Of a DNA stretch of 64,000 nt, positions 1-64,000 are shown in pieces. This DNA is from Hymenobacter elongatus. Its GTDB lineage: Bacteria; Bacteroidota; Bacteroidia; Cytophagales; Hymenobacteraceae. The notes under the pieces are model-generated. The model saw nothing but the letters and a program-made list of their open reading frames with translations. It had not been told where the DNA came from and made no database searches. Each line of letters opens with the position of its first letter. The stretch's first letter is position 1. The stretch spans positions 1 through 64,000 of the forward strand of contig NZ_SRLD01000028.1 in NCBI RefSeq assembly GCF_004745955.1, written 5' to 3'. The position numbers and the translations under genes were made by a program.

Positions 1-56
1 TCTGAAACTCGCGGGGGAAGGTGGGCATAGCAGAACGGTGTCGTTACCCAAAGCTA

Positions 57-90
57 AGCCTGCCCTACCCGGCGGGTTTCTTTTTTGCCT
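57..90 (+). terminator. Weak hairpin with T run upstream of ileS
   Basis: The arms AAGCCTGCC and GGCGGGTTT pair with G-U wobbles and are followed by CTTTTTTG. This fits an intrinsic terminator for a gene lying to the left of the window. The stem is imperfect, so the call is tentative. Confidence 0.35.
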
Positions 91-137
91 CCTTACCAAC
101 CCCCAAAAGGCTAAAGTCAAGCTAAGAATCAACCCAA

Positions 138-3100
138 ATGAACTACCCCGAATTCAAGCAGCCGCTCAACTACGGCCAGGTCGGCACCGATATCCTGGCC
201 TGGTGGAAGCAGAACGGCATCTTTGAGAAAAGCGTGAGCACCCGCGAGGGGCAGCCCACGTTCGTGTTTTACGAAGGCCCGCCTTCGGCCAACGGCGCCC
301 CCGGCATCCACCACGTGATGGCGCGCACGGTGAAGGACATCTTCTGCCGCTACCAGACGCTGCTGGGCAAGCAGGTGCACCGCAAGGGCGGCTGGGACAC
401 CCACGGCCTGCCCATCGAGCTGCAGGTGGAAAAGGAGCTGGGCATCACCAAGGAGGACATCGGCAAGAAAATCAGTATCGCCGACTATAACCAGCGCTGC
501 CGCGAAACGGTCATGCGCTTCAAGGCCCAATGGGACGATCTGACCGAGAAGATGGGCTACTGGGTCGACCTCGACGACCCCTACATCACCTTCGAGCCGG
601 AATACATCGAAAGCTGCTGGGCCCTGCTCAAAAAGCTCTACGACAAAGGCCTGCTCTACAAGGGCTACACCATCCAGCCCTACTCCCCGGCCGCCGGCAC
701 CGGCCTCAGCTCCCACGAGCTGAACCAGCCCGGCACCTACCGCGACGTGAAGGACACGACCGTGGTGGCTCAGTTCCGGGTGAAGCGCGACGAGAAATCG
801 GAGATGCTGTTCGACAACGTGAGCCTGGACGAAGTGCCCCTGGCCCAGCTCTACGGCGACGATAACGCCGAGCCCGAGGTGTTTATCCTGGCCTGGACGA
901 CTACGCCCTGGACGCTGCCGGCCAACACCGCCCTGGCCGTGGGGCCGAAGATTCCCTACGCGCTGGTGCGCACCTTTAATCCGTATACCTACGCGCCCAT
1001 CCGGGTGGTGCTGGCCGAGGCGCTGGTGAGCCGCTACTTCTCCGAGAAGGGCAAGGACGCCTCGTTTGAGGACTTCAAGCCCGGCGACAAAGTGCTGCCC
1101 TGGCACCTCGAAGGCAGCTTCAAAGGTTCCGATCTGGTCGGCATCAACTACGAGCGGCTGTTCGACTTCGTGCCGTTTGAAGGGCAGGAGCGGGCCTTCC
1201 GCGTTATCCCCGGCGACTTCGTGACGACCGAGGACGGCACCGGCATTGTGCACATTTCGCCCACCTTCGGCGCGGATGACTTCCGCGTAGCCCAGCAAAA
1301 CGACATCCCGGCCCTGATGGTGCTCGATGATGAAGGCAAGCTCGGCCCCATCGTGGACCGCACCGGCCGCTACGTGAAGCAGATGGGTGAATTCGGCGGC
1401 CGCTGGGTGAAAAACTACGATGGCCACGACGAGTCCGGCGCCGACTACAAAACCCTCGACGAGAGCATCGTCATTAAAATGAAGGGCGACGGCACGGCCT
1501 TCAAGGTGGAGAAGTACGAGCACACCTACCCCCACTGCTGGCGCACCGACAAGCCCGTGCTCTACTACCCGCTCGACTCCTGGTTTATCAAGACCACGGC
1601 GGTAAAGGACCGGCTCATCGAGCTGAATAAAACCATCAACTGGAAGCCCGAAAGCACCGGCACCGGCCGCTTCGGCAACTGGCTGGAAAACCTGGTCGAC
1701 TGGAATCTGAGCCGCTCCCGCTACTGGGGCACCCCGCTCCCGATCTGGCGTACCCAGGACGGCACCGAGGAAATCTGTATCGGCAGCATCGAGCAGATGA
1801 AGCAGGAGATTGACAAGGCCGTAGCGGCCAAAGTCATGACCCACAACCCCTACGCCAACGGCGAAAAGGTGGATCTGCACCGTCCCTACGTGGACGACAT
1901 CTTCCTGGTGAGCCCCGGCGGGGAGCCCATGTACCGCGAAACCGACCTCATCGACGTGTGGTTCGACAGCGGCGCCATGCCCTACGCCCAGTGGCACTAC
2001 CCTATCGAGAACGGGGAGAAGTTCAAGCAGAACTTCCCGGCCGACTTCATTGCCGAAGGCGTGGACCAGACCCGCGGCTGGTTCTTCACCCTGCACGCGC
2101 TGGCCGTGATGCTGGAAGACTCCGTGGCCTTCAAAAACGTGATGGCCAACGGCCTGGTGCTGGATAAGAACGGCAACAAGATGAGCAAGCGCCTCGGCAA
2201 TGCCGTCGACCCGTTTGCCACCATCAGCCAGTTCGGCCCCGACGCCACCCGCTGGTACATGATTGCCAACGCCCAGCCCTGGGACAACCTCAAGTTCGAC
2301 CTGGCCGGCATCACCGAGGTGCAGCGCCGCTTCTTCGGCACGCTCTTCAACACCTACTCCTTCTACGCCCTCTACGCCAACCTCGACGGCTTCCAGGCCC
2401 GCGAATTCGACCGCACGCCCCACGCCGAGCTGGGCGAGCTGGACCGCTGGATCCTGAGCAAGCTCCAGTCCCTGATTCTGGAAGTGCGCGGCCACTACGA
2501 CGCCTACGACCCGACCAAGGCGGCCCGGGCCATCCAGGATTTCGTGACGGACCAGCTGTCCAACTGGCACGTGCGCCTCTCGCGCCGCCGCTTCTGGAAG
2601 GGCGAGCTGACCCAGGACAAGCGCGCCGCCTACGAAACCCTGCAGGAATGCCTGGTAACCGTTTCGCAGCTAATGTCCCCCATCGCGCCCTTCTTCGCCG
2701 AGTGGCTCTACAAGAACATGACCGACGGCATGCGTGCCGAAGCCATAACCAACAACACCCCGTTCGCGCCCGAATCCGTGCACCTGACGCTGCTGGTGCA
2801 GGCCGATGAGGCTCGTATCGACAAGGCTTTGGAAGAGCGCATGGAACTGGCCCAGCGGATTTCCTCGCTTACCCACTCGCTACGGAAGAAATCGGTGCTG
2901 AAGGTGCGCCAGCCGTTGCAACGCATCCTGGTGCCGGTGTTGAATGACACGACCCGGGCCCAGGTTGGTCTGGTCGAAGACCTGATCTGCGCCGAGGTGA
3001 ACGTGAAGCACGTGGAGTTTCTCGACGACACCAGCGGGGTGCTGGTGAAGTCGGTGAAGCCCAACTTCAAGCGTCTGGGCCAGCAGTACGGTCCGAAGCT

Positions 3101-3572
3101 GAAGGTAGTAGGAGCCCGCATCCAGCAGATGACGGCCGATGAAATCAGCACCCTCGAAAAAACCGGCCAGCTGACCGTGAACATCGACGGCGAAACCTAC
3201 ACTCTCGCCCCCGACGACGTGGAAATCCGCACCGACGACCTCCCCGGCTGGCTCGTAGCCACCGACGGCCCGCTGACGGTAGCCCTCGACGTGACCCTGA
3301 CCGACGAGCTGCGCCAGGAAGGCGTGGCCCGCGAGCTGGTGAACCGCCTCCAGAACCTGCGCAAGGACAGCGGCCTGGAAGTCCAGGACAAAATCCGCGT
3401 CACCCTGGGCCAGCAGCCCGAATTGCAGGCCGCCGTGCTTTCGTTCGGCGACTATATCCGCACCGAAGTGCAGGCCCTGGCCCTGGATTTCGCGGCCGAT
3501 GTCAACGGCGGCTCGGTGCTTGAATTCGACGACTATTCGGTGCCGGTACAGCTGAGCGTGGCAAAAGGCTAA
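138..3572 (+). CDS. ileS: Isoleucine--tRNA ligase
   Basis: Cytoplasmic class I aminoacyl-tRNA synthetase that charges tRNA-Ile, with an editing domain that removes mischarged valine. The 1144-residue product shows the class I signature region around GAPGIHHVMARTVKD, the GWDTHGLPIE segment typical of Ile/Val/Leu enzymes, WTTTPWTLPANTA in the editing domain, and the KMSKS loop as NGNKMSKRLGNAV. The length and long C-terminal region fit the large, eukaryote-like IleRS type rather than the roughly 940-residue E. coli type; that subtype is inferred from family knowledge. The ATG at 138 starts MNYPEF, as expected for the family. No clear promoter is visible in the short upstream stretch, and a strong terminator follows. 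Confidence 0.98.
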   Translation: MNYPEFKQPLNYGQVGTDILAWWKQNGIFEKSVSTREGQPTFVFYEGPPSANGAPGIHHVMARTVKDIFCRYQTLLGKQVHRKGGWDTHGLPIELQVEKELGITKEDIGKKISIADYNQRCRETVMRFKAQWDDLTEKMGYWVDLDDPYITFEPEYIESCWALLKKLYDKGLLYKGYTIQPYSPAAGTGLSSHELNQPGTYRDVKDTTVVAQFRVKRDEKSEMLFDNVSLDEVPLAQLYGDDNAEPEVFILAWTTTPWTLPANTALAVGPKIPYALVRTFNPYTYAPIRVVLAEALVSRYFSEKGKDASFEDFKPGDKVLPWHLEGSFKGSDLVGINYERLFDFVPFEGQERAFRVIPGDFVTTEDGTGIVHISPTFGADDFRVAQQNDIPALMVLDDEGKLGPIVDRTGRYVKQMGEFGGRWVKNYDGHDESGADYKTLDESIVIKMKGDGTAFKVEKYEHTYPHCWRTDKPVLYYPLDSWFIKTTAVKDRLIELNKTINWKPESTGTGRFGNWLENLVDWNLSRSRYWGTPLPIWRTQDGTEEICIGSIEQMKQEIDKAVAAKVMTHNPYANGEKVDLHRPYVDDIFLVSPGGEPMYRETDLIDVWFDSGAMPYAQWHYPIENGEKFKQNFPADFIAEGVDQTRGWFFTLHALAVMLEDSVAFKNVMANGLVLDKNGNKMSKRLGNAVDPFATISQFGPDATRWYMIANAQPWDNLKFDLAGITEVQRRFFGTLFNTYSFYALYANLDGFQAREFDRTPHAELGELDRWILSKLQSLILEVRGHYDAYDPTKAARAIQDFVTDQLSNWHVRLSRRRFWKGELTQDKRAAYETLQECLVTVSQLMSPIAPFFAEWLYKNMTDGMRAEAITNNTPFAPESVHLTLLVQADEARIDKALEERMELAQRISSLTHSLRKKSVLKVRQPLQRILVPVLNDTTRAQVGLVEDLICAEVNVKHVEFLDDTSGVLVKSVKPNFKRLGQQYGPKLKVVGARIQQMTADEISTLEKTGQLTVNIDGETYTLAPDDVEIRTDDLPGWLVATDGPLTVALDVTLTDELRQEGVARELVNRLQNLRKDSGLEVQDKIRVTLGQQPELQAAVLSFGDYIRTEVQALALDFAADVNGGSVLEFDDYSVPVQLSVAKG

Positions 3573-3599
3573 ACTCCCCACTGTTACTTCATCCTACAG

Positions 3600-3632
3600 A
3601 AAGCCCCGGAACGAAAGTTTCGGGGCTTTTTA
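3600..3632 (+). terminator. Intrinsic terminator after ileS
   Basis: The arms AAAGCCCCG and CGGGGCTTT enclose a short loop and end in a T run. It lies about 30 bases after the ileS stop. Confidence 0.85.
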
Positions 3633-3669
3633 AGTGGTCAGGTGAATGTAACGTCGTCTTTATCGTCTG

Positions 3670-3713
3670 GCTCCCCCTCTCCTTTTCGGAGAGGGGGCTG
3701 GGGGGTGAGGCGA
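3670..3713. repeat. Intergenic hairpin repeat (CCCCCTCTCC type)
   Basis: A perfect 10-bp stem, CCCCCTCTCC (3673-3682) and GGAGAGGGGG (3688-3697), encloses a 5-base loop and is followed by CTGGGGGGTGAGGCG. The shape and wording resemble a dispersed palindromic repeat common between genes in many bacteria. That assignment is from memory and inference. It sits in the 232-base gap between two convergent genes, and I see nothing else in that gap beyond the ileS terminator. Confidence 0.55.
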
Positions 3714-3804
3714 CCGTCAGAACGGCCTGACCACAATACTTACGGCTGACCACGTATGGTGTATGGAGCCGCTGCAGGCATAGCTCCGCATACCAGCGCG
3801 GCTC

Positions 3805-5775
3805 TTATTCCGGCACCGTCAGATCAGCCTGCACCTCGGTGGCCGGGCCGGAGGAACGAATGAGGTAGCGGTAGCGGCCCGGGCACAGCCGGAGCGTGAG
3901 GGGCCCGGCCAGCGGCCCGATTTCGTGGGTGAAAACCGGTGGTACCTGGTCCGGGTGGGGGCCGCTCAGCTCGCTAAGGAGGTAGAGCTGCAGCACGCGG
4001 CGGCCGGTGGCGCTGGTGGCGCGGTAGGGGCTCAGATCAAACACTATTGGCCGGGCATTGGTGGCGGCGGGGTAGGGCAGGGGCAGCCGCTGGGCGTCGA
4101 GGCGGTTGTACACCGTCAGGTCGGCCGCATCGGTCAGGGGCCGCGCGGGCGACAGGCCGGGCCCGTCGATGGCCGGGTAGCGCACGTACAGCGTGCGGGC
4201 TATATCGGGTCGGGCCAGCGAATCGAGCGGCTGCCAGGGTGGCGGTAGCTGCAACGGCGGCAACACCCCGAACCGGACGCAGACGTCCTGCTCTATGTGC
4301 AGCTGGTCTATGGTCAGCACGGCTTTTCCGCCCCAGCCATCGAGCAGGCGCACGGCGGTTTTGCGGCCGTAGCTATCTGCCTCCCACAAGGTTTGCAGGC
4401 CCGGGGCCAGCACCACTACGCGCGCCTGCGGCGGCAGCGTATCCAGCACCCGCCGCAGCTTCCGGATGGGCTGGTAGCGCCGCGCCCAGCTGGCTTTATC
4501 AAAAGCCTCCGAAATACCTTGCGGCATAGTTTGCTGGAAGCCCGCGGGCTGCGTGGTATCCGCGAAGCCCAGCAGCGTGAAGCCCAGCCGGCGGGCCGTG
4601 CGGATGAGGTTGGCAAACTGGTAGTCGGGCGCGTATTCGTGCTGCCGCAGGCCGGGATACGCTCGTCGGTTCAGGTCGGCATCGGTTCCGTTCAGCGTTT
4701 CCACGGCCAGGTAGCGAAATCCCTGGGCGTACAGATCGGGCAGCGCCAGGGCCAGCAGCGTGCGGTGCTGGGGGCGGTACACGTTTTCATTGAACAGCAC
4801 TACCTGCTTGCCGCGGGCCCGCTGCCGGATATCAGCCAGCGCCTCCCGCGCGGAGTACACGGCCCCGGCGGTGCAGGCATATGTAGCATCACCGCCATAC
4901 TCCGGTGTGGGCAGCGAAATAAAATCCAGGTTGGTTGCGCTGAACAGCCACCGCTGGGCCGGCGCATTCGTCCAGGATTCCACCTTATCCACGGCATCTC
5001 CCAGGTACCAAAAATCGGCGGGTAGCCGGGGGCCAAACCGGGACTGATACGGCGTGAGGGCCGGATTGGCCTGACTCTCAGCAGGCGTAATCAGGCTGGC
5101 TCCCGCCGCGCGGCGGCCTTCTTCCAGCGCGGCCAGCGCCGGCAGCGGGTTGCCGCCGGGCGTGTGGCGCACCAGGCTGTCGGCAGAGCGGGCAAACTGC
5201 GCCGGAGTGCGCGGCGATGGTGCAGAGTCTAACGCCAGGGCGGGAAAAATACGGCTGCCATACAGGATTTCCAGCGTGCGGCCCAGCCGCGAAAAATTAA
5301 GATCCGAGCGGTCGGCGGGTTCCCGCGGCAGCTCGGCCCGCAGATACAGCCAGCCGCCGCCCGGCAGCGCGCACACCAGCTCCTGCGCTATCGGGGGCAC
5401 GGTGCTGCTGCGGTAATAGCGCCCCGGCCGCCACGCCCGAAATCCCGCGGCCAGCCAATTCAGGTGGCTGGCCGGCAGCTGCGTCACGGTCAGCACACTC
5501 CGTGGCGCGGTCTGCTGCCGGATGTGGGCTACCACCGAAGCACCAGCGGCATTTTCGCCGGCTAGCTGATGGAGCTGGCGGAGTAGCGCCGCCTCGGGCG
5601 GACTGCTGGGGTAGGGCTCTACTAGGAAGCTGGCCGGCAAGGGTAGCCCCAGTCCCAGGCGCGCATCGGTGTAGGCCTGCGCCAGCGTATCGGCTACTGG
5701 CACAGGTGTTTGGCCCCAAATTTCTCCGGCCAGACTCCACCAAAAAACGACCGTTGCCGCCAGTGTTTTTCTCAT
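3805..5775 (-). CDS. Secreted protein, possible erythromycin-esterase/ChaN-like fold
   Basis: A 656-residue protein with an N-terminal signal peptide (hydrophobic MRKTLAATVVFWWSLAGEIW, probable cleavage near WGQ), so it is probably periplasmic or outer-membrane associated. The middle contains VVLFNENVYRPQHRTLL followed by GFRYLAVETLN, and later ARVVVLAPGLQTLWEAD. These resemble the NE-H-R and E-A-L motifs of the EreA/ChaN-like superfamily as seen in Bacteroidota secreted proteins. The usual histidine after NE is replaced here (NENVYRPQHR), so catalytic activity is doubtful. It is monocistronic, convergent with ileS and divergent from lspA. Substrate unknown; the family call is tentative. Confidence 0.7.
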   Translation of the reverse strand: MRKTLAATVVFWWSLAGEIWGQTPVPVADTLAQAYTDARLGLGLPLPASFLVEPYPSSPPEAALLRQLHQLAGENAAGASVVAHIRQQTAPRSVLTVTQLPASHLNWLAAGFRAWRPGRYYRSSTVPPIAQELVCALPGGGWLYLRAELPREPADRSDLNFSRLGRTLEILYGSRIFPALALDSAPSPRTPAQFARSADSLVRHTPGGNPLPALAALEEGRRAAGASLITPAESQANPALTPYQSRFGPRLPADFWYLGDAVDKVESWTNAPAQRWLFSATNLDFISLPTPEYGGDATYACTAGAVYSAREALADIRQRARGKQVVLFNENVYRPQHRTLLALALPDLYAQGFRYLAVETLNGTDADLNRRAYPGLRQHEYAPDYQFANLIRTARRLGFTLLGFADTTQPAGFQQTMPQGISEAFDKASWARRYQPIRKLRRVLDTLPPQARVVVLAPGLQTLWEADSYGRKTAVRLLDGWGGKAVLTIDQLHIEQDVCVRFGVLPPLQLPPPWQPLDSLARPDIARTLYVRYPAIDGPGLSPARPLTDAADLTVYNRLDAQRLPLPYPAATNARPIVFDLSPYRATSATGRRVLQLYLLSELSGPHPDQVPPVFTHEIGPLAGPLTLRLCPGRYRYLIRSSGPATEVQADLTVPE

Positions 5776-5889
5776 TTTGCATTCCGTTTTGGTCTCTCAA
5801 TTCAACGCAGGCACTGTCTTTCGTAAGCTACGCAATTGTCAACGGCAGCTCACCCGCGGGCGGACGGCCGAAAACCGCTGGCTTTGCCG

Positions 5890-5897
5890 TAAGTTTG
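5890..5897 (+). promoter_or_regulatory. -7 box TAAGTTTG upstream of lspA
   Basis: TAAGTTTG matches the Bacteroidota -7 consensus TAnnTTTG exactly. No TTG is seen at the expected distance upstream. It would give a leader of about 135 bases before the lspA ATG at 6037. The remainder of the divergent 5776-6036 gap shows no gene. Confidence 0.4.
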
Positions 5898-6036
5898 CTC
5901 TCTGATGCATTTGGTACTGTGCCGCACAAACCCTGGAAATCCTGGTTTAAACTGGCACAAAACGGCCTCACAAACATATACCCAAGGCTTTTCTTCCGGG
6001 GCGGGTTGGTCTATAATTCCGCTCTTCTTTGTGCTT

Positions 6037-6675
6037 ATGAAATACTGGAAATATTACCTGCTGGCGTTGCTGGTCATTCTCATCGATCAGCTCTCCAAGT
6101 GGGCCGTGCACACCTACATGCAGCCCGGTATGGCCGGCGAAATCCCGCTGATCGGGGATTGGGCCAAGCTGCACTACACCCTGAACCCCGGTATGGCGTT
6201 TGGCGTGGAGCTGCCGCCGCCCTACGGCAAGGTGCTGCTGACCGGCTTCCGGCTGGTGGCCATGTTCGGCATCAGCTACTACATCTACAAGCTCTGGGCC
6301 CGCCGGGCGCACCGGGGCCTCATTGCCTGCGTAGCCCTGATTCTGGGCGGGGCCGTCGGCAACCTGATTGACTCCATTTTTTACGGCAAAATCTACGATA
6401 ACGCCCCGTTCAGCGCCCCGACGCCCTGGTTCCACGGGCAGGTAATCGATATGCTGTATCTGGACCTCTACGAAGGCTTTTTGCCCGCTGCTTGGCCCCT
6501 GGTAGGCGGTTACCATCTTTCCCTCTGGCCTATCTTCAACATCGCCGACTCCGCTATTTTCGTGGGTGTACTGCTGATTCTCTTCAACCAGAACCGGTTT
6601 TTTACCGAAGAGCCCGCCATAGTTGCGGCTCCGGAAGTGCCCCGCCGCGACACGGAAGCCTCCGAAGTAGTGTAA
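6037..6675 (+). CDS. lspA: Lipoprotein signal peptidase (signal peptidase II)
   Basis: Inner-membrane aspartyl protease that cleaves prolipoprotein signal peptides after lipidation of the +1 cysteine. I chose the ATG at 6037 (MKYWKYYLLALLVILIDQLS) because the upstream in-frame residues are not hydrophobic and the family begins with this first membrane helix. Catalytic motifs are visible: GGAVGNLIDS (first Asp) and FNIADSAIF (second Asp). Four membrane segments can be drawn. The product is 212 residues, slightly longer than E. coli LspA, with extra sequence between the two Asp motifs (the segment after KIYDNAP), common in Bacteroidota. The window encodes several of its likely substrates, including LptC, DUF4270 and the PorE-like lipoprotein. 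A strong terminator follows. Confidence 0.95.
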   Translation: MKYWKYYLLALLVILIDQLSKWAVHTYMQPGMAGEIPLIGDWAKLHYTLNPGMAFGVELPPPYGKVLLTGFRLVAMFGISYYIYKLWARRAHRGLIACVALILGGAVGNLIDSIFYGKIYDNAPFSAPTPWFHGQVIDMLYLDLYEGFLPAAWPLVGGYHLSLWPIFNIADSAIFVGVLLILFNQNRFFTEEPAIVAAPEVPRRDTEASEVV

Positions 6676-6692
6676 ATACTGATTTTAAGAGT

Positions 6693-6729
6693 AAAAAAGG
6701 CCGGCTGAAGCAATTCAGCCGGCCTTTTT
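6693..6729 (+). terminator. Intrinsic terminator after lspA
   Basis: The arms AAAGGCCGGCTGAA and TTCAGCCGGCCTTT form a perfect stem followed by T residues, 18 bases after the lspA stop. Confidence 0.9.
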
Positions 6730-6854
6730 GCTGGCCGCAGCGCACCCTTTGTGCTGCCTGTGCTTGAATGGGAAGGCGAACGGGTACGTCTTCCGCCGCG
6801 CGAAGAGTAAAGTTCGCGTTACTTTTACCCGTAGTGCCTAACCAACCGTTGCCC

Positions 6855-8753
6855 GTGTCCCAGCCCATTCTTTCCGTTCGCAACCTGACCATCGACTTCC
6901 GCTCGCACCGCGGCGACGTGCGGGCCGTGCAGGACGTATCGTTCGACCTGCACCGGGGCGAAACGGTGGCTATTGTGGGCGAGTCGGGCTCGGGCAAGTC
7001 GGTGACGTCGCTGGCGCTGATGGGGCTGATTCCGTTGCCGCCCGGCCGCATTACCTCCGGCGAGGCCCGGTTTCAATCGGAAGCGCTGGGCGAGGTGGAT
7101 TTGCTCCAGCTCAGCGACCAGCAGCTGCAAAAAGTGCGCGGCAACGACATCAGCATGATTTTTCAGGAGCCGATGACGTCCCTGAACCCCGTGTATACCT
7201 GCGGCAGCCAGGTGGTGGAAGCTCTGCGGCTACACACCACGCTCAACCAGAAGGAAGCCGAGGCCCGCACCGTGGAGCTGTTCCGGATGGCTCAGCTGCC
7301 GCGACCCGAGAAAATCCTGAACGCATACCCCCACGAAATCAGCGGGGGCCAGAAGCAGCGCGTCATGATTGCCATGGCCATGGCCTGCAACCCCGCCATT
7401 CTCATTGCCGACGAGCCCACCACTGCCCTCGACGTGACGGTGCAGGCCCGTATGCTTCAACTCATCGACGAGCTGCGTCGCCAGCACAATACGGCCGTGC
7501 TCTTCATCACCCACGACCTGGGCGTAGTGGCCGAAATTGCCGACCGGATTCTGGTGATGTACCGGGGCCGGGTGGTGGAGCAGGGGCCCGTGCTCGATAT
7601 TTTCACCAACCCCCAGCACCCCTACACCAAAGGCCTGCTGGCCTGCCGGCCGAAGCTGTCGGTGGGCCGCCAGTGGCTGCCGGTCGTCGCCGATTTCATG
7701 ACGGAAGACGCGGCCGGCAACCTAGTGGAACGGCTCCTGCATCCCACGCCGGATAGCTCAACTATTGCCGTAACTGCTAACGCTGATAACATTTCCCTTG
7801 TAACCACCAAAACGTTCCCCGTGGAACAAAATGAGGCGGTTTTGGCCGGGGAAAGTGGGGGAGAAGAGGCCCTCGGAAAACCAGCCCCACTCCCAACCAC
7901 TCCCGCCGTAGCCGCCGAGGTGCTGATGCGCATTGACGGCCTGAACGTGCACTTTCCCATCCGCAAGGGCTTCTTCAACCGCCACCCCGAGTTCGTGCGG
8001 GCTGTGGATGGCGTCAGCTTCGATATTTTCCGGGGTGAAACCGTGGGTTTGGTCGGCGAGTCGGGCTGCGGCAAAACCACGCTGGGCAGGGCCTTGCTGC
8101 GCCTCGTGGAACCAACGGCGGGCCGTATTCTGTTCGAAGAGACGGATCTGGCGGCCTTGCCCGCCGGCGAATTGCGCAAACGGCGCAAGGAATTTCAGAT
8201 GGTGTTTCAGGATCCGTACGCGGCCCTGAACCCGATGATGACCGTGGGCGAGGCCATTCTGGAGCCGATGCGCGTGCACAACGTGGGCGGTACCAAACAG
8301 CAGCAAAAGGACCGGGTGCTGGAGCTGCTGCGCACCGTGGGCCTCAAAGACGACCACTACCTGCGCTATCCGCACGAGTTTTCGGGCGGGCAGCGCCAGC
8401 GCATTTGTATTGCCCGCGCCTTGGCGCTGCAGCCCAAGTGCATCGTCTGCGACGAATCGGTGTCGGCCCTGGATGTGTCGGTGCAGGCGCAGGTGCTCAA
8501 CTTGCTCAACCAGCTCAAGCGCGACTTCGGTATCACTTACCTGTTCATTACGCATGATCTGTCGGTGGCCCGCTTTATGTCGGACCGGCTGCTGGTCATG
8601 AATCAGGGCAAAATCGTGGAAAGCGGCCCCGCTGCCGACGTCTACGCCAACCCCCAGCACGAGTACACCAAGCAGCTGCTGGCCGCCATTCCCAAAGACG
8701 AGCCCCGCGACATCCGCGCCGCCGTAGCCCGTCGGGCCATGGAAGCGGGGTAG
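6855..8753 (+). CDS. Dipeptide/oligopeptide ABC transporter ATP-binding protein, two fused ATPase domains
   Basis: Cytoplasmic energy subunit of a peptide-type ABC importer, with the DppD-like and DppF-like ATPases fused in one chain (632 residues from the GTG at 6855). Domain 1: Walker A GESGSGKS, signature ISGGQKQRV, Walker [13 protein letters not shown], then [15 protein letters not shown], the peptide-transporter C-terminal motif. A low-complexity linker of about 60 residues follows. Domain 2: [30 protein letters not shown] and [15 protein letters not shown]. No permease or binding protein gene is adjacent, so partners must be elsewhere. The GTG start is preferred because TTACTTTTA, a -7-like element, lies about 30 bases upstream; a longer in-frame start at 6768 would precede it. 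Confidence 0.93.
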
Positions 8754-9244
8754 TGCGGATAGCAGGCTTTTTTAAAAAACCGTCATATCGAGCAAAGCGG
8801 GACCTCTCGCGTGCTGTCGTTGTTTACCCTGTTGTCCTGAGCTGGCAAAGGACCTTCCTCACCTCGGTGAAAAGGCTACTTCAATGTAGCATACTCAAGC
8901 GCAGGTCGGGTCACACGGAAGAATGCTGGTCGCAACCCGGAGCAAGGTCCTTCGCCAGCTCAGGATGACAGCCCTTATAGGACAGCTGCTAGTATCCAAC
9001 CCCTATCAAATCAACCGCATCACTGTTTCGTAACTTTCCGCATATAGTCCATTTTGAATTTATTGCGTACTATCTTTCATCTGCCGCCGCTGCGCCTTTT
9101 TTGCTGCGGCCAAAACCTGGCCACCTGGGCCGCGTTCAACTCTTACTTCCTTTCCCGCGACCTGCCTTTTCGCACCAGTCGTACTTTCCATCTATCTGCG
9201 CCGCCTGCGAAACCGAAAACCACTGGCGGCACCCTTGTTTTCTA
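8754..9244. other. 490-base intergenic region, no gene seen
   Basis: It holds the palindromic repeat element described separately at 8782-8970 and the leader of rnr. Near-matches to the -7 element (TAACTTTC about 9032, TATCTTTC about 9068) lie upstream of the rnr ATG. I find no convincing coding frame. Confidence 0.6.
8782..8970. repeat. Palindromic intergenic repeat element with 27-bp imperfect inverted arms
   Basis: The left arm is 8830-8856 (contains GTCCTGAGCTGGCAAAGGAC) and the right arm is 8944-8970 (contains GTCCTTCGCCAGCTCAGGA). They match at 24 of 27 positions with an 87-base spacer. Immediately left, 8782-8815 carries GTCATATCGAGCAAAGCG followed by ACCTCTCGCGTGCT, which looks like half of a second REP-type repeat. 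No transposase is present. The layout fits a REP/MITE-like non-autonomous element; the dispersed-repeat status is inferred. Confidence 0.65.
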
Positions 9245-11782
9245 ATGAAGAAAAAAGACGAATCTGAGGCTCCCCGCGCTTCCGCGAAAGCCTCCCACGC
9301 TCCAAAAAGTGAGCCTGCCCCAGTAACCAAAACCCTGGTGTTCCGCATTTTTGCCGATAACCCCGGCAAAGTATTTTCCTACCGTCAACTCTCGCGCCGC
9401 CTGGGCGTGACCACCAAAGAGCAGCGCGAAGACGTGTTTGCTCACCTCAAGGCCCTCAAGAATTCGGGCCAGCTCACGCTGCTCCAAAACGACGATTACC
9501 GCCTCACCGACCCCGAAGCGCTGAAGGTGCAGCCCCTGGCCGCCGACCGCCCCGAGCGCGGCGGCCAGGTAACGGCCAAAGGCGGCCGGCCCGTGGAGGC
9601 CGAGTTCGGCAACGACCCCATCGTACGCCGCCGCCGCACCCAGGGCTTCGACGAGCCCGGCGACGGGCAGCCCTCGCCCGGCCCGTATCGGGAGCGGGGC
9701 CAGCCTGGCTCCGACACCATCACGGGTACCGTGGCGCTGGCCACCAGCCAGTACGCTTTCGTGATTAGCGAAGAGAGCGAAACCGACGTGCGCGTGTTCA
9801 CCGACCGGCTCAAGTTTGCCATGCAGGGCGACACGGTCCGCATCCGGTTGCGCGGCCAGCGCGACGGCCGTCCCGTGGGCGACGTGGTAGAGGTGGTGAA
9901 GCGGGTGAAGTCCGAAATCGTGGGCCAGCTCAAGGTGCAGGGCGGCTTCGGCTTCGTGTCGCCCGACCACCGCAAGCTCTACTTCGACGTATTTGTGCCC
10001 TTCGAGAAGCTGAGCAGCGCCAACGATGGCGAAAAGGTACTCGTGCGCATTACGGAATGGCCCGAGGACAGCACCCGCCAGCCGGTGGGCGAAATCGTAC
10101 GCTCGTTTGGCCCCGCCGGGCAGAATGAGGCCGAGATTAACGCCATCATGGCCGAGTTTGGCCTGCCCTTCGAATTCCCGACGGATGTGGAAGAGGAGTC
10201 AGAGGCTATTCCGGACGTGATTCCGCAGGAGGAAATTGCTAAGCGCCGCGACTTCCGTCCCATCACCACCTTCACCATTGACCCCGCCGACGCCAAGGAC
10301 TTCGACGACGCCTTGTCGATTCAGAAGCTGGAAAACGGCCACTGGGAAGTGGGCGTGCATATTGCCGACGTGACGCACTACGTGACGCCCGGCACCATGC
10401 TGGAGAAGGAAGCTAAGTTCCGCGCCACGTCGGTCTACCTCGTCGACCGCGTGATTCCGATGCTGCCCGAGCGCCTCTCCAACGGCGTTTGCTCGCTGCG
10501 GCCCCACGAAGACAAGCTGACGTTCTCGGCCGTGTTTGAGCTCGATGAAAAGGGCAAGCTCTACGAGTCGTGGTTTGGCAAAACCATCATCCACTCCGAC
10601 CGCCGCTTCTCCTACGAGGAAGCTCAGGAGCGCATCGAAACCGGGGAGGGCGAATACGCCACCGAAATCGTACTGATGAACGATATGGCCAAGAAGATCT
10701 GTGCCGAGCGTTTTCGCAAAGGAGCCATCAGCTTCGAAACCCAGGAAGTGAAATTCCGCCTCGATGAGAACGGCAAGCCGCTGGGCGTGTACGTGAAGGA
10801 GCGCAAGGATGCTCACAAGATGATTGAGGAGTTCATGCTGATGGCCAACCGCAAGGTGGCCGAGTTCGTGTATGGCCTCAAAAAGACCAAGCCGCGCTTC
10901 ACGATGGTGTACCGCGCCCACGAAGCGCCCGACGCCGACCGCCTTCAGAACTTTGCCCTCTTCGCCCAGAAGTTTGGCCATAACCTGGACCTGACTAACC
11001 CGAAGAAGCTCAGCACCGAGCTCAACGATTTGTCGCAACTGGTGGTAGGCCGGCCCGAGCAGAACGTTATCCAGACGCTGGCCGTGCGCACCATGTCCAA
11101 GGCCAAGTATACCACCGAGCCGCTGGGGCACTTTGGTCTGGCCTTCGAGCACTACTCGCACTTCACCTCGCCCATCCGTCGCTACCCCGACATGATGGCG
11201 CACCGCTTGCTGGAACACTACCTGGAAGGCGGCAAAAACGTGAAGACCGAGCCCGTGGAGGAAGAGTGCAAGCACTCGTCCGAGCGCGAGAAGATGGCCG
11301 CCAATGCCGAGCGTGCCAGCATCAAGTACAAGCAGGTCGAATTTATGGCCGACGTGATTGGCGAGCAGTTCAAGGGCGTCGTATCGGGCCTGACCGAGTG
11401 GGGCCTGTACGTCGAAATTGAGGAGAACAAGTGCGAGGGCATGATTCGCCTCAGCGACCTGCCCGGCGACTTCTACGAGCTCGACAAGGACAACTACCGC
11501 ATCATCGGGCAGCGCAACAAGAAGATCATTCAGTTTGGCGACGAGGTGCAGGTTATCGTGAAAGCGGCCAACCTACTCGACCGCACCATCGACTTCGAAG
11601 TGGTCGATGATCGTCCCGATTCTGTGAAGCTCCGCGAAAAGGAAGAGCGCCGGGGCAGCCGCGGCGACCGTCCGGCCCGGGGGCCGCGCGGCGAGAAGCC
11701 CAGCGGTGGCCGTGGCCCTGGTGGCAAAGGTGGCGGCGGCGGCGGCGGCCGCGGCGGTGCCGGTGATAAGCGCCGCCGCTAG
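9245..11782 (+). CDS. rnr: Ribonuclease R
   Basis: 3'-5' exoribonuclease that degrades structured RNA. The ATG at 9245 begins MKKKDESEAPRAS; the in-frame extension to 9101 has no family resemblance. The 845-residue product has an N-terminal winged-helix region (about 30-95), OB cold-shock domains (about 160-300), the RNB catalytic domain with DPADAKDFDDALS near residue 345, and a C-terminal S1 domain (about 710-785). The last 45 residues are a basic, glycine- and arginine-rich tail ending GDKRRR, probably disordered and RNA-binding. An acidic/RG linker around residues 100-160 is also low complexity. Monocistronic, with an intrinsic terminator after it. Confidence 0.97.
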   Translation: MKKKDESEAPRASAKASHAPKSEPAPVTKTLVFRIFADNPGKVFSYRQLSRRLGVTTKEQREDVFAHLKALKNSGQLTLLQNDDYRLTDPEALKVQPLAADRPERGGQVTAKGGRPVEAEFGNDPIVRRRRTQGFDEPGDGQPSPGPYRERGQPGSDTITGTVALATSQYAFVISEESETDVRVFTDRLKFAMQGDTVRIRLRGQRDGRPVGDVVEVVKRVKSEIVGQLKVQGGFGFVSPDHRKLYFDVFVPFEKLSSANDGEKVLVRITEWPEDSTRQPVGEIVRSFGPAGQNEAEINAIMAEFGLPFEFPTDVEEESEAIPDVIPQEEIAKRRDFRPITTFTIDPADAKDFDDALSIQKLENGHWEVGVHIADVTHYVTPGTMLEKEAKFRATSVYLVDRVIPMLPERLSNGVCSLRPHEDKLTFSAVFELDEKGKLYESWFGKTIIHSDRRFSYEEAQERIETGEGEYATEIVLMNDMAKKICAERFRKGAISFETQEVKFRLDENGKPLGVYVKERKDAHKMIEEFMLMANRKVAEFVYGLKKTKPRFTMVYRAHEAPDADRLQNFALFAQKFGHNLDLTNPKKLSTELNDLSQLVVGRPEQNVIQTLAVRTMSKAKYTTEPLGHFGLAFEHYSHFTSPIRRYPDMMAHRLLEHYLEGGKNVKTEPVEEECKHSSEREKMAANAERASIKYKQVEFMADVIGEQFKGVVSGLTEWGLYVEIEENKCEGMIRLSDLPGDFYELDKDNYRIIGQRNKKIIQFGDEVQVIVKAANLLDRTIDFEVVDDRPDSVKLREKEERRGSRGDRPARGPRGEKPSGGRGPGGKGGGGGGGRGGAGDKRRR

Positions 11783-11833
11783 GCACAAGCCGACGCAATC
11801 TGTTTTCTGAGATGTGCGCACATTTCTAACCTG

Positions 11834-11867
11834 AAAAGCCCCGATGTAGGAATGCATCGGGGCTTTG
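11834..11867 (+). terminator. Intrinsic terminator after rnr
   Basis: The arms AAAAGCCCCGATG and CATCGGGGCTTT are separated by 8 bases, about 50 bases downstream of the rnr stop. Confidence 0.8.
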
Positions 11868-12002
11868 TGGTTAAGCATAGTGTCGTGCTACGTAAGAGAA
11901 CAGTCTGTTCGCTCAAACAGAGGAAGCCCGGCCCCGCACAGCCCGGCTTCTTCGGCTCCGCCATTTCCTCCGTACCTTTCCGCCCCACCTCTAAGCTGCC
12001 CT

Positions 12003-12974
12003 GTGGACCTCTCTTTTTTCTCCGATAAAATCACTGCCGCCCTGTCCCAACAGCGCTATGGCCAGGCTCCGGAAGCCCTCTACGAACCCATTCGCTACAT
12101 CATGGCGCTGGGCGGCAAGCGCATCCGGCCGCTGCTCACGCTGCTTGGAGCCCACCTCTTCACCGACGACCTCGATGCCATTCTGAAGCCGGCGCTGGGC
12201 ACCGAGGTTTTTCACAACTTTACCCTGCTCCACGACGACATCATGGACCAGGCCCCGCTGCGGCGCGGCCAGCCCACGGTACACGAGAAGTGGAATGCCA
12301 ACGTGGCTATTCTGAGCGGCGACGTGATGCTGGTGCGGGCCTACGAGCTGTTTCTGGACGTGCGCCCCGAGTTGCTCCCAGTGGTGCTGCGCAAGTTCAG
12401 CCAAACGGCCGCCGAGGTCTGCGAGGGCCAGCAGTGGGATATGAACTTCGAAACCAACGAGCAGGTCAGCATTGCGCAGTACCTGGATATGATTCGGCTG
12501 AAGACGGCCGTGCTGCTGGGCTTTTGCCTGGAGCTGGGCGCGCTGCTGGCCGGCGCTACCGCCGTCGATGCCGACCACCTGCGCCAGTTTGGTACCGATA
12601 TCGGCATTGCCTTCCAGCTCCGCGACGACCTGCTCGACGTGTACGGCGACGCAGCTACTTTCGGCAAGCGCGTCGGCGGCGACATCGTTTCGGACAAGAA
12701 AACCTTTCTGCTGCTCACGGCCCAGGCTCAGGCTACCGAGGCCCAGCGCGCCACGCTGGCGCAGTACATCGGCCAGCCCGTGGTGGATGCCGCTACCAAA
12801 GTGCAGGCCGTGCGCGCCGTATATGATGAGCTCAATATTCGCTCCCAGACGGAAGCGCTGATCAACGACTACTTCCAGGATGCGCTCCAGCATCTCGACC
12901 GCACCCAGGCTCCGGCCGAGCGGAAGGAGCCGCTGCGGCGCGTGGCGTTGCAGCTGATGGAGCGCGAAAGCTAA
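12003..12974 (+). CDS. Polyprenyl diphosphate synthase (trans-isoprenyl type)
   Basis: Head-to-tail prenyltransferase that condenses isopentenyl diphosphate onto allylic diphosphates. 323 residues from the GTG at 12003 (reading VDLSFFSDKI); upstream in-frame sequence is proline/serine-rich and unlike the family. Motifs: GGKRIRPLL, the first aspartate-rich motif LLHDDIMDQ, RRGQPTVHEKW, and the second aspartate-rich motif QLRDDLLDVYGD, followed by GGDIVSDKKTFLL. Product chain length (geranylgeranyl, or longer for menaquinone) cannot be read reliably. A GGGP synthase gene at 54.6 kb would use geranylgeranyl diphosphate or a similar product. TACCTTTC at 11973-11980 is a near-match -7 box. Confidence 0.93.
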   Translation: MDLSFFSDKITAALSQQRYGQAPEALYEPIRYIMALGGKRIRPLLTLLGAHLFTDDLDAILKPALGTEVFHNFTLLHDDIMDQAPLRRGQPTVHEKWNANVAILSGDVMLVRAYELFLDVRPELLPVVLRKFSQTAAEVCEGQQWDMNFETNEQVSIAQYLDMIRLKTAVLLGFCLELGALLAGATAVDADHLRQFGTDIGIAFQLRDDLLDVYGDAATFGKRVGGDIVSDKKTFLLLTAQAQATEAQRATLAQYIGQPVVDAATKVQAVRAVYDELNIRSQTEALINDYFQDALQHLDRTQAPAERKEPLRRVALQLMERES

Positions 12975-13112
12975 GCCCGCCGAATAACCCGTTCTTAAGC
13001 CCCGTCACGCAGACTAGGCCCCACAAGCCGTGTCTTCGTGCGTTTGTAGGCTTGCCAGGCCGCCTGAAGCCGCTATACTCTCTTTTTGCCTCCCCGATTC
13101 GAACCCACGCTC

Positions 13113-13757
13113 ATGCTCAACCTTAGTGCCCCCCTTGTCCTGCTGCTTATCACCGCCGGTATTTCCATCTATGCCTGGTCCAATCAGACGCTGATGGAAA
13201 GCTGGATTATGAATCCGACCCGGATCCGGGAGAAAGGCGAGTGGTATCGTCTGCTCACTTCCGGCTTCCTGCACGCCGACTGGATGCACCTTATCTTCAA
13301 CATGATTGCCTTCTACTCATTCGGGCAGTCGGTAGAAGATACGCTGGTTGCTACCAGCGGCCCGACGATGGGTTTGCTCCAATTTTTGGCGCTCTACCTC
13401 GGTGGCATCATCCTTTCCGACCTGCCCACCTACTTCCGCCACCGCGACGACCCCGACTACCGCAGCCTGGGCGCTTCGGGCGGTGTGGCGGCCGTGCTGT
13501 TTGCCAGCATTCTGTTCAATCCTGTGGGCGGCGAGGGCGAGGGTATTATCATCTTCCCGATTCCCTTTCCCATCAAGCCTTTCATCTTCGGCTTCCTGTA
13601 TCTGGGGTATTCCTACTACATGGGCCGGCGGCGCGGCGACAATATCAACCACGATGCTCACTTCTATGGGGCGCTCTATGGCATTATTCTCGCCCTCATC
13701 TTCTTACCGGAAGCAGCACCTCATTTTTGGAGCGAAATCCAACAATTTATTTTTTAA
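13113..13757 (+). CDS. Rhomboid family intramembrane serine protease
   Basis: Multi-pass membrane protease, 214 residues from the ATG at 13113 (MLNLSAPLVLLLITAG). Family landmarks are present: WMHLIFNMIAFYSFG (the HxxxN motif), GASGGVAAVLFA with the catalytic serine in GASG, and HDAHFYGALYG with the catalytic histidine. About six membrane segments. The TTG at 13086 would add nine residues and cannot be excluded. Substrates unknown. Monocistronic by spacing, and followed by an AT-rich stretch leading to the small membrane protein at 13870. Confidence 0.93.
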   Translation: MLNLSAPLVLLLITAGISIYAWSNQTLMESWIMNPTRIREKGEWYRLLTSGFLHADWMHLIFNMIAFYSFGQSVEDTLVATSGPTMGLLQFLALYLGGIILSDLPTYFRHRDDPDYRSLGASGGVAAVLFASILFNPVGGEGEGIIIFPIPFPIKPFIFGFLYLGYSYYMGRRRGDNINHDAHFYGALYGIILALIFLPEAAPHFWSEIQQFIF

Positions 13758-13869
13758 TATATTGACAATCAATTGTTTGTGCATTAAGTATAGCGGCATC
13801 TATATCCATTCTGGAAGTAGCGCGTAAAGACCGGCATAACTCCCTATTCTTCCACCTTCCGACTGTACC

Positions 13870-14139
13870 ATGACCAGACTTACTGCCCTCACCAACCGTA
13901 TTCCGGTTAGCGCCCTGTTGCTCACCGTCACGTCGCTGCTCTCGAGCTGCTCGGGTCGCCGCTCCGATGGCTCGCTCACGATTGTTGGCGTTGCTTATCT
14001 CATCCTGGCCGTTCTGGCTGTTCTGAGCCTGATTAAGCAGGATTGGTCCATTGGCAAGAAGATCATCTGGGGAATCATCATTTGGTTGTTTCCTTTTGGT
14101 GGCTCCATCATCTACTTCTTGTTCTCGGGCCGCAAATAG
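13870..14139 (+). CDS. Small membrane protein with phospholipase D N-terminal (PLDc_N)-like domain
   Basis: 89 residues. The N-terminus is a signal-like hydrophobic stretch ending LLSSCSG, a plausible lipobox. The rest has two membrane helices and the closing pattern IGKKIIWGIIIWLFPFGGS then IIYFLFSGRK, which matches the short PLDc_N module found alone in many Bacteroidota. Such stand-alone modules have no catalytic HKD motifs, so no enzyme activity is claimed. It has its own short leader and converges on the DUF2939 gene across a long perfect hairpin. Confidence 0.75.
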   Translation: MTRLTALTNRIPVSALLLTVTSLLSSCSGRRSDGSLTIVGVAYLILAVLAVLSLIKQDWSIGKKIIWGIIIWLFPFGGSIIYFLFSGRK

Positions 14140-14160
14140 CCCGACCACATTCTCCAACGC

Positions 14161-14221
14161 TACCGTTTAAAAGAGAAGCCCCGTCACGATTTTCGTGACG
14201 GGGCTTCTCTTTTAAACGGTA
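14161..14221. terminator. Bidirectional terminator: 29-bp perfect inverted repeat, 3-base loop
   Basis: Arms 14161-14189 and 14193-14221 are exact reverse complements with the loop TTT. The core is GAAGCCCCGTCACGA paired with TCGTGACGGGGCTTC. A/T-rich flanks on both sides give T runs in either direction. It separates two convergent genes. Confidence 0.9.
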
Positions 14222-14233
14222 CTTTTTCGGCGG

Positions 14234-14857
14234 CTAGTCGCGCTTCAGGAGCCTGTCTTTTTCCATGCGCGCCACATGCTTCAGCAGCTCTCCGGTGTTC
14301 GTGATTTCCTTCACCTGCCAGTAGTCGCCCTTGTCCTGCATCTTCACCTCAATCACCATCGTGGTGTCGTATTTCGGCTGCGTAATCTCGATGCCAACCA
14401 GCGCCTGGCCGCCCTGTTCGTTCACGTACTTGATGTCTTTGAACTTGCTGTCGGTGCTCACCACTTTGCTCGCCAGGCCTGCTAGCGACACCTTCATCGT
14501 GCGCTCGGGCTGCGCCTCGGCGGCGGCGGCCAATGAGCCGGTCTGCACGTAGTTCTCCACTTCCTTATGCGCTGCCTTCGCCAGCTGCGGCTTCAGCAGG
14601 CGCAGCGCTCCTTTGAAAGCAAACGACCCGGGATTGAGCATGCCCAGCACCGAGCTCTGTGCCGTCACCTGATCCACCAAGCTACCCGTTACGCTGTTCA
14701 CATCCACATACTGCTCAAAGGCGGTCATATCGTGGTCCTGGGTTGCCTTGGCGGCCTGCATCAGCGAATATTCCGGTCCGGTTGTCAGGCTGCGGTAATA
14801 CAGATACCCACCCACTCCTAGTACGGCCAACAGGAACAGCAGAAAGATCTTTTTCAT
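14234..14857 (-). CDS. DUF2939-like membrane-anchored protein
   Basis: 207 residues. One N-terminal membrane segment (MKKIFLLFLLAVLGVGGYLY), then GPEYSLMQAAKATQDHD and FEQYVDVNSV, the pattern of DUF2939 proteins, followed by an alpha/beta soluble region with no catalytic motif I recognise. Likely inner-membrane anchored with the bulk outside the cytoplasm. I chose the ATG at 14857, as the 19 extra in-frame residues upstream lie over the -7 box TATTTTTG (14890-14897, minus strand). Function unknown. Confidence 0.8.
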   Translation of the reverse strand: MKKIFLLFLLAVLGVGGYLYYRSLTTGPEYSLMQAAKATQDHDMTAFEQYVDVNSVTGSLVDQVTAQSSVLGMLNPGSFAFKGALRLLKPQLAKAAHKEVENYVQTGSLAAAAEAQPERTMKVSLAGLASKVVSTDSKFKDIKYVNEQGGQALVGIEITQPKYDTTMVIEVKMQDKGDYWQVKEITNTGELLKHVARMEKDRLLKRD

Positions 14858-14889
14858 AAAGGTGTCAGAAGAAGTAAAGGTTTGAACCG

Positions 14890-14897
14890 CAAAAATA
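14890..14897 (-). promoter_or_regulatory. -7 box TATTTTTG for the DUF2939 gene
   Basis: Exact match to TAnnTTTG on the minus strand, 32 bases upstream of the ATG at 14857. No TTG is seen at the expected spacing. Confidence 0.45.
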
Positions 14898-15061
14898 TCG
14901 GTTTTGCCGCCCATTCCACGTCCAGAGCAGCAGTAGCCGGTCGGTTACCTTATTCCTGCCCCAGCTGCGCCCGGGGCCAGCACCCACACCCGCAGTTGAC
15001 TCACCGCTTTTCTGACAAGGCTCCGAGCAGCTTTGTTGCCCCGCTGCTGCGTACAAGGAGT

Positions 15062-15925
15062 ATGAACGGACCGTTTTCCTCCCCAGTTTCTTCTTTCCCG
15101 CGCCCTGAAATCCATGGCCACCGAGGCTGTCGGGGGCTGTTCCCGGAAAACACACTGCCTGCTTTTCAGCATGCGCTTGCCTTGGGAGTCGATGCTCTGG
15201 AGTTGGATGTAGTCGTTTCGGCCGACGGGCAGGTTGTCGTTTCCCACGAGCCGTGGTTTTCTGCTGCCATTTGCCGGCTGCCCGATGGGCAACGCATCGA
15301 CCCTGCTCGGGAGCGGGAGCATAACCTGTACCGTCTCCCATACAACCAGATCCGGGAGTATGACTGTGGGCTGACGCCGCATCCGCGCTTCCCGCGGCAG
15401 CACTCCCTACCGGCTTACAAGCCGTTGCTACGAGACGTTATTCGTAGCGCGGAAGAACAGGTGTTGCGAAGCAGCCGCCCCCCGATTCACTATAGCATAG
15501 AAGTGAAAACCGAGCCGGCGGGCGACGGTGTTTTCCATCCTGCCCCAGAAGTGTACGTGGCCTTGGTGCTAGCTTTGATAGAGCAGGAAGGCATCGCCGA
15601 CCGAGTGACACTGCTGTCTTTCGCCCCCCGGATTTTGCAAAATGCCCGGGTGCAGGCTCCCCATATTCCCGTGTGTCTGCTGGTAGAAGATCGGCTTCCC
15701 CTGGCAGAACATCTGGCTCGCTTGGGCTTCACGCCCCACGTATATGGGCCCGATTATCGGCTGCTTACGCCTGATCTGTTGCGGCAGGCTCGGCGTCTCG
15801 GGATGCGCATCGTGCCCTGGACGGTAAACGATATAGCGGCCATGCACGACCTCATTCGGTATGGCGTCGATGGCATAACCACCGACTATCCGGATGTGCT
15901 ACAGGCTCTGCTGCTCCAAGAATAG
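15062..15925 (+). CDS. Glycerophosphodiester phosphodiesterase
   Basis: TIM-barrel phosphodiesterase that hydrolyses glycerophosphodiesters to glycerol 3-phosphate and an alcohol. 287 residues from the ATG at 15062. The GDPD signature is clear: HGHRGCRGLFPENTLPAF, then ALELDVVVSADGQVVVSHEP (metal-binding E and D, catalytic H), and near the end VDGITTDYPDVL. There is a conserved insertion KPLLRDVI and EVKTE. No signal peptide is obvious, so it is probably cytoplasmic, although the first 15 residues are poorly defined. Stands alone; no terminator is seen before the AT-rich region that follows. Confidence 0.93.
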   Translation: MNGPFSSPVSSFPRPEIHGHRGCRGLFPENTLPAFQHALALGVDALELDVVVSADGQVVVSHEPWFSAAICRLPDGQRIDPAREREHNLYRLPYNQIREYDCGLTPHPRFPRQHSLPAYKPLLRDVIRSAEEQVLRSSRPPIHYSIEVKTEPAGDGVFHPAPEVYVALVLALIEQEGIADRVTLLSFAPRILQNARVQAPHIPVCLLVEDRLPLAEHLARLGFTPHVYGPDYRLLTPDLLRQARRLGMRIVPWTVNDIAAMHDLIRYGVDGITTDYPDVLQALLLQE

Positions 15926-16287
15926 GATAGCTGGCTGTTACGCTGTTCGTACGCTGTGTTTATTTGATATGACGGCGCACAACAATGCCGGGCACACTGA
16001 ATTAACTGTCGACTGGAATATCCCGAAAGAGAGAAGAGGAGTGTAATGCCGCACGCTATGGTGTAATGATGTACACATTGGTGTTGTGTTTTATTACAAC
16101 AAAAGTCTCCGTGTAACACGTTTGATTTGTTACACAGTATTGTAATGTTATACATTGTTGTTATTGTTCGATGCTCGGTTGTGTTTGTGTTACAAGTGTA
16201 ATCGTGTAATATTATTGCTCCCTGTGATGGGAGATTGATACGTATTTAACATCTTTACATTCCGCTCCTTATTACAACCTGAACAAC
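15926..16287. promoter_or_regulatory. AT-rich regulatory region with clustered KTGTAAY motifs
   Basis: No gene. From 16042 to 16276 the pentamer TGTAA or its complement TTACA occurs 11 times, usually as (G/T)TGTAA(T/C): starts at 16042, 16062, 16094, 16112, 16130, 16141, 16190, 16197, 16205, 16255 and 16272. Seven more lie inside the downstream HTH gene. A possible promoter for that gene is TTG (16235-16237), 18 bases, TACATTCC; the TTACA copy at 16255-16259 overlaps its -7 region, suggesting an operator. Composition is far more AT-rich than the neighbours. Confidence 0.6.
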
Positions 16288-16674
16288 ATGTCCCACCACG
16301 GTGAAATCCTGCAAGAATCCATCAAAAACAGCGGTATTTCGATTACGCGTATCGTGGAGGAACTCGGTATTACACGACCAACCATCTATCGTAAATTCAA
16401 GGAGGAGCGTCTGGATTACGCATTTGTAAAGCGGATAGGTGATATAATCGGCCACGACTTCTCGAATGAATTTACGGTGTTACAGCAGGGTGTCCTGCCT
16501 TTTGTTGCACCTGTTGTAACTAATAGCCCGCTGTCAAATGTAACACAGCGTACAAGTGTATTGCAGGCTGCTGAAATAGATCCTGTAAAGCAGCTTATGG
16601 CGTTACAAACGAAGTATATAGCCCTTCTAGAGGCTCATAATGAGCTTCTGATGAAGGTGTACGGCCCTAAATGA
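16288..16674 (+). CDS. Small helix-turn-helix DNA-binding protein
   Basis: 128 residues. Residues 17-36 form an HTH with the turn and recognition helix in ELGITRPTIYRKF; the following DYAFVKRIGDIIGHDFSNEF resembles the end of XRE-type domains. Residues 95-125 (IDPVKQLMALQTKYIALLE and onward) look like a short coiled coil for oligomerisation. The middle is a flexible proline/valine/serine stretch. The gene is unusually AT-rich for this genome. It contains seven KTGTAAY-type motifs and its stop codon lies inside a 56-bp palindrome holding a parS-like site. Probable DNA-binding regulator or architectural protein; target unknown, autoregulation inferred from motif position. Confidence 0.8.
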   Translation: MSHHGEILQESIKNSGISITRIVEELGITRPTIYRKFKEERLDYAFVKRIGDIIGHDFSNEFTVLQQGVLPFVAPVVTNSPLSNVTQRTSVLQAAEIDPVKQLMALQTKYIALLEAHNELLMKVYGPK

Positions 16675-16716
16675 CAAAAATGTTCCACGTGAAACATTTT
16701 TGTCATTTAGGGCCGT
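16661..16716. promoter_or_regulatory. 56-bp palindrome centred on a parS-like site
   Basis: Arms 16661-16688 and 16689-16716 are complementary at 27 of 28 pairs (only 16685/16692 mismatches). The central 16 bases, TGTTCCACGTGAAACA (16681-16696), match the chromosomal ParB-binding consensus TGTTNCACGTGAAACA at every defined position. The palindrome overlaps the end of the HTH gene (stop at 16672-16674) and has A5/T5 tracts beside the core, so it could also act as a bidirectional terminator between the HTH gene and the convergent thioesterase gene. Confidence 0.75.
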
Positions 16717-16776
16717 TGTTTGGGTTCTTTATTCCCAGGCGTTCTGGGAGCACTAGACTGGGGTGTTGCTTTGCTG

Positions 16777-17337
16777 CTAATACGCTATTTGACACCGTTC
16801 TTGGCGCAATAGATACATCTCCTGTTGCACGGCCAGCGTCGACAAAGCATTGTCAAATTCAGCCCGGTTCCGCTCCCGAAACTCCCGCCTTTTGATAGCT
16901 TCCAGGAAGCGCCGACTGTCTTCGTGCGTTTCTAGCGTGAGCCCTGGTACAGCCGTGGGCTGCCCCGAATCATCTTTGGCAACCATCGTGAAATAGGAAG
17001 TATTGGTGTGCTTCACGGTGCCAGTTCGCACATCCTCCGCTATGACCTTGATGCCAACCAAAAGCGAGGTACGGCCCACATAATTGACCGACGCCAGTAG
17101 CGACACCAACTCGCCGACTTCCACCGGCTGCAAAAAGTTGACGCCGTCTACACTGACCGTGACGCAATAGTTTCCGGCGTGCTTAGAGGCGGCAGCATAG
17201 GCTACCTTGTCCATCAGCGACAACAAGATGCCACCATGAATTTTGCCGCCGAAATTCGCGTAAGCTGGAATCATCAACTCCGTAAGAGTGACGCGCGAGT
17301 AAGACACCGGACGGAAATCAGGTCTGAGAAAATCCAT
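16777..17337 (-). CDS. Acyl-CoA thioesterase, hotdog fold
   Basis: Hydrolyses acyl-CoA to free acid and CoA. 186 residues; the core shows the YciA/ACOT-type pattern: IPAYANFGGKIHGGILLSLMD with the catalytic acidic/helix region, CVTVSVDGVNFLQPVEVGE, and VNYVGRTSLLVGIKV ending in SYFTMVAKD. The last 50 residues (RRFLEAIKRREFRERNRAE) are a charged helix typical of the Bacteroidota members. Single gene, convergent with the HTH gene across the parS-like palindrome. Acyl-chain preference cannot be read. Confidence 0.9.
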   Translation of the reverse strand: MDFLRPDFRPVSYSRVTLTELMIPAYANFGGKIHGGILLSLMDKVAYAAASKHAGNYCVTVSVDGVNFLQPVEVGELVSLLASVNYVGRTSLLVGIKVIAEDVRTGTVKHTNTSYFTMVAKDDSGQPTAVPGLTLETHEDSRRFLEAIKRREFRERNRAEFDNALSTLAVQQEMYLLRQERCQIAY

Positions 17338-17676
17338 AGGTTAGAAAGAGGTAATTGGTCAGGAAGGGTAGGGGGGCAAATAGGAGAATTGCCTCGGACC
17401 TTCGTGCTACACACTAAGAAATGACAGCCTGTGAGCTCTGCTCCCAAAGAAGGAAATCAGTAAGGCGTCGCTACCTACAATAGACCTGACATCTTGTGGT
17501 GATGACAAGTAGTACAGACCCAAAAGCAAAATGCGGCCCGCCGAATCTAAAGGACCCAAGTACAGACTGCACTACTCACCACCTTGGATCGGCTGATGCC
17601 TGAAGAGCAGGGGTCGCTAAGGTGGCAAGCAGCGTGGTAGCGTGGTACAGGAAGCTTGTTGGCAGAGAGGGATGCT
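17338..17676. other. 339-base intergenic region, nothing identified
   Basis: Lies between the thioesterase start and the DUF721 stop, both on the minus strand. I see one small hairpin (CTTGT...ACAAG, about 17494-17510) but no gene, tRNA or strong promoter. It must hold the thioesterase promoter, which I cannot place. Confidence 0.4.
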
Positions 17677-17994
17677 CTACAGGAATACTACTTCCTTAAT
17701 CACCTGTTCACCGACCTCAGCGTTAATAAGGTCCAGTACTCGGGTTTTGGCCATCACCAATTCGTGCTTAAGCGGCGCCGAGCTGAGCCGGACAAATAGT
17801 TTGCCTTGGCTGATATATACCTCCTGCGTTTTCAACGCCACAGCCTTGCCCATGATTCGCTCCCAGCTCGAAACTACCATTGTTTCGTTGAGCTTGCCTT
17901 GTAAGCGGTACGCCTTCAGCAGGGCCGTAATTCCTTCCTTCAGGGTGAGGATATCGGCTTTACGGGAATTTTCGGGCGAGTTGTATTTTTTCAA
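17677..17994 (-). CDS. DUF721 (DciA-like) family protein
   Basis: 105 residues from the TTG at 17994, or 117 from the TTG at 18030; no ATG is available. I prefer 17994 because a 14-bp perfect hairpin (18015-18049) overlaps the longer start. The domain pattern is LTLKEGITALLKAYRLQGKL, VVSSWERIMGKAVALKTQEV, LFVRLSSAPLKHELVMAKTR, matching DUF721, whose members include DciA, the replicative helicase operator of many bacteria. It follows recF on the same strand, a pairing common near replication genes. Role in helicase loading is inferred from the family. Confidence 0.85.
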   Translation of the reverse strand: MKKYNSPENSRKADILTLKEGITALLKAYRLQGKLNETMVVSSWERIMGKAVALKTQEVYISQGKLFVRLSSAPLKHELVMAKTRVLDLINAEVGEQVIKEVVFL

Positions 17995-18014
17995 AACTGG
18001 AGTATAAACTACGC

Positions 18015-18049
18015 GCTGCCGAAAGGCCAATGCCAGGCCTTTCGGCAGC
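18015..18049 (-). terminator. 14-bp perfect inverted repeat between recF and DUF721
   Basis: GCTGCCGAAAGGCC (18015-18028) and GGCCTTTCGGCAGC (18036-18049) with a 7-base loop. It lies 37 bases after the recF stop on the minus strand. No T run follows, so it may be a processing or attenuation hairpin rather than a full terminator. Confidence 0.55.
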
Positions 18050-18085
18050 GGCTGTGCTGAGCAGTAAAGGTAGGCAGAAGCGCGG

Positions 18086-19195
18086 CTAGAGTGCCGTCAC
18101 GCGACCCTTTTCTACCCGAAACCGGCTGATCTGCTCCGAGAGATTGGCCAGCACTCTGTCGGTGCGCTCCAGGTGCGTATCGGTCAGGAAGACCTGGCCA
18201 AAGGTCTGATCGGCTACCAGCTGGAGCAGCCGGGTAATGCGCTTCTCGTCGAGTCGGTCAAAAATGTCATCCAACAGCAGGATCGGCTTGTGCTGTTTGC
18301 GGGTAGCAGCTATTTCAAACTGGGCCAGCTTAAGGGCAATGGCGTACGATTTCTGCTGGCCCTGCGAGCCATAGTTTTTAACTGACACGCCATTCATCAG
18401 AAATACGAAGTCGTCTTTGTGCGGTCCAACGGTGGTGCGCTGCAAGGCCAAGTCCTTGCGCTCGGCTGCGCGCAATAGCTGCCCGAAGTCGGCATCAGGG
18501 AGCTGGCTTTTGTAGTCCAGTGTCACGTCTTCGCGGCCATCGGCCAGCTGCTGGTAGTGGCGCTGAAAGATAGGAGTGAAGTCGGCCAGGAACTGCTGCC
18601 GAAGCTGCACCAGCTCCGAGCCCACCGGCGCGAGCTGCTCATCCAGCACCAGCAGGTAGTCGCGGTCGTAGCCCTGGCGGTCGGCGGCTTGCTTGAGCAG
18701 CGCGTTGCGCTGGCGGAGGATATGGTTGTAGGATATCAGAAGCTCCAAGTACTCATGATTGAGCTGCGAAATCAGGCTGTCAAAATAGCGCCGGCGCTCT
18801 TCGCTGCCCTGCCGAATCAGGTCGGTATCATAAGGAGAAATAAGCACGACGGGGAAGCGGCCGATGTGGTCGGAGATACGCTCGTAGGGCTGCTTGTTGT
18901 GCGTCACGGCTTTCTTCTGCCCGGCCCGCAGGCTACACTGAATCGTTTCGCGCGCATCATCGGGCGGCGTACAGAAGCGGCCTTTCACCACGAAGAACTC
19001 CTCCCCCTGTTTTATGCTTTGAGCGTCCGAAACGGTAAAGGCGCTTTTGGTCAGGGCCAGATAGTGAATGGCGTCGAGCAGGTTGGTCTTGCCGCTGCCA
19101 TTGTCGCCTACGAAGCAATTGATGTGTGGCGAGAGCTGCAGCGTCGCCTCATCGTAGTTTTTGAAGAACAGCAGGTGGAGGGTTTCAAGAATCAT
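18086..19195 (-). CDS. recF: DNA replication and repair protein RecF
   Basis: SMC-like ATPase that helps load RecA at gaps through RecFOR. 369 residues. Walker A GDNGSGKT at 30-37, the loop LISPYDTDLIRQGSEERRR, signature-type YGSQGQQKSYAIALKLAQ, and Walker B PILLLDDIFDRLDEKR, all expected for RecF. The start MILETLHLLFFKNYDEA matches the family. It is divergent from pdhA with about 66 bases between starts and followed by DUF721 on the same strand. The RecF/DUF721 pair often lies near dnaA/oriC in other bacteria; no dnaA or dnaN is present here. Confidence 0.96.
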   Translation of the reverse strand: MILETLHLLFFKNYDEATLQLSPHINCFVGDNGSGKTNLLDAIHYLALTKSAFTVSDAQSIKQGEEFFVVKGRFCTPPDDARETIQCSLRAGQKKAVTHNKQPYERISDHIGRFPVVLISPYDTDLIRQGSEERRRYFDSLISQLNHEYLELLISYNHILRQRNALLKQAADRQGYDRDYLLVLDEQLAPVGSELVQLRQQFLADFTPIFQRHYQQLADGREDVTLDYKSQLPDADFGQLLRAAERKDLALQRTTVGPHKDDFVFLMNGVSVKNYGSQGQQKSYAIALKLAQFEIAATRKQHKPILLLDDIFDRLDEKRITRLLQLVADQTFGQVFLTDTHLERTDRVLANLSEQISRFRVEKGRVTAL

Positions 19196-19261
19196 TCGGG
19201 GTTCGGAATTGCAATCCTTTTACGTACTTTCGCATCCCAAACGCGAACAACCGAGAGTACG

Positions 19262-20434
19262 ATGGCGGAGACGAAAGTAAAGGCTACCCCAAGCGCTTCC
19301 AATTCGGCGAAAAAATCGTCGGCCCCGAAGGCTACCCCTGCAGCGGATATTGCCACCAAAACGGTGAAGCAACCCGACCCGGTATTGCCTCCCGCAAACG
19401 ACGCACCCCCGGAAGAAACTACTCCCCAGGCTTCGCCGTCAACCGAGCCACAGTTCCCGAAAGAGACCTACTTGCGCTGGTACGAGCAAATGCAGCTCAT
19501 GCGCAAGTTTGAGGATAAAGCTGGTCAGCTCTACGGCCAACAGAAGATTAAGGGTTTCTGTCACCTTTATATTGGGCAGGAAGCGTGCGTAGCCGGTGCC
19601 GTGTCGGCCCTGACTAAGGACGATAAATGGATTACGGCCTACCGCGACCATGCGCACCCGTTGGCGCTGGGCACGTCTCCCAATGCCATCATGGCTGAGC
19701 TATTTGCCAAGGCTACCGGTTGCTCGAAAGGCAAGGGTGGCTCTATGCACATGTTCGACAAGGCGGTAAACTTCGTTGGAGGCCACGGCATCGTAGGTGC
19801 CCAGGTGCCCATGGGGGCCGGCATTGCCTTCGCTGAGAAGTATAACAAGACCGGCAACCTCTGCATCTGCTACATGGGTGATGGGGCCGTCCGGCAGGGT
19901 GCTTTGCACGAAGCTTTCAACATGGCTATGCTATGGAAGCTGCCCGTCATTTTCGTCGTCGAAAACAACGGCTATGCCATGGGCACTTCGGTGCAGCGCA
20001 CATCCAACGTTACGGAGCTGCACCACATTGGCCGGGGCTACGACATGCCGTCGGAGCCTGTGAACGGGATGATTGTGGAGGATATTCACAATGCCGTAGC
20101 GCGGGCCGCTGAGCGAGCCCGGGCCGGAGAAGGACCAACGTTCCTGGAGTTCAAAACTTACCGTTATAAAGGCCACTCCATGAGTGACCCCGCCAAGTAC
20201 CGGACCAAGGAAGAACTGGAGGACTACCGTTCGCGCGACGCCATCGAATCAGTACGCGACACTATCCTGACCCACAACATGGCGACGGAGGAAGAGTTGA
20301 GCGTTATTGATGAGAAGATAAAAGCGCAGGTAAATGAGTCGGTTGAGTTTGCCGAAAACTCGCCTTACCCAACCGCTGACGAGCTGTACAAAGACGTCTA
20401 CGTGCAGCAGGATTATCCTTACATCCGCGACTAA
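19262..20434 (+). CDS. pdhA: Pyruvate dehydrogenase E1 component, alpha subunit
   Basis: Thiamine-diphosphate subunit of the pyruvate dehydrogenase complex. 390 residues from the ATG at 19262; the in-frame extension to 18557 runs through recF and is rejected. The first 65 residues are a lysine/alanine/proline-rich disordered extension (KKSSAPKATPAAD). The core shows YRDHAHPLALG, GKGGSMHMFD, the TPP-binding motif GDGAVRQGALHEAF...ENNGYAMGT, and YRYKGHSMSDPAKYR. E1 beta is not adjacent. A degenerate promoter (TTC 19202-19204, 20 bases, TACTTTCG 19225-19232) lies just upstream. The TPR gene at 20489 may be cotranscribed. Confidence 0.95.
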   Translation: MAETKVKATPSASNSAKKSSAPKATPAADIATKTVKQPDPVLPPANDAPPEETTPQASPSTEPQFPKETYLRWYEQMQLMRKFEDKAGQLYGQQKIKGFCHLYIGQEACVAGAVSALTKDDKWITAYRDHAHPLALGTSPNAIMAELFAKATGCSKGKGGSMHMFDKAVNFVGGHGIVGAQVPMGAGIAFAEKYNKTGNLCICYMGDGAVRQGALHEAFNMAMLWKLPVIFVVENNGYAMGTSVQRTSNVTELHHIGRGYDMPSEPVNGMIVEDIHNAVARAAERARAGEGPTFLEFKTYRYKGHSMSDPAKYRTKEELEDYRSRDAIESVRDTILTHNMATEEELSVIDEKIKAQVNESVEFAENSPYPTADELYKDVYVQQDYPYIRD

Positions 20435-20488
20435 CTACCACGCGGAGTTTTACCCGGCTGTCCGGCCGCCCTTTTTGAAAGCCCAGTA

Positions 20489-21265
20489 ATGTCTAAGATT
20501 CCCTACACGCGCAATAGCCCGCAGAACCGTCCGCAGCAGTCTCAGGTCCCGGCCGACCCTAACCAGCCTGTCGAAGGCGAGTTGGTGCCCGAACACCCTT
20601 TGCTGGAAGACCCGGATGCCCTGGCTGCCCGCCTTGCTAACTCGGAGGACTTCCTGCGCCGCAACAAGAGCGTGCTGCTCGGTTTGCTGACGCTGGTGGT
20701 ACTGGCGGTAGTTGGCGCGTTTGGCTACTATACCTGGCGCTCCTCCCAAGACCAGAAGGCTCAGGCTGCCATGTTTCAGGCTGTGAACTATTGGGAAGCC
20801 GACTCGCTGAACAAGGCAATGAAAGGCGACGGCCAGTACGATGGTCTGGAAGCAGTAGCTTCGGAGTACGGTGGCACGAAAGCAGGCAACCTGGCCAACT
20901 TCTACGCCGGTGTGGCTGCCCTGAAACAGGGTAAGTTTCAAGCGGCTATTGACTATCTGGAAGACTTCAGCTCCGATGACCTGCTGGTGCAAGCCCGGGC
21001 CTATGCGTTGCTGGGTGATGCCAACATGGAACTGAATAAGTACAAGGAAGCGGCCGACCTGTATAGCAAGGCTGGTAGCTACAATGCCAACGAGTTTTTC
21101 ACCCCCGGCTACCTTATGAAGGAAGCCACGGCCCGCGAAATGCTCAAGGACTACGACGGTGCCATTAAGGCCTACGACAAAATCCTGACTGATTACCAAA
21201 ATGCCCAGGAGGTAAGCGAGGCCAAGCAGCTCAAGTCGCGGGCCGAAGCCATGACCAGCAAATAG
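20489..21265 (+). CDS. Membrane-anchored TPR protein (YfgM-like)
   Basis: 258 residues. A cytoplasmic N-terminal tail (about 60 residues, proline-rich) is followed by one membrane helix (LLGLLTLVVLAVVGAFGYYTW) and TPR-like helical repeats such as AGVAALKQGKFQAAIDYLED and YALLGDANMELNKYKEAADL. The architecture resembles YfgM, a periplasmic chaperone-network component, but the sequence alone only supports a membrane-anchored TPR protein. It follows pdhA after 54 bases without a clear terminator and precedes ribH. Conserved next to ribH in Bacteroidota by my recollection. Confidence 0.82.
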   Translation: MSKIPYTRNSPQNRPQQSQVPADPNQPVEGELVPEHPLLEDPDALAARLANSEDFLRRNKSVLLGLLTLVVLAVVGAFGYYTWRSSQDQKAQAAMFQAVNYWEADSLNKAMKGDGQYDGLEAVASEYGGTKAGNLANFYAGVAALKQGKFQAAIDYLEDFSSDDLLVQARAYALLGDANMELNKYKEAADLYSKAGSYNANEFFTPGYLMKEATAREMLKDYDGAIKAYDKILTDYQNAQEVSEAKQLKSRAEAMTSK

Positions 21266-21284
21266 CAGAGCATCCCGACCAACT

Positions 21285-21325
21285 AAGGCTGCGCTTTTCC
21301 GCAAGGGAGGCGCAGCTTTGTTTTT
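21285..21325 (+). terminator. Possible terminator before ribH
   Basis: The arms AAGGCTGCGC and GCGCAGCTTT are followed by GTTTTT. The loop is 15 bases, so strength is modest. Confidence 0.5.
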
Positions 21326-21358
21326 AGACTACACCGTTCCAACCTAACGAAGCCCAGT

Positions 21359-21835
21359 ATGGCTACTGCACTCAAAAATCTAAGCGACTACACCGCCGCC
21401 ACTTTCGTCGATATCTCCGAGAAGCGCTTTGGGCTGGTTGTAGCCGAGTGGAACCGCGAAATAACGGATGTTCTTAGCCAGGGAGCCTACGACACACTGC
21501 TGAAGCACGGAGCCAAGGAAGAGAACATCTACCGCAACACCGTGCCGGGCAGCTTCGAGCTTACCCTGGGGGCGCAGTTTCTGGCCCAGCACGAAGAAAT
21601 TGACGCGGTAATTTGCCTGGGTGTCGTTATCAGAGGCGATACGAAGCACGACGACTACATCAACCATGCGGTAGCGCATGGGCTGACCAACGTCGGGCTG
21701 AAGTTCAACAAACCCGTTATTTTCGGGTTGGTGACCACCAATACTCTGGAACAAGCGCTGGATCGGGCCGGTGGGAAGCATGGCAACAAGGGTGTAGAGG
21801 CTGCTGCTGCCGCCATTCACATGCTGGGCTTTTAA
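21359..21835 (+). CDS. ribH: 6,7-dimethyl-8-ribityllumazine synthase
   Basis: Penultimate enzyme of riboflavin synthesis; condenses the ribityl-aminouracil intermediate with dihydroxybutanone phosphate, usually as a capsid-like assembly. 158 residues with the family motifs FGLVVAEWNREIT, VPGSFELTLGAQFLA, CLGVVIRGDTKHDDYI (substrate loop and catalytic His nearby) and PVIFGLVTTNTLEQALDR. Other rib genes are not in the window. Preceded by a possible terminator, so it may have its own promoter. Confidence 0.97.
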   Translation: MATALKNLSDYTAATFVDISEKRFGLVVAEWNREITDVLSQGAYDTLLKHGAKEENIYRNTVPGSFELTLGAQFLAQHEEIDAVICLGVVIRGDTKHDDYINHAVAHGLTNVGLKFNKPVIFGLVTTNTLEQALDRAGGKHGNKGVEAAAAAIHMLGF

Positions 21836-21902
21836 AAGCGTAAATTGGTAGCCAGGGCCCGTTTAAGAATAGCCGTTGCAGTCTGAGTATCGGACAAAAG
21901 CG

Positions 21903-21910
21903 TAGCTTTG
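21903..21910 (+). promoter_or_regulatory. -7 box TAGCTTTG in the ribH-TraR gap
   Basis: Exact match to TAnnTTTG, with TTG at 21876-21878 (24-base spacer, slightly long). It would give a leader of about 165 bases before the TraR/DksA ATG at 22082. That leader includes a 13-codon frame (21957-21998, starting MGQLGKL). Confidence 0.5.
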
Positions 21911-22081
21911 CGGCCAAATACCGTGGGACAACGCCAAAACCGGAAACCCAATCTCTATGGGGCAGCTCGGCAAACTTATTCATGAGGTCTGCTGTTGAGA
22001 TGCCAAATATGCCGGGATTTTGCTAAGACCTTGCTTGGTAAGAACTTAATAATCAATTTATTAACCTCTCCCTGAAACCCC

Positions 22082-22465
22082 ATGAGTGAAGAAAACCTAC
22101 GCTATTCCAGGGAAGAACTGGCTGAGTTTGCGGAGATCATCCAGGACAAACTCAATGCCGCCCGCAAGGAAGTAGCATTCATCAAAGAAACCTTGAGTCG
22201 ACGCAACGATTCGGGTACCGACAACACCGCTTCCTCCGCCAAAGTGCTGGAAGATGGGGCTGACACCGCTGAAAAGGAAAGCATGAACCAGCTAGCCTCC
22301 CGGCAGATGAAGTTCATTCAGCAGCTCGAAAACGCCTTGGTCCGCATCAAAACCGGAACCTATGGTGTGTGCATCGGCACGGGCAAGCTGATTCCGAAGG
22401 AGCGGCTGCGAGCTGTGCCGCATACGCAACATTCTATTGAGGCCAAAATGGCCCGGCGCGACTAA
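22082..22465 (+). CDS. TraR/DksA family protein lacking the full zinc finger
   Basis: 127 residues. A helical N-terminal half (EEL...EIIQDKLNAARKEVAF) is followed by the conserved DksA-type segment KTGTYGVCIGTGKLIPKERL ahead of RAVPHTQHSIE. Only one of the four zinc-ligand cysteines of classical DksA remains (C in GVC); the second pair is replaced by HTQHSIE. This cysteine-poor form is common in Bacteroidota. It may still bind RNA polymerase through the secondary channel, but ppGpp synergy cannot be assumed. Located between ribH and a pseudouridine synthase gene. Confidence 0.88.
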   Translation: MSEENLRYSREELAEFAEIIQDKLNAARKEVAFIKETLSRRNDSGTDNTASSAKVLEDGADTAEKESMNQLASRQMKFIQQLENALVRIKTGTYGVCIGTGKLIPKERLRAVPHTQHSIEAKMARRD

Positions 22466-22633
22466 CCCCGTTCCGTATCTACATCCTTGCCCGGACTTTC
22501 GGCAGGCGACCTTCACGGGCCGCGCCGCTGGTCCGGGCACTGTTTTCCGGGCTACTTCGTTAGCTCACTGATTTTTCCTCCGATTTTATTTTCATTTCGT
22601 ACCGTAGCGATACGGCACTTATACCTTGCAACC

Positions 22634-24478
22634 ATGGGCAAGAAACACAACGAAGACAGTTCCGCCCGGCGCGGCCGCCCCGGCGACCGGCCAACCGGTA
22701 ATTTTGGCAACAGCGGTGGTCCGCGCAAGTTCTCGGCCCGCCCCGGCGAAGGCGGCTACGGTAGTGGCAGCCGCTCCGGCAACGACGCTGGCGGCCGCGA
22801 CTCCTCCTCCCGTCCCTCCGCCGACCGTTCCACGAGCCGTCCTGGCTCCGGTTTCGGTGGCAACAAGCGCTTTGGCGGCAGCGAAGGCGGCCCTAAGAAG
22901 TTTGGTGGTGCTCCCGGCAGCTTTGGCCGGGGCGAGGCTTCCGGCAATCGGGGCGGTTTTGGTGGGCCACGCCGCGAGGGTGGCGACGACCGCCGCTCCT
23001 TTGGTCGGGACAATGACCGCAACGCCCCTCGCCGGTACGACGACCGCAACGAGGAGCGGCGCGACGAGCGCCCCGCCCGTCCGTACGAACCCAAAGCCAA
23101 CTGGCCTGGCCAGCCGTACCGGCAGGAAGGCAAGCCCGCCGTACCGCGCGGCGGTTCGGGCGAGCGGAACCGAAAGTTTAATAAGGTCAGCCCGTTTGAG
23201 CAGCCGAAACCCATTGTGCCAGTGCCACCGGTAGCTTTCCAGCCGGAAGAGCGCGATGCTGATACGGGACCAAACCGGGCTGTTCGTCCGGCGCGTCCCT
23301 TCGATTTCCGGTCGGTGCCCGAAGGCTTCAATCGTGAAGAGCCTACGCCGGAGCGTCGGGACACGGGCTTCTCGCGCGACCGGGATGAGCGCCGCAGTGC
23401 GCCGGACCGCCGCGACAGTGGCGTTGACCGCCCTGAGCGCCGTGGAACTCCAGACCGCCGCGAAAGCAGCGCTGGTAACCGCAGCTTTGGGGAACGACCT
23501 AATTTTGCGAATAAGCCTTACGGTGACAAAGGCGCTTTCCGGAAGGACGACAAGCCACGCGGCGCTTTTGGCGACAAACCCTACGGCGATAAGCGTGAGG
23601 CGCGGCCCTACGGCGAGCGTTCGGAGAAGCCAGCTCCCTCCAACCGGGCCGATAAGCCGAAGCGGGGAGAAATAGCAGGTGAAGCGCCCGACTACAACAG
23701 CCTGCGGCATTACGAAGAAGACAAAAACCGGGGCAACAAGCGGCGGCGCGTTGAGGAAGAGGCTAGCGCCGATACCACGCGTCTGAACCGCTACATTGCC
23801 AACGCGGGTATTTGCTCACGTCGGGAAGCCGACTCGCTGATTGCCGCCGGTGAAATAAAGGTGAATGGCCAGGTAGTAACCGAAATGGGCTACCAGGTGC
23901 AGCCCACCGATACCGTGCAATACGGCAAGACCAACTTGAAGCGGGAGAAGCATGTGTACGTGCTGCTCAACAAGCCCAAAGACTTCCTGACGACGACAGA
24001 TGACCCCGAAGGCCGCCGGACGGTGATGGAGCTGGTGGCTACCGCGTCGAAAGAGCGGATTTTTCCGGTGGGCCGCCTCGACCGCAACACCACGGGCCTG
24101 CTGCTCTTTACCAACGATGGAGAAGTAGCCCAGAAACTGTCGCACCCTTCGCATAAAAACAAGAAAATCTACCAAGTCGAGCTGAGCCAGCCGCTGACGG
24201 AAGAGCACCTTCGGCAGATTGCCGAAGGCGTAGAGCTGGAAGATGGCAAAGCAGATGTGGACGACGTGGCCGTAGTAGCCGGTAATGCCCACTTCGTAGG
24301 AATCGAGCTGCACTTGGGGCGCAACCGCATCGTGCGGCGCATCTTCGAGCATCTGGGCTATGAGGTTGTGACGCTGGACCGGGTACAGTACGCGGGGCTC
24401 ACCAAAAAAGACCTGCCCCGCGGCAAATGGCGCTTCCTGAGCGAAAAGGAAGTAATTCGCCTGAAGTATTTCCTTTAA
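22634..24478 (+). CDS. Pseudouridine synthase (RsuA/RluB family) with a long RG-rich N-terminal region
   Basis: 614 residues. Residues 1 to about 375 are low complexity, rich in Arg, Gly, Asp and Ser, with repeats of the type RRDSGVDRPERRGTPDRR and KPYGDK; this is probably a disordered RNA-binding region. An S4 domain begins near residue 380 (TRLNRYIANAGICSRREAD), then the catalytic domain with LNKPKDFLTTTDDPEGR and GRLDRNTTGLLLFTNDGE, whose Asp (about 482) is the nucleophile. The target is probably 23S rRNA (RluB-like) but could be 16S. The ATG at 22634 follows a -7-like TACCTTG (22622-22628). E. coli RluB is about 290 residues, so the extension more than doubles it. Confidence 0.92.
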   Translation: MGKKHNEDSSARRGRPGDRPTGNFGNSGGPRKFSARPGEGGYGSGSRSGNDAGGRDSSSRPSADRSTSRPGSGFGGNKRFGGSEGGPKKFGGAPGSFGRGEASGNRGGFGGPRREGGDDRRSFGRDNDRNAPRRYDDRNEERRDERPARPYEPKANWPGQPYRQEGKPAVPRGGSGERNRKFNKVSPFEQPKPIVPVPPVAFQPEERDADTGPNRAVRPARPFDFRSVPEGFNREEPTPERRDTGFSRDRDERRSAPDRRDSGVDRPERRGTPDRRESSAGNRSFGERPNFANKPYGDKGAFRKDDKPRGAFGDKPYGDKREARPYGERSEKPAPSNRADKPKRGEIAGEAPDYNSLRHYEEDKNRGNKRRRVEEEASADTTRLNRYIANAGICSRREADSLIAAGEIKVNGQVVTEMGYQVQPTDTVQYGKTNLKREKHVYVLLNKPKDFLTTTDDPEGRRTVMELVATASKERIFPVGRLDRNTTGLLLFTNDGEVAQKLSHPSHKNKKIYQVELSQPLTEEHLRQIAEGVELEDGKADVDDVAVVAGNAHFVGIELHLGRNRIVRRIFEHLGYEVVTLDRVQYAGLTKKDLPRGKWRFLSEKEVIRLKYFL

Positions 24479-24490
24479 GAAGCAACCTAC

Positions 24491-24527
24491 GGGCTGGCTG
24501 TTGACTCATACAGCCAGCCTGTTTGGC
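24491..24527 (+). terminator. Hairpin after the pseudouridine synthase gene
   Basis: GGCTGGCTGT (24492-24501) pairs perfectly with ACAGCCAGCC (24510-24519), followed by TGTTTGG. The T run is short. Confidence 0.6.
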
Positions 24528-24595
24528 TTCGTGCCGCTACCAGTGGCAGTGAAAGCCTGCTGGCCCAAGCACGCAGAACTCTCCTGACCCACTCC

Positions 24596-25339
24596 ATGCG
24601 GACGCTGGCCCTCGACATTGGTAACACCGCCGTGAAATATGGCTGCTTCGAAGGCGACCTGCTCTTTGAAACGGCTGTGGTCGACTCGGTGGCTGCTGTG
24701 CCTGAGCTACTGGAGAAGCTCCAGCCCGCCCATGTCATCGTAAGCTCCGTCGCGGAGGATACAACGGCAGTGGTGGCGCAGTGGCAAAGCCAGGTGAGTG
24801 GACGGGTGTTGGCGTTTCAGCCGGCGACTACCAAGCTGCCTATTGAAAATGCGTATGCTACGCCGCACACGCTCGGGGCCGACCGGCTGGCCGCCGCCGT
24901 GGGGGCGGCCTGGTTCTGGCCCGGTCACGATACGCTTATCATTGACGCGGGCACCGCCATTAAGTGCGACTGGGTAGAGCAGGGGCGTACGTTCAGGGGC
25001 GGGAGTATTGCGCCGGGCCTGCGGATGCGTTTTGAGGCCTTGCACACGTTTACCGGCCGTTTGCCGTTGGTAGCGATGCCCGCCGAAACCGCTGCGCCAG
25101 TGCCCTTAACCGGCGACGATACGCAGGCCGCTATTCGTAGTGGCGTGCTAAATGGGGCCGTGGCCGAGGTGAACGGAATAATTGAAGCCTACCGGGCTCA
25201 AAAGCAAGATCTGCAGATCGTATTGGCCGGGGGCGACGCCGGCTTTTTTCAACCACGGCTGAAAGGCCGTATCTTTGTCATTCCGGAGCTTGTGCTCATC
25301 GGACTTCACCGAATATTGGTGCATAATGTTGAAAACTAA
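24596..25339 (+). CDS. coaX: Type III pantothenate kinase
   Basis: First committed step of CoA synthesis, ATP-dependent phosphorylation of pantothenate, by an ASKHA-fold kinase. 247 residues with LALDIGNTAVKYG (phosphate-1 motif), PHTLGADRLAAAVGAAW, IIDAGTAIKCDWV and GGSIAPGLRMR. The window also encodes panC and panD, so pantothenate supply and use are both represented. The stop overlaps the next gene by 14 bases, indicating translational coupling with the outer-membrane protein and lptC. Confidence 0.95.
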   Translation: MRTLALDIGNTAVKYGCFEGDLLFETAVVDSVAAVPELLEKLQPAHVIVSSVAEDTTAVVAQWQSQVSGRVLAFQPATTKLPIENAYATPHTLGADRLAAAVGAAWFWPGHDTLIIDAGTAIKCDWVEQGRTFRGGSIAPGLRMRFEALHTFTGRLPLVAMPAETAAPVPLTGDDTQAAIRSGVLNGAVAEVNGIIEAYRAQKQDLQIVLAGGDAGFFQPRLKGRIFVIPELVLIGLHRILVHNVEN

Positions 25340-26678
25340 ATCGGCTGGCTGCGTAGGGCTGGTAGTACTGGGCCTGATGGCCGCATCGCACGCTAAAGGC
25401 CAAGGCCTGGGCAACTCACCCTATTCGCGCTTGGGGCTGGGCGACTACACCCCCAACCTGGGTGGGGTCCGGCAGCAGGGCATGGGTGGCGTCGGCTTGG
25501 CGGCTCCCAACAGCACCAACGTCAACGACATCAATCCGGCGCTGCTATATTATACTTCCCGCACAACCTACGAGGCGGGCTTTAATGGACAGTATAAAAC
25601 GCTGCGCAACGCTACGTCGTCTAATAAGACGGGCAGCGCCACGCTGGGCTATCTGGCGTTGAGCTTCCCCATTTCCAAAAACTGGGCTGCCGCCGCCGGC
25701 ATTAAGCCACTCAGCTCCGTCGATTACGAGTCGAATACCATTGAAATGGTGCCCGGCGACCCGAATAACGCCCGGGTAATTAAGCAGCAAAAGGGCGAAG
25801 GAGAAGTCACGGAAGCCTACGTGGCTCAGGCCTACAGCCTGGGCAAAGGGCTGACGCTGGGGGTAACGGCCTCCTACATCTTCGGCACGATAGACGAGTC
25901 GATTGGGAGCACCGTGGTGCCGGCTAACACAACGTCCACTGCGGACATCACCAAATCGGCTATTGCCGACCAGGTTCATTATTCAGATTTTGCTTTTCGG
26001 GGCGGGCTGCATTATCGTGGCAAGGTCAGTGAAAAGCTGAACTACAATCTGGCGGGCGTTTATAGCTTCCAGACGAAACTCAACGGCACGCGGCGCACTA
26101 CACTTCGCCGGGAGGATGTCTCCGGGCTGCTCGTGGAAGAGATTGTAGTGGCGGAAGACGAAAAAGGCTCCTCCTCGCTGCCGGCCCTCACCCAGGTTGG
26201 GCTCAGCCTCGACAACAACAAGAGTTGGAGCGCGAGCCTGGATATAGCGCGGCAACAGTGGTCGAACTTCAGAAGCTTCCGCAATGCCGCTACTGCCACG
26301 GCCCTCGATAACACCGTGCGCGTGGGCGTGGGTGGTGAGTTTACGCCCGATGCTACAGCCGTTGACAACTACTTCAAGCGCATCAGCTACCGGGCAGGTC
26401 TGAGCGTAAATCAGCTGCCCTACCGGCCCGATAACAAGGTCCTGTATGATCGGGCCGTTAGCTGGGGCTTTGCCCTGCCGATGCCCTCGGCCACGCCGCT
26501 CGACGCTACCATTGTCAGCCTGGCCTTCACCTATGGGCAGCGCGGCAACACGGACAACAGCACGCTCGTCGAAAACGGCGTGTCGCGCACAATCAGCAAC
26601 GTGAAGGAAGACTACATCCGGATGCAGCTGGGCGTGACGCTCAACAACCGCTGGTTTATCAAACGTCGGATTGAGTAA
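25326..26678 (+). CDS. Outer-membrane beta-barrel protein of the coaX-lptC cluster
   Basis: 450 residues from the ATG at 25326. A signal peptide (GLVVLGLMAASHAKGQ) precedes a mature start GLGNSPYSRLGLGDYTPN. The body is aromatic-alternating beta sequence ending in RWFIKRRIE, consistent with an outer-membrane barrel. The segment ISKNWAAAAGIKPLSSVDYE is reminiscent of FadL/PorV-like proteins, but I cannot assign a family. Its start overlaps the coaX stop. Association with lptC suggests an envelope role. In-frame extension to 25275 would disrupt the signal peptide and is rejected. Confidence 0.8.
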   Translation: MLKTKSAGCVGLVVLGLMAASHAKGQGLGNSPYSRLGLGDYTPNLGGVRQQGMGGVGLAAPNSTNVNDINPALLYYTSRTTYEAGFNGQYKTLRNATSSNKTGSATLGYLALSFPISKNWAAAAGIKPLSSVDYESNTIEMVPGDPNNARVIKQQKGEGEVTEAYVAQAYSLGKGLTLGVTASYIFGTIDESIGSTVVPANTTSTADITKSAIADQVHYSDFAFRGGLHYRGKVSEKLNYNLAGVYSFQTKLNGTRRTTLRREDVSGLLVEEIVVAEDEKGSSSLPALTQVGLSLDNNKSWSASLDIARQQWSNFRSFRNAATATALDNTVRVGVGGEFTPDATAVDNYFKRISYRAGLSVNQLPYRPDNKVLYDRAVSWGFALPMPSATPLDATIVSLAFTYGQRGNTDNSTLVENGVSRTISNVKEDYIRMQLGVTLNNRWFIKRRIE

Positions 26679-26691
26679 GCATCGTTTTGCC

Positions 26692-27255
26692 ATGTTGGGT
26701 CCGCGTGCGAGGTGGTGGTTGCTGGCTGTGGTACTGACCACTGCCAGCGGGTGCCAGAAAAAGGACGTGGAAGTCGCCAAGAAGATCATCTACAAAGGAC
26801 CGGCCGCCGAAACGACTAACGTGCTGACCCTGCTCAGCGACTCGGCCAAGCTGCAGGTTCGGCTGACGGCTCCCGTGGAGCAGACCTTCGAAACCGGCGA
26901 CCAGATTTACCCCAAAGGCGTCAAAGTCAATTTCTACGACGCCGACGGGCAGACGGTGATAAACACGCTGCAAGGCAAATATGCCAAGTTCGACAAGGCC
27001 AAAAACCTTTATGTAGTGCGCGGCGACGTGCGCGTGGCCAACCAGGTAAAGCAGCAAACGATGAACACCGAGGAGCTGTTCTACGACCGGGTGAAGGCTA
27101 TTATCTATACCCAGCCGGCAATGCCCGTGCGCGTCCAGACCCAGACGGAAGTGCTGACCGGCAACGGCCTCACGGCCACCCAGGATTTTTCGCGCTACAG
27201 TATTCTGAAGCCGACCGGTATTTTTACCCTCACCCAGCCGGCTCCGGCTAACTAA
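26692..27255 (+). CDS. lptC: LPS export periplasmic lipoprotein LptC
   Basis: Bridges the inner-membrane LptB2FG transporter to LptA in lipopolysaccharide export. 187 residues from the ATG at 26692 (a TTG at 26671 overlapping the previous stop is an alternative). The N-terminus is a lipoprotein signal with lipobox TASGC, so this LptC is lipidated, as is usual in Bacteroidota. The body is a beta-jellyroll with FYDADGQTVINTLQGKYAKF and LYVVRGDVRVANQ, the OstA-like pattern. Third in the coaX cluster. lptB lies at 36.5 kb, not adjacent. Confidence 0.88.
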   Translation: MLGPRARWWLLAVVLTTASGCQKKDVEVAKKIIYKGPAAETTNVLTLLSDSAKLQVRLTAPVEQTFETGDQIYPKGVKVNFYDADGQTVINTLQGKYAKFDKAKNLYVVRGDVRVANQVKQQTMNTEELFYDRVKAIIYTQPAMPVRVQTQTEVLTGNGLTATQDFSRYSILKPTGIFTLTQPAPAN

Positions 27256-27264
27256 CTGCTCCCT

Positions 27265-27543
27265 ATGCGCATCGACCGGTCTTTGTGGCGCACTGTTCTG
27301 TTTTCGCTGGCTGTCGTCGCCTTTGTTATTGGCGTGTACCAGACGCTGGTGGAGAACAATCCCCAAGTGCCCATGGAAAGCCTGAAGCGTAACTACTGGC
27401 TGTTTATGATTTCGTTTGCCTGCACGATGGGCTACCGCTATATGGGCCGCGCAGAGGAGCCGGCGGCTGGTAGCATTCCGGCTGCTAAGCCGGCGGCGCG
27501 CAAGAAGCCGAAGCCATCGGCCGGCGGAAAGCGGAAGCGCTAA
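27265..27543 (+). CDS. Small membrane protein downstream of lptC
   Basis: 92 residues: two hydrophobic helices (TVLFSLAVVAFVIGVYQTLV and YWLFMISFACTMGYRYM) joined by VENNPQVPMESLKRN, then a lysine/proline/alanine-rich basic tail ending GGKRKR. Nine bases after lptC, so almost certainly cotranscribed. Conserved in position in related genomes by my recollection. Function unknown. Confidence 0.75.
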   Translation: MRIDRSLWRTVLFSLAVVAFVIGVYQTLVENNPQVPMESLKRNYWLFMISFACTMGYRYMGRAEEPAAGSIPAAKPAARKKPKPSAGGKRKR

Positions 27544-27635
27544 AAACCGAACCGCCCTTTCCAGGCAAACGACGGTTCGGCAACAGGCTTTCTATCAGCT
27601 TACTGCTCGTCAACCCGGCTTCCGGGAAGCTTCGC

Positions 27636-27666
27636 TTTGAATGTCCCGTGGATTCTGGTTATTTTG
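27636..27666 (+). promoter_or_regulatory. Promoter of the peptidylprolyl isomerase gene
   Basis: TTTG (27636-27639), a 20-base spacer, and TATTTTG (27660-27666), a close match to the Bacteroidota sigma element. The ATG at 27708 is about 40 bases downstream. Confidence 0.65.
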
Positions 27667-27707
27667 CGCCTCTTTCTACTTTTCTTACCGCGCTTTTTTT
27701 CAAGTAA

Positions 27708-29831
27708 ATGGCATTAATTAACACGATCCGAGAAAAATCGAGCTGGGCTGTTGGCATCGTTGCCATCGGTTTGCTGCTCTTTATCGTCGGGGGAGACCTG
27801 ATAGGCGGTAAAAACCGTCTGTTTAACCGCAATGAGAATTCGGTAGGCGAAATAGCCGGTGAGCAAGTAGACTACGCTGACTTTCAGGCCGCCTTGGAGC
27901 AGGCCAAGCAAAATTATATTTCGCAGCAGGGCCGCCAGCCCGATGAGCAGGCACTCGGCTATCTGCGCGACCAGGCCTGGAATCAAACCATCTACCGCAT
28001 TGCTTTCCGCAAGGAATTCGAAAAGCTGGGCCTCGCGGTATCCGATGACGAGCTGACGGACATGGTGCAGGGCAAAAATGTGCATCCTAGCATCCGTCAG
28101 GCCTTCACCGACCAGCAAACGGGCCAGTTCGACCGCAACAAGGTGGTAGAATACCTGAAAAACCTCGATAAGCTTCCTCCTCAGTCGCGGGATGCCTGGT
28201 ATAGCTTCGAAGCCAACCTGGGGCCGGAGCGCATGGGCAACAAGTACAACAACCTGCTTAAGCTTTCGACCTACGTGACCAGCGCGGAGGTGAAGCAGTA
28301 CAACGAAAACCAGAACAGCCGCGCCAGCATGCGCTACCTGTTCGTGCCGTATTTCTCGATTTCGGATTCGGCCATCAAAGTGACGGATGCCCAATTGCAG
28401 GCGTATCTGGACAAAAACAAAGGCCGCTATAAGGTAGAAGATGGCCGCAGCCTCGAGTACGTCACCATTCCGGTAACGGCCTCGGTAGATGACAGCAGCG
28501 CCGTCAAGAAGTCGGTAGACGAGCTGGCCGCCCAGTTTCGTACTGCTCCCAATGATTCGCTGTTCGTGAAGCTCAACTCGGATCAGCCCTACAGTGCGGC
28601 CTACGTGACGCCGGCCGATATGCCCGAGAAGCTGCGCCAGCAGCTGCCGCTGCAGGTTGGTCAGGTATATGGCCCTTACGCCGAAAACGGCGTGACTTCC
28701 ATTTTCAAGGTGACGGGCCAAAAGGCCGGGGCACAGTCAGCCGCTCGCGCCAGCCACATTCTGATTAAAACGGAAGGCGCTACGCCCGAAGCCAAAGCCG
28801 TAGCGCTGGCCAAAGCCAAAGACATTTTAGCCAAAATCAAAGGCGGTGCCGACTTCGCTGCCATGGCTCGTCAGTTCGGTACCGATGGCACGACGGCCAC
28901 CGGCGGCGACCTGGGCTGGTTCACGCAGGGCCGCATGGTACCCGAGTTTGAGAAAGCCGTATTCGGGGCTACCACCGTTGGCTTGCTGCCCAATCCGGTA
29001 GAAACCTCGTTTGGCTACCACATCATCAAAATAACGGCTCCGAAAACCAGCCAGACCTATCAGATTGCCGCCGTTCAGAAGAACATCGTGCCTTCGGATG
29101 CTACGCGGGAAGGCGCTTATGCCCGGGCCCAGGAGTTGAAGGGCAAAGCCACTGACCTGGCTTCGTTCCGGGCTGCCGTAGCCGCCGACAAAACCTTGCA
29201 GAAGCAGGAAGCCAAAGGCCTGGGCCGTGGCGACCGTGCCGTGAACAACCTGCAGAACGCGCGGGAAGTAGTGCGCTGGGCGTATGCAGGCCAGGGCGGA
29301 AAGAAGACCGAAATCGGTGAAGTATCGGAAGTCTATGAAATCGGTGACCAGTACGTTATTGCTGTTCTCACCGGGGAGCGTGCCAAAGGCACCGCTGACG
29401 TGGCTAGCCTGAAGCCGGAGCTGACGGCCGCCGTTCGCAACGAAGAAAAGGCCAAGCAGATCATGGCTAAGCTGGAAGGCAAGAAGGGCACGCTGGAGCA
29501 AATTGCCGCCGCTTTTGGCGCTACGGCCCAGGTGAAAACAGCCGATAACGTGGTGCTGGGTTCGGGCGTAGTACAGGGCCTGGGCGGCGAGCCGCTGGCC
29601 GTGGGCAAAACATTTGGCCTGAAGGCTGGCCAGCAGTCGGCCCCGTTCCAGGGTGAGCAGGGCGTGCTGATTGTGGAGCCCGTGAAAGTAGAAAAGCCCA
29701 CCATCCCGACCGACGTGAAAGCCATTCGTCAGCAGCTGACGGCGCAACGGTCGGCCCGGGCCGATGGCGCTATCTACGAAGCTGTGAAGGACAACGCCAA
29801 AATCAAGGACGAGCGTACGAAGTTCTTTTAA
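27708..29831 (+). CDS. Peptidylprolyl isomerase, PpiD/SurA-like
   Basis: Inner-membrane anchored periplasmic chaperone and prolyl isomerase. 707 residues: one N-terminal membrane helix (WAVGIVAIGLLLFIVGGDL), a SurA_N-like helical region (about 40-220), and a parvulin domain at about 345-445 with RASHILIKTEG, ILAKIKGGADFAAMARQFG, GGDLGWFTQGRMVPEFEKAV and TSFGYHIIKI. A C-terminal helical/beta domain follows, as in PpiD. It probably assists folding of exported and outer-membrane proteins. It has its own promoter and terminator although close to the lptC cluster. Confidence 0.92.
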   Translation: MALINTIREKSSWAVGIVAIGLLLFIVGGDLIGGKNRLFNRNENSVGEIAGEQVDYADFQAALEQAKQNYISQQGRQPDEQALGYLRDQAWNQTIYRIAFRKEFEKLGLAVSDDELTDMVQGKNVHPSIRQAFTDQQTGQFDRNKVVEYLKNLDKLPPQSRDAWYSFEANLGPERMGNKYNNLLKLSTYVTSAEVKQYNENQNSRASMRYLFVPYFSISDSAIKVTDAQLQAYLDKNKGRYKVEDGRSLEYVTIPVTASVDDSSAVKKSVDELAAQFRTAPNDSLFVKLNSDQPYSAAYVTPADMPEKLRQQLPLQVGQVYGPYAENGVTSIFKVTGQKAGAQSAARASHILIKTEGATPEAKAVALAKAKDILAKIKGGADFAAMARQFGTDGTTATGGDLGWFTQGRMVPEFEKAVFGATTVGLLPNPVETSFGYHIIKITAPKTSQTYQIAAVQKNIVPSDATREGAYARAQELKGKATDLASFRAAVAADKTLQKQEAKGLGRGDRAVNNLQNAREVVRWAYAGQGGKKTEIGEVSEVYEIGDQYVIAVLTGERAKGTADVASLKPELTAAVRNEEKAKQIMAKLEGKKGTLEQIAAAFGATAQVKTADNVVLGSGVVQGLGGEPLAVGKTFGLKAGQQSAPFQGEQGVLIVEPVKVEKPTIPTDVKAIRQQLTAQRSARADGAIYEAVKDNAKIKDERTKFF

Positions 29832-29854
29832 GCCACCAAAAGACCAAGAGCACG

Positions 29855-29888
29855 AAAAGGGCAGTATCTTCGGATACGGCCCTTTTTA
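29855..29888 (+). terminator. Terminator with TTCG tetraloop
   Basis: AAAAGGGCAGTATC (29855-29868), the loop TTCG, GATACGGCCCTTTT (29873-29886), then further T. One mismatch in a 14-bp stem. It follows the isomerase stop by about 24 bases. Confidence 0.85.
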
Positions 29889-30051
29889 TTTGGCCCCACA
29901 GCCATCCTGCTTCGTCGGGTTGGCGTCTGTCTCTCCGTAAGGCGGTTCAACTACCTGGCGACAGGTGCAGCTGGTTTTCTGAGCCGAAGGAATGAAAGTA
30001 TGCCGGGTCCGGTTTACTGCATTACAGTTGTACTCTACTGGATTCTGCGTT

Positions 30052-31887
30052 ATGCGTCTTTTTTCTGTGCGTCGCTTGGTGAAAAATGGTGTGGCCCTGG
30101 GGCTGTGCCTGTGCTTGGGAATGGTACCGGGGTGGGCGCAGGATGAAGGGGGAGTAGCCCTGGCTCGGGAGTATGCCCGGAAAGGCGAGAATGAGAAAGC
30201 CGCTTTTCTTTTCGGTCGCCTGCGCACCGAAGAGCAGGCTTCTCCCAACGTGTTGCCCGATTACCTGACGGTGCTACAAAACCTGAAGCGCTACAAAGAC
30301 GCGGAGAAGCTGGTAAAAAAGGCTATTCGCCAGCGCCCGGAGGAGACGTCCTACGGCGTGGCGCTGGGCAGCCTCTACACCGCCGCCGGCGACCCACCCG
30401 CCGCCGCCAAGCAGTATGAGCGCGTGGTGGGGCAGCTCACGGCTGCGCAGGTAGTGCCCGTCGCTACCGAGTTTGCCCGCCGCGACCTGCCCGAATGGGC
30501 TGAGAAAGCCTACATGCGCGGCCGGACTTTGGCCAAGAATGAAACCGAGTTTGCCCCGCAGCTCATTCAGCTCTATACCCAGGCCGGCCAAACCGACAAG
30601 GTGATGGCCGAGACACTACGCTTGGTGCAGGACGACGAGCAGCAGCTGCCGTTTGTGCGAAACATGCTCCAGAACAGCCTGCGGGAAGACAAGGACTTCG
30701 ATGCGCTGGAGAAAGTGCTGTTTGCCAACGTGCAAAAATTCCCGGAGCGGGCCGTGTATAGTGAGTTGCTGCTCTGGCTGCAGATGCAGCGCCGCGACTT
30801 CACCGGGGCCCTGGTGCAGGCCAAAGCCCTTGACCGGCGCGGCCGTACCGAAGGCAGCCGCGTGATGGAGCTAGCCGCCATTGCCCAGCGCAACAAAGAC
30901 TACGAAAGCGCGATAAGTGGCTATGATTACGTGATTCGGGAATACCGGGGCGGCATGTACTATAGGCTGGCCCGGCAGCGGCTGGTGCAGGCCCGCGAGG
31001 AGCAGGTGCGTTCCACGTATCCCGTCGATCCGGCCAAGATTCGGGGGCTTATCGGTGAGTATCAGCAGGTGCTGACCGAGCTGGGCAAGACGCCCGAAAC
31101 GGCATCGGTGCTGCGCAACATGGCCGCTCTGCACGCCTTCCAGCTCGACGAGAAGGCCCAGGCCATGACGATGCTGCAGGAGGTTATCGACATGCCGCGC
31201 GCCAGCCTCGACGTAGTGGATGAGGCCAAGATTAACCTGGCTGATATTTATCTGCTGCGCAGTGAGCCCTGGGAAGCCACGCTGCTGTATTCGCAGGTAG
31301 AAAAGACCCACAAAGACTCGCCGGTAGGCTACGAAGCCAAGCTGCGCAATGCCCGCCTGAGCTACTACGCCGGCGACTTTAAGCTGGCCAAAAGCCACCT
31401 TGACATTCTGAAGGAAGCCACCAGCCGCGAAATTGCCAACGATGCCATGCAGCTGAGTCTGCTCATCACCGACAACACGGCTATGGATACCGCTGGCGTG
31501 GCGCTACGCGACTATTCGAGCGTGGAGCTACTCGTGTTCCAGAACAAGCTGCCCGAGGCGCTACGGGGCCTCGACAACCTGTTGCAGAAGTACCCCGGCC
31601 ACGCGCTCACCGACGATGCCTGGTACCTAAAGGCTCAGCTCCAGCGCCGAATGGGCGACTATCCCGCCGCTCTAGCTACGCTGGAGAAGATTACGGCTAA
31701 CCCCAAGTACGATGTGCTCAGCGACGACGCCTTGTTTCTGACGGCCAGCATCGCGGAAGAAAACCTGCAGGATCGGGAGAAGGCCAAGCTGCTCTACAAC
31801 CAGCTGCTGGTAAAGTATCCGGGGAGCATCTACACGGCTGAGGCTCGCAAGCGCTTCCGTAAGCTGCGCGGCGACGCCGTAAACTAG
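30052..31887 (+). CDS. Secreted TPR-repeat protein
   Basis: 611 residues from the ATG at 30052, chosen because it starts a signal peptide (basic RLFSVRRLVKNG then GVALGLCLCLGMVPGWAQ). The rest is continuous helical TPR-like repeats, e.g. AREYARKGENEKAAFLFGRL, AKINLADIYLLRSEPWEATL and DAWYLKAQLQRRMGDYPAAL, ending in the tol-pal/BamD-like LLYNQLLVKYPGSIYTAEAR. Probably a periplasmic scaffold. Possible alternative start at 29992 would add 20 residues before the signal. Precise role unknown. Confidence 0.85.
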   Translation: MRLFSVRRLVKNGVALGLCLCLGMVPGWAQDEGGVALAREYARKGENEKAAFLFGRLRTEEQASPNVLPDYLTVLQNLKRYKDAEKLVKKAIRQRPEETSYGVALGSLYTAAGDPPAAAKQYERVVGQLTAAQVVPVATEFARRDLPEWAEKAYMRGRTLAKNETEFAPQLIQLYTQAGQTDKVMAETLRLVQDDEQQLPFVRNMLQNSLREDKDFDALEKVLFANVQKFPERAVYSELLLWLQMQRRDFTGALVQAKALDRRGRTEGSRVMELAAIAQRNKDYESAISGYDYVIREYRGGMYYRLARQRLVQAREEQVRSTYPVDPAKIRGLIGEYQQVLTELGKTPETASVLRNMAALHAFQLDEKAQAMTMLQEVIDMPRASLDVVDEAKINLADIYLLRSEPWEATLLYSQVEKTHKDSPVGYEAKLRNARLSYYAGDFKLAKSHLDILKEATSREIANDAMQLSLLITDNTAMDTAGVALRDYSSVELLVFQNKLPEALRGLDNLLQKYPGHALTDDAWYLKAQLQRRMGDYPAALATLEKITANPKYDVLSDDALFLTASIAEENLQDREKAKLLYNQLLVKYPGSIYTAEARKRFRKLRGDAVN

Positions 31888-31944
31888 GATGGAAGTATAA
31901 CGCGGAGTGAGACTTCGCGCGGCAGCCGCGCCGCTGCCCGGTGG

Positions 31945-32058
31945 CTACCGAAAGAAGATAAACATGATAGCCAGCGCCAGCAGAAATACCACGTACATCA
32001 GCCCGTCGGTGAGGATGTATTGTTTGTATTTCTGGTAAAACGCGAGCAGCTTCTTCAT
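31945..32058 (-). CDS. 37-residue single-pass membrane protein
   Basis: A short frame that reads MKKLLAFYQKYKQYILTDGL and then a hydrophobic helix (MYVVFLLALAIMFIFFR) to the stop. The first half is a basic amphipathic helix; the second is one membrane segment. An exact -7 box TAGTTTTG lies on the minus strand at 32084-32091, giving a leader of about 20 bases. It is divergent from recJ and converges on the TPR gene. Small proteins of this design occur in Bacteroidota by my recollection; no function is known. Confidence 0.6.
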   Translation of the reverse strand: MKKLLAFYQKYKQYILTDGLMYVVFLLALAIMFIFFR

Positions 32059-32083
32059 AGGAACGGATTCAGTCGGCGGAGCG

Positions 32084-32091
32084 CAAAACTA
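32084..32091 (-). promoter_or_regulatory. -7 box TAGTTTTG for the 37-residue membrane protein
   Basis: Exact TAnnTTTG match on the minus strand, 26 bases upstream of the ATG. No TTG at the usual spacing. Confidence 0.5.
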
Positions 32092-32144
32092 CGCATTCGT
32101 ACCTGGTGCGACGGGTACCAATCGGGCGGACGGGGTTTTCTTCT

Positions 32145-32152
32145 TACTTTTG
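32145..32152 (+). promoter_or_regulatory. -7 box TACTTTTG for recJ
   Basis: Exact TAnnTTTG match 33 bases before the recJ ATG. No clear -33 element. Confidence 0.5.
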
Positions 32153-32184
32153 AAGATAACGCCCGCAAGGGTCTGCTGCCGATT

Positions 32185-33909
32185 ATGGAAAAACGATGGA
32201 TTCGCAAGCCTGCGCCTGAGCCCACGCAGGTCCGGCACCTGGCCGCCGCCCTGCGCGTAAATGAAACCATCATCGCGCTCTTGTGCCAGCGCGGGGTATG
32301 CTCCTACGAAGACGCCTTCCAGTATTTCCGGCCCCGCCTCGACCAGCTGCCCGACCCGCTCCGCATGCGCGACATGGACCGCGCGGTGGAGCGCCTGCTG
32401 CACGCCCTGCACGAAGGCCAGAAAGTGCTGGTATTTGGCGACTACGACGTCGATGGCACTACTTCCGTGGCGGTCGTCTACTCGTACCTGCGGACGCTGT
32501 TTGGCCCCGAGCGAATCGACTATTACATTCCCGACCGCTACAAGGAAGGCTACGGCATTTCGGAAATGGGCATCGACTACGCGGCGGCCCAGAATTTCAG
32601 CCTCATCATTGCCCTCGACTGCGGCGTAAAAGCCGTTGACCGGGTTGACTACGCCAATGAGCGGGGCGTCGATTTTATCATTTGCGACCACCACTTGCCC
32701 GGCGCCGAGCTGCCTAAGGCCGTGGCCGTGCTGGACCCCAAGCGCACCGACTGCGACTATCCGTTCAAGGAGCTTTCGGGCTGTGGCGTGGGCTTTAAGC
32801 TGATGCAGGCGCTGAGCCAGCACTTGGGGCTCGACGAAGCGCCGCTGCACGAGCTACTGGATTTAGTGGCCGTGAGTATTGCGGCCGATATCGTGCCCAT
32901 TGGCGGGGAAAACCGCATTCTGGCGTACCACGGGCTACGCTTGCTCAATGACCGCCAGCGCGAGCAGCGGCCGGGCATCGAGGCCTTGCGCGAACTGGCG
33001 GGCATGCGTGATGGTGAGCTGACCATCAGCAGCCTGGTCTTCGGATTCGCGCCGCGCATCAACGCGGCCGGACGCATGGGCGACGCCAAGCGCTCGGTGG
33101 CGATGCTGCTGGCCGAAACCAAGGAAGAGGCCGTGGAAAAAACCGGCGTAATCGACAAAACCAATATGGAGCGTCGGGGCTTCGACACCAGCATCACGAA
33201 AGAGGCGCTGAGTATGATTGAAGACGACTTGTCGTTGCGCAATGCCCACTCGACGGTGCTCTACAAGGAAGACTGGCACAAGGGCGTCATCGGCATCGTG
33301 GCCTCGCGCTGCCTCGACAAATATTACCGCCCGACCATCATTCTGACTCACAGCAACGGCAAAGCCACCGGCTCGGCGCGTTCCGTGGTGGGGTTCGACG
33401 TGCATCAGGCCATTAGCGAGTGTGCCGATTTGCTCGACCAGTATGGCGGCCACATGTACGCGGCCGGCCTCACGCTGCCCGTCGAAAATGTGTCGAAGTT
33501 CCGGGAGCGGTTTGAGCAGGTCGTGGCCGGCCGCATTCTGCCGGAGCAGTTGATTCCACCCGTCGAAATCGATGGCGTTCTGCGGCTCGACGAAATTACG
33601 GATAGCTTCTACAAGCTTCTGCATCAGATGGAGCCTTTCGGCCCCGGAAATTCCAACCCTGTTTTTGAGTCGGAGTGCGTATACGCCACCCCGGATTCGG
33701 CTCGGATTGTGGGCAATTCCCATCTGAAGCTTACCCTAACCCAGGATGGTCACCATACCGTGGACGCCATCGGATTTGGCTTGGGCGAATATCACGAGCG
33801 GATTACCGACGGGCACCCGTTCAATGTGTGCTACACGGTGGAAATCAACGAGTACCGGGGGCATAAGACCCTGCAGCTGCGCGTAAAGGATATCCGCTGG
33901 GCGGAGTAG
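32185..33909 (+). CDS. recJ: Single-stranded-DNA-specific exonuclease RecJ
   Basis: 5'-3' exonuclease of recombination and mismatch repair. 574 residues from the ATG at 32185 (MEKRWIRKPAPEP); the 55 in-frame residues upstream span the promoter and are rejected. DHH-family motifs are visible: VFGDYDVDGTTSVAVVY, ALDCGVKAVD, ICDHHLPGAELPKA, SGCGVGFKL, DLVAVSIAADIVPI, FAPRINAAGRMGDA, and in the DHHA1 domain KATGSARSVVGFD and GGHMYAAGLTL. The C-terminal OB-like domain ends ELQLRVKD-like (TLQLRVKDIRW). Single gene with its own -7 box. Confidence 0.97.
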   Translation: MEKRWIRKPAPEPTQVRHLAAALRVNETIIALLCQRGVCSYEDAFQYFRPRLDQLPDPLRMRDMDRAVERLLHALHEGQKVLVFGDYDVDGTTSVAVVYSYLRTLFGPERIDYYIPDRYKEGYGISEMGIDYAAAQNFSLIIALDCGVKAVDRVDYANERGVDFIICDHHLPGAELPKAVAVLDPKRTDCDYPFKELSGCGVGFKLMQALSQHLGLDEAPLHELLDLVAVSIAADIVPIGGENRILAYHGLRLLNDRQREQRPGIEALRELAGMRDGELTISSLVFGFAPRINAAGRMGDAKRSVAMLLAETKEEAVEKTGVIDKTNMERRGFDTSITKEALSMIEDDLSLRNAHSTVLYKEDWHKGVIGIVASRCLDKYYRPTIILTHSNGKATGSARSVVGFDVHQAISECADLLDQYGGHMYAAGLTLPVENVSKFRERFEQVVAGRILPEQLIPPVEIDGVLRLDEITDSFYKLLHQMEPFGPGNSNPVFESECVYATPDSARIVGNSHLKLTLTQDGHHTVDAIGFGLGEYHERITDGHPFNVCYTVEINEYRGHKTLQLRVKDIRWAE

Positions 33910-33940
33910 CGCGCCCTGCGGTCAACGGAGAAAGTGAGGG

Positions 33941-34330
33941 TCAATTTCTCTGCCTCGGCTGTGCATCGGGCTTGGTATGCCACCACACCCAAAGGATGAG
34001 CACGGCTTGCAGCGGCAGCCGGGCCCACGCCAGCCAGGGCGCTACGCCCATTCCGGCCCCACCCGTTTGGGCCATGTACACATTAGCAGGAAATACGGCC
34101 ACTAGCAGTGCAATCAGACCCCAGGCGGCCCAGCGCCGGGTGCGCCGGGGCAGCAGCAGCAGCCCCAGGACCACCTCCGCGACGCCACTCGCAAACACAA
34201 GCGCCCGATGCCACGGCAGGTAGGGCGGCATGAGGCGCAGATAGGGCTCGGGGCGAAGAAAATGCAGGATTCCGGCCGCTACGAACAGAACGGCTAGTGT
34301 GTAGAGGCTGATGGTTTTGAGGCGGGACAT
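33941..34330 (-). CDS. DoxX-like membrane protein
   Basis: 129 residues from the ATG at 34330 (MSRLKTISLYTLAVLFVAAG). Four membrane helices with AGILHFLRPEPYLRLMPPYL and SGVAEVVLGLLLLPRRTRRWAAW, the pattern of DoxX/DoxD-type proteins. Members have been linked to thiosulfate or redox functions, but the small Bacteroidota forms are uncharacterised. Convergent with recJ, divergent from the M61 peptidase. The longer in-frame start at 34408 adds proline-rich residues and is less likely. Confidence 0.8.
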   Translation of the reverse strand: MSRLKTISLYTLAVLFVAAGILHFLRPEPYLRLMPPYLPWHRALVFASGVAEVVLGLLLLPRRTRRWAAWGLIALLVAVFPANVYMAQTGGAGMGVAPWLAWARLPLQAVLILWVWWHTKPDAQPRQRN

Positions 34331-34448
34331 TGGCAGCGGTAGAAGCAGATAGGGTAGGGCAGCGTACGGTGCGGCCACTGGCTTGGGCGGGGCGCAGCAG
34401 AAAACCACCGGCTCGAAAGGCCGTCAACTTACGTATTCACGGGGCAAC

Positions 34449-34480
34449 TTTGGCTGCCCCCGCGTACTGTGGTACCTTCG
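34449..34480 (+). promoter_or_regulatory. Promoter of the M61 peptidase gene
   Basis: TTTG (34449-34452), a 20-base spacer, TACCTTCG (34473-34480), one mismatch from TAnnTTTG. The ATG at 34523 is about 43 bases downstream. Confidence 0.55.
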
Positions 34481-34522
34481 CCAGGCGTTGTAGCCCTGCT
34501 TAACTATCTTGTTTCTATCCGA

Positions 34523-36364
34523 ATGAAACTGTTTGTTCTTGCCCTTCTAGGGCTAGCTACGGCGGCTCCGGCCGTAGCCCAGCAGCCTGCGGGCTACCAG
34601 ATTTCCCTCGACCTGGAGCATGCCACCAACGACCAGGTCCGGGTCGTTATGTTGACGCCCCCGGTGAAGGAAGCCCAGGCGACCTACGTGATGCCCTCCG
34701 TGGTGCCCGGCTCGTATGCCAAAAAAGACTACGGCCGCTTCGTCCAGGGCTTCACGGCCCTGGACCGCAAAGGCCAGAAGCTGAAGGTGAAGCAGCAGGG
34801 GCCCAATCTGTTTGTAATCGACAAAGCCCCGAGCCTGGCCCGCATCGAATACCTCGTGGACGACACCTGGGACAGCAAGCAGGACGACGGATTCATCTTC
34901 CAGCCGGGGGGCACCAACTTCGAAGCCGGCCAGAACTTTGTGCTGAACCACTACGGCCTCTATGGCTACCTCGAAGGCTACAAAATGCAGCCTTACCAGG
35001 TGACGGTAGCCAAGCCGGCGGCACTGTACGGGGCCACCTCGTTGCCGGTGCGCCGTGCCACGCCCACCCAGGACGTATTCACGGCGGCCAGCTACGTGGA
35101 GCTGGCCGATGCCCCTATTCTGTACAGCAAGCCCGATACGGCCAGCTTCGCCACGGGTGGGGCGCGCATTTCGGTGTCGGTGGTGTCGGAGACGGGGGCG
35201 GTGAAGGCCACGCAGGTGCGCGAGATTATGCGGCCTATGGCCGGGGCCCTGACGAAATTTTTCGGGCAAATGCCGGTGCCGGCCTACCATTTTCTGATGT
35301 ATTTCCCGAGCTTTTCGTCGCCGCTGGCCAGCAAAAACGGCGGCTACGGGGCCATGGAGCATTCCTACTCCTCCCTGTATTTTCTACCCGAGGTGCCCTC
35401 CGAAGACCGGTTGCGCAGCATGGTGCAGGAAGTAGCTTCGCACGAGTTTCTGCATATGCTGGCGCCGCTTAACATTCATAGCCGCGAAATCGGCGAGTTC
35501 GACTTCCGGAATCCGAAAATGTCGCAGCACCTGTGGCTTTACGAAGGCGTGACGGAATACCTGGCCCAGCTGGTGCAGGTGCGCGGCGGCCTGAGTACGC
35601 CCACCGAGTTTCGGGAGCGAATGAAGGAAAAAATCGACAAAGCGGCCAAGCACCCCACGGTTTCCTTCACCGAGATGAGCCGCAACATTCTCGTCGCGCC
35701 CTACAAGGATATGTACGACAACGTGTATGAGAAAGGGGCGCTCATTGGCTTGCTGCTCGATATTCGCATTCAGGAGCTAAGCCAGGGCCGGCAAACCCTG
35801 CGCGACGTGCTGCTGGCCCTGCGCACTACCTACGGCCCCACGCGCTCCTTCGACGATGCCGCCCTGATTCCGGAAGTAGTAGCTCTGACCAACCCCGCCC
35901 TGCAACAGTTTTTCGACCAGTACGTCATCGGCAACCAGCCCTTGCCCTACGCCGACTACTTCGACAAAATCGGGTGGCGCTACCGGGCCACGAGCCACGC
36001 TACCGTCAAGGCTTTCGGGCAATTGGGCTTCAGCTACGACACCGATAAAAAGCAGTTTCTGGTGGCCAGCACCAAGCCCGACCAAAACGCCTTTGGGCTG
36101 CAGGAAGGCGACGTAATACTGGCCGTAAACGGAATGCCCGTCGGAATGGAAAACGCCGAGAAGCTGCTGCGCCCGTTGGTAGAGCCGACCAGCAGCGACG
36201 TGGTCAACGTCCGGTTTCAGTCGGCGGCTTCCAAAACGCCCCAGGAACGGCAGGCGGCCCCCCGCGAATTCGAAGTGGACATTAAAAACGCGCTGGATGA
36301 AACTCCCGCGCCCACGCCGGCCCAGTTGCGGCTGCGCGCCCAGGTTCTGACGCCGTTGGGGTAG
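34523..36364 (+). CDS. M61 family glycyl aminopeptidase-like metallopeptidase with PDZ domain
   Basis: 613 residues from the ATG at 34523, with a signal peptide ([20 protein letters not shown]). An N-terminal beta domain (about 25-190) is followed by the M61 catalytic domain with the zinc motif [14 protein letters not shown] (HExxH at 307-311) and [13 protein letters not shown] supplying the third ligand region. A C-terminal PDZ-like segment is near 510-580 ([19 protein letters not shown]). Periplasmic or surface peptidase that trims or degrades peptides. Single gene with a recognisable promoter. Confidence 0.92.
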
Positions 36365-36458
36365 CTACAGCGGCCAGCACCTAGCGGTGGTGGCGCGCTT
36401 GGCAGCCGTCGAGCCTTGCCGCTCCGGCTTCTACTTTCTAACGCCTACCTTTACCCCA

Positions 36459-37190
36459 ATGATTCTGCGCGCCGAACACTTAGTCAAAACCTACAAATCC
36501 CGAACCGTTGTCAACGACATGTCGCTGTCGGTGGAGCAGGGCGAAATCGTGGGGCTATTGGGGCCGAACGGCGCTGGCAAAACCACCTGCTTCTACATGA
36601 CGGTGGGTATGGTGAAGCCCAACAGCGGCAAGATTTTTCTGGATGATGAGGAGATTACCAAGCTGCCCATCTACCAGCGCGCCCGGCGGGGGGTCGGCTA
36701 TTTGGCCCAGGAAGCTTCCGTCTTCCGCGACCTGTCGGTGGAGGAGAATATTCTGGCCGTGCTGGAGATGACCAACATGCCCAAAAAAGCCCAGCGCGAT
36801 AAGGTGGAGGAACTGCTGAACGAGTTCAGCCTGACGCACGTGCGCAAGAACCTGGGTCGGGTGCTGAGCGGCGGCGAGCGGCGGCGCACCGAAATAGCCC
36901 GCGCCCTGGCCGTCGACCCCAAATTCGTGCTTCTGGACGAGCCTTTTGCCGGCGTCGACCCCATTGCCGTGGAAGAAATCCAGGGCATTGTTGCCAAGCT
37001 CAAGCACAAGAATATCGGCATTCTCATCACCGACCACAATGTGAACGAGACGCTGAGCATCGTTGACCGCGCGTACTTGCTGTTCGAAGGCAAGTTGCTG
37101 AAGGCTGGTACGGCCGAGGAGCTGGCCGCCGACGAAACCGTGCGCCGCGTGTATCTGGGCAAACACTTCGAATACAAGCGGAAGATTTAA
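36459..37190 (+). CDS. lptB: LPS export ABC transporter ATP-binding protein LptB
   Basis: Cytoplasmic ATPase that drives lipopolysaccharide extraction with LptF/LptG. 243 residues from the ATG at 36459. Walker [10 protein letters not shown] (35-43), Q-loop [14 protein letters not shown], signature [15 protein letters not shown], Walker [14 protein letters not shown] with the LptB-typical [13 protein letters not shown], and H-switch LITDHNV. The in-frame start at 36387 adds 24 residues unlike the family. Stands alone; lptC is about 10 kb upstream. Confidence 0.95.
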
Positions 37191-37300
37191 CCTCCGTCTC
37201 ACCTACCTGGGAGCGGCTGCACAGCCTTGGCAGGTGGGCTTGCGTATAGGCTCCGCGGAGTTGCCCGCCAGCTTCGTCATCACCCGGCACCGAATTCTGC

Positions 37301-38818
37301 ATGATTGATTCTATTCTGACGTGGACCGTACAGCGGCGGTTGGCCAGCATCGAGTATTTCCGCCAGAATCCGCATGAGGTGCAGGCGCGGGTGCTTCAGG
37401 CGCTGCTGCTCAAAGCCCGCGCTACCGAATGGGGCCAGCGCTACGGGTTTGCCGATGCGCCCAGTGGGACCGAGTTTGCCCGGCGGGTGCCGGTCAGTAC
37501 CTACGAGCAGCTGTATCCGGCCATCGAGCGGGTGTTGCGGGGGGAGCCTGACGTGCTGTGGCCCGGCCAAGTACAGTGGTTTGCCAAGTCCAGCGGCACG
37601 ACCAATGCCCGTAGCAAGTACATTCCCGTCACCCGCGAATCGTTGCGGGAATGCCACTACCGCGCCGGCCGCGACATGACGGCTTTGGCCACGTCCTTAT
37701 ACCCGGAAAAACGCGTGCTGGCCGGTAAAACCTTGTCATTGGGTGGCACGCATGCGCCCAACCCATTCCGCCCGACGGAGGAAGCGTCCCGCGTGGGCGA
37801 CGTGTCTGCCGTCATCATGCAGAATCTGCCCTCCTGGGCCGAATACCTGCGCACGCCGCCGCTGGAAATGGCGCTGCTGGACGAGTGGGAAGAGAAAATA
37901 GAGCGCATTGCCCGCCACGTGCTCAGCATCAATGTATCGGTGCTGGCCGGCGTACCCACCTGGATGATTGTGCTGCTGCGCCGGGTAACGGAGCTGGCCG
38001 GGGCCGGCAACATTACGGAGGTGTGGCCCAACCTGAGCTTGTTTCTGCACGGAGCCGTGGCCTTCGGTCCCTACCGGGAGCTGTTCCGGCAGCTTATCCC
38101 CGCCGAGCAGATGCGCTATCTGGAAATCTATAACGCGTCCGAAGGCTACATAGCGCTCCAGGATCAGCGCGACTCCGAAGACTTGCTGCTGCTGCTCGAC
38201 CACGGTATTTACTACGAGTTTATCCCCCTTGAGCAGGTAGAAAGCGAAAACCCGCAGGCCTTGTCGCTGGAGCAAGTGGAGCTGGGCTGCACCTACGCGC
38301 TGGTGCTCAGTACCAACGCCGGCCTGTGGCGCTACGCCATCGGCGACACCGTGCGCTTCACCTGTCTGGCTCCCTACCGCCTCAGGATTACGGGCCGCAC
38401 CAAACATTTTCTGAATGCTTTCGGCGAGGAAGTGGTCATCGAAAATGCCGATGCTGCCATAGCCGCCGCCTGCCGGGCCACCGGGGCCACCGTGCGCGAC
38501 TACACCGCTGCCCCCATCTATTTCGATGCTGCCAATACTTCGCGTGGGGGCCACCAATGGCTGATAGAATTCAACGAGAGCCCACCGAATCCGGCGCATT
38601 TTACGGCCACGCTCGACCAAACCCTGCGCGAGCTGAACTCGGATTATGCTGCCAAGCGCCACCGCGACCTGGCCCTCAGCCCGCCGGTACTAACCATTGC
38701 CAGTACGGGAGTCTTCACGCGGTGGCTGGCCAGCAAAGGTAAGCTGGGCGGCCAGCACAAAGTGCCACGCCTGAGTAACTCCCGCGCCATTATCGAGGAA
38801 GTTTTATGTCAGCTGTAG
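37301..38818 (+). CDS. GH3 family acyl-adenylate-forming protein
   Basis: 505 residues of the GH3 superfamily. In plants these conjugate amino acids to jasmonate or auxin; bacterial members are mostly uncharacterised. Motifs: the ATP-binding FAKSSGTTNARSKYIPVT, SLGGTHAPNPFR, LEIYNASEGYIALQD and LWRYAIGDTVRFTCLAPYRL followed by ITGRTKHFLNAFGEEVV. Cytoplasmic, no signal peptide. A 110-base gap after lptB holds no terminator that I can see, so cotranscription is possible. The substrate cannot be predicted. Confidence 0.92.
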   Translation: MIDSILTWTVQRRLASIEYFRQNPHEVQARVLQALLLKARATEWGQRYGFADAPSGTEFARRVPVSTYEQLYPAIERVLRGEPDVLWPGQVQWFAKSSGTTNARSKYIPVTRESLRECHYRAGRDMTALATSLYPEKRVLAGKTLSLGGTHAPNPFRPTEEASRVGDVSAVIMQNLPSWAEYLRTPPLEMALLDEWEEKIERIARHVLSINVSVLAGVPTWMIVLLRRVTELAGAGNITEVWPNLSLFLHGAVAFGPYRELFRQLIPAEQMRYLEIYNASEGYIALQDQRDSEDLLLLLDHGIYYEFIPLEQVESENPQALSLEQVELGCTYALVLSTNAGLWRYAIGDTVRFTCLAPYRLRITGRTKHFLNAFGEEVVIENADAAIAAACRATGATVRDYTAAPIYFDAANTSRGGHQWLIEFNESPPNPAHFTATLDQTLRELNSDYAAKRHRDLALSPPVLTIASTGVFTRWLASKGKLGGQHKVPRLSNSRAIIEEVLCQL

Positions 38819-39050
38819 CAGGTGGCGTTGGCGCAATTCTCCCGGCATAGTGCTAGTTTATGGGAGTCGTATAAAAAATAAGGTGGCTTAGTATTACCCG
38901 CAAAGTGAAGATTGAGTAAATCTCGGCTTGTAGTAGAATTAGCTGCTATTCGCTTGTAAATCAAGGTTTATGGCTGTTTGCAAGGTTGTTTGCCTCTTGT
39001 CATTGCTGGCTCGCCCATAGGCGCTGAAATACCGCATTAAATTCTATATT

Positions 39051-39320
39051 GTGGAATTGTTAACGTTCACGCCCACACCCGTGCCCGCTATTCCAACCTC
39101 TTCCTCCCGCCCGTATGTTTCCCGCCGGAAACGTAGCCGCTCGTCCGATTCTTCTGCGCTAAGTACAAAAGCCACGGCTGGTCTGCTGAGTCTGCTGATC
39201 GTTGCGTTGCTGGTGAGCTTGGCCATCATAGCCGCCACCCTAACCAACGAGGGTGGGAGCAGCGAAACGGCCCAAACGGCCAGTGCTGCTATTCCCGATT
39301 CGCCTGCGAACCGGGAATAG
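39051..39320 (+). CDS. Small single-pass membrane protein
   Basis: 89 residues from a GTG. A proline/serine/arginine-rich N-terminal region (SRRKRSRSSDSSAL) precedes one membrane helix (GLLSLLIVALLVSLAIIAAT) and a short acidic/serine tail. The 3' end, including the stop, is embedded in a 50-base hairpin. Upstream is a 230-base AT-rich gap with nothing else recognised; a weak TATATTG lies at the start codon. Coding status is plausible but not certain. Confidence 0.5.
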   Translation: MELLTFTPTPVPAIPTSSSRPYVSRRKRSRSSDSSALSTKATAGLLSLLIVALLVSLAIIAATLTNEGGSSETAQTASAAIPDSPANRE

Positions 39321-39329
39321 CAGCACTGG
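39280..39329. terminator. 50-base hairpin overlapping the end of the small membrane protein gene
   Basis: Arms 39280-39297 and 39312-39329 are 18-bp exact complements; the loop itself folds (TTCGC, CT, GCGAA) with one A/C mismatch at the junction. It separates two convergent genes. No T run, so it would work as a barrier or 3'-end-protecting stem rather than a classic intrinsic terminator. Confidence 0.7.
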
Positions 39330-39345
39330 CTCGCCCAAAACGGGC

Positions 39346-40128
39346 CTATTGGTCTAATGCGCCGCCCACCAAGCGGCCCAGCACTCCGCCGCTTTCCTTG
39401 GAGGCATTGCCGCCAGTAGGAGCCAGCGCCTGAATCAGCTTCTTCACGGGCATCGACTGTAGCCATACCCGGCCGGTACCCTGCAGGGTGGCTAGTAGGA
39501 GGCCTTCGCCGCCAAAAATCATCGATTTGAGGCCACCGGCCCGCGCGATGCTAAAGTTGATATTCGGCTCGAACGCTACCACGCAGCCGGTATCGACGCG
39601 TAATAACTCATTGTTGAGCTGCTTTTCGATAATGGTGCCCCCGGCATGGATAAAGGCTTTGCCGTCGCCCGTAAGCTTCTCCAGGATGAATCCTTCGCCG
39701 CCAAAAAAGCCGGCACCGAACTTCTGGTTGAAGTGAATACCAATCTTGGTGCCCCGGGCCGCCGCCAAAAATCCGTCTTTCTGCACGATCAGGCCATTGG
39801 GCATTGTGCCCAGGTCGATAGGAATGATGGTGCCGGGGTAGGGCGCGGAGAAGGCTACCTTGCTTTTGGCCGTGGTTCCCCGGTGTGTGAAGTGCGTCAT
39901 AAACAACGACTCGCCCGTCATCAGGCGGGTGCCAGCCGAGAACAGCTTGCCCAGAATACCTTGGTCGGGCTCCGAGCCGTCGCCCATTTTCGTCTCGAAT
40001 GCTATGCCTTCTTCCATGTACACCATGGCCCCAGCTTCGGCTATTACGGTTTCGTTGGGGTCCAGCTCCACTTCCAGAACCTGAATGTCGGAGCCGAGAA
40101 TGCGGTAGTCTACGTCGTGGGAAAGCAT
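39346..40128 (-). CDS. AIM24 / TIGR00266 family protein
   Basis: 260 residues from the ATG at 40128 (MLSHDVDYRILG). The family pattern is clear: VDYRILGSDIQVLEVELDPNE, then VIAEAGAMVYMEEGIAFETK, TGESLFMTHFTHRG, AFSAPYPGTIIPIDLG, LNNELLRVDTGCVVAFEPNI and GGEGLLLATLQGTGRVWLQS. It is a beta-rich fold related to the yeast mitochondrial protein Aim24; the bacterial role is unknown. The C-terminus extends with a Gly-rich GGVLGRLVGGALDQ. A longer in-frame start at 40179 would add a hydrophobic segment and is less likely. Confidence 0.9.
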   Translation of the reverse strand: MLSHDVDYRILGSDIQVLEVELDPNETVIAEAGAMVYMEEGIAFETKMGDGSEPDQGILGKLFSAGTRLMTGESLFMTHFTHRGTTAKSKVAFSAPYPGTIIPIDLGTMPNGLIVQKDGFLAAARGTKIGIHFNQKFGAGFFGGEGFILEKLTGDGKAFIHAGGTIIEKQLNNELLRVDTGCVVAFEPNINFSIARAGGLKSMIFGGEGLLLATLQGTGRVWLQSMPVKKLIQALAPTGGNASKESGGVLGRLVGGALDQ

Positions 40129-40264
40129 AAGCAGAAAAGTTAGGAAGAATAAAAGAACCCAAGTATAGTAAACTGGCAATAATCAACGGGGATTTGCCGG
40201 AAATGAAGAAGCCATTCTCGGGTAAGAATGGCCTCAACTAGCAATAGGATGCGCTGGTACGCGC

Positions 40265-40636
40265 CTATTCTTCGTTTAACTCCCGGCCTACATCCGAGTC
40301 GGCAGATGCCTCCGGCTCACTCTTCGCGCCCTTCTTCTTGGCTTCGCTGCTGGTTCGGCGCATGAAGTCCTCTTCCGATTCTTCCGGCTCAGCCGCCCCG
40401 TTTTCGAGCGGAAATTCTTCCTCTTCCACTTTCTCCCCGAACTGTCCGTCGCGATTCACCAGCTTTTTGTCGCGCACGTGCTGGTTCAGGAAATTGTTGA
40501 TGTCTTCAATCGAGTAGTTGGAGGTGATTTCTCCCAGCGGGTTCACCTTGATTTCGAAGCCTTCGAGGTCTTTGTGCACCCGGGCTTTCTTTTCCGGATC
40601 GGTTTTTTTGCTCTTGTTGACGGGTTTCTTAGCCAT
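40265..40636 (-). CDS. Small charged protein of unknown function
   Basis: 123 residues from the ATG at 40636. A basic N-terminus (KKPVNKSKKTDPEKKARVHK) leads to a conserved-looking core (GFEIKVNPLGEITSNYSIED, then INNFLNQHVRDKKLVNRDGQ) and a strongly acidic tail rich in Glu and Ser. No signal, membrane segment or catalytic motif. The core reads like a conserved Cytophagales family. It is downstream of gltX, separated by a hairpin. Confidence 0.72.
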   Translation of the reverse strand: MAKKPVNKSKKTDPEKKARVHKDLEGFEIKVNPLGEITSNYSIEDINNFLNQHVRDKKLVNRDGQFGEKVEEEEFPLENGAAEPEESEEDFMRRTSSEAKKKGAKSEPEASADSDVGRELNEE

Positions 40637-40689
40637 GATGTCGTCCGTAGTGGAAGAAAGTTGCTCCGCTGGCGCCTTCCTCAAACACG

Positions 40690-40724
40690 AAGGCCGCTTC
40701 GTACCAAGCAGTACGAAGCGGCCC
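40690..40724 (-). terminator. Hairpin after gltX
   Basis: GGCCGCTTCGTA and TACGAAGCGGCC form a perfect 12-bp stem with an 8-base loop about 33 bases after the gltX stop on the minus strand. No strong T run. Confidence 0.6.
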
Positions 40725-40755
40725 CGGTGCCGGATACACAAATTTTCAAGTGCGG

Positions 40756-42315
40756 CTACGCAGTGGTCGTTGCTGCCAGGCGCTGCACGGCCACCTCAAT
40801 GCGCTGCGCCGTTTCTGCCGGGCCGATAATGCTCATAATGGCCATCAAATCGGGACCAGCGGCAACGCCGGTCACAACCACGCGCAACGCCTGCAGTACC
40901 TGTCCGATTTTCATGCCTTGGTGCTCCATCGTCATGGTGAGCAGCGTCCGGATGCCGTCAGGGGTGGCGTCGGAGTGCGTGGGCAGATCTTTGGCAAATG
41001 CCAGCAGGGCGGTGGCGGTGGCTGCAGTCCATTTTTTGCCGATTACCTGCTCATCGTAGCCTTCGGGAGCCAGGAAGAAGTACTGGGCTTCGCGCCAGAA
41101 ATCGTTCGGGAAGGTTACTCGCTCCTTCATTGCCGCCACGATTTGCACCGCCTTTTCTTCCGGGCACTCGATGTTGTGCTCCTGCAAGGCCGCCAGCAGG
41201 AACTGCGCTAGCTCCTGGTCGGGCTTAGCCCGCAAATAGTGCTCATTATACCAGCGCACCTTGTTCTGGTCGAAGCGCGCCGGCGACTTGCTCACGCGCT
41301 CGATGCTGAAGGCCTCAATCAGCTCCGGCAGCGAGAAAATCTCCTGCTGGGAGCCAGGGTTCCAGCCCAGGAAAGCCAGGAAGTTGATGAAAGCATCGGG
41401 CAGGTAGCCACTTTCGCGGTAGCCGCTGCTCACGGTTGGGGCACCGGTCTCGGCGTCGATTCCGTGCCATTCAATCGGGAATACAGGAAATCCCAGCCGG
41501 TCGCCGTCGCGCTTGCTGAGCTTGCCGGTGCCGTCGGGCTTGAGGAGCAGCGGCAAGTGGGCAAACTGCGGCATGGTGTCTTCCCAGCCAAAATAGCGGT
41601 AGAGCAGCACATGCAGCGGAGCCGAGGGCAGCCACTCCTCGCCCCGGATGACGTGGGTGATTTCCATCAGATGGTCGTCCACGATGTTGGCCAGGTGGTA
41701 GGTCGGCATGCCGTCCGATTTCATCAGCACCTTGTCGTCGATGCTGCTGGAGTGGACCACTACCCAGCCGCGAATCATGTCGTTAAAGCGCACTTCTTCC
41801 TTGCGCGGCACCTTCAGCCGAATCACGTAGGGCGAGCCGCCGTCGAGCATCTGCTTTACCTCATCCTCAGGCAAGGTGAGCGAATTGCGCATCTGGGTGC
41901 GCGTAATGCTGTTGTATTGTGGGTTAGGCACCTTAGCGGCCGTCAGGCGGGCCCGCATCACGTCGAGTTCCTCGGGTGTGTCGAAGGCATAGTAGGCGTG
42001 GCCGCTGTTGATGAGCTGCATGGCATAGGCCATATACATCGGCTTCCGTTCGCTTTGGCGGTAGGGCGCGTGCGGACCGGGCGTTTCCGACCACGGACTC
42101 TCGTCGAGCTCAATACCACACCACTGCAAGGCCTCGGCAATGTACTTTTCCGCGCCGGGCACGAAGCGGTTCTGGTCGGTGTCTTCGATGCGCAACAGCA
42201 TTTTGCCGCCCATTTTGCGCGCAAACAAGTAGTTATACAGCGCCGTGCGCACGCCGCCAATATGTAACGGTCCCGTAGGACTGGGCGCGAAACGCACCCG
42301 TACTTCTCTCTCCAT
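40756..42315 (-). CDS. gltX: Glutamate--tRNA ligase
   Basis: Class I synthetase charging tRNA-Glu. 519 residues. FAPSPTGPLHIGGVRTALYN carries the HIGH motif at about residues 18-21, followed by LLRIEDTDQNR; RGEEWLPSAPLHVLLYRYF and GKLSKRDGDRLGFPVF carry the KMSKS-type loop (KLSKR). The C-terminal anticodon-binding domain ends VAVQRLAATTTA-like. The zinc-binding cysteines of some GluRS are not seen. Possible weak promoter at 42321-42328 (AACTTTTG) on the minus strand. Whether it is discriminating depends on a glnS or gatCAB elsewhere. Confidence 0.97.
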   Translation of the reverse strand: MEREVRVRFAPSPTGPLHIGGVRTALYNYLFARKMGGKMLLRIEDTDQNRFVPGAEKYIAEALQWCGIELDESPWSETPGPHAPYRQSERKPMYMAYAMQLINSGHAYYAFDTPEELDVMRARLTAAKVPNPQYNSITRTQMRNSLTLPEDEVKQMLDGGSPYVIRLKVPRKEEVRFNDMIRGWVVVHSSSIDDKVLMKSDGMPTYHLANIVDDHLMEITHVIRGEEWLPSAPLHVLLYRYFGWEDTMPQFAHLPLLLKPDGTGKLSKRDGDRLGFPVFPIEWHGIDAETGAPTVSSGYRESGYLPDAFINFLAFLGWNPGSQQEIFSLPELIEAFSIERVSKSPARFDQNKVRWYNEHYLRAKPDQELAQFLLAALQEHNIECPEEKAVQIVAAMKERVTFPNDFWREAQYFFLAPEGYDEQVIGKKWTAATATALLAFAKDLPTHSDATPDGIRTLLTMTMEHQGMKIGQVLQALRVVVTGVAAGPDLMAIMSIIGPAETAQRIEVAVQRLAATTTA

Positions 42316-42441
42316 AAAAACAAAAGTTCGCGTCGAATCTTACCAAAACGCGCAGCGAAGGTACAAAGATGAGACGGGGATTTCGTGAAAAGCCGAGCCG
42401 TTGCGCCCGATACCACCTCAACGCTGCCTTTCCGCTGCCCG

Positions 42442-42627
42442 TTAGTCGCGGTTGCGGTAGGTAAGGTACAAAGCGAGGCCCAGCAGCGTGATGCCACCGC
42501 GAATAACCCACGAAGCAGTAGTGCCCCACTGGTCAACCCAGGTCAGCAGCATCGACTTCATACCCACGAAAGGCAGTATCAAGGAAAGTACGCCGAGTAA
42601 TAACAGGCCCAAGCCAAGTTCTTTCAT
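42442..42627 (-). CDS. Small membrane protein (61 residues)
   Basis: Two hydrophobic helices (LGLGLLLLGVLSLILPFVGM and WVIRGGITLLGLALYLTY) linked by KSMLLTWVDQWGTTAS, ending in YRNRD. This type of two-helix protein is common in Bacteroidota. Lies between ridA and gltX on the same strand. Function unknown. Confidence 0.68.
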   Translation of the reverse strand: MKELGLGLLLLGVLSLILPFVGMKSMLLTWVDQWGTTASWVIRGGITLLGLALYLTYRNRD

Positions 42628-42716
42628 ACAGGAAGTAGTGAAGTAAGGAGATGAGAAAGTGCTGCTTTACTTGCGTAAACGAAACGTAAACGCCTTTTCG
42701 CTACCGCGCCACTGCG

Positions 42717-43103
42717 CTATTTCACGGCGACGCACGAAATTTCGACCTGTACGTCTTTCGGTAGCCGGCTTACTTCCACCGTCTCGCGGGCCGGAGCATA
42801 CTCAGCGTCAAAGTAGCTGCCGTAGATTTCGTTGATTAGCCCGAAGTTGCCGAGGTCCTTCACGAAAATGCTGCATTTTACCACGTCACGCAGCGTTAGC
42901 TGTGCTGCTCCCAGCACGGCCTGCAGGTTGCGCATTACCTGATGTGTTTCGGCGGCCACGTCGCCATTACCCACTAGCTGGCCCGAGGCGGCATCCAGAG
43001 CAATCTGACCGGAAACGTATACCGTATTGCCGGCTTGAATAGCTTGGCTGTAGGGCCCGATAGGAGCGGGGGCATCGGGCGAGTAAATGATGGAGTTGGC
43101 CAT
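42717..43103 (-). CDS. ridA: RidA family reactive enamine/imine deaminase
   Basis: 128 residues of the YjgF/YER057c/UK114 fold. It hydrolyses the 2-aminoacrylate and other enamine intermediates released by PLP enzymes. Motifs: SPDAPAPIGPYSQAI, VYVSGQIALDA, VAAETHQVMRNLQAVLGAA, VKCSIFVKDL and PARETVEVSRLPKDVQVEI with the substrate-binding arginine (in PARETVEV) and the C-terminal EISCVAV. A perfect -7 box lies upstream at 43152-43159 (minus strand). Confidence 0.95.
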   Translation of the reverse strand: MANSIIYSPDAPAPIGPYSQAIQAGNTVYVSGQIALDAASGQLVGNGDVAAETHQVMRNLQAVLGAAQLTLRDVVKCSIFVKDLGNFGLINEIYGSYFDAEYAPARETVEVSRLPKDVQVEISCVAVK

Positions 43104-43106
43104 AAG

Positions 43107-43137
43107 TTGACAGCAGAGCAGATGGAATGTCTATTTG
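43107..43137 (+). promoter_or_regulatory. Probable promoter of the HBDH-like gene
   Basis: TTG (43107-43109), a 22-base spacer, TATTTG (43132-43137), a shortened -7 element. The ATG at 43171 follows at about 33 bases. Confidence 0.4.
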
Positions 43138-43151
43138 TGGGATCTTTAGGT

Positions 43152-43159
43152 CAAAAGTA
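43152..43159 (-). promoter_or_regulatory. -7 box TACTTTTG for ridA
   Basis: Exact match on the minus strand about 49 bases before the ridA start. It interleaves with the divergent promoter of the next gene. Confidence 0.5.
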
Positions 43160-43170
43160 AGCGGAAAAAC

Positions 43171-43839
43171 ATGCATCTGTTCATCGTTGAGGGCGACTAC
43201 CTGGCCGCCGAGTTCCGCCGTAAGTTTGGCCCGGCGCACACCTACGATTTTTGTTCGGCTACCGACCCCGACCTGCTCGTGCGCCTCGCCGCCGCCGATG
43301 TGGCCTTCGACCTGCGCGCCTGGCCCGAACTGCACTACGAGCAACCCCGCCAGCCACTTTTTTATCATACCACCAGCCAGACGTTGGCTCGGCTTTTTCG
43401 GGGTGAGGCGCTGCCTTTCGGGCCCGTGTTTGGCTTTTGCGCCTTACCAACCCTCCTGGACCGGCCGCTTCTCGAAATTAGCGTGTACCGACCCGAAGAC
43501 GCGGCACTACTGGCTCCGCTGGCGGCTTCGCTTGGCACGGCGTATTGCGTAGTGCAGGATCGGGTGGGACTCGTGACGCCCCGGGTGGTGTGCATGGCTA
43601 TTAATGAAGCCTGCCACGCGCTGCAGGAAGGCCTAGCCAGCATCGGCGACATAGAGCGAGCAATAAAGCAAGCAACAACGGCCGCTTATGGGCCTTTCGA
43701 GTGGGCCACCCGCATCGGTGTCGACCGGGTGTACGAAACCCTGGAGGCGCTGTATCAGGACACGCATGATGACCGTTACAGAATAGCCCCGCTGCTTAAA
43801 ACCATGTTTCTGCGCGGCCAGTCGTTTCTTTTGGAGTAA
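43171..43839 (+). CDS. 3-hydroxyacyl-CoA dehydrogenase C-terminal-domain protein with degenerate N-terminal domain
   Basis: 222 residues. Residues about 115-205 match the C-terminal dimerisation/substrate domain of 3-hydroxybutyryl-CoA dehydrogenases: RVGLVTPRVVCMAINEACHA, followed by a long helix, PFEWATRIGVDRVYETLE and YRIAPLLKTM. The first 110 residues occupy the place of the NAD-binding Rossmann domain but begin MHLFIVEGDYLAAEF without a GxGxxG motif. NAD-dependent dehydrogenase activity therefore seems unlikely. It may be an acyl-CoA-binding or regulatory protein. Divergent from ridA, convergent with glmS. Confidence 0.8.
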   Translation: MHLFIVEGDYLAAEFRRKFGPAHTYDFCSATDPDLLVRLAAADVAFDLRAWPELHYEQPRQPLFYHTTSQTLARLFRGEALPFGPVFGFCALPTLLDRPLLEISVYRPEDAALLAPLAASLGTAYCVVQDRVGLVTPRVVCMAINEACHALQEGLASIGDIERAIKQATTAAYGPFEWATRIGVDRVYETLEALYQDTHDDRYRIAPLLKTMFLRGQSFLLE

Positions 43840-43885
43840 CGCCGAGGGTTAGCCCTGCACTAGGTTGTGCACTACTTTGAAGCAT

Positions 43886-43924
43886 AAAAAAGCCTCGCTA
43901 AAATCATTCAGCGAGGCTTTTTTA
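43886..43924. terminator. Bidirectional terminator between the HBDH-like gene and glmS
   Basis: AAAAAAGCCTCGCT and AGCGAGGCTTTTTT enclose a 10-base loop, with A and T runs on both sides. It serves both convergent genes. Confidence 0.9.
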
Positions 43925-43943
43925 TACTGTGTGCAAATACGGG

Positions 43944-45779
43944 TTATTCCACCGTCACCGACTTAGCTAGGTTACGGGGCTGGTCGACGTTGCAGCCGCG
44001 CAGTACGGCAATGTGGTAGGATAGCAACTGCAGCGGCACTACCGATACCAACGGCATGAGTACTTCGCTGGTAGCCGGCACTTCAATCACAAACTCCGCC
44101 ATCGACGGAATCACCGTATCACCCTCCGTCACGACGGCAATGATGCGGCCTTTGCGCGCTTTTACTTCCTGGATATTCGACACCACTTTCTCGTAGGAGC
44201 TGTCTTTAGTCGCAATTACGACCACCGGCATGTTCTCATCGATAAGGGCAATCGGACCGTGTTTCATTTCAGCCGCCGGGTAGCCCTCGGCGTGGATGTA
44301 GCTAATTTCCTTCAATTTCAGCGCTCCTTCCAACGCCACTGGGAAGTTATAGCCCCGGCCCAAATACAGGAAGTTGGTCGAATCCTTGAAGATTTCGGCA
44401 ATCTGCTCAATTTCGTTGTTGAGCAATAGGGCCTTCTCTACTTTCGACGGAATGTTGCTCAGCTCCACCATCAATTCGCGCAGCTTCGAATCGGTGAGCG
44501 CACCGCGCTTGTGGCCAACAATCATGGCCAGCAGCGTGAGCACCGTTACCTGGGCCGTGAAGGCTTTGGTAGAAGCCACCCCGATTTCCGGACCCGCGTG
44601 GGTGTAAGCACCAGCGTCGGTCGCGCGGGCAATGCTGGAGCCCACTACGTTGCAGATACCGAAAATGGTAGCTCCCTTGCTCTTGGCCAACTCAATGGCC
44701 GCCAAGGTATCAGCCGTTTCACCCGATTGGGAAATGGCAATAACGATGTCCCGCTCGGTGATGATAGGGTTGCGGTAGCGGAATTCGGAAGCGTATTCCA
44801 CTTCCACCGGAATGCGGGCCAGATCTTCAATCAGATACTCGGCCACTAAGCCCGCGTGCCACGACGTGCCGCAGGCCACGATGAGAATACGCTCGGCGTT
44901 CATGAACTTCCGCTCGTACGCCCGGATGCCACCCATGTTCAAATGGCCAGCTTCCAGCTCCAACCGTCCCCGCATAGAATCGAGGATAGAGCGGGGCTGC
45001 TCAAATATCTCCTTGAGCATAAAATGCTCATAGCCGCCCTTTTCAATGCTGTCCAGCTCCAATTCCAGCTTCTGGATGTACGGCGTTTGCTGCACATCTT
45101 CCTTACTGCGGATATCCAGTTTGCCGTCGCGGATAACTACTATTTCGTAGTCATTCACATACACGACTTCATTGGTATACTCGATGATGGGGGTAGCATC
45201 CGAGGCCAGGAAGAACTCGTCTTTGCCCACCCCAATTACCAGCGGAGAGCCTTTGCGAGCTGCAATCAGCTGCCCTGGGTCATCTTTGCTAAGCACTACA
45301 ATGGCATAAGCCCCAACTACTTCGTGCAGAGCCAGCCGTACGGCTTCTTCCAACGAGCAGCTGTTCTGCTTCTGGATTTCCTCAATCAGATTAACAAACA
45401 CTTCCGTATCCGTATCCGACTGAAATACGTGGCCTTGCTTCTGCAAGTGGGTTTTCAGCGCCGCGTAGTTCTCGATGATGCCATTGTGAATGATGGCGAT
45501 TCGCTCGGAAGTAGAGTAGTGCGGGTGGGCATTCGAGTCATTCGGCTCACCGTGGGTGGCCCAGCGCGTATGGCCCATGCCAATGTGGGCGTGGGTGTCT
45601 TTTTCAGCAATGAACTTCTCGAGCTCATTTACTTTGCCCTTCTTCTTATATACGTTCAGGGCTCCATTCAGCAAGGCTACGCCCGCTGAGTCGTAGCCGC
45701 GGTATTCCAGGCGGCGCAGGCCTTTCAGAATAATAGGGCAGGCCTCACGGTACCCGATGTAAGCGACAATTCCGCACAT
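43944..45779 (-). CDS. glmS: Glutamine--fructose-6-phosphate aminotransferase (isomerizing)
   Basis: Makes glucosamine 6-phosphate, the entry point to UDP-GlcNAc for peptidoglycan and LPS. 611 residues. The N-terminus MCGIVAYIGY provides catalytic Cys2 after Met removal; GMGHTRWATHGEPN and HNGIIENY complete the glutaminase domain. Two SIS domains follow (ILIVACGTSWHAG, IAISQSGETADTLAAIELAK, STKAFTAQV), ending in LRGCNVDQPRNLAKSVTVE. No glmS ribozyme is evident, as expected outside Firmicutes. It follows DUF4270 on the same strand after a terminator, so it is probably separately transcribed. Confidence 0.98.
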   Translation of the reverse strand: MCGIVAYIGYREACPIILKGLRRLEYRGYDSAGVALLNGALNVYKKKGKVNELEKFIAEKDTHAHIGMGHTRWATHGEPNDSNAHPHYSTSERIAIIHNGIIENYAALKTHLQKQGHVFQSDTDTEVFVNLIEEIQKQNSCSLEEAVRLALHEVVGAYAIVVLSKDDPGQLIAARKGSPLVIGVGKDEFFLASDATPIIEYTNEVVYVNDYEIVVIRDGKLDIRSKEDVQQTPYIQKLELELDSIEKGGYEHFMLKEIFEQPRSILDSMRGRLELEAGHLNMGGIRAYERKFMNAERILIVACGTSWHAGLVAEYLIEDLARIPVEVEYASEFRYRNPIITERDIVIAISQSGETADTLAAIELAKSKGATIFGICNVVGSSIARATDAGAYTHAGPEIGVASTKAFTAQVTVLTLLAMIVGHKRGALTDSKLRELMVELSNIPSKVEKALLLNNEIEQIAEIFKDSTNFLYLGRGYNFPVALEGALKLKEISYIHAEGYPAAEMKHGPIALIDENMPVVVIATKDSSYEKVVSNIQEVKARKGRIIAVVTEGDTVIPSMAEFVIEVPATSEVLMPLVSVVPLQLLSYHIAVLRGCNVDQPRNLAKSVTVE

Positions 45780-45807
45780 AGTGTGTCAGAGAAAGAGATG
45801 TTGAGAG

Positions 45808-45856
45808 AAAAATCACTCCGGCCCGGCCCTTCAACAAAGGCCGTGCCGGAGTGATT
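45808..45856 (-). terminator. Terminator of the DUF4270 gene
   Basis: On the minus strand AATCACTCCGGC and GCCGGAGTGATT form the outer stem with an inner GGCC/GGCC-type stem and are followed by TTTTT. Confidence 0.85.
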
Positions 45857-45876
45857 CGTATGAATGTAGCTGAGCC

Positions 45877-47376
45877 TTAGCGCAGCTTGGAAGAGTATAC
45901 GCGTAACTTGATGTTCTGGGCATCAAGTATGCTCCGATTCAGATTCAAGGTGAGGGAGCGCCGCAATACAGGACTCACCATAAGGGCCGCCGCCTGTTCG
46001 CCTAGCTGATTGGCCAGGTACGCCTGCAGGTAAGTGGTAATTACTACGCTGTAGTACTTATTGTCCGGGCCAAAGTCAAAGAGCGTGACGACTGCCTCGT
46101 TGCCTTGCCCCAGCGGGTTCGCTAAGTTGGTTTGCACAATCCGCTCTACAGACGAGATATTAACCGTACGCTGCAATACCCGGTTCTTTGCGTTTATCTC
46201 GTATAGGAAAGCCTGTGTCGGGTTCGGAAACAGAATAGTGCCACTCGATTTGATCGGGATAATCAGCTCGGCGCGGTTAATAGCCAGTGCCGACTGCGCC
46301 TTAAGTGCCTCCAAGCCCTGAATCTCCAGCTTGGTAGCCAGGCCCAGGCCTTCTTGCATGTAAGTCACGTTGTCTGCCACGCTCACCGATTTGGTGCCGT
46401 CCACCAGTTGGTTGAACGGTGCCTTCAGGTCTGTCGAAATCTGGGTGTAGTAGCGGGGCGCGTTAGGGTCGTTGATGCCATACGAGGTGCCCAGGCGAAT
46501 GGTATAGGGTTTAGGTACTATTGGCTTCGTGCTGCCAGCCGTAGTATCGGTGGCATGGAAGTAAACGAAAACCCGGTTACCGGTGCCCCGGTTCAGTGCG
46601 ACTATCGAGTTGCCGTGGTTATCGGAAGGAGCAATGCGGAGCCCTCTCCAAACCTCATTCAGCTTGGCTTGGTTGAACGATGAGGTATTCAGGGCTGCGA
46701 ATAAGGTAGTCGCCAAGGCCGAGTTGCGAACTTTATCCTTGTGCAGTACCAAGCGGATCGTAGCATCGGGCACCACAACGGTGTTCGTGCTATCTACCGT
46801 ACCAGGCACTTTAACGCCGTTGGCATCCTTGATAAGCTTCTTGAGCCCATTGGGTCGTTCCTCGGTTTTGGTTCTGGTCAGTGAGCTAGTCAGGCCCGCG
46901 TCAGGCGAAGTGCCCGACGGAGCATCAATAACGCCGGCGTTGTACGTTTTCTTGTCGTTCAGCGGCTCCGCGATATTGTAAACATCGAAGCGCACCGGAG
47001 TAGCGGCGCTGCCATATACCTGGTCGAAGCTCGAAACGATGACGACAGAGTCCAGTTTGGAATCCCGGTACTTGTAGGGCAGGACATCCGCACTGACCCG
47101 CAGATTATAGACGGCGCTGGCCATAGTCGTTCCCAGGGTAACGTCTGTTACACGTCCAACCAAGGTGCGGTCCGCATTCAGGGTTTCGACGGAATCCTGC
47201 AGGATTGTAGAGGCAAGGACTTGATAATCCTTAAACTCCGTGTTGATAGGCGAGGTGCCCGGTAGCTCCACTCCCAAGTCATTGGGATCTTCGCAGCTGG
47301 TCGCGGCAAACAGCAGTACCGAGGAAAGAAAAGGAACCGAGGCTATTCGGCAGGCGCTATTAATTAGCCAATTCAT
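45877..47376 (-). CDS. DUF4270 family lipoprotein
   Basis: 499 residues from the ATG at 47376. The N-terminus is a lipoprotein signal (SVPFLSSVLLFAATSCEDPN, Cys after ATS), so it is probably anchored in the outer membrane. The body is beta-rich (NDLGVELPGTSPINTEF, AINRAELIIPIKSSGTILFP, LNRSILDAQNIKLRVYSSKL) and matches DUF4270, a family restricted largely to Bacteroidota with unknown function. Its start overlaps the end of the GT5-like gene by 17 bases, giving translational coupling. The pair lies beside panC in many members of the phylum by my recollection. Confidence 0.88.
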   Translation of the reverse strand: MNWLINSACRIASVPFLSSVLLFAATSCEDPNDLGVELPGTSPINTEFKDYQVLASTILQDSVETLNADRTLVGRVTDVTLGTTMASAVYNLRVSADVLPYKYRDSKLDSVVIVSSFDQVYGSAATPVRFDVYNIAEPLNDKKTYNAGVIDAPSGTSPDAGLTSSLTRTKTEERPNGLKKLIKDANGVKVPGTVDSTNTVVVPDATIRLVLHKDKVRNSALATTLFAALNTSSFNQAKLNEVWRGLRIAPSDNHGNSIVALNRGTGNRVFVYFHATDTTAGSTKPIVPKPYTIRLGTSYGINDPNAPRYYTQISTDLKAPFNQLVDGTKSVSVADNVTYMQEGLGLATKLEIQGLEALKAQSALAINRAELIIPIKSSGTILFPNPTQAFLYEINAKNRVLQRTVNISSVERIVQTNLANPLGQGNEAVVTLFDFGPDNKYYSVVITTYLQAYLANQLGEQAAALMVSPVLRRSLTLNLNRSILDAQNIKLRVYSSKLR

Positions 47377-48172
47377 TATAAAGCGTGTAGTAGGAGGAAA
47401 GCAGGTTTTCGCCAGTACCAACCTGGCCAATCTGACGTTTCAGCGAGTACTCGGTGAACAAGGCATTCAGGTTGTCGCTGAAGTCCTCATCCGATTTCAC
47501 CACGGAGTCGGCATATTCCATGCCCACTTTGATGAAGCCGCCAAAGTCGGCCGACTTGAGAGCGGCCAGCATTTCGTCATCGATGTCGAGCATTTTGGCT
47601 TTCTCGATGATGTCGCCTTCGAATTTGTGGCTGAACTCGTTGTTGTAGACCGTAAACACGGACTTGGCATCCTTGAAAATCGGGTCCTTCTTATAGGTCG
47701 TCTTCAGATACATCGGAATCAGGCCCGTCATCCAGTCGTTGCAATGAACGATATCGGGAGCCCAACCCAGCTTTTTCACGGTTTCCAGAACGCCTTTGCA
47801 GAAAAAGATAGCGCGCTCATCGTTGTCAGCGTGGAACTTATCGTTTTTGTCGACCAGCACGGACTTGCGGTGGAAGTAATCTTCATTGTCGATGAAGTAT
47901 ACTTGCAGCTTCGCATTCGGAATGGAAGCCACTTTAATAATAAGCGGCTTTTCTTCTTCTCCTACCGCAATGTTGATGCCCGACAAGCGTACTACTTCAT
48001 GCAAACGGTTTTTACGCTCGTTGATGATACCGAAACGAGGCACGAAAATGCGGATTTCCATCCCCATCTCCTGCATTCCCTGCGGTAGCATACGCAGAAA
48101 CTCCGCTACCTTGGTCGTCTGCAGAAACGGGTTGATTTCCGTGGCAGCGTAGAGTATTCTCAACTTGGACAT
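47360..48172 (-). CDS. Glycogen/starch synthase catalytic-domain (GT5 N-domain) protein
   Basis: 270 residues. MSKLRILYAATEINPFLQ resembles the N-terminal ADP-glucose-binding end of glycogen synthase, although the K-x-G-G-L motif reads TTKVAEF here. APDIVHCNDWMTGLIPMYLK, FTVYNNEFSHKF and YADSVVKSDEDFS follow the GT5 N-domain pattern. The second Rossmann domain of a full synthase (about 470 residues) is absent, and the reading frame ends naturally. Such half-length proteins are widespread in Bacteroidota next to DUF4270, so this is a family form rather than a truncation. Activity is doubtful. A good promoter precedes it. Confidence 0.85.
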   Translation of the reverse strand: MSKLRILYAATEINPFLQTTKVAEFLRMLPQGMQEMGMEIRIFVPRFGIINERKNRLHEVVRLSGINIAVGEEEKPLIIKVASIPNAKLQVYFIDNEDYFHRKSVLVDKNDKFHADNDERAIFFCKGVLETVKKLGWAPDIVHCNDWMTGLIPMYLKTTYKKDPIFKDAKSVFTVYNNEFSHKFEGDIIEKAKMLDIDDEMLAALKSADFGGFIKVGMEYADSVVKSDEDFSDNLNALFTEYSLKRQIGQVGTGENLLSSYYTLYNELAN

Positions 48173-48219
48173 ATAGAGTCAGTTGGTGTGATTGGGATAG
48201 GGCAACACTTTGGGATGCA

Positions 48220-48250
48220 CAAAATTAAGCATTTTTGAGCGAATTATCAA
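48220..48250 (-). promoter_or_regulatory. Promoter of the GT5-DUF4270 operon
   Basis: On the minus strand: TTG (48248-48250), a 20-base spacer, TAATTTTG (48220-48227), an exact TAnnTTTG. The start codon at 48172 is about 48 bases downstream. Confidence 0.7.
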
Positions 48251-48290
48251 TAAAACGAGCCTGGGCACCCTGCCCGCGGGCCTTCCTCCT

Positions 48291-49148
48291 ATGGTGATAC
48301 TGGAATCTGCCGCCGCGTTGCAAGCCCAAACCGAAAGTTGGCGTCAGGCCAAGCTGCGAGTTGGGCTGGTGCCTACTATGGGGGCCCTGCACGAAGGGCA
48401 TTTGCAGCTGGTGCGAGCCGCCGCCCAGGCGAATGATGTCGTGGTGGTCAGCGTATTTGTCAACCCGACGCAGTTCAATAACGCGGAAGACTTCCGGCTG
48501 TATCCGCGCGTGCCCGAAGCCGATGCCGCGCTGCTGGCCCCGGCAGGCTGCACGGCGCTGTTTCTGCCTTCTGTAGAGCAGATGTACGCCCAGCCTACGG
48601 TGTTGCGCTTCGACTTTGGCCCCCTGGAGCAAGTGATGGAAGGGGAGCACCGGCCGGGCCATTTTCATGGGGTGGCTACGGTGGTAAGCAAGCTATTTCA
48701 CATGAGCCGTCCGCACCGGGCCTACTTCGGGCAGAAAGACCTGCAGCAGGTAGCCATCATCCGGCAGTTGGTGGCCGACCTGTCCTTTGATCTGGAGCTG
48801 GTCGCTTATCCGACCATCCGGGAGGCCGATGGGCTGGCCATGTCGTCGCGCAACCGCCGCCTCGCGCCGGATGCCCGACTGGTCGCGCCCCGCTTGTACC
48901 AAGCCCTGACGCTTGGCGCTACCTTGGTGGAGGAGCAAAAGCTGAGCCCAGAGGCCGTGCAGCAGACGGTAGCGCACTATCTGGCCCAGGAGTCGTCTAT
49001 TGAGCTGGAGTATTTTGCCGTGGCCGATGCCCATACGCTGCAGCCCGTAAGTGGTGGTTGGGTTGCCGGCAGCACTGTAGCTTTGTGCCTGGCTGCGCAC
49101 GTAGGGGGCGTGCGTTTAATCGACAATGTGGTGGTGCCGTTGCCGTAG
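48291..49148 (+). CDS. panC: Pantothenate synthetase (pantoate--beta-alanine ligase)
   Basis: Joins pantoate and beta-alanine with ATP to form pantothenate. 285 residues from the ATG at 48291; the upstream in-frame residues cover the divergent promoter and are rejected. Motifs: LVPTMGALHEGHLQLVRAA with HEGH at 34-37, VVSVFVNPTQFN, the EGEHRPGHFHGVATVVSKLF region, AYFGQKDLQQ and AMSSRNRRL. panD follows after 82 bases, so beta-alanine supply and use are adjacent; coaX at 24.6 kb continues the pathway. Confidence 0.97.
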   Translation: MVILESAAALQAQTESWRQAKLRVGLVPTMGALHEGHLQLVRAAAQANDVVVVSVFVNPTQFNNAEDFRLYPRVPEADAALLAPAGCTALFLPSVEQMYAQPTVLRFDFGPLEQVMEGEHRPGHFHGVATVVSKLFHMSRPHRAYFGQKDLQQVAIIRQLVADLSFDLELVAYPTIREADGLAMSSRNRRLAPDARLVAPRLYQALTLGATLVEEQKLSPEAVQQTVAHYLAQESSIELEYFAVADAHTLQPVSGGWVAGSTVALCLAAHVGGVRLIDNVVVPLP

Positions 49149-49194
49149 GGTCTTTGGCCCAGAGCGGTAGTGAGGGGTTAGGCGTGATTTAGTT

Positions 49195-49202
49195 ACCTTT
49201 GC
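49195..49202 (+). promoter_or_regulatory. -7 box TACCTTTG for panD
   Basis: Exact TAnnTTTG match 28 bases before the panD ATG. No TTG at the usual spacing upstream. Confidence 0.5.
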
Positions 49203-49230
49203 GCGCTGAAAATCACCCCCTTCTTCACCC

Positions 49231-49578
49231 ATGCATATCGAAGTTCTCAAGTCCAAGATTCATCGGGCCAAGGTTACGCAGGCAGAGCTCCATTATGTCG
49301 GTAGTGTCACCATTGACGAAGACCTGCTGGATGCGGCCAACATGGTCGAAAATGAGAAGGTCACTATCGTCAATGTCAACAACGGCGAGCGGTTCGAGAC
49401 GTACACCATCTGCGGTGAGCGGGGCTCGGGCATGGTGTGCCTCAATGGCCCGGCAGCCCGGCGAGTGGCCGTGGGCGACATAGTTATTATTTTCTCGTAC
49501 GGTCTGATTGACTTCGCTGAAGCCCGCGCCCACAAGCCGACGCTCGTGTTTCCCGATCAGCACAACCGGCTGGTATAG
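49231..49578 (+). CDS. panD: Aspartate 1-decarboxylase
   Basis: Pyruvoyl enzyme that makes beta-alanine from aspartate. 115 residues; self-cleavage between Gly24 and Ser25 in [17 protein letters not shown] creates the pyruvoyl group. Also INGERF-like [18 protein letters not shown] and [20 protein letters not shown]. Length and motifs are standard. Immediately downstream of panC with its own -7 box. Confidence 0.97.
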
Positions 49579-49605
49579 CGCCGGGTCAAACGAGTCAGAA
49601 AACGC

Positions 49606-49634
49606 TTGTGGCCGGTAGCTGTTAGGCTATTTTG
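49606..49634 (+). promoter_or_regulatory. Promoter of the flippase-like/hldE2-like/YugP operon
   Basis: TTG (49606-49608), a 19-base spacer, TATTTTG (49628-49634). The same shortened -7 form as the isomerase promoter at 27660. The ATG at 49673 follows at about 38 bases. Confidence 0.6.
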
Positions 49635-49672
49635 CGGGCCATTGTTCGGTATTTGTTGCGTGTAGGGTATTT

Positions 49673-50728
49673 ATGAAAAAGCTGCTTACTATTCTGAAGT
49701 ACGCCTTGCTGTTGTCTGTTTCGGGACTGCTGATGTGGTATGCCGTGCAGGGGCAAGACCTCAATAGCATCGGCCGGCACGTGCGGGAAGCCAACTATTC
49801 CTGGCTCGCCATTACCATGGCGCTGTCGGCGCTGGGCTACCTCAGCCGCGCCTACCGCTGGAAGATGCAGCTCGACGCGACGAAGTATAAAGCGCCTTTC
49901 TGGGATGTGTACCACGCCATGATGGTTGGCTACCTGGCCAATCTGGTGCTGCCGCGCATGGGCGAAGTTATCCGCTGCTCCATCTTGCAGCGCACCAGCA
50001 AAGTGCCGGTACAGATAGCCTTGGGTACGGTCGTGACGGAGCGCGTGATTGACGTGCTGGTGCTGCTTGGCTTACTGGGTAGCACGCTGCTGCTCGATTT
50101 CGACACGTTCTGGTCGTTTGTTACCGACAAAGTGATGGGAGGGCGCTACGACGAGCTGGCCCGCAACCGCACCCCGCTGCTGGTAGCGGCTGGTATAGCG
50201 CTGCTGCTCGTAGCAGGGCTGGCCTACGCGCTGTTCCAGAATCTGGAGCGGCTGCGGCAGAATGCTCTCTTCAATAAGGTGGTTCTGTTCGTGAAAGGTT
50301 TGCTGGCCGGCGTGTTCAGCGTGCTGAAAATGAAGAACAAGAGCCTGTTTCTGTTCCATACCTTCTTCACTTGGGCTGTTTATTACCTGATGGACTATCT
50401 GGCCTTTCGCTGTTTTCCGGCCACCTATTCGCTGGATATGCGTGCCGGATTGGCCGTACTCACTTTCGGTGCTTTTGGCATGGCCGCGCCGGTTGCGGGC
50501 GGTATCGGGCCGTTTCACGTGATGGTGCAGGGTATTTTGTTGGCCTATGGTATCAGCAAGGAAGCCGGCATTGCTTACGCGCTGGTCGTACACGGCTCCC
50601 AAACCCTGCTGGTTGTGCTCATGGGCGGGGTTAGCTTCGCGGTAAGTATGATGAAATCAGGCAGAACACGGCAGCAGACCGCAGCCACCCCAGCCCTAGC
50701 CGTAGCAACCGATGTGGAGTCAAGCTAA
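49673..50728 (+). CDS. Lysylphosphatidylglycerol synthase transmembrane-region (UPF0104) family protein
   Basis: 351-residue multi-pass membrane protein. Pattern: ALGYLSRAYRWKMQLDATKY, VGYLANLVLPRMGEVIRCSI, TVVTERVIDVLVLLGLLGS and FGAFGMAAPVAGGIGPFHVM, the family of the MprF flippase-like domain. It lacks the cytoplasmic lysyl-transferase domain, so aminoacyl-phospholipid synthesis is not expected; lipid flipping is inferred only from the family. Overlaps the next gene by 17 bases. A position next to panD is common in Bacteroidota by my recollection. Confidence 0.88.
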   Translation: MKKLLTILKYALLLSVSGLLMWYAVQGQDLNSIGRHVREANYSWLAITMALSALGYLSRAYRWKMQLDATKYKAPFWDVYHAMMVGYLANLVLPRMGEVIRCSILQRTSKVPVQIALGTVVTERVIDVLVLLGLLGSTLLLDFDTFWSFVTDKVMGGRYDELARNRTPLLVAAGIALLLVAGLAYALFQNLERLRQNALFNKVVLFVKGLLAGVFSVLKMKNKSLFLFHTFFTWAVYYLMDYLAFRCFPATYSLDMRAGLAVLTFGAFGMAAPVAGGIGPFHVMVQGILLAYGISKEAGIAYALVVHGSQTLLVVLMGGVSFAVSMMKSGRTRQQTAATPALAVATDVESS

Positions 50729-51197
50729 AATTGTGAGTACGGCGACGTTGCTGCCGCTGCTGACCGAGTGGCGCGCCCAAGGCAAACGAGTCGTATTCAC
50801 CAACGGCTGCTTCGATCTGCTGCACCTGGGCCACGTCGATTACCTGGAAAAAGCCCGTCACCTCGGCGACGTACTGGTGCTGGGCCTCAATACCGATGCC
50901 TCAGTAAGCCGACTGAAGCCCGGCCGGCCACTACAGGACGAAGTGTCACGTGCGCGAATTCTGGCTTCCCTTTTGTTCGTGGATGCTGTCATCCTATTCG
51001 ACGAGCCGACGCCGCTGGAGCTCATTACTCTAGTACAACCCGATATTTTGGTGAAGGGCGACGACTATGCTATCAGCGGAATTGTCGGTCACGAATTGGT
51101 GTTAGCTACTGGCGGGCAGGTGCTCACCGTGCCCCTCGTGGCAGGCTACAGCACCAGTCGTATCGTCGAGCGGATTCAGGCTCAACTTCACTCTTAA
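50712..51197 (+). CDS. rfaE2: D-glycero-beta-D-manno-heptose 1-phosphate adenylyltransferase
   Basis: 161-residue nucleotidyltransferase corresponding to the C-terminal domain of E. coli HldE. Makes ADP-heptose for the LPS inner core. Key segment: VFTNGCFDLLHLGHVDYLEK with the HxGH motif (HLGH), then LVLGLNTDASVSRLKPGRP and LVKGDDYAISGIVGHELVL with a C-terminal YSTSRIVERI. The kinase half is not adjacent. Start overlaps the flippase-like gene; the YugP gene follows 12 bases later, forming an operon. Confidence 0.93.
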   Translation: MWSQAKIVSTATLLPLLTEWRAQGKRVVFTNGCFDLLHLGHVDYLEKARHLGDVLVLGLNTDASVSRLKPGRPLQDEVSRARILASLLFVDAVILFDEPTPLELITLVQPDILVKGDDYAISGIVGHELVLATGGQVLTVPLVAGYSTSRIVERIQAQLHS

Positions 51198-51209
51198 GCA
51201 ACTTCATCC

Positions 51210-51908
51210 ATGTTACACAACATAAGCCCTATCTACATCCTCGTTATTGGGGCAATGCTGGTAAGCTGGCTCATTCAGTGGCGCCTGCGCAGCAAATTTG
51301 CCAAGTATGCCCAGATCGGCCTGCAATCGGGTTTGTCGGGCAAACAGATTGCTGAACTGATGCTCGCTGACCACGGCATCACGGATGTGCGCGTCATCTC
51401 GACCGAAGGCCGCCTCACCGACCACTACAACCCCGCCGACAAAACCGTGAACCTCAGCGAGGCTGTCTACGAAGAGCGTAGCGCATCCGCCGCTGCCGTA
51501 GCTGCCCACGAGTGCGGCCACGCCGTGCAGCACGCTACTGCCTACAGCATGCTGCAGTTTCGCTCGGCTATGGTACCGGCCCTGAGCAGCGTTGCTACCT
51601 ACATGCCCTGGATTTTGATGGGTGGCGTCTTCATGATTCGGACCACGCTGATACCGTTGGGCTTGGGTATTGCACTGTTTTCGCTCACTACCCTGTTTTC
51701 ATTTGTCACGCTGCCCGTCGAATTTGATGCCAGCCGCCGGGCTCTGGCCTGGATTGACAAGCGTGGCATTGTGACACCCCAAGAGCATGCCATGGCCAAA
51801 GACGCACTCTGGTGGGCCGCTATGACCTACGTTGTAGCCGCACTCAGCTCCCTGGCCACGCTGCTGTACTATGTCAGCATCTTCATGGGCGGCCGCGACC
51901 GGCGCTAG
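51210..51908 (+). CDS. Zinc-dependent membrane protease, YugP family
   Basis: 232 residues. Membrane-bound metalloprotease-like protein with one N-terminal helix and two to three C-terminal ones. VAAHECGHAVQHA carries HExxH (H100, E101, H104); DHYNPADKTVNLSEAVY precedes it as in the family; PVEFDASRRALAWI supplies the probable third ligand Glu or Asp. Last gene of a three-gene operon. Substrate unknown. Confidence 0.92.
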   Translation: MLHNISPIYILVIGAMLVSWLIQWRLRSKFAKYAQIGLQSGLSGKQIAELMLADHGITDVRVISTEGRLTDHYNPADKTVNLSEAVYEERSASAAAVAAHECGHAVQHATAYSMLQFRSAMVPALSSVATYMPWILMGGVFMIRTTLIPLGLGIALFSLTTLFSFVTLPVEFDASRRALAWIDKRGIVTPQEHAMAKDALWWAAMTYVVAALSSLATLLYYVSIFMGGRDRR

Positions 51909-51937
51909 TGCACGAGTCCGGTAAGCTTCCTGCTTCC

Positions 51938-51976
51938 AAAGAAAGCCGCTTCAGTTGCTGAAGTGGCTTTCTTTTT
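51938..51976 (+). terminator. Intrinsic terminator after the YugP gene
   Basis: AAAGAAAGCCGCTTCA and TGAAGTGGCTTTCTTT (one G-U/mismatch) enclose GTTGC and run into TT. Confidence 0.85.
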
Positions 51977-52145
51977 AGGCGGTACGCTTGCGTTGCCAGC
52001 CTATGGAAACCCAACCTTACCCTGTTACGTCGTCTTCAGTCGCTCCCAATTGGCGCCCTGGGGTAGCCATCGGCTTTAAACCTGTCGGGCGGCTCACAGT
52101 TATTACGGGGTAGCCGTTAAATAAAAAATGCAGGCCACCTGCTTA

Positions 52146-52172
52146 TTGTCCAACATCTACGGGTTAATTTTG
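52146..52172 (+). promoter_or_regulatory. Promoter of the acyl-CoA dehydrogenase gene
   Basis: TTG (52146-52148), a 16-base spacer (short), TAATTTTG (52165-52172), an exact -7 match. The ATG at 52231 is about 58 bases downstream. Confidence 0.5.
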
Positions 52173-52230
52173 AACTCTACTTCAGCCGCCTTCGGGCAGT
52201 GCAATTCTCTCCCACCCAAGCCTATTACCG

Positions 52231-53370
52231 ATGGATTTTCAGCTCACCGAAGAACAACTCGCCGTCCAGTCTGCTGCCCGCGACTTTGCGCAGACCGAAC
52301 TCTGGGCCGGCGTTATTGAGCGCGACGAACACCAGAAATTTCCCGCTGAGCAAATCAAGAAGATGGGCGAACTGGGCTTCATGGGCATGATGGTGAGCCC
52401 CGAATACGGCGGCGGCGGCATGGATACCGTGTCGTATGTGCTGGCAATGGAAGAAATTTCCAAGGTCGATGCTTCCTGCTCCGTTATCATGTCGGTAAAC
52501 AACTCGCTGGTATGCTGGGGCTTGGAGCAATATGGCACGGAAGAGCAGAAGCGTAAGTATTTGCCCCGGTTGTGCTCCGGCGAAATCATTGGGGCCTTCT
52601 GTCTATCGGAGCCCGAGGCGGGTTCCGATGCGACGATGCAGCGCACTACGGCCGAGGATAAAGGCGACCATTACCTGCTGAACGGCACCAAAAACTGGAT
52701 TACCAACGGCAGCTCGGCCTCCGTGTACTTGGTAGTAGCCCAAACCAACCCTGAGTTGAAGCACCGCGGCATCAACGTGCTGATCGTGGAGAAGGACATG
52801 CCTGGCTTCGTGGTGGGCCTGAAAGAGAATAAGCTCGGCATCCGTGGCTCCGACACCCACTCGCTGATGTTCACCGACGTGAAGGTGCCCAAGGAAAACC
52901 GCATCGGTGACGACGGCTTCGGGTTCAAATTCGCCATGCAGGTGCTGGCGGGTGGCCGCATTGGTATTGCTGCCCAGGCGCTGGGTATTGCTTCCGGTGC
53001 TTTTGAGTTGTCGCTCAAATACTCGAAAGAGCGCAAGGCCTTTGGCGTGGAAATCTCCAAGCACCAGGCCATTCAGTTCAAGCTGGCCGACATGGCTACC
53101 ACTATCGACGCTGCCCGTCTGCTGTGCCTGCAAGCGGCCCACGACAAGGACGCGCACAATGACTACGCCAAGTCGGGAGCCATGGCCAAGCTGTTCGCTT
53201 CTAAAACTGCTATGGACACGGCCGTTGAAGCCGTACAGATCCACGGAGGCTATGGTTTTGTGAAAGAGTTTCACGTGGAGCGCATGATGCGCGACGCCAA
53301 AATCACCCAAATTTATGAGGGTACTTCCGAGATTCAGAAAATTGTAATCTCTCGTGAATTGCTCAAGTAA
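52231..53370 (+). CDS. Acyl-CoA dehydrogenase
   Basis: FAD-dependent first step of fatty-acid beta-oxidation or of branched-chain amino-acid breakdown. 379 residues. MDFQLTEEQLAVQSAARDFA, then AFCLSEPEAGSDATMQRTTA (FAD/substrate contact), KNWITNGSSASVYLV, FGVEISKHQAIQFKLADMAT, QIHGGYGFVKEFHVERMMRD and YEGTSEIQKIVISRELLK, where the Glu in YEGTSEIQ is the catalytic base of short/medium-chain enzymes. Single gene with a promoter and terminator. Chain-length specificity is uncertain; butyryl-type is likely. Confidence 0.96.
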   Translation: MDFQLTEEQLAVQSAARDFAQTELWAGVIERDEHQKFPAEQIKKMGELGFMGMMVSPEYGGGGMDTVSYVLAMEEISKVDASCSVIMSVNNSLVCWGLEQYGTEEQKRKYLPRLCSGEIIGAFCLSEPEAGSDATMQRTTAEDKGDHYLLNGTKNWITNGSSASVYLVVAQTNPELKHRGINVLIVEKDMPGFVVGLKENKLGIRGSDTHSLMFTDVKVPKENRIGDDGFGFKFAMQVLAGGRIGIAAQALGIASGAFELSLKYSKERKAFGVEISKHQAIQFKLADMATTIDAARLLCLQAAHDKDAHNDYAKSGAMAKLFASKTAMDTAVEAVQIHGGYGFVKEFHVERMMRDAKITQIYEGTSEIQKIVISRELLK

Positions 53371-53405
53371 AACTGGAATTGCCTAAAAGTCAGAATCATT
53401 GCATT

Positions 53406-53434
53406 AAACCCAGCCATAATTTGGCTGGGTTTTT
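53406..53434 (+). terminator. Intrinsic terminator after the acyl-CoA dehydrogenase gene
   Basis: AAACCCAGCCA and TGGCTGGGTTT with a 5-base loop, followed by TT and a further T-rich stretch. Confidence 0.88.
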
Positions 53435-53529
53435 CGTTTTTGTGAATTTTTATATGTTATTTTGCATTGTCTAAATCCAGGCCGTCTATTGGCCGGTTTT
53501 ATCCCGGTACCCCAACCACCCCCTAGAAT

Positions 53530-54453
53530 ATGGAAGATTACAATAAAGTGATAGAGTCGCTTGGTGTACGATACATTAAAGCGAAAAATCTGGTTCTGCA
53601 GCAGCCCTTTACCGTTCGGAATTACTACGACGTTGGCAACAACCTGATTCTGCTGCACAAGGGCCGCGTTGCCTTCGGCGAAGAAGAACAAGTAGTGGAG
53701 GAAGGCGAAATGCTCTTCATTCCCGGCGGGCGGGCTACGAAGGTTAGCTACGGCGAAGCGGCCGGTAAGATTATCACCAACGATGACCTGATTAGCAACA
53801 AGGACAAGTTCTTCCACTCCAATGCCGATCTTGACTTGATTGGCGATGCTGAGGAAAGCCATAGCTTCGTAAGCTTCGAAGCCAAGGTGTTCGACTCCGT
53901 TAACTTCTTCGCGTCGCTGGATGTGCCGGCCTTCCTGATTACCGGCAACTCCAAGCTGGCTAATCTGGTGATTAAGGTGGTGGAAGAGAGCATGCAGGAA
54001 CTGCCCGGCCGCGAGCGTCTCATCACTATCTACACCGAGAACATCGTGGTGGAGATTGTACGCTACATTCTCAAGAACAAGATGTTTGTGGAGCAGCTGG
54101 CTACCAACAGCACCTACTTCAAAGATCCGCGCCTCATCGATCTGTTCAACTACATCAAGGAGAACATCGGCGGCGACTTGTCCAACAAGGTGCTGTCGAG
54201 CGTGGCCAACGTGAGCGAAGACTACGTGGGCCAGTACTTCAAGATGCTGACCGGCATCAATCCCCAGGATTACATTGAGTACCAGCGCATGGAGCGGGCC
54301 GTGTTCCTGCTGCGTACCACCAAGAAAAGCATCCGCGACATTGGTAAGGAAGTGGGCTACAAAGACACCGCGTACTTCTGCCGCCGCTTCAAGATGATGT
54401 TCGGTATTCCGGCCGGTAAGATGCGCCGCCGTGAGTCGGCTATGAATATCTAA
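53530..54453 (+). CDS. AraC family transcriptional regulator with N-terminal cupin domain
   Basis: 307 residues. The N-terminal 100 residues form a cupin-like sensor (NYYDVGNNLILLHKGRVAFG, VVEEGEMLFIPGGRATKVSY). The C-terminal domain (about 205-305) holds two HTHs: LSNKVLSSVANVSEDYVGQY and KKSIRDIGKEVGYKDTAYFC followed by RRFKMMFGIPAGKMRR. A conserved Bacteroidota type. Targets and ligand unknown. The upstream 160 bases are AT-rich with TATTTTG at 53458-53464 as a probable -7 element. Confidence 0.92.
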   Translation: MEDYNKVIESLGVRYIKAKNLVLQQPFTVRNYYDVGNNLILLHKGRVAFGEEEQVVEEGEMLFIPGGRATKVSYGEAAGKIITNDDLISNKDKFFHSNADLDLIGDAEESHSFVSFEAKVFDSVNFFASLDVPAFLITGNSKLANLVIKVVEESMQELPGRERLITIYTENIVVEIVRYILKNKMFVEQLATNSTYFKDPRLIDLFNYIKENIGGDLSNKVLSSVANVSEDYVGQYFKMLTGINPQDYIEYQRMERAVFLLRTTKKSIRDIGKEVGYKDTAYFCRRFKMMFGIPAGKMRRRESAMNI

Positions 54454-54466
54454 TCGGTTTCATCCA

Positions 54467-54512
54467 AACCAAAAAGCCCGGCATCAAGCAATTGATGCCG
54501 GGCTTTTTGGTT
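54467..54512. terminator. Bidirectional terminator between the AraC and GGGP synthase genes
   Basis: AAAAAGCCCGGCATCAA pairs with TTGATGCCGGGCTTTTT with a 4-base loop; flanking AACC/GGTT extend the stem. Confidence 0.9.
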
Positions 54513-54554
54513 GCTGCCCTGTAGGGAGCAATGATAAGAACTGGCTGTGGCCCG

Positions 54555-55325
54555 CTATATCTTCATATCCAGCACGGAGTTGAAAGTGCGTACCACTTTC
54601 GACATCTCGGCCAGAAAGTCGGGAGCCTTTTCTATCTGATTGCCGATTACGATGACGTCGGCTCCAGCAACGAGGGCCGTATGTGCTTTTTCAGCGGTAT
54701 TGATGCCGCCACCCACTATCAGAGGTGTATCGGTAGCTTGGCGCACCGCCCGGATCATAGCGGCCGAAACCGGATACATGGCGCCACTGCCGCCATCGAG
54801 ATACATCAGGCGCAAACCCAATTGCTCACCGGCCATAGCCGTGCAGGCCGCAATAGTGGGCTTGTCGTAGGGTAGGGGAGTAGTGCCACTCATGTAGCTG
54901 GCCGTAGTCTGCCGTCCCGTGTCGACGAGCATGTAGCCAGTTGGCAATATCTGCAGATTGCTGGCCCGCAACAGCGGAGCGGCCACCACATGCTGCCCAA
55001 TAAGAAAATCGGGGTTGCGGCCCGAAATGAGGGATAAAAGCAGAATGCCATCTGCCTGCACATCGAGATGCAGACTGTGACTGGGGAAAAGCAGCACCGG
55101 GACGGCGCTGCAACTCTTTATCAAACGAATGAGCGACGCCTGGTGAGAAGTCATCACCAGGCTGCCGCCCACAAAAAAGTAGTCAATTGGGTTTACTTCA
55201 CTCAGCTCCAGCAAATGCCGGCACCCCGCTTCGTCCAGGTGGTCCGGGTCGAGCAGTACGGCCAGAGACTTCTGGCCCCGGGCGCGGCGCTTGCTAAGAG
55301 TTTCATGCAGGCTGGTGAGGCGCAT
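54555..55325 (-). CDS. Geranylgeranylglyceryl phosphate synthase-like protein
   Basis: 256 residues from the ATG at 55325. TIM-barrel prenyltransferase of the GGGPS/PcrB family, which joins sn-glycerol 1-phosphate to a polyprenyl diphosphate. Motifs: SLAVLLDPDHLD, FFVGGSLVMTS, VLLFPSHSLHL, LMYLDGGSGAMYPVS and the phosphate-binding LIVGGGINTAEKAHTALVAG then ADVIVIGNQIEK. Archaea use it for ether lipids; Bacteroidota orthologues are known to be active GGGP synthases. The final product in this phylum is not established. The start overlaps the upstream gene by 23 bases, so the two are coupled. A longer start at 55403 is rejected because of that overlap. Confidence 0.9.
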   Translation of the reverse strand: MRLTSLHETLSKRRARGQKSLAVLLDPDHLDEAGCRHLLELSEVNPIDYFFVGGSLVMTSHQASLIRLIKSCSAVPVLLFPSHSLHLDVQADGILLLSLISGRNPDFLIGQHVVAAPLLRASNLQILPTGYMLVDTGRQTTASYMSGTTPLPYDKPTIAACTAMAGEQLGLRLMYLDGGSGAMYPVSAAMIRAVRQATDTPLIVGGGINTAEKAHTALVAGADVIVIGNQIEKAPDFLAEMSKVVRTFNSVLDMKI

Positions 55326-56055
55326 CCGCTTCGTCGTGGTGATACGTAAAGTCGATATCCTTCGTCTCGGGCTCATGAGCCGCCGAACCCGGGGAAGTCG
55401 CAAGGTCGGGATTTTTGATCATAGGTAGATAGTCCCCTACTCTTTTGGCTACGTAAGCCATCAAAACCGCTGTCACCTGCGCTAGAAGCATCTTGCCGGT
55501 ATCGGATTGCATGAAGCTCTTGAAGGCAGAAGCCATCAGGTTAGCCGCTTCCGAAGAAGGAGCAGCCTGCTGATACGGCTGCATTGCATACCGTCGCTGC
55601 GCTGGTGCTACCGGCGAAAAAGGGTCCGTCTCCGAATCGGTGTGGTATACGTCCGGCGCTAAGTGGGCGCGCTCGTGCATAGGGGCCATGGCGCCCCGGT
55701 CGGCTTGGTGCGGGTGGGCAGAGCCAAATCCTAAGTCATCGGCTACCGAAGTATCGACATCGGCACGGCGGCTGTTAGCAACACGGTTTTTTTTGCGGGA
55801 AGAGGCTACCTGCTCGTGCAAGCCAAGTTCCTCCATGCCTTCATCGAAATCGGAGTGCTTCTTGCTGCCGAAAGCCTTCTTGATAAGCCAAATGCTGCCC
55901 AACAGGCCGGCACCTATTAGGGCATACTTACCCACTTGCTGGGTTTTCTCCTTTATTTCATCAACATCTCCTTGCAGTGCCCGCTCATATTCGAGCTTTT
56001 GGCGCTCCAGAAACTCTCTTTCGTCGTCGAACAGTGGGTTGGTCAGCTCAGCCAT
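55303..56055 (-). CDS. Protein of unknown function in the GGGP synthase operon
   Basis: 250 residues. Acidic N-terminal helix (NPLFDDEREFLERQKLEYER), one hydrophobic stretch (VGKYALIGAGLLGSIWLIKK), a long Asp/His/Pro-rich low-complexity middle, then a second hydrophobic segment (MLLAQVTAVLMAYVAKRVGD) and an acidic tail. It looks like a membrane-associated linker protein. Lies between the holin-like gene (8 bases upstream) and GGGP synthase, overlapping the latter. No family recognised. Confidence 0.72.
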   Translation of the reverse strand: MAELTNPLFDDEREFLERQKLEYERALQGDVDEIKEKTQQVGKYALIGAGLLGSIWLIKKAFGSKKHSDFDEGMEELGLHEQVASSRKKNRVANSRRADVDTSVADDLGFGSAHPHQADRGAMAPMHERAHLAPDVYHTDSETDPFSPVAPAQRRYAMQPYQQAAPSSEAANLMASAFKSFMQSDTGKMLLAQVTAVLMAYVAKRVGDYLPMIKNPDLATSPGSAAHEPETKDIDFTYHHDEADAPHQPA

Positions 56056-56063
56056 GAGGTAGA

Positions 56064-56441
56064 TTATGCTTGACGTTTGTCAGATTTGTAGATGGTGTTG
56101 TTCAGGAGCTTGTCAGCCAAACCCTGGAACAGCTTTTTGTCGACGCCCACCAGGAAAATGATGAGCAGCACCAGGTAAAACCCTGCTACGGCCCCAAATC
56201 CCAGGTAAGAGCTGTCGAAAGCCTCATTTAAGGCTAGGCCGGCAAAGATGCTCAGGAAAACCAGAAACAGTAGCCCGATCAGGCCCATAGCGGCCCCGTG
56301 CACCGTGCCCACGAAAGCCAGCTTGACTTTCTCCTGTACTTCGAGGCGCACCAAGTCGATGCGGGTGTCGAGGTAGCCTTTAAGATTGCCTACCAAGCTG
56401 TCGTTGCGGGGCGTTTTAGAATCGTCGTCGTCGTAAGCCAT
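56064..56441 (-). CDS. Phage holin-superfamily/DUF membrane protein (chromosomal type)
   Basis: 125 residues. A cytoplasmic amphipathic N-terminus (SLVGNLKGYLDTRIDLVRLE) followed by two membrane helices (GAAMGLIGLLFLVFLSIFAG and FGAVAGFYLVLLIIFLVGVD) and a basic end. This matches the Actino_X/holin-superfamily-III-like proteins that are common as chromosomal genes in Bacteroidota. No phage genes flank it, so a lysis role is not supported. First gene of a three-gene operon ending with GGGP synthase. Confidence 0.82.
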   Translation of the reverse strand: MAYDDDDSKTPRNDSLVGNLKGYLDTRIDLVRLEVQEKVKLAFVGTVHGAAMGLIGLLFLVFLSIFAGLALNEAFDSSYLGFGAVAGFYLVLLIIFLVGVDKKLFQGLADKLLNNTIYKSDKRQA

Positions 56442-56590
56442 ACGGCGGGGAGAAGAATAGCGAGAAAAGATGTTAGTAAGGTCGAACCCGTAAATCTAGC
56501 TCACAAGCCAGTTTACGGTTTGTCCGTTCATACGCAAAAGCGCAGTCTGTGTCTGAGATTTGCGTTACTTTTACTATATACTGCCGCGCT

Positions 56591-57733
56591 TTGAGCCAAA
56601 ATCATTATCAGGTATTAGGGGTGTCGACCACTGCTGATGCGCAGGAAATAAAGCTGGCTTACAAGCGGTTGGCTATTCAGTTTCACCCCGATAAGCACGG
56701 CGGCGACACCCGGTTCGAAGAGCAATTTAAAGCCGTTAGCGCGGCCTATCGGGTGCTGGGCGACGCTAATCGGCGGGCCGCTTACGATCAGCAATTGCGG
56801 GCTGCTGATGCCCGCGCCGCCGAAGCACGCCGTCAGCAGCAGTTTCGGGCCCAGGGGCAGTATGTGTACGGGGTTCCGATGCCCCCACCGGTGCCCCTGC
56901 GTACCCGTCGCCCCGCTGGCTCCGCTGAGCGCCACTACCGAACCATTCCGAAGCAGCGCCCCAAGTTTACCCGCCGCGACTATCTGCTGACGGTAGCGTT
57001 CCTAGTATTGTTGACGCTGTTTGTGGGGGCCGTGAAAGTGACCATGGACCATGTGACGGCCGTGAGCAACTACGAGTATGGACTACGGGCCTATTCGCGC
57101 CGGCAGTGGAGCACGGCCCATGGCTTTTTCTCGGAGGCCCTACACTTTAAGGCCCGCTACAAGGAGGCCCTGCGCCGTCGCGCCGAAATTGAGCAGCTCT
57201 TCTACCGCAACTATAAAGCCGCCCGAGCCGACTATGCGCTAGCACTGCAAGCAGATAATTCGCGCCAGGAAGCGGCCGTATTGCTATACCGACTGGGGCA
57301 ATGCCAAGCGAATCTGGCTCAGAGAGACTCCGCTGAACTCCACTTGACCCAGGCCTTGACCCTGGATTCTACATTGAGCGCGGCGTGGCTGGCGCGCGGC
57401 GAGTTACGGCTATTCGAGCTCCAGCACTTCAGCGCGGCCGTTGGCGACCTCTCCACCGGCCTGCGTCAGCGCGACACGACGGGCCGGTCATTATCTCTGA
57501 AATACCTAACCTACCGCGGGCTTGCTTTCTACAAGCAGCGAAATTTCGGTGCTGCCCGGCAGGATTACCGGCGGGTACTGCTTCGGAACCCCAGAAACGG
57601 GCAGGTGCATTTTCTGCTGGGGCGGCTGGCGCAGCAGGAAGGCAATAAGGCTGCAGCCTGCGAATTTTTCCGGCGGGCCGTGCAGCTTGGGTATCGCTAT
57701 GGGCAGGAAGCGCGGGAGCAGGCATGTCGGTAG
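56591..57733 (+). CDS. J-domain protein with TPR repeats
   Basis: 380 residues from the TTG at 56591; a GTG at 56549 would precede the -7-like TTACTTTTA (56563-56573) and is less likely. The J domain is N-terminal: NHYQVLGVSTTADAQEIKLA, HPDKHGGD with HPD at 32-34, and YRVLGDANRRAAYDQQL. A proline/arginine linker, one membrane helix (YLLTVAFLVLLTLFVGAVKV) and TPR repeats follow (AAWLARGELRLFELQHFSAA, HFLLGRLAQQEGNKAAACEF). It probably recruits DnaK to the membrane. Partner unknown. Confidence 0.88.
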   Translation: MSQNHYQVLGVSTTADAQEIKLAYKRLAIQFHPDKHGGDTRFEEQFKAVSAAYRVLGDANRRAAYDQQLRAADARAAEARRQQQFRAQGQYVYGVPMPPPVPLRTRRPAGSAERHYRTIPKQRPKFTRRDYLLTVAFLVLLTLFVGAVKVTMDHVTAVSNYEYGLRAYSRRQWSTAHGFFSEALHFKARYKEALRRRAEIEQLFYRNYKAARADYALALQADNSRQEAAVLLYRLGQCQANLAQRDSAELHLTQALTLDSTLSAAWLARGELRLFELQHFSAAVGDLSTGLRQRDTTGRSLSLKYLTYRGLAFYKQRNFGAARQDYRRVLLRNPRNGQVHFLLGRLAQQEGNKAAACEFFRRAVQLGYRYGQEAREQACR

Positions 57734-57838
57734 GCGGCTGTGCTCAGCCAGGACAGACGGGGAATTTTGGAAAAGTCAGAGCAACCGCCTGAAATTCTGG
57801 AGCAGAACCTGGAGTAAGGGCCGTGTGTCGTAAGAATA

Positions 57839-57846
57839 TATTTTTG
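57839..57846 (+). promoter_or_regulatory. Orphan -7 box TATTTTTG
   Basis: Exact TAnnTTTG match in the 57734-57944 gap. No coding frame follows before the tRNA terminator on the opposite strand. It could start a small RNA or be chance. I see no other feature in this gap. Confidence 0.3.
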
Positions 57847-57944
57847 TGCGGTACCAACTTTGAGTAGCGTACTGGCGGCAGATCAAGCACATACGCTGCA
57901 GACGGACTAGCTGATTTTTACCCTATAGCGTACCCCAAAACAAC

Positions 57945-57979
57945 AAAAAAGCCCGTTTCTGTATCAGAAACGGGCTTTT
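57945..57979 (-). terminator. Terminator of tRNA-Phe
   Basis: On the minus strand AAAAGCCCGTTTCT and AGAAACGGGCTTTT with a 5-base loop, followed by a T run (TTTTTTGTTGTTTT). It begins a few bases after the tRNA 3' end. Confidence 0.9.
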
Positions 57980-57981
57980 AG

Positions 57982-58054
<73 letters not shown>

Positions 58055-58095
58055 AGCTCTTGGTCCCCCAAAGCCATTGTAGCGGTTGGGGAGCA

Positions 58096-58125
58096 CAAAA
58101 GTAGTAAACCAAAACGAACCTGCAA
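58096..58125 (-). promoter_or_regulatory. Promoter of tRNA-Phe
   Basis: On the minus strand: TTG (58123-58125), a 19-base spacer, TACTTTTG (58096-58103), a perfect Bacteroidota promoter. Predicted start about 35 bases before the mature tRNA. Confidence 0.75.
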
Positions 58126-58217
58126 GACTTAAGTAGAAAATCTTTCTGCGGAAAAATCCGTAATTTGTTATGCATAACGACTATATTTCGGACTGAACAC
58201 CAAACCTACTTCTTCCT

Positions 58218-59603
58218 GTGCATTTCTCTATTCAAAACCTCCTCTTCTTGCTCGTTGCCGTGGCAGGCTTCGGCCTGTTTGCGTGGCAGGCGCGCAAGAT
58301 TCGGGCTAACATCCTCGTCGGGCGCGACCGGGATATGTCGGGCAACGTGAGCGAGCGGTTGAGCAAGACGCTTCTGGTGGCTTTCGGGCAACAGAAGATG
58401 TTCAAGCGCCTCACGCCCGCTTTTCTGCACCTCATCGTGTATGTTGGCTTCATTGTCATCAATGTCGAGGTAATCGAGATTATGATTGACGGCCTGTTTG
58501 GCACGCACCGGGTGCTGAGCTTTTTGGGGCCGCTCTACAGCTTGCTGGTCGGGGCCAATGAAATATTAGGGGCGCTGGTGATTGTGGCCGTCGTTGCCTT
58601 CTGGTGGCGGCGCAACGTGGGCGTGGTGCGGCGCTTCACCGGCCCCGAGCTGCGCATGTGGCCCAAGCTCGACGCCAACATCATTCTGTATGTAGAAGTA
58701 ATTCTGATGGTGGCTCTGTATACCATGAACTCTGCCGACTTGAAGCTGCATCAGCTGGAAGGGGTGGAGCTACCGGGCGCGTACCCGATCAGCTCGTTGC
58801 TGACCGGGCTGTTGCCGGCCAATGTGGCGGTGCTGCACGGCCTGGAGCGGCTGGGCTGGTGGGCGCACATCGTGGGCATTCTGCTGTTCCTGAATTATTT
58901 GCCCAGCAGCAAGCACTTTCATATTATCATGGCGTTTCCGAACGTGTATTATTCACGGCTGGTGCCTCAAGGGCAGTTTTCGAACGTTGATAGTATTACG
59001 CATGAGGTGAAGGCCATGATGGACCCCAGCTACCAGGTGCCGCCCCCGGCTACCAACCCCGATGGCTCGGTCGCCGCGCCTACGCCGTTTGGGGCCAAAG
59101 ATGTGGATGACCTGGCCTGGACCACTCTGCTGAACTCCTATTCCTGCACCGAGTGTGGCCGTTGCACTGCGGTATGCCCCGCCAACATCACCGGGAAGCT
59201 GCTTTCGCCCCGCAAGATTATCATGGACACCCGCGACCGGGTGGAGGAGAAGTACAATGCCCCGCTGATTTTTCAGCCCAACCTGTACGGAACGGAGGCC
59301 AAGCACGCGGAAACCGAGGTGCTGAGCAAAGAAAACCATACTCTGCTGCGCGGCTACGTGACGCCCGAGGAGCTGTGGGCCTGCACCACTTGCAACGCCT
59401 GCGTGGAGGCTTGCCCGGTAAATATCAACCCGCTGGAAAGCATTATTGAAATGCGCCGCTTCCTGGTGCTGGAAGAATCGGCCGCGCCAAATTCCCTGAA
59501 TGTGATGTTTTCCAACATCGAGAACAACGGGGCCCCGTGGGCCTTCTCGCCTTCCGACCGCTTCAACTGGGCCGACGAATTATTCGTGGCTGAGAAAGCC
59601 TAG
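58218..59603 (+). CDS. Membrane-anchored (Fe-S)-binding oxidoreductase subunit
   Basis: 461 residues from a GTG. The N-terminal half has about five membrane helices of the NarI/HdrE-like type (LLFLLVAVAGFGLFAWQARK, LIVYVGFIVINVEVIEIMID). The C-terminal half carries two 4Fe-4S motifs: CTECGRCTAVCPAN (CxxCxxCxxxCP) and CTTCNACVEACPVN. Together with the next gene, which has CCG domains, it resembles the heterodisulfide-reductase/GlcF-like redox modules. Probably passes electrons between the quinone pool and a cytoplasmic donor. A TATATTTC -7-like box is at 58192-58199. The partner dehydrogenase is not adjacent. Confidence 0.9.
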   Translation: MHFSIQNLLFLLVAVAGFGLFAWQARKIRANILVGRDRDMSGNVSERLSKTLLVAFGQQKMFKRLTPAFLHLIVYVGFIVINVEVIEIMIDGLFGTHRVLSFLGPLYSLLVGANEILGALVIVAVVAFWWRRNVGVVRRFTGPELRMWPKLDANIILYVEVILMVALYTMNSADLKLHQLEGVELPGAYPISSLLTGLLPANVAVLHGLERLGWWAHIVGILLFLNYLPSSKHFHIIMAFPNVYYSRLVPQGQFSNVDSITHEVKAMMDPSYQVPPPATNPDGSVAAPTPFGAKDVDDLAWTTLLNSYSCTECGRCTAVCPANITGKLLSPRKIIMDTRDRVEEKYNAPLIFQPNLYGTEAKHAETEVLSKENHTLLRGYVTPEELWACTTCNACVEACPVNINPLESIIEMRRFLVLEESAAPNSLNVMFSNIENNGAPWAFSPSDRFNWADELFVAEKA

Positions 59604-59636
59604 CGGTTTCCTTTTCAACTGACAACGCAAAACTAT

Positions 59637-60536
59637 ATGGCTGAGCAAACTGCCACGCGCCAGATTACAGTGCCACTAATGGCTGACCTGGCCGCCAAGG
59701 GCGAAGAGCCCGAAATCTTGTTCTGGGTAGGCTGCGCTGGCGCTTTCGACGACCGGTACAAGCGCGTAACGCGGGCTTTCGTCCGCATTCTGGAGCATGT
59801 GGGCGTGAAGTACGCCGTGCTGGGCATGGAAGAAACCTGCACTGGCGACCCGGCGAAGCGGGCCGGCAACGAGTTCCTGTTTCAGATGCAGGCCATGCAG
59901 AACATTACCACGTTTGAGGGCTACGGGGTGAAGAAAATCGTGACGGCCTGCCCGCACTGCTTCAATACCATCAAGAACGAATACCCCGCGCTGGGTGGTA
60001 ACTACGAGGTAATTCACCACAGTACTTTCCTGCAGCAGCTCATCAACGAAGGCCGCGTGGGCATGGCGGGTGGCGGCGAGTTCAAAGGCCAGCGCATCAC
60101 GTTTCACGACTCCTGCTACCTGGGCCGCTCCAACAACATCTACGAAGCTCCGCGTGACGTACTGGCCGCCTTGGATGCCGACTTGGTTGAAATGAAGCGC
60201 AGCAAAGCCAACGGCCTGTGCTGCGGGGCGGGTGGCGCGCAGATGTGGAAAGAGCCTGAGCCCGGCAAAAAGGACATCAACGTGGAGCGCACGGAGGAAG
60301 CGCTGGCTGCCTTGGATGGCAACGCCGCCGCGCTGGCCAGCCTGAACGGGGTGGAAAGCGGCAACGCCGGAGCCACTCCCGCGCCGCGCAACGGACAGCA
60401 GAGCAGCATCATTGCCGTGTCGTGCCCCTTCTGCATGACGATGATGAGCGACGGGGTGAAGAACAAAGAGCGCGAAAACAACGTGCAGGTATTCGATATT
60501 GCCGAGCTTATTGCCACAGCGGAAGGGTTAGGCTAG
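59637..60536 (+). CDS. CCG-domain (Fe-S)-binding protein (HdrB/GlcF-like)
   Basis: 299 residues. Two cysteine-rich CCG-type regions: EETCTGDPAKRAGN with TACPHCFNTIKNEYP, then FHDSCYLGRSNNIYEAPRDV and GLCCGAGGAQMWKEP, the pattern binding an unusual Fe-S cluster in heterodisulfide reductase B. A further CPFCMTMMSDGVK is near the C-terminus. A low-complexity Ala/Asn segment (about 225-255) is inserted. Spaced 33 bases after the membrane (Fe-S) gene, so a two-gene operon and one complex. The disulfide or quinone partner cannot be read. Confidence 0.92.
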   Translation: MAEQTATRQITVPLMADLAAKGEEPEILFWVGCAGAFDDRYKRVTRAFVRILEHVGVKYAVLGMEETCTGDPAKRAGNEFLFQMQAMQNITTFEGYGVKKIVTACPHCFNTIKNEYPALGGNYEVIHHSTFLQQLINEGRVGMAGGGEFKGQRITFHDSCYLGRSNNIYEAPRDVLAALDADLVEMKRSKANGLCCGAGGAQMWKEPEPGKKDINVERTEEALAALDGNAAALASLNGVESGNAGATPAPRNGQQSSIIAVSCPFCMTMMSDGVKNKERENNVQVFDIAELIATAEGLG

Positions 60537-60594
60537 GTTTCAGCCTACAACTATAAGAGGTCAGCCGAGGGTTGGCCTTGCTCACCCAAATACT

Positions 60595-60629
60595 ACTGCC
60601 CCGGCGGAACTTCCGACCGGGGCAGTTTA
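60595..60629 (+). terminator. Terminator after the Fe-S operon
   Basis: ACTGCCCCGG (60595-60604) and CCGGGGCAGT (60617-60626) form a perfect 10-bp stem; the loop contains an inner CGG/CCG. It is followed by TTA. Confidence 0.7.
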
Positions 60630-60737
60630 TGTTTGCGGATAGGAGCGGCTTCCCTGCTAGTATTGCCAAGCTGCGGTTTGGCAGACACCAATTCCTGGGA
60701 AATCTCGTTTTCACTCTTTCGCCCCAACCTCTCGTTT

Positions 60738-61220
60738 ATGTTCGTTGCTTTCTCACAGCTTCCGCCCACGGCCCGCATCTGGATTTATCAGGCCAATCGG
60801 CCTTTCACCAACGCTGAAGTGGCCCTAACGGAGCCGGAGTTGCAGCGCTTCGCGGCCGAGTGGACGAGCCACGGCCGCAATCTGGAGGCGTCGGCGGCTA
60901 TTCTGCACCAGCAATTTTTGGTTATTGGCCTCAACGAAGCGGTAGCTGATGCCAGTGGCTGCTCGATTGATGCTTCCGTGCGGTTTGTGCGGCTGGTGGA
61001 GGAAAAGCTGGGAGTGGAGCTGCTGGAAAAATCCCAGCTGGCGTTTCTGGTTGCGGGGCAGGTACAGCTGGTTGACCGGCGGCAACTGCGACAGGCCGTG
61101 GCCGAAGGGCAGCTGACGGCAGAAACCCCGTATTTTGATACGACGGTGGCCGAAAACGGCAAGCTGCAGCACGCGTGGCCGGCCCCGGCGGCAACTACCT
61201 GGCTAGCCCGGTATTTCTAA
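60738..61220 (+). CDS. Conserved Bacteroidota protein of unknown function
   Basis: 160 residues from the ATG at 60738. MFVAFSQLPPTARIWIYQAN, FVRLVEEKLGVELLEKSQLA and ETPYFDTTVAENGKLQHAW are typical of a Bacteroidota family that databases often label ABC transporter ATPase. No Walker A, Walker B or signature motif is present, so that label is not supported. Soluble, mixed alpha/beta. The longer in-frame start at 60633 adds 35 residues that overlap the preceding region and is rejected. Confidence 0.82.
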   Translation: MFVAFSQLPPTARIWIYQANRPFTNAEVALTEPELQRFAAEWTSHGRNLEASAAILHQQFLVIGLNEAVADASGCSIDASVRFVRLVEEKLGVELLEKSQLAFLVAGQVQLVDRRQLRQAVAEGQLTAETPYFDTTVAENGKLQHAWPAPAATTWLARYF

Positions 61221-61338
61221 CCATGGACTGGTGCTCTTGGCGCCGAGCAGAATACTAGGTAAACTTAGTATTATTGCTAGGCTTATAGTTGACATAACGC
61301 AGCGTCTGCGACTCGTTTCACTCTACCTCCCTACATCC

Positions 61339-63267
61339 ATGAGGAAATTATTGTTTGTGTGCGCCGCGGCAGGCTCGGCTGCTATGCTGAGCAGCTGTGC
61401 TACGACGGGCAGCATGAGCAAAGCCGACAAGCGTTTTGCCCGGGGCGAGTATGAAACCGCAATCGAGCTATATAAGGCGGATGTTGCCAAAGGCAAGGGC
61501 ATCGCTATGGCTAACTTCCGCGTAGCGGAGTCGTACCGGCTTTCCAACCGGATTGAGCAGGCCGAAGCGTACTATAGAGCGGCCCTCGACGGGGGAGTGA
61601 AAAGCCCGGATGCGGCTTTCTACCACGGCTTGGCTCTGAAAGCCAATGGCAAGTTTGACGAGGCTGCCACGCAGTTTGAGGCCTACACTCAGAATGGCAC
61701 GAACCGCACCCTGGCGGCCCGCGCCGAAACGGAAGCCAAAAACTCCCGCCTCGGCACGCAACTCGTGGCCATGCGAACCAACAACGAGGTGACGCCGCTG
61801 GACCAGATCAATACGCCTTCGGCCGAGTTTAGTGCTACGCTGATGCCCACGACCAAGGAGCTGGTGTTTGCGTCGGGGCGGGAGGGGAAGAAGTACGCCG
61901 GCAACGGGGAAGGCTTCAATGACCTGTACGCCATCAAATTTGATGATGCAGCGAAGATGATCGGGGGCACGGTGCGCAAGCTCGAAGCTACTTTCAACAC
62001 CGAGGACATGCACGAGGCCAGCGCTACCTACTCGCCCGATGGCAAGATGGTGGTGTTTGCCCGCTCCAACAACGGCTCGAAAAAAGGCTACCTGAGCGTT
62101 GATCTGTGGACGTCATTCTTCAAGAACGGTGTTTGGGAAGAGCCTCGCCTGATTAATATTAATGACCGGAGCAGCGACGATTTTTCGCCGGTATTCTCGC
62201 CCGATGGGCAAACCCTGTATTTCGCTTCGGGCCGCAAAGGCGGCTCCGGCGGCAACGACCTCTACAAGGCTACGCTGGGCGCTAACGGCCGCTTTACGCC
62301 AGCCGAAAACCTAGGGCCGGACATCAATACGGCTGGTAATGAGAACTTCCCGGCCGTGGCCCCCGATGGCACGCTGTATTTCTCGTCCGATGGGCATCCC
62401 GGCTTGGGCAAGCTGGATATTTTTATGGTGGAGAAAGGCAGGGTGAAAAACCTGGCCGCGCCCATCAATAGCAACAGTGACGACTTCGCCCCGTTTTTTA
62501 CGGGCAAAGATATGGGCGTTTTTGCCTCCAACCGCTCCGGTGGCAAAGGCAGCGACGACCTGTACATGTTCCGCAAAAAGCTGCTCAAACTGGTCACTTT
62601 CTATGCCGACGGGACGCTGGTGGAGCGCAACGACAAGACCGGTGAAACCCTGCCGGTAGCAAACGAAACAGTAGCCTTGTTCGACAGCCGAGGCAAGCAG
62701 CTGCAGGAGGTTACGTCGGGAGCCGATGGTAAATTCACCGTGAAGCTCGACTCGGCGGCGGCCAGCTACTCACTCGTTGCCGACCGGGCCGGCTACTTTG
62801 CAGCTCGCAACGGTATCAGCACTATTGGGCGCAAGCCGACGCAGGCTGAACTGCCCGAGGAGATGAACGACATCAAGGTGCCGGTGACGCTCACGCTGAC
62901 CAAAATCGTGAAAAACAAGGCCATCGTGGTCGATAATATCTTCTACGATTACGACAAAGCCAATATTCGGGCTGACGCTGCTACCGAGCTCGACAAGCTG
63001 GTGGAGACGCTCAATGACAACCCCAAAATTACGATTGAGCTAAGCTCGCACACCGACTCCCGTGGTAAGGATGCCTACAACCAGACGTTGTCGCAGAAGC
63101 GGGCGCAGTCGGCCGTCGATTACATCATTTCGAAGGGTGTTGACAAGAGCCGGATTGTTGCCAAAGGTTACGGCGAAACCCGGCCCGTACTGAAAGCCGC
63201 GAAGACGGAAGAAGACTACCAGCGCAACCGCCGCACCGAATTTAAAGTGACTAAAATAGCGGAGTAG
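61339..63267 (+). CDS. OmpA-family lipoprotein with TPR, WD40-like and CRD domains (PorE-like)
   Basis: 642 residues from the ATG at 61339. Lipoprotein signal with lipobox MLSSC (Cys20). Domain order: TPR repeats (about 25-120, e.g. AFYHGLALKANGKFDEAATQ), a beta-propeller of PD40 repeats (about 165-430: ATYSPDGKMVVFARSNNGSK, FSPVFSPDGQTLYFASGRKG, AVAPDGTLYFSSDGHPGLGK), a carboxypeptidase-regulatory-like domain (LFDSRGKQLQEVTSGADGKF) and a C-terminal OmpA domain (IELSSHTDSRGKDAYNQTLS) that binds peptidoglycan. This matches the layout of PorE, a component of the type IX secretion system. The orthology is inferred from architecture; the in-frame start at 61231 lacks the signal and is rejected. 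Confidence 0.88.
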   Translation: MRKLLFVCAAAGSAAMLSSCATTGSMSKADKRFARGEYETAIELYKADVAKGKGIAMANFRVAESYRLSNRIEQAEAYYRAALDGGVKSPDAAFYHGLALKANGKFDEAATQFEAYTQNGTNRTLAARAETEAKNSRLGTQLVAMRTNNEVTPLDQINTPSAEFSATLMPTTKELVFASGREGKKYAGNGEGFNDLYAIKFDDAAKMIGGTVRKLEATFNTEDMHEASATYSPDGKMVVFARSNNGSKKGYLSVDLWTSFFKNGVWEEPRLININDRSSDDFSPVFSPDGQTLYFASGRKGGSGGNDLYKATLGANGRFTPAENLGPDINTAGNENFPAVAPDGTLYFSSDGHPGLGKLDIFMVEKGRVKNLAAPINSNSDDFAPFFTGKDMGVFASNRSGGKGSDDLYMFRKKLLKLVTFYADGTLVERNDKTGETLPVANETVALFDSRGKQLQEVTSGADGKFTVKLDSAAASYSLVADRAGYFAARNGISTIGRKPTQAELPEEMNDIKVPVTLTLTKIVKNKAIVVDNIFYDYDKANIRADAATELDKLVETLNDNPKITIELSSHTDSRGKDAYNQTLSQKRAQSAVDYIISKGVDKSRIVAKGYGETRPVLKAAKTEEDYQRNRRTEFKVTKIAE

Positions 63268-63290
63268 CCGCCCCGCGCTTTGTATCTGCG

Positions 63291-63328
63291 AAAGACCCCG
63301 TACAGGCTTGTGCGGGGTCTTTTTTTGC
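63291..63328 (+). terminator. Intrinsic terminator after the PorE-like gene
   Basis: AAAGACCCCG and CGGGGTCTTT with a 12-base loop, followed by TTTT. Confidence 0.88.
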
Positions 63329-63476
63329 CATTTGGTACTGATAAGTACAGTGCCTCTGCCGCCGAAATGGCGCGCCAACAACCTGGCAAGCCAAGTAGTT
63401 CCGGAACTGGCATAATCCTTGGCTTTAGGCAAAGTACGGAAGCGGATGGGCCGCTTCGCTGAAAGCTCTTGTTGCC

Positions 63477-64000
63477 ATGAAAAAGGCGCTACTCTTCTCC
63501 CTCAGCCTGCTCCTGTTGCTGGCTGCCGACCTCAAGGCCGCTCCGGCCAACGTGAATTTCACTTCGGAGCGAGGTATTCCCTTTCAACTTGTCTTCGACG
63601 GTCGGGCGCTCACCCGGGGCGGTGCCCGCCAAGTGCATATCGACCGGCTGGTACCAGGCTACCACTGGGCCGAATTCTTTATTCCGACGCGTTATGGCCG
63701 GCCCGTTGCCTATCGCACCCGGGTGTATCTGGATTCGGGGCTGGAAACGAGCTATGTGCTGGTAACCCGCCAGGGCTACCCGCCCGTGCTCCGCAAAGTA
63801 GGGGCAGTGTCGCTACGCGGCAACTACCGGGGCGGCCGCAACCCCGGTGGTGGGTATGACCCCAACTGTGATGACGAAGGCGGGCTAAACGACGACTATT
63901 ACGACGATTCTTACGGTAGCAACAACAGTGGCAACCAAGGGAACGATAACGGAACCAGGGATAATGGGGGCTATGCTAATGGGTCGGATACCCCGGATGA
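63477..64000 (+). CDS. Secreted protein, cut by the window end
   Basis: An open frame of 174 codons with no stop, continuing past base 64000. Signal peptide MKKALLFSLSLLLLLAADLK then AAPANVNFTSERGIPFQLVF. A beta-type domain follows (VHIDRLVPGYHWAEFFIPTR, LDSGLETSYVLVTRQGYPPV), then a Gly/Asn/Asp-rich low-complexity stretch. The N-terminal pattern resembles DUF4476 proteins of Hymenobacter-like bacteria; that domain would lie beyond the window. Tentative. Confidence 0.75.
   Translation, partial: MKKALLFSLSLLLLLAADLKAAPANVNFTSERGIPFQLVFDGRALTRGGARQVHIDRLVPGYHWAEFFIPTRYGRPVAYRTRVYLDSGLETSYVLVTRQGYPPVLRKVGAVSLRGNYRGGRNPGGGYDPNCDDEGGLNDDYYDDSYGSNNSGNQGNDNGTRDNGGYANGSDTPD

Follow-up and report, generated by a model that had tools for sequence, protein, structure and literature searches.

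A group-II geranylgeranylglyceryl phosphate synthase (GGGPS) gene of Hymenobacter elongatus is preceded, on the same strand, by the genes for H, a small protein of the PF07332 family, and M, a predicted membrane protein, and this three-gene arrangement recurs among the Cytophagales genomes sampled. H and M most likely constitute a YqjE-type membrane module that is made together with GGGPS. With a confidence somewhat short of even, we read the cluster as a conserved three-gene Cytophagales operon whose products are functionally coupled, including by proximity at the membrane. The fixed arrangement of GGGPS with two small membrane proteins suggests that production of its lipid goes together with a membrane module and probably takes place beside it.

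Gene arrangement and protein families

The three genes lie close together in the window (the whole 64,000-nucleotide stretch of DNA analysed here; Table 1). Only 8 nt separate the stop codon of H from the start of M, and M overlaps GGGPS by 23 nt, with the M stop codon lying inside GGGPS; the three open reading frames (ORFs), all on the minus strand, are confirmed at the coordinates given in the first-pass annotation. The GGGPS ORF as listed opens at a TTG at 55403, while relatives align from the ATG at 55325 (MRLTSLHETL...); its stop codon occupies 54555–54557. A perfect inverted repeat, the inner part of which was also listed on the minus strand by a sequence scan, sits between GGGPS and the convergent AraC-type gene, and is probably a bidirectional terminator for the two. 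A sigma-70 promoter scan returned two sites, where shuffled sequences gave 1.3 on average; the promoter type usual in Bacteroidota falls outside the model used by the scan. Spacing and conservation suggest that the three genes form a single transcript, and we use the term putative operon on that basis.

Table 1. Features of the H–M–GGGPS region of the window
Feature	Coordinates	Strand	Description
H	56064..56441	minus	125 aa; PF07332 (Phage_holin_3_6 / YqjE family) small membrane protein; first gene of putative operon
M	55303..56055	minus	250 aa; unrecognised membrane protein; assigned from alignment and AlphaFold2
GGGPS	54555..55325	minus	256 aa; group-II geranylgeranylglyceryl phosphate synthase; assigned from NF003198, PDB 4jej and core motifs
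Perfect 18-bp inverted repeat with A/T runs	54470..54509		arms 54470–54487 and 54492–54509; loop of 4 nt
AraC-type gene	53530–54453	plus	convergent with GGGPS
DnaJ-TPR gene	56549–57733	plus	divergent from H

GGGPS scores 254.8 bits against NCBIfam NF003198 (cut-off 247) and 116.3 bits against Pfam PcrB (cut-off 23.9), and matches PDB 4jej, a GGGPS, with an E value of 4.9e-55, while the heptaprenylglyceryl model NF003197 yields 32.5 bits against a cut-off of 260. The motifs DPD, GGS, SGRNP, GSGA and VGGG, which have active-site roles, are conserved columns in an alignment of 101 sequences that includes the window's own. By these matches, the protein is a member of the FCB-type group-II family, with predicted activity on G1P and GGPP; its closest named relatives, from H. 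metallicola and H. nitidus, are 95% identical. It shares family, above-cut-off NF003198 score and core motifs with the Bacteroidota group-II enzymes (PDB 4jej and others), and differs from them in its conserved H–M neighbourhood and at residue 177 (window 54795–54797). Asp occupies this position in all 21 family proteins and in each of the 27 order proteins linked to H or M. Glu is found instead in 5 of 13 order proteins lacking that link and in most proteins outside the order (24 of 40), a split that is inseparable from ancestry and may reflect ancestry alone. In vitro GGGPS activity of enzymes from this phylum is cited in PMC7852524. Bacillus subtilis PcrB, a heptaprenylglyceryl phosphate synthase, belongs to the same superfamily.

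H scores 48.2 bits against PF07332 (Pfam cut-off 28.4), and all 45 aligned H members match that family at an E value of 0.01. The AlphaFold2 model of H (mean pLDDT 85.1) comprises helices at residues 11–75, 80–99 and 102–122, and a Foldseek search of the model against the PDB gave no match with an E value of 0.001 or below. PF07332 also includes E. coli YqjE (75.8 bits), which is annotated as an inner-membrane protein, so the word "holin" in the family name says little and need not mean lysis. The Cytophagales H alignment matches the single YqjE sequence weakly in hhalign (29 columns, probability 4.6%).

The best matches of M all fall below cut-off (Pfam DUF1515, E value 0.033; NCBIfam, E value 0.06). 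At an E value of 0.01, no Pfam family is common to more than one of 43 M members; three Pfam matches, each to a single member, have E values of 0.0056–0.0079. Identification of M as YqjD/DUF883, YtxH or YqjK was rejected, none of the 43 members matching PF05957/PF19029, PF12732 or PF13997 at an E value of 0.01; the hhalign probability is 0.8% for YqjD and 0.2% for YqjK. In the AlphaFold2 model (mean pLDDT 65.8), an N-terminal helix at residues 7–62 carries a charged stretch followed by a hydrophobic segment, which is probably transmembrane, residues from about 63 to 167 are of low confidence, and two further helices span residues 168–183 and 185–209. M also has a basic patch, a long disordered linker and hydrophobic C-terminal helices. 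The low-confidence middle of the model justifies the earlier description of M as a disordered membrane protein. Linker length varies, and complete M relatives accordingly measure between 111 and 318 aa. Of 247 phylum-sample genomes, 14 yielded M relatives, ten of them in the order and the other four with weak matches (E values of 6.1e-7 to 8.8e-4); in the genomes sampled, M is nearly confined to Cytophagales.

Conservation within Cytophagales

In the family, which we take to be Hymenobacter, Pontibacter and relatives, H, M and GGGPS are each present in all 200 sampled genomes, and the trio is present, in the window's gene order, in 80 of 80 named relatives. The three genes have the same order and strand in 20 of 20 family loci, hand-picked to cover six genera, and the DnaJ-TPR gene adjoins H in every one. 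Family genomes largely preserve the whole neighbourhood; in three loci (L011, L013 and L014) part of the wider surroundings has changed and the trio is kept.

The sample of the order, Cytophagales, comprised 148 genomes. The counts omit its 11 genomes from the family above and treat as GGGPS-less two genomes (G239 and G334) with GGGPS matches at E values of 7.3e-4 and 1.3e-4, leaving 111 others with GGGPS. H and/or M lies directly upstream of GGGPS in 68 of these 111: 53 carry the full H–M–GGGPS arrangement, ten have H within 1.6 kb upstream with M undetected, and five have M–GGGPS without an adjacent H. The H–M pair is found elsewhere in the genome in 20, an unpaired H or M elsewhere in 12, and neither H nor M was detected in 11. 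When a single sequence was used as query, H was upstream of GGGPS in 56 of 111. The order-sample H matches, taken down to an E value of 7.0e-8, cover the top hit of each genome that has one, and copy numbers are at least those listed. By our estimate, a same-strand H would fall within 1.6 kb upstream of GGGPS by chance about once per several thousand 5-Mb genomes. The full trio is present in 13 of 17 other families represented. Hence the co-occurrence of the three genes, on which the first-pass annotation had staked its proposal, extends far beyond the genus.

The 111-genome count is the only order count free of our own choice of loci: of 40 order loci that were read, L024–L043 were chosen because their H and GGGPS matches lie near each other, and the next 20 include genomes without such proximity. 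The junction between M and GGGPS is tight throughout. In all 44 loci with M, the M stop lies 26–101 nt ahead of the codon for GGGPS residue 24, with spacing identical to the window's in 18. Several different genes lie upstream of H in the order loci. Across the 80 loci L024–L103, an AraC-type gene recurs beside GGGPS in ten, once without H or M (L052). In two loci of one family (f22; L044 and L045), H is undetected and the gene upstream of M–GGGPS encodes a protein of about 250 aa that has three hydrophobic stretches. In one genome (G311), GGGPS is split into two fragments, which lie at contig ends.

On an unrooted tree of 91 GGGPS sequences, the trio label needs eight changes, compared with a shuffle mean of 26.6, and six of the eight are forced by well-supported branches. 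This pattern fits an old assembly followed by later splits or losses; alternatively, the trio may have been gained repeatedly.

Separability of the H–M pair and lipid-pathway context

GGGPS was found in 89 of 247 phylum-sample genomes at an E value of 1e-20 or below, ten of which are family or order members. About 8 kb around GGGPS was read in 40 of the 79 loci outside the order, and neither H nor M lies beside GGGPS in any of the 40; the recurrent neighbours there are different genes. By sequence reading, GGGPS in L075, L076, L093, L099, L100 and other loci outside the order lies near apparent alanyl-tRNA synthetase and SIS-domain genes, and in several genomes of one family (f26) near phosphopantetheinyl-transferase-like, PnuC-like and NadR-like genes. 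The loci outside the order, together with the 11 order genomes that have neither H nor M, indicate that GGGPS does not need the pair.

Conversely, the 26 order-sample genomes without GGGPS include three with the H–M pair, 21 with only H or M, and two with neither. A genome search detected no GGGPS in two of the three with the pair (G280 and G317); the third pair (G305) ends at a contig end, where GGGPS may be hidden. Other sampled GGGPS-bearing members of the two families concerned (f11 and f9) have the trio or, once, M–GGGPS, and the simplest reading is that GGGPS was lost from G280 and G317 and the pair was kept. We read 20 loci bearing on separability: those of 16 of the 20 genomes with the pair elsewhere, of the three pairs lacking GGGPS, and of G209. 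In 18 of them, H and M are neighbours and the stretch contains no GGGPS; the exceptions are G305, at its contig end, and G209, of the M–GGGPS type. That the pair lies apart from GGGPS in 20 of the 111 genomes, and occurs in two others with no detected GGGPS, indicates that H–M does not need the enzyme.

The unlinked pair has different neighbours in different families. In all five f18 loci read (L199–L203) it precedes a fabF–rnc locus, a fatty-acid synthesis context, with an acpP-like ORF between the two in L201, the sole f18 locus checked for it. In four of the six f4 loci read, the pair is followed by a GNAT gene and argG, neither of them a lipid gene.

Other candidate lipid-pathway genes of the source genome lie apart from the cluster. 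A polyprenyl diphosphate synthase ORF at 11865–12974 in the window had been put forward as a possible substrate source. We rejected it as part of the system and as evidence for the link, because it is a generic family member and lies about 42 kb from the cluster; its scores for the 16 NCBIfam families listed all fall short of the cut-offs. The genome contains five UbiA matches, four of them above the Pfam cut-off: heme O synthase, MenA, a protein nearest NF009513/NF009512, and one left unassigned. The third of these, DGGGPS-like, is below both cut-offs (NF009513, 276.4 bits against 288; NF009512, 166.0 against 278), and its gene (L106:1423–2370) is on a different contig from GGGPS. A gene for a HAD-family hydrolase (L106:2787–3341) lies near it, and this neighbourhood possibly encodes later steps of the lipid pathway. 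In Ca. Cloacimonetes, likewise with a bacterial GGGPS of the FCB group, GGGPS is close to the gene for the next pathway enzyme, DGGGPS, as described in PMC7852524, whereas here its neighbours encode membrane proteins and the UbiA gene is on another contig.

A search of the source genome for a dedicated G1P dehydrogenase found none, yielding only two PF13685 matches, AroB, with 326.0 bits against a cut-off of 305, and an iron-containing alcohol dehydrogenase-like protein, with 548.8 against 645. B. subtilis, in contrast, has the G1P dehydrogenase AraM, and the same 2026 paper states that alternative routes to G1P must exist in E. coli and possibly in other bacteria (PMC13400652). A survey (PMC6431249) detected orthologs of GGGPS and DGGGPS in each of the 12 FCB phyla covered and G1P dehydrogenase in two only, and calls the functions of these genes unclear.

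Competing readings and biological meaning

GGGPS-family proteins are soluble enzymes whose product is a membrane lipid. A soluble TIM-barrel GGGPS would have to take up a prenyl diphosphate and release the lipid it makes into the inner membrane. H, as a helical-hairpin protein of the YqjE family, and M, with an N-terminal transmembrane helix, a flexible linker and hydrophobic C-terminal helices, would together make up a small membrane module. The role that we consider most likely is production of a prenyl-glycerol ether lipid together with, and close to, a module for membrane maintenance, such that lipid supply and membrane module would rise together. Anchoring of GGGPS by H–M is plausible, and the linker or the C-terminal helices of M would be the best candidate for holding the enzyme at the membrane. 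As the pair can persist in the absence of GGGPS, its core function is expected not to depend on the enzyme; by analogy with its relatives, our best guess for that function is envelope maintenance. The first-pass annotation had proposed that the unrecognised proteins act on, or are anchored near, the lipid product. The tie to GGGPS is borne out by the co-occurrence and by the M/GGGPS junction, while action on the product is not required by the data and the pair stands apart in 20 of 111 genomes. We count the fabF–rnc neighbourhood of the unlinked pair in f18, another lipid-synthesis context, in favour of coupling, and the non-lipid neighbours in f4 against it.

A stronger version of functional coupling strikes us as unlikely. 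It would make H and M a dedicated membrane scaffold recruiting nascent GGGPS, with M founding a new family that ties an archaeal-type ether-lipid enzyme to a YqjE-type module, and the trio serving as a stress membrane-remodelling system that puts prenyl-glycerol lipids into the inner membrane.

A possible, if somewhat doubtful, alternative is that the genes are only co-expressed. Here H–M would be an envelope-stress or stationary-phase module like E. coli yqjDE or Pseudomonas PA3040–3041, and GGGPS would share its promoter because the same conditions call for the lipid, without any contact between the proteins. The Pfam family shared by H and YqjE and the separability of H–M from GGGPS are consistent with this, as is the reported involvement of the P. 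aeruginosa PA3040–3042 operon in the cell-envelope stress response (PMC11302039). The E. coli yqjD–yqjE–yqjK and P. aeruginosa PA3040–PA3042 loci resemble the present cluster in linking a PF07332 protein closely with a small membrane protein, PA3040–3042 having a YqjD-like and a YqjE-like gene (PMC11302039). However, as annotated, they include no lipid-synthesis enzyme, M is not a DUF883, YtxH or YqjK protein, and the lack of detectable similarity of M to YqjD or YqjK in hhalign argues against equating the modules. Moreover, several of the Pseudomonas phenotypes, namely the biofilm, pyocyanin and tobramycin effects, are traced in that report to the third gene, PA3042, whose product, as far as it is described there, is like neither H nor M (PMC11302039), and the tightness of the M/GGGPS junction in 44 of 44 loci exceeds what a shared promoter needs.

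It is unlikely that the cluster is an inherited neighbourhood devoid of functional meaning, in which the genes joined a single time in some early lineage of the order and have mostly stayed together since. On the GGGPS tree the trio mostly follows descent, and neighbours on the other strand are often kept as well: all 20 family loci retain the DnaJ-TPR gene, and 9 of the 24 order loci that carry H and lie outside the family have the AraC-type gene following GGGPS. The latter gene also adjoins one GGGPS that has neither H nor M. The retention of these genes shifts weight towards simple inheritance and away from coupling, and means that neighbourhood alone is no proof of co-function. Against this, the trio survives changed flanks, both in the three altered family loci and in the 15 of 24 order loci with no AraC-type gene among the neighbours shown, and it spans most of the other families with its overlap kept.

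Finally, a phage lysis cassette or prophage remnant, for which nothing but the Pfam name of PF07332 speaks, has a negligible probability, and a phage-holin role for H was rejected on context, since the trio of the window is flanked by an AraC-type regulator and a DnaJ-TPR gene, and H is present as one copy in each of the 200 sampled family genomes and shares its family with YqjE, annotated as an inner-membrane protein.

The H–M–GGGPS neighbourhood appears in no title or displayed abstract among the papers, mostly from outside subscription journals, found on GGGPS, ether lipids, PF07332 holins and Hymenobacter. As a partner of GGGPS, M defines an undescribed protein family, and the PF07332 "holin" family gains another context that does not look phage-like. 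A conserved gene partner provides a direct genetic handle on an archaeal-type lipid enzyme in bacteria, and functional coupling of H–M with GGGPS predicts that they would share a phenotype and a membrane location.
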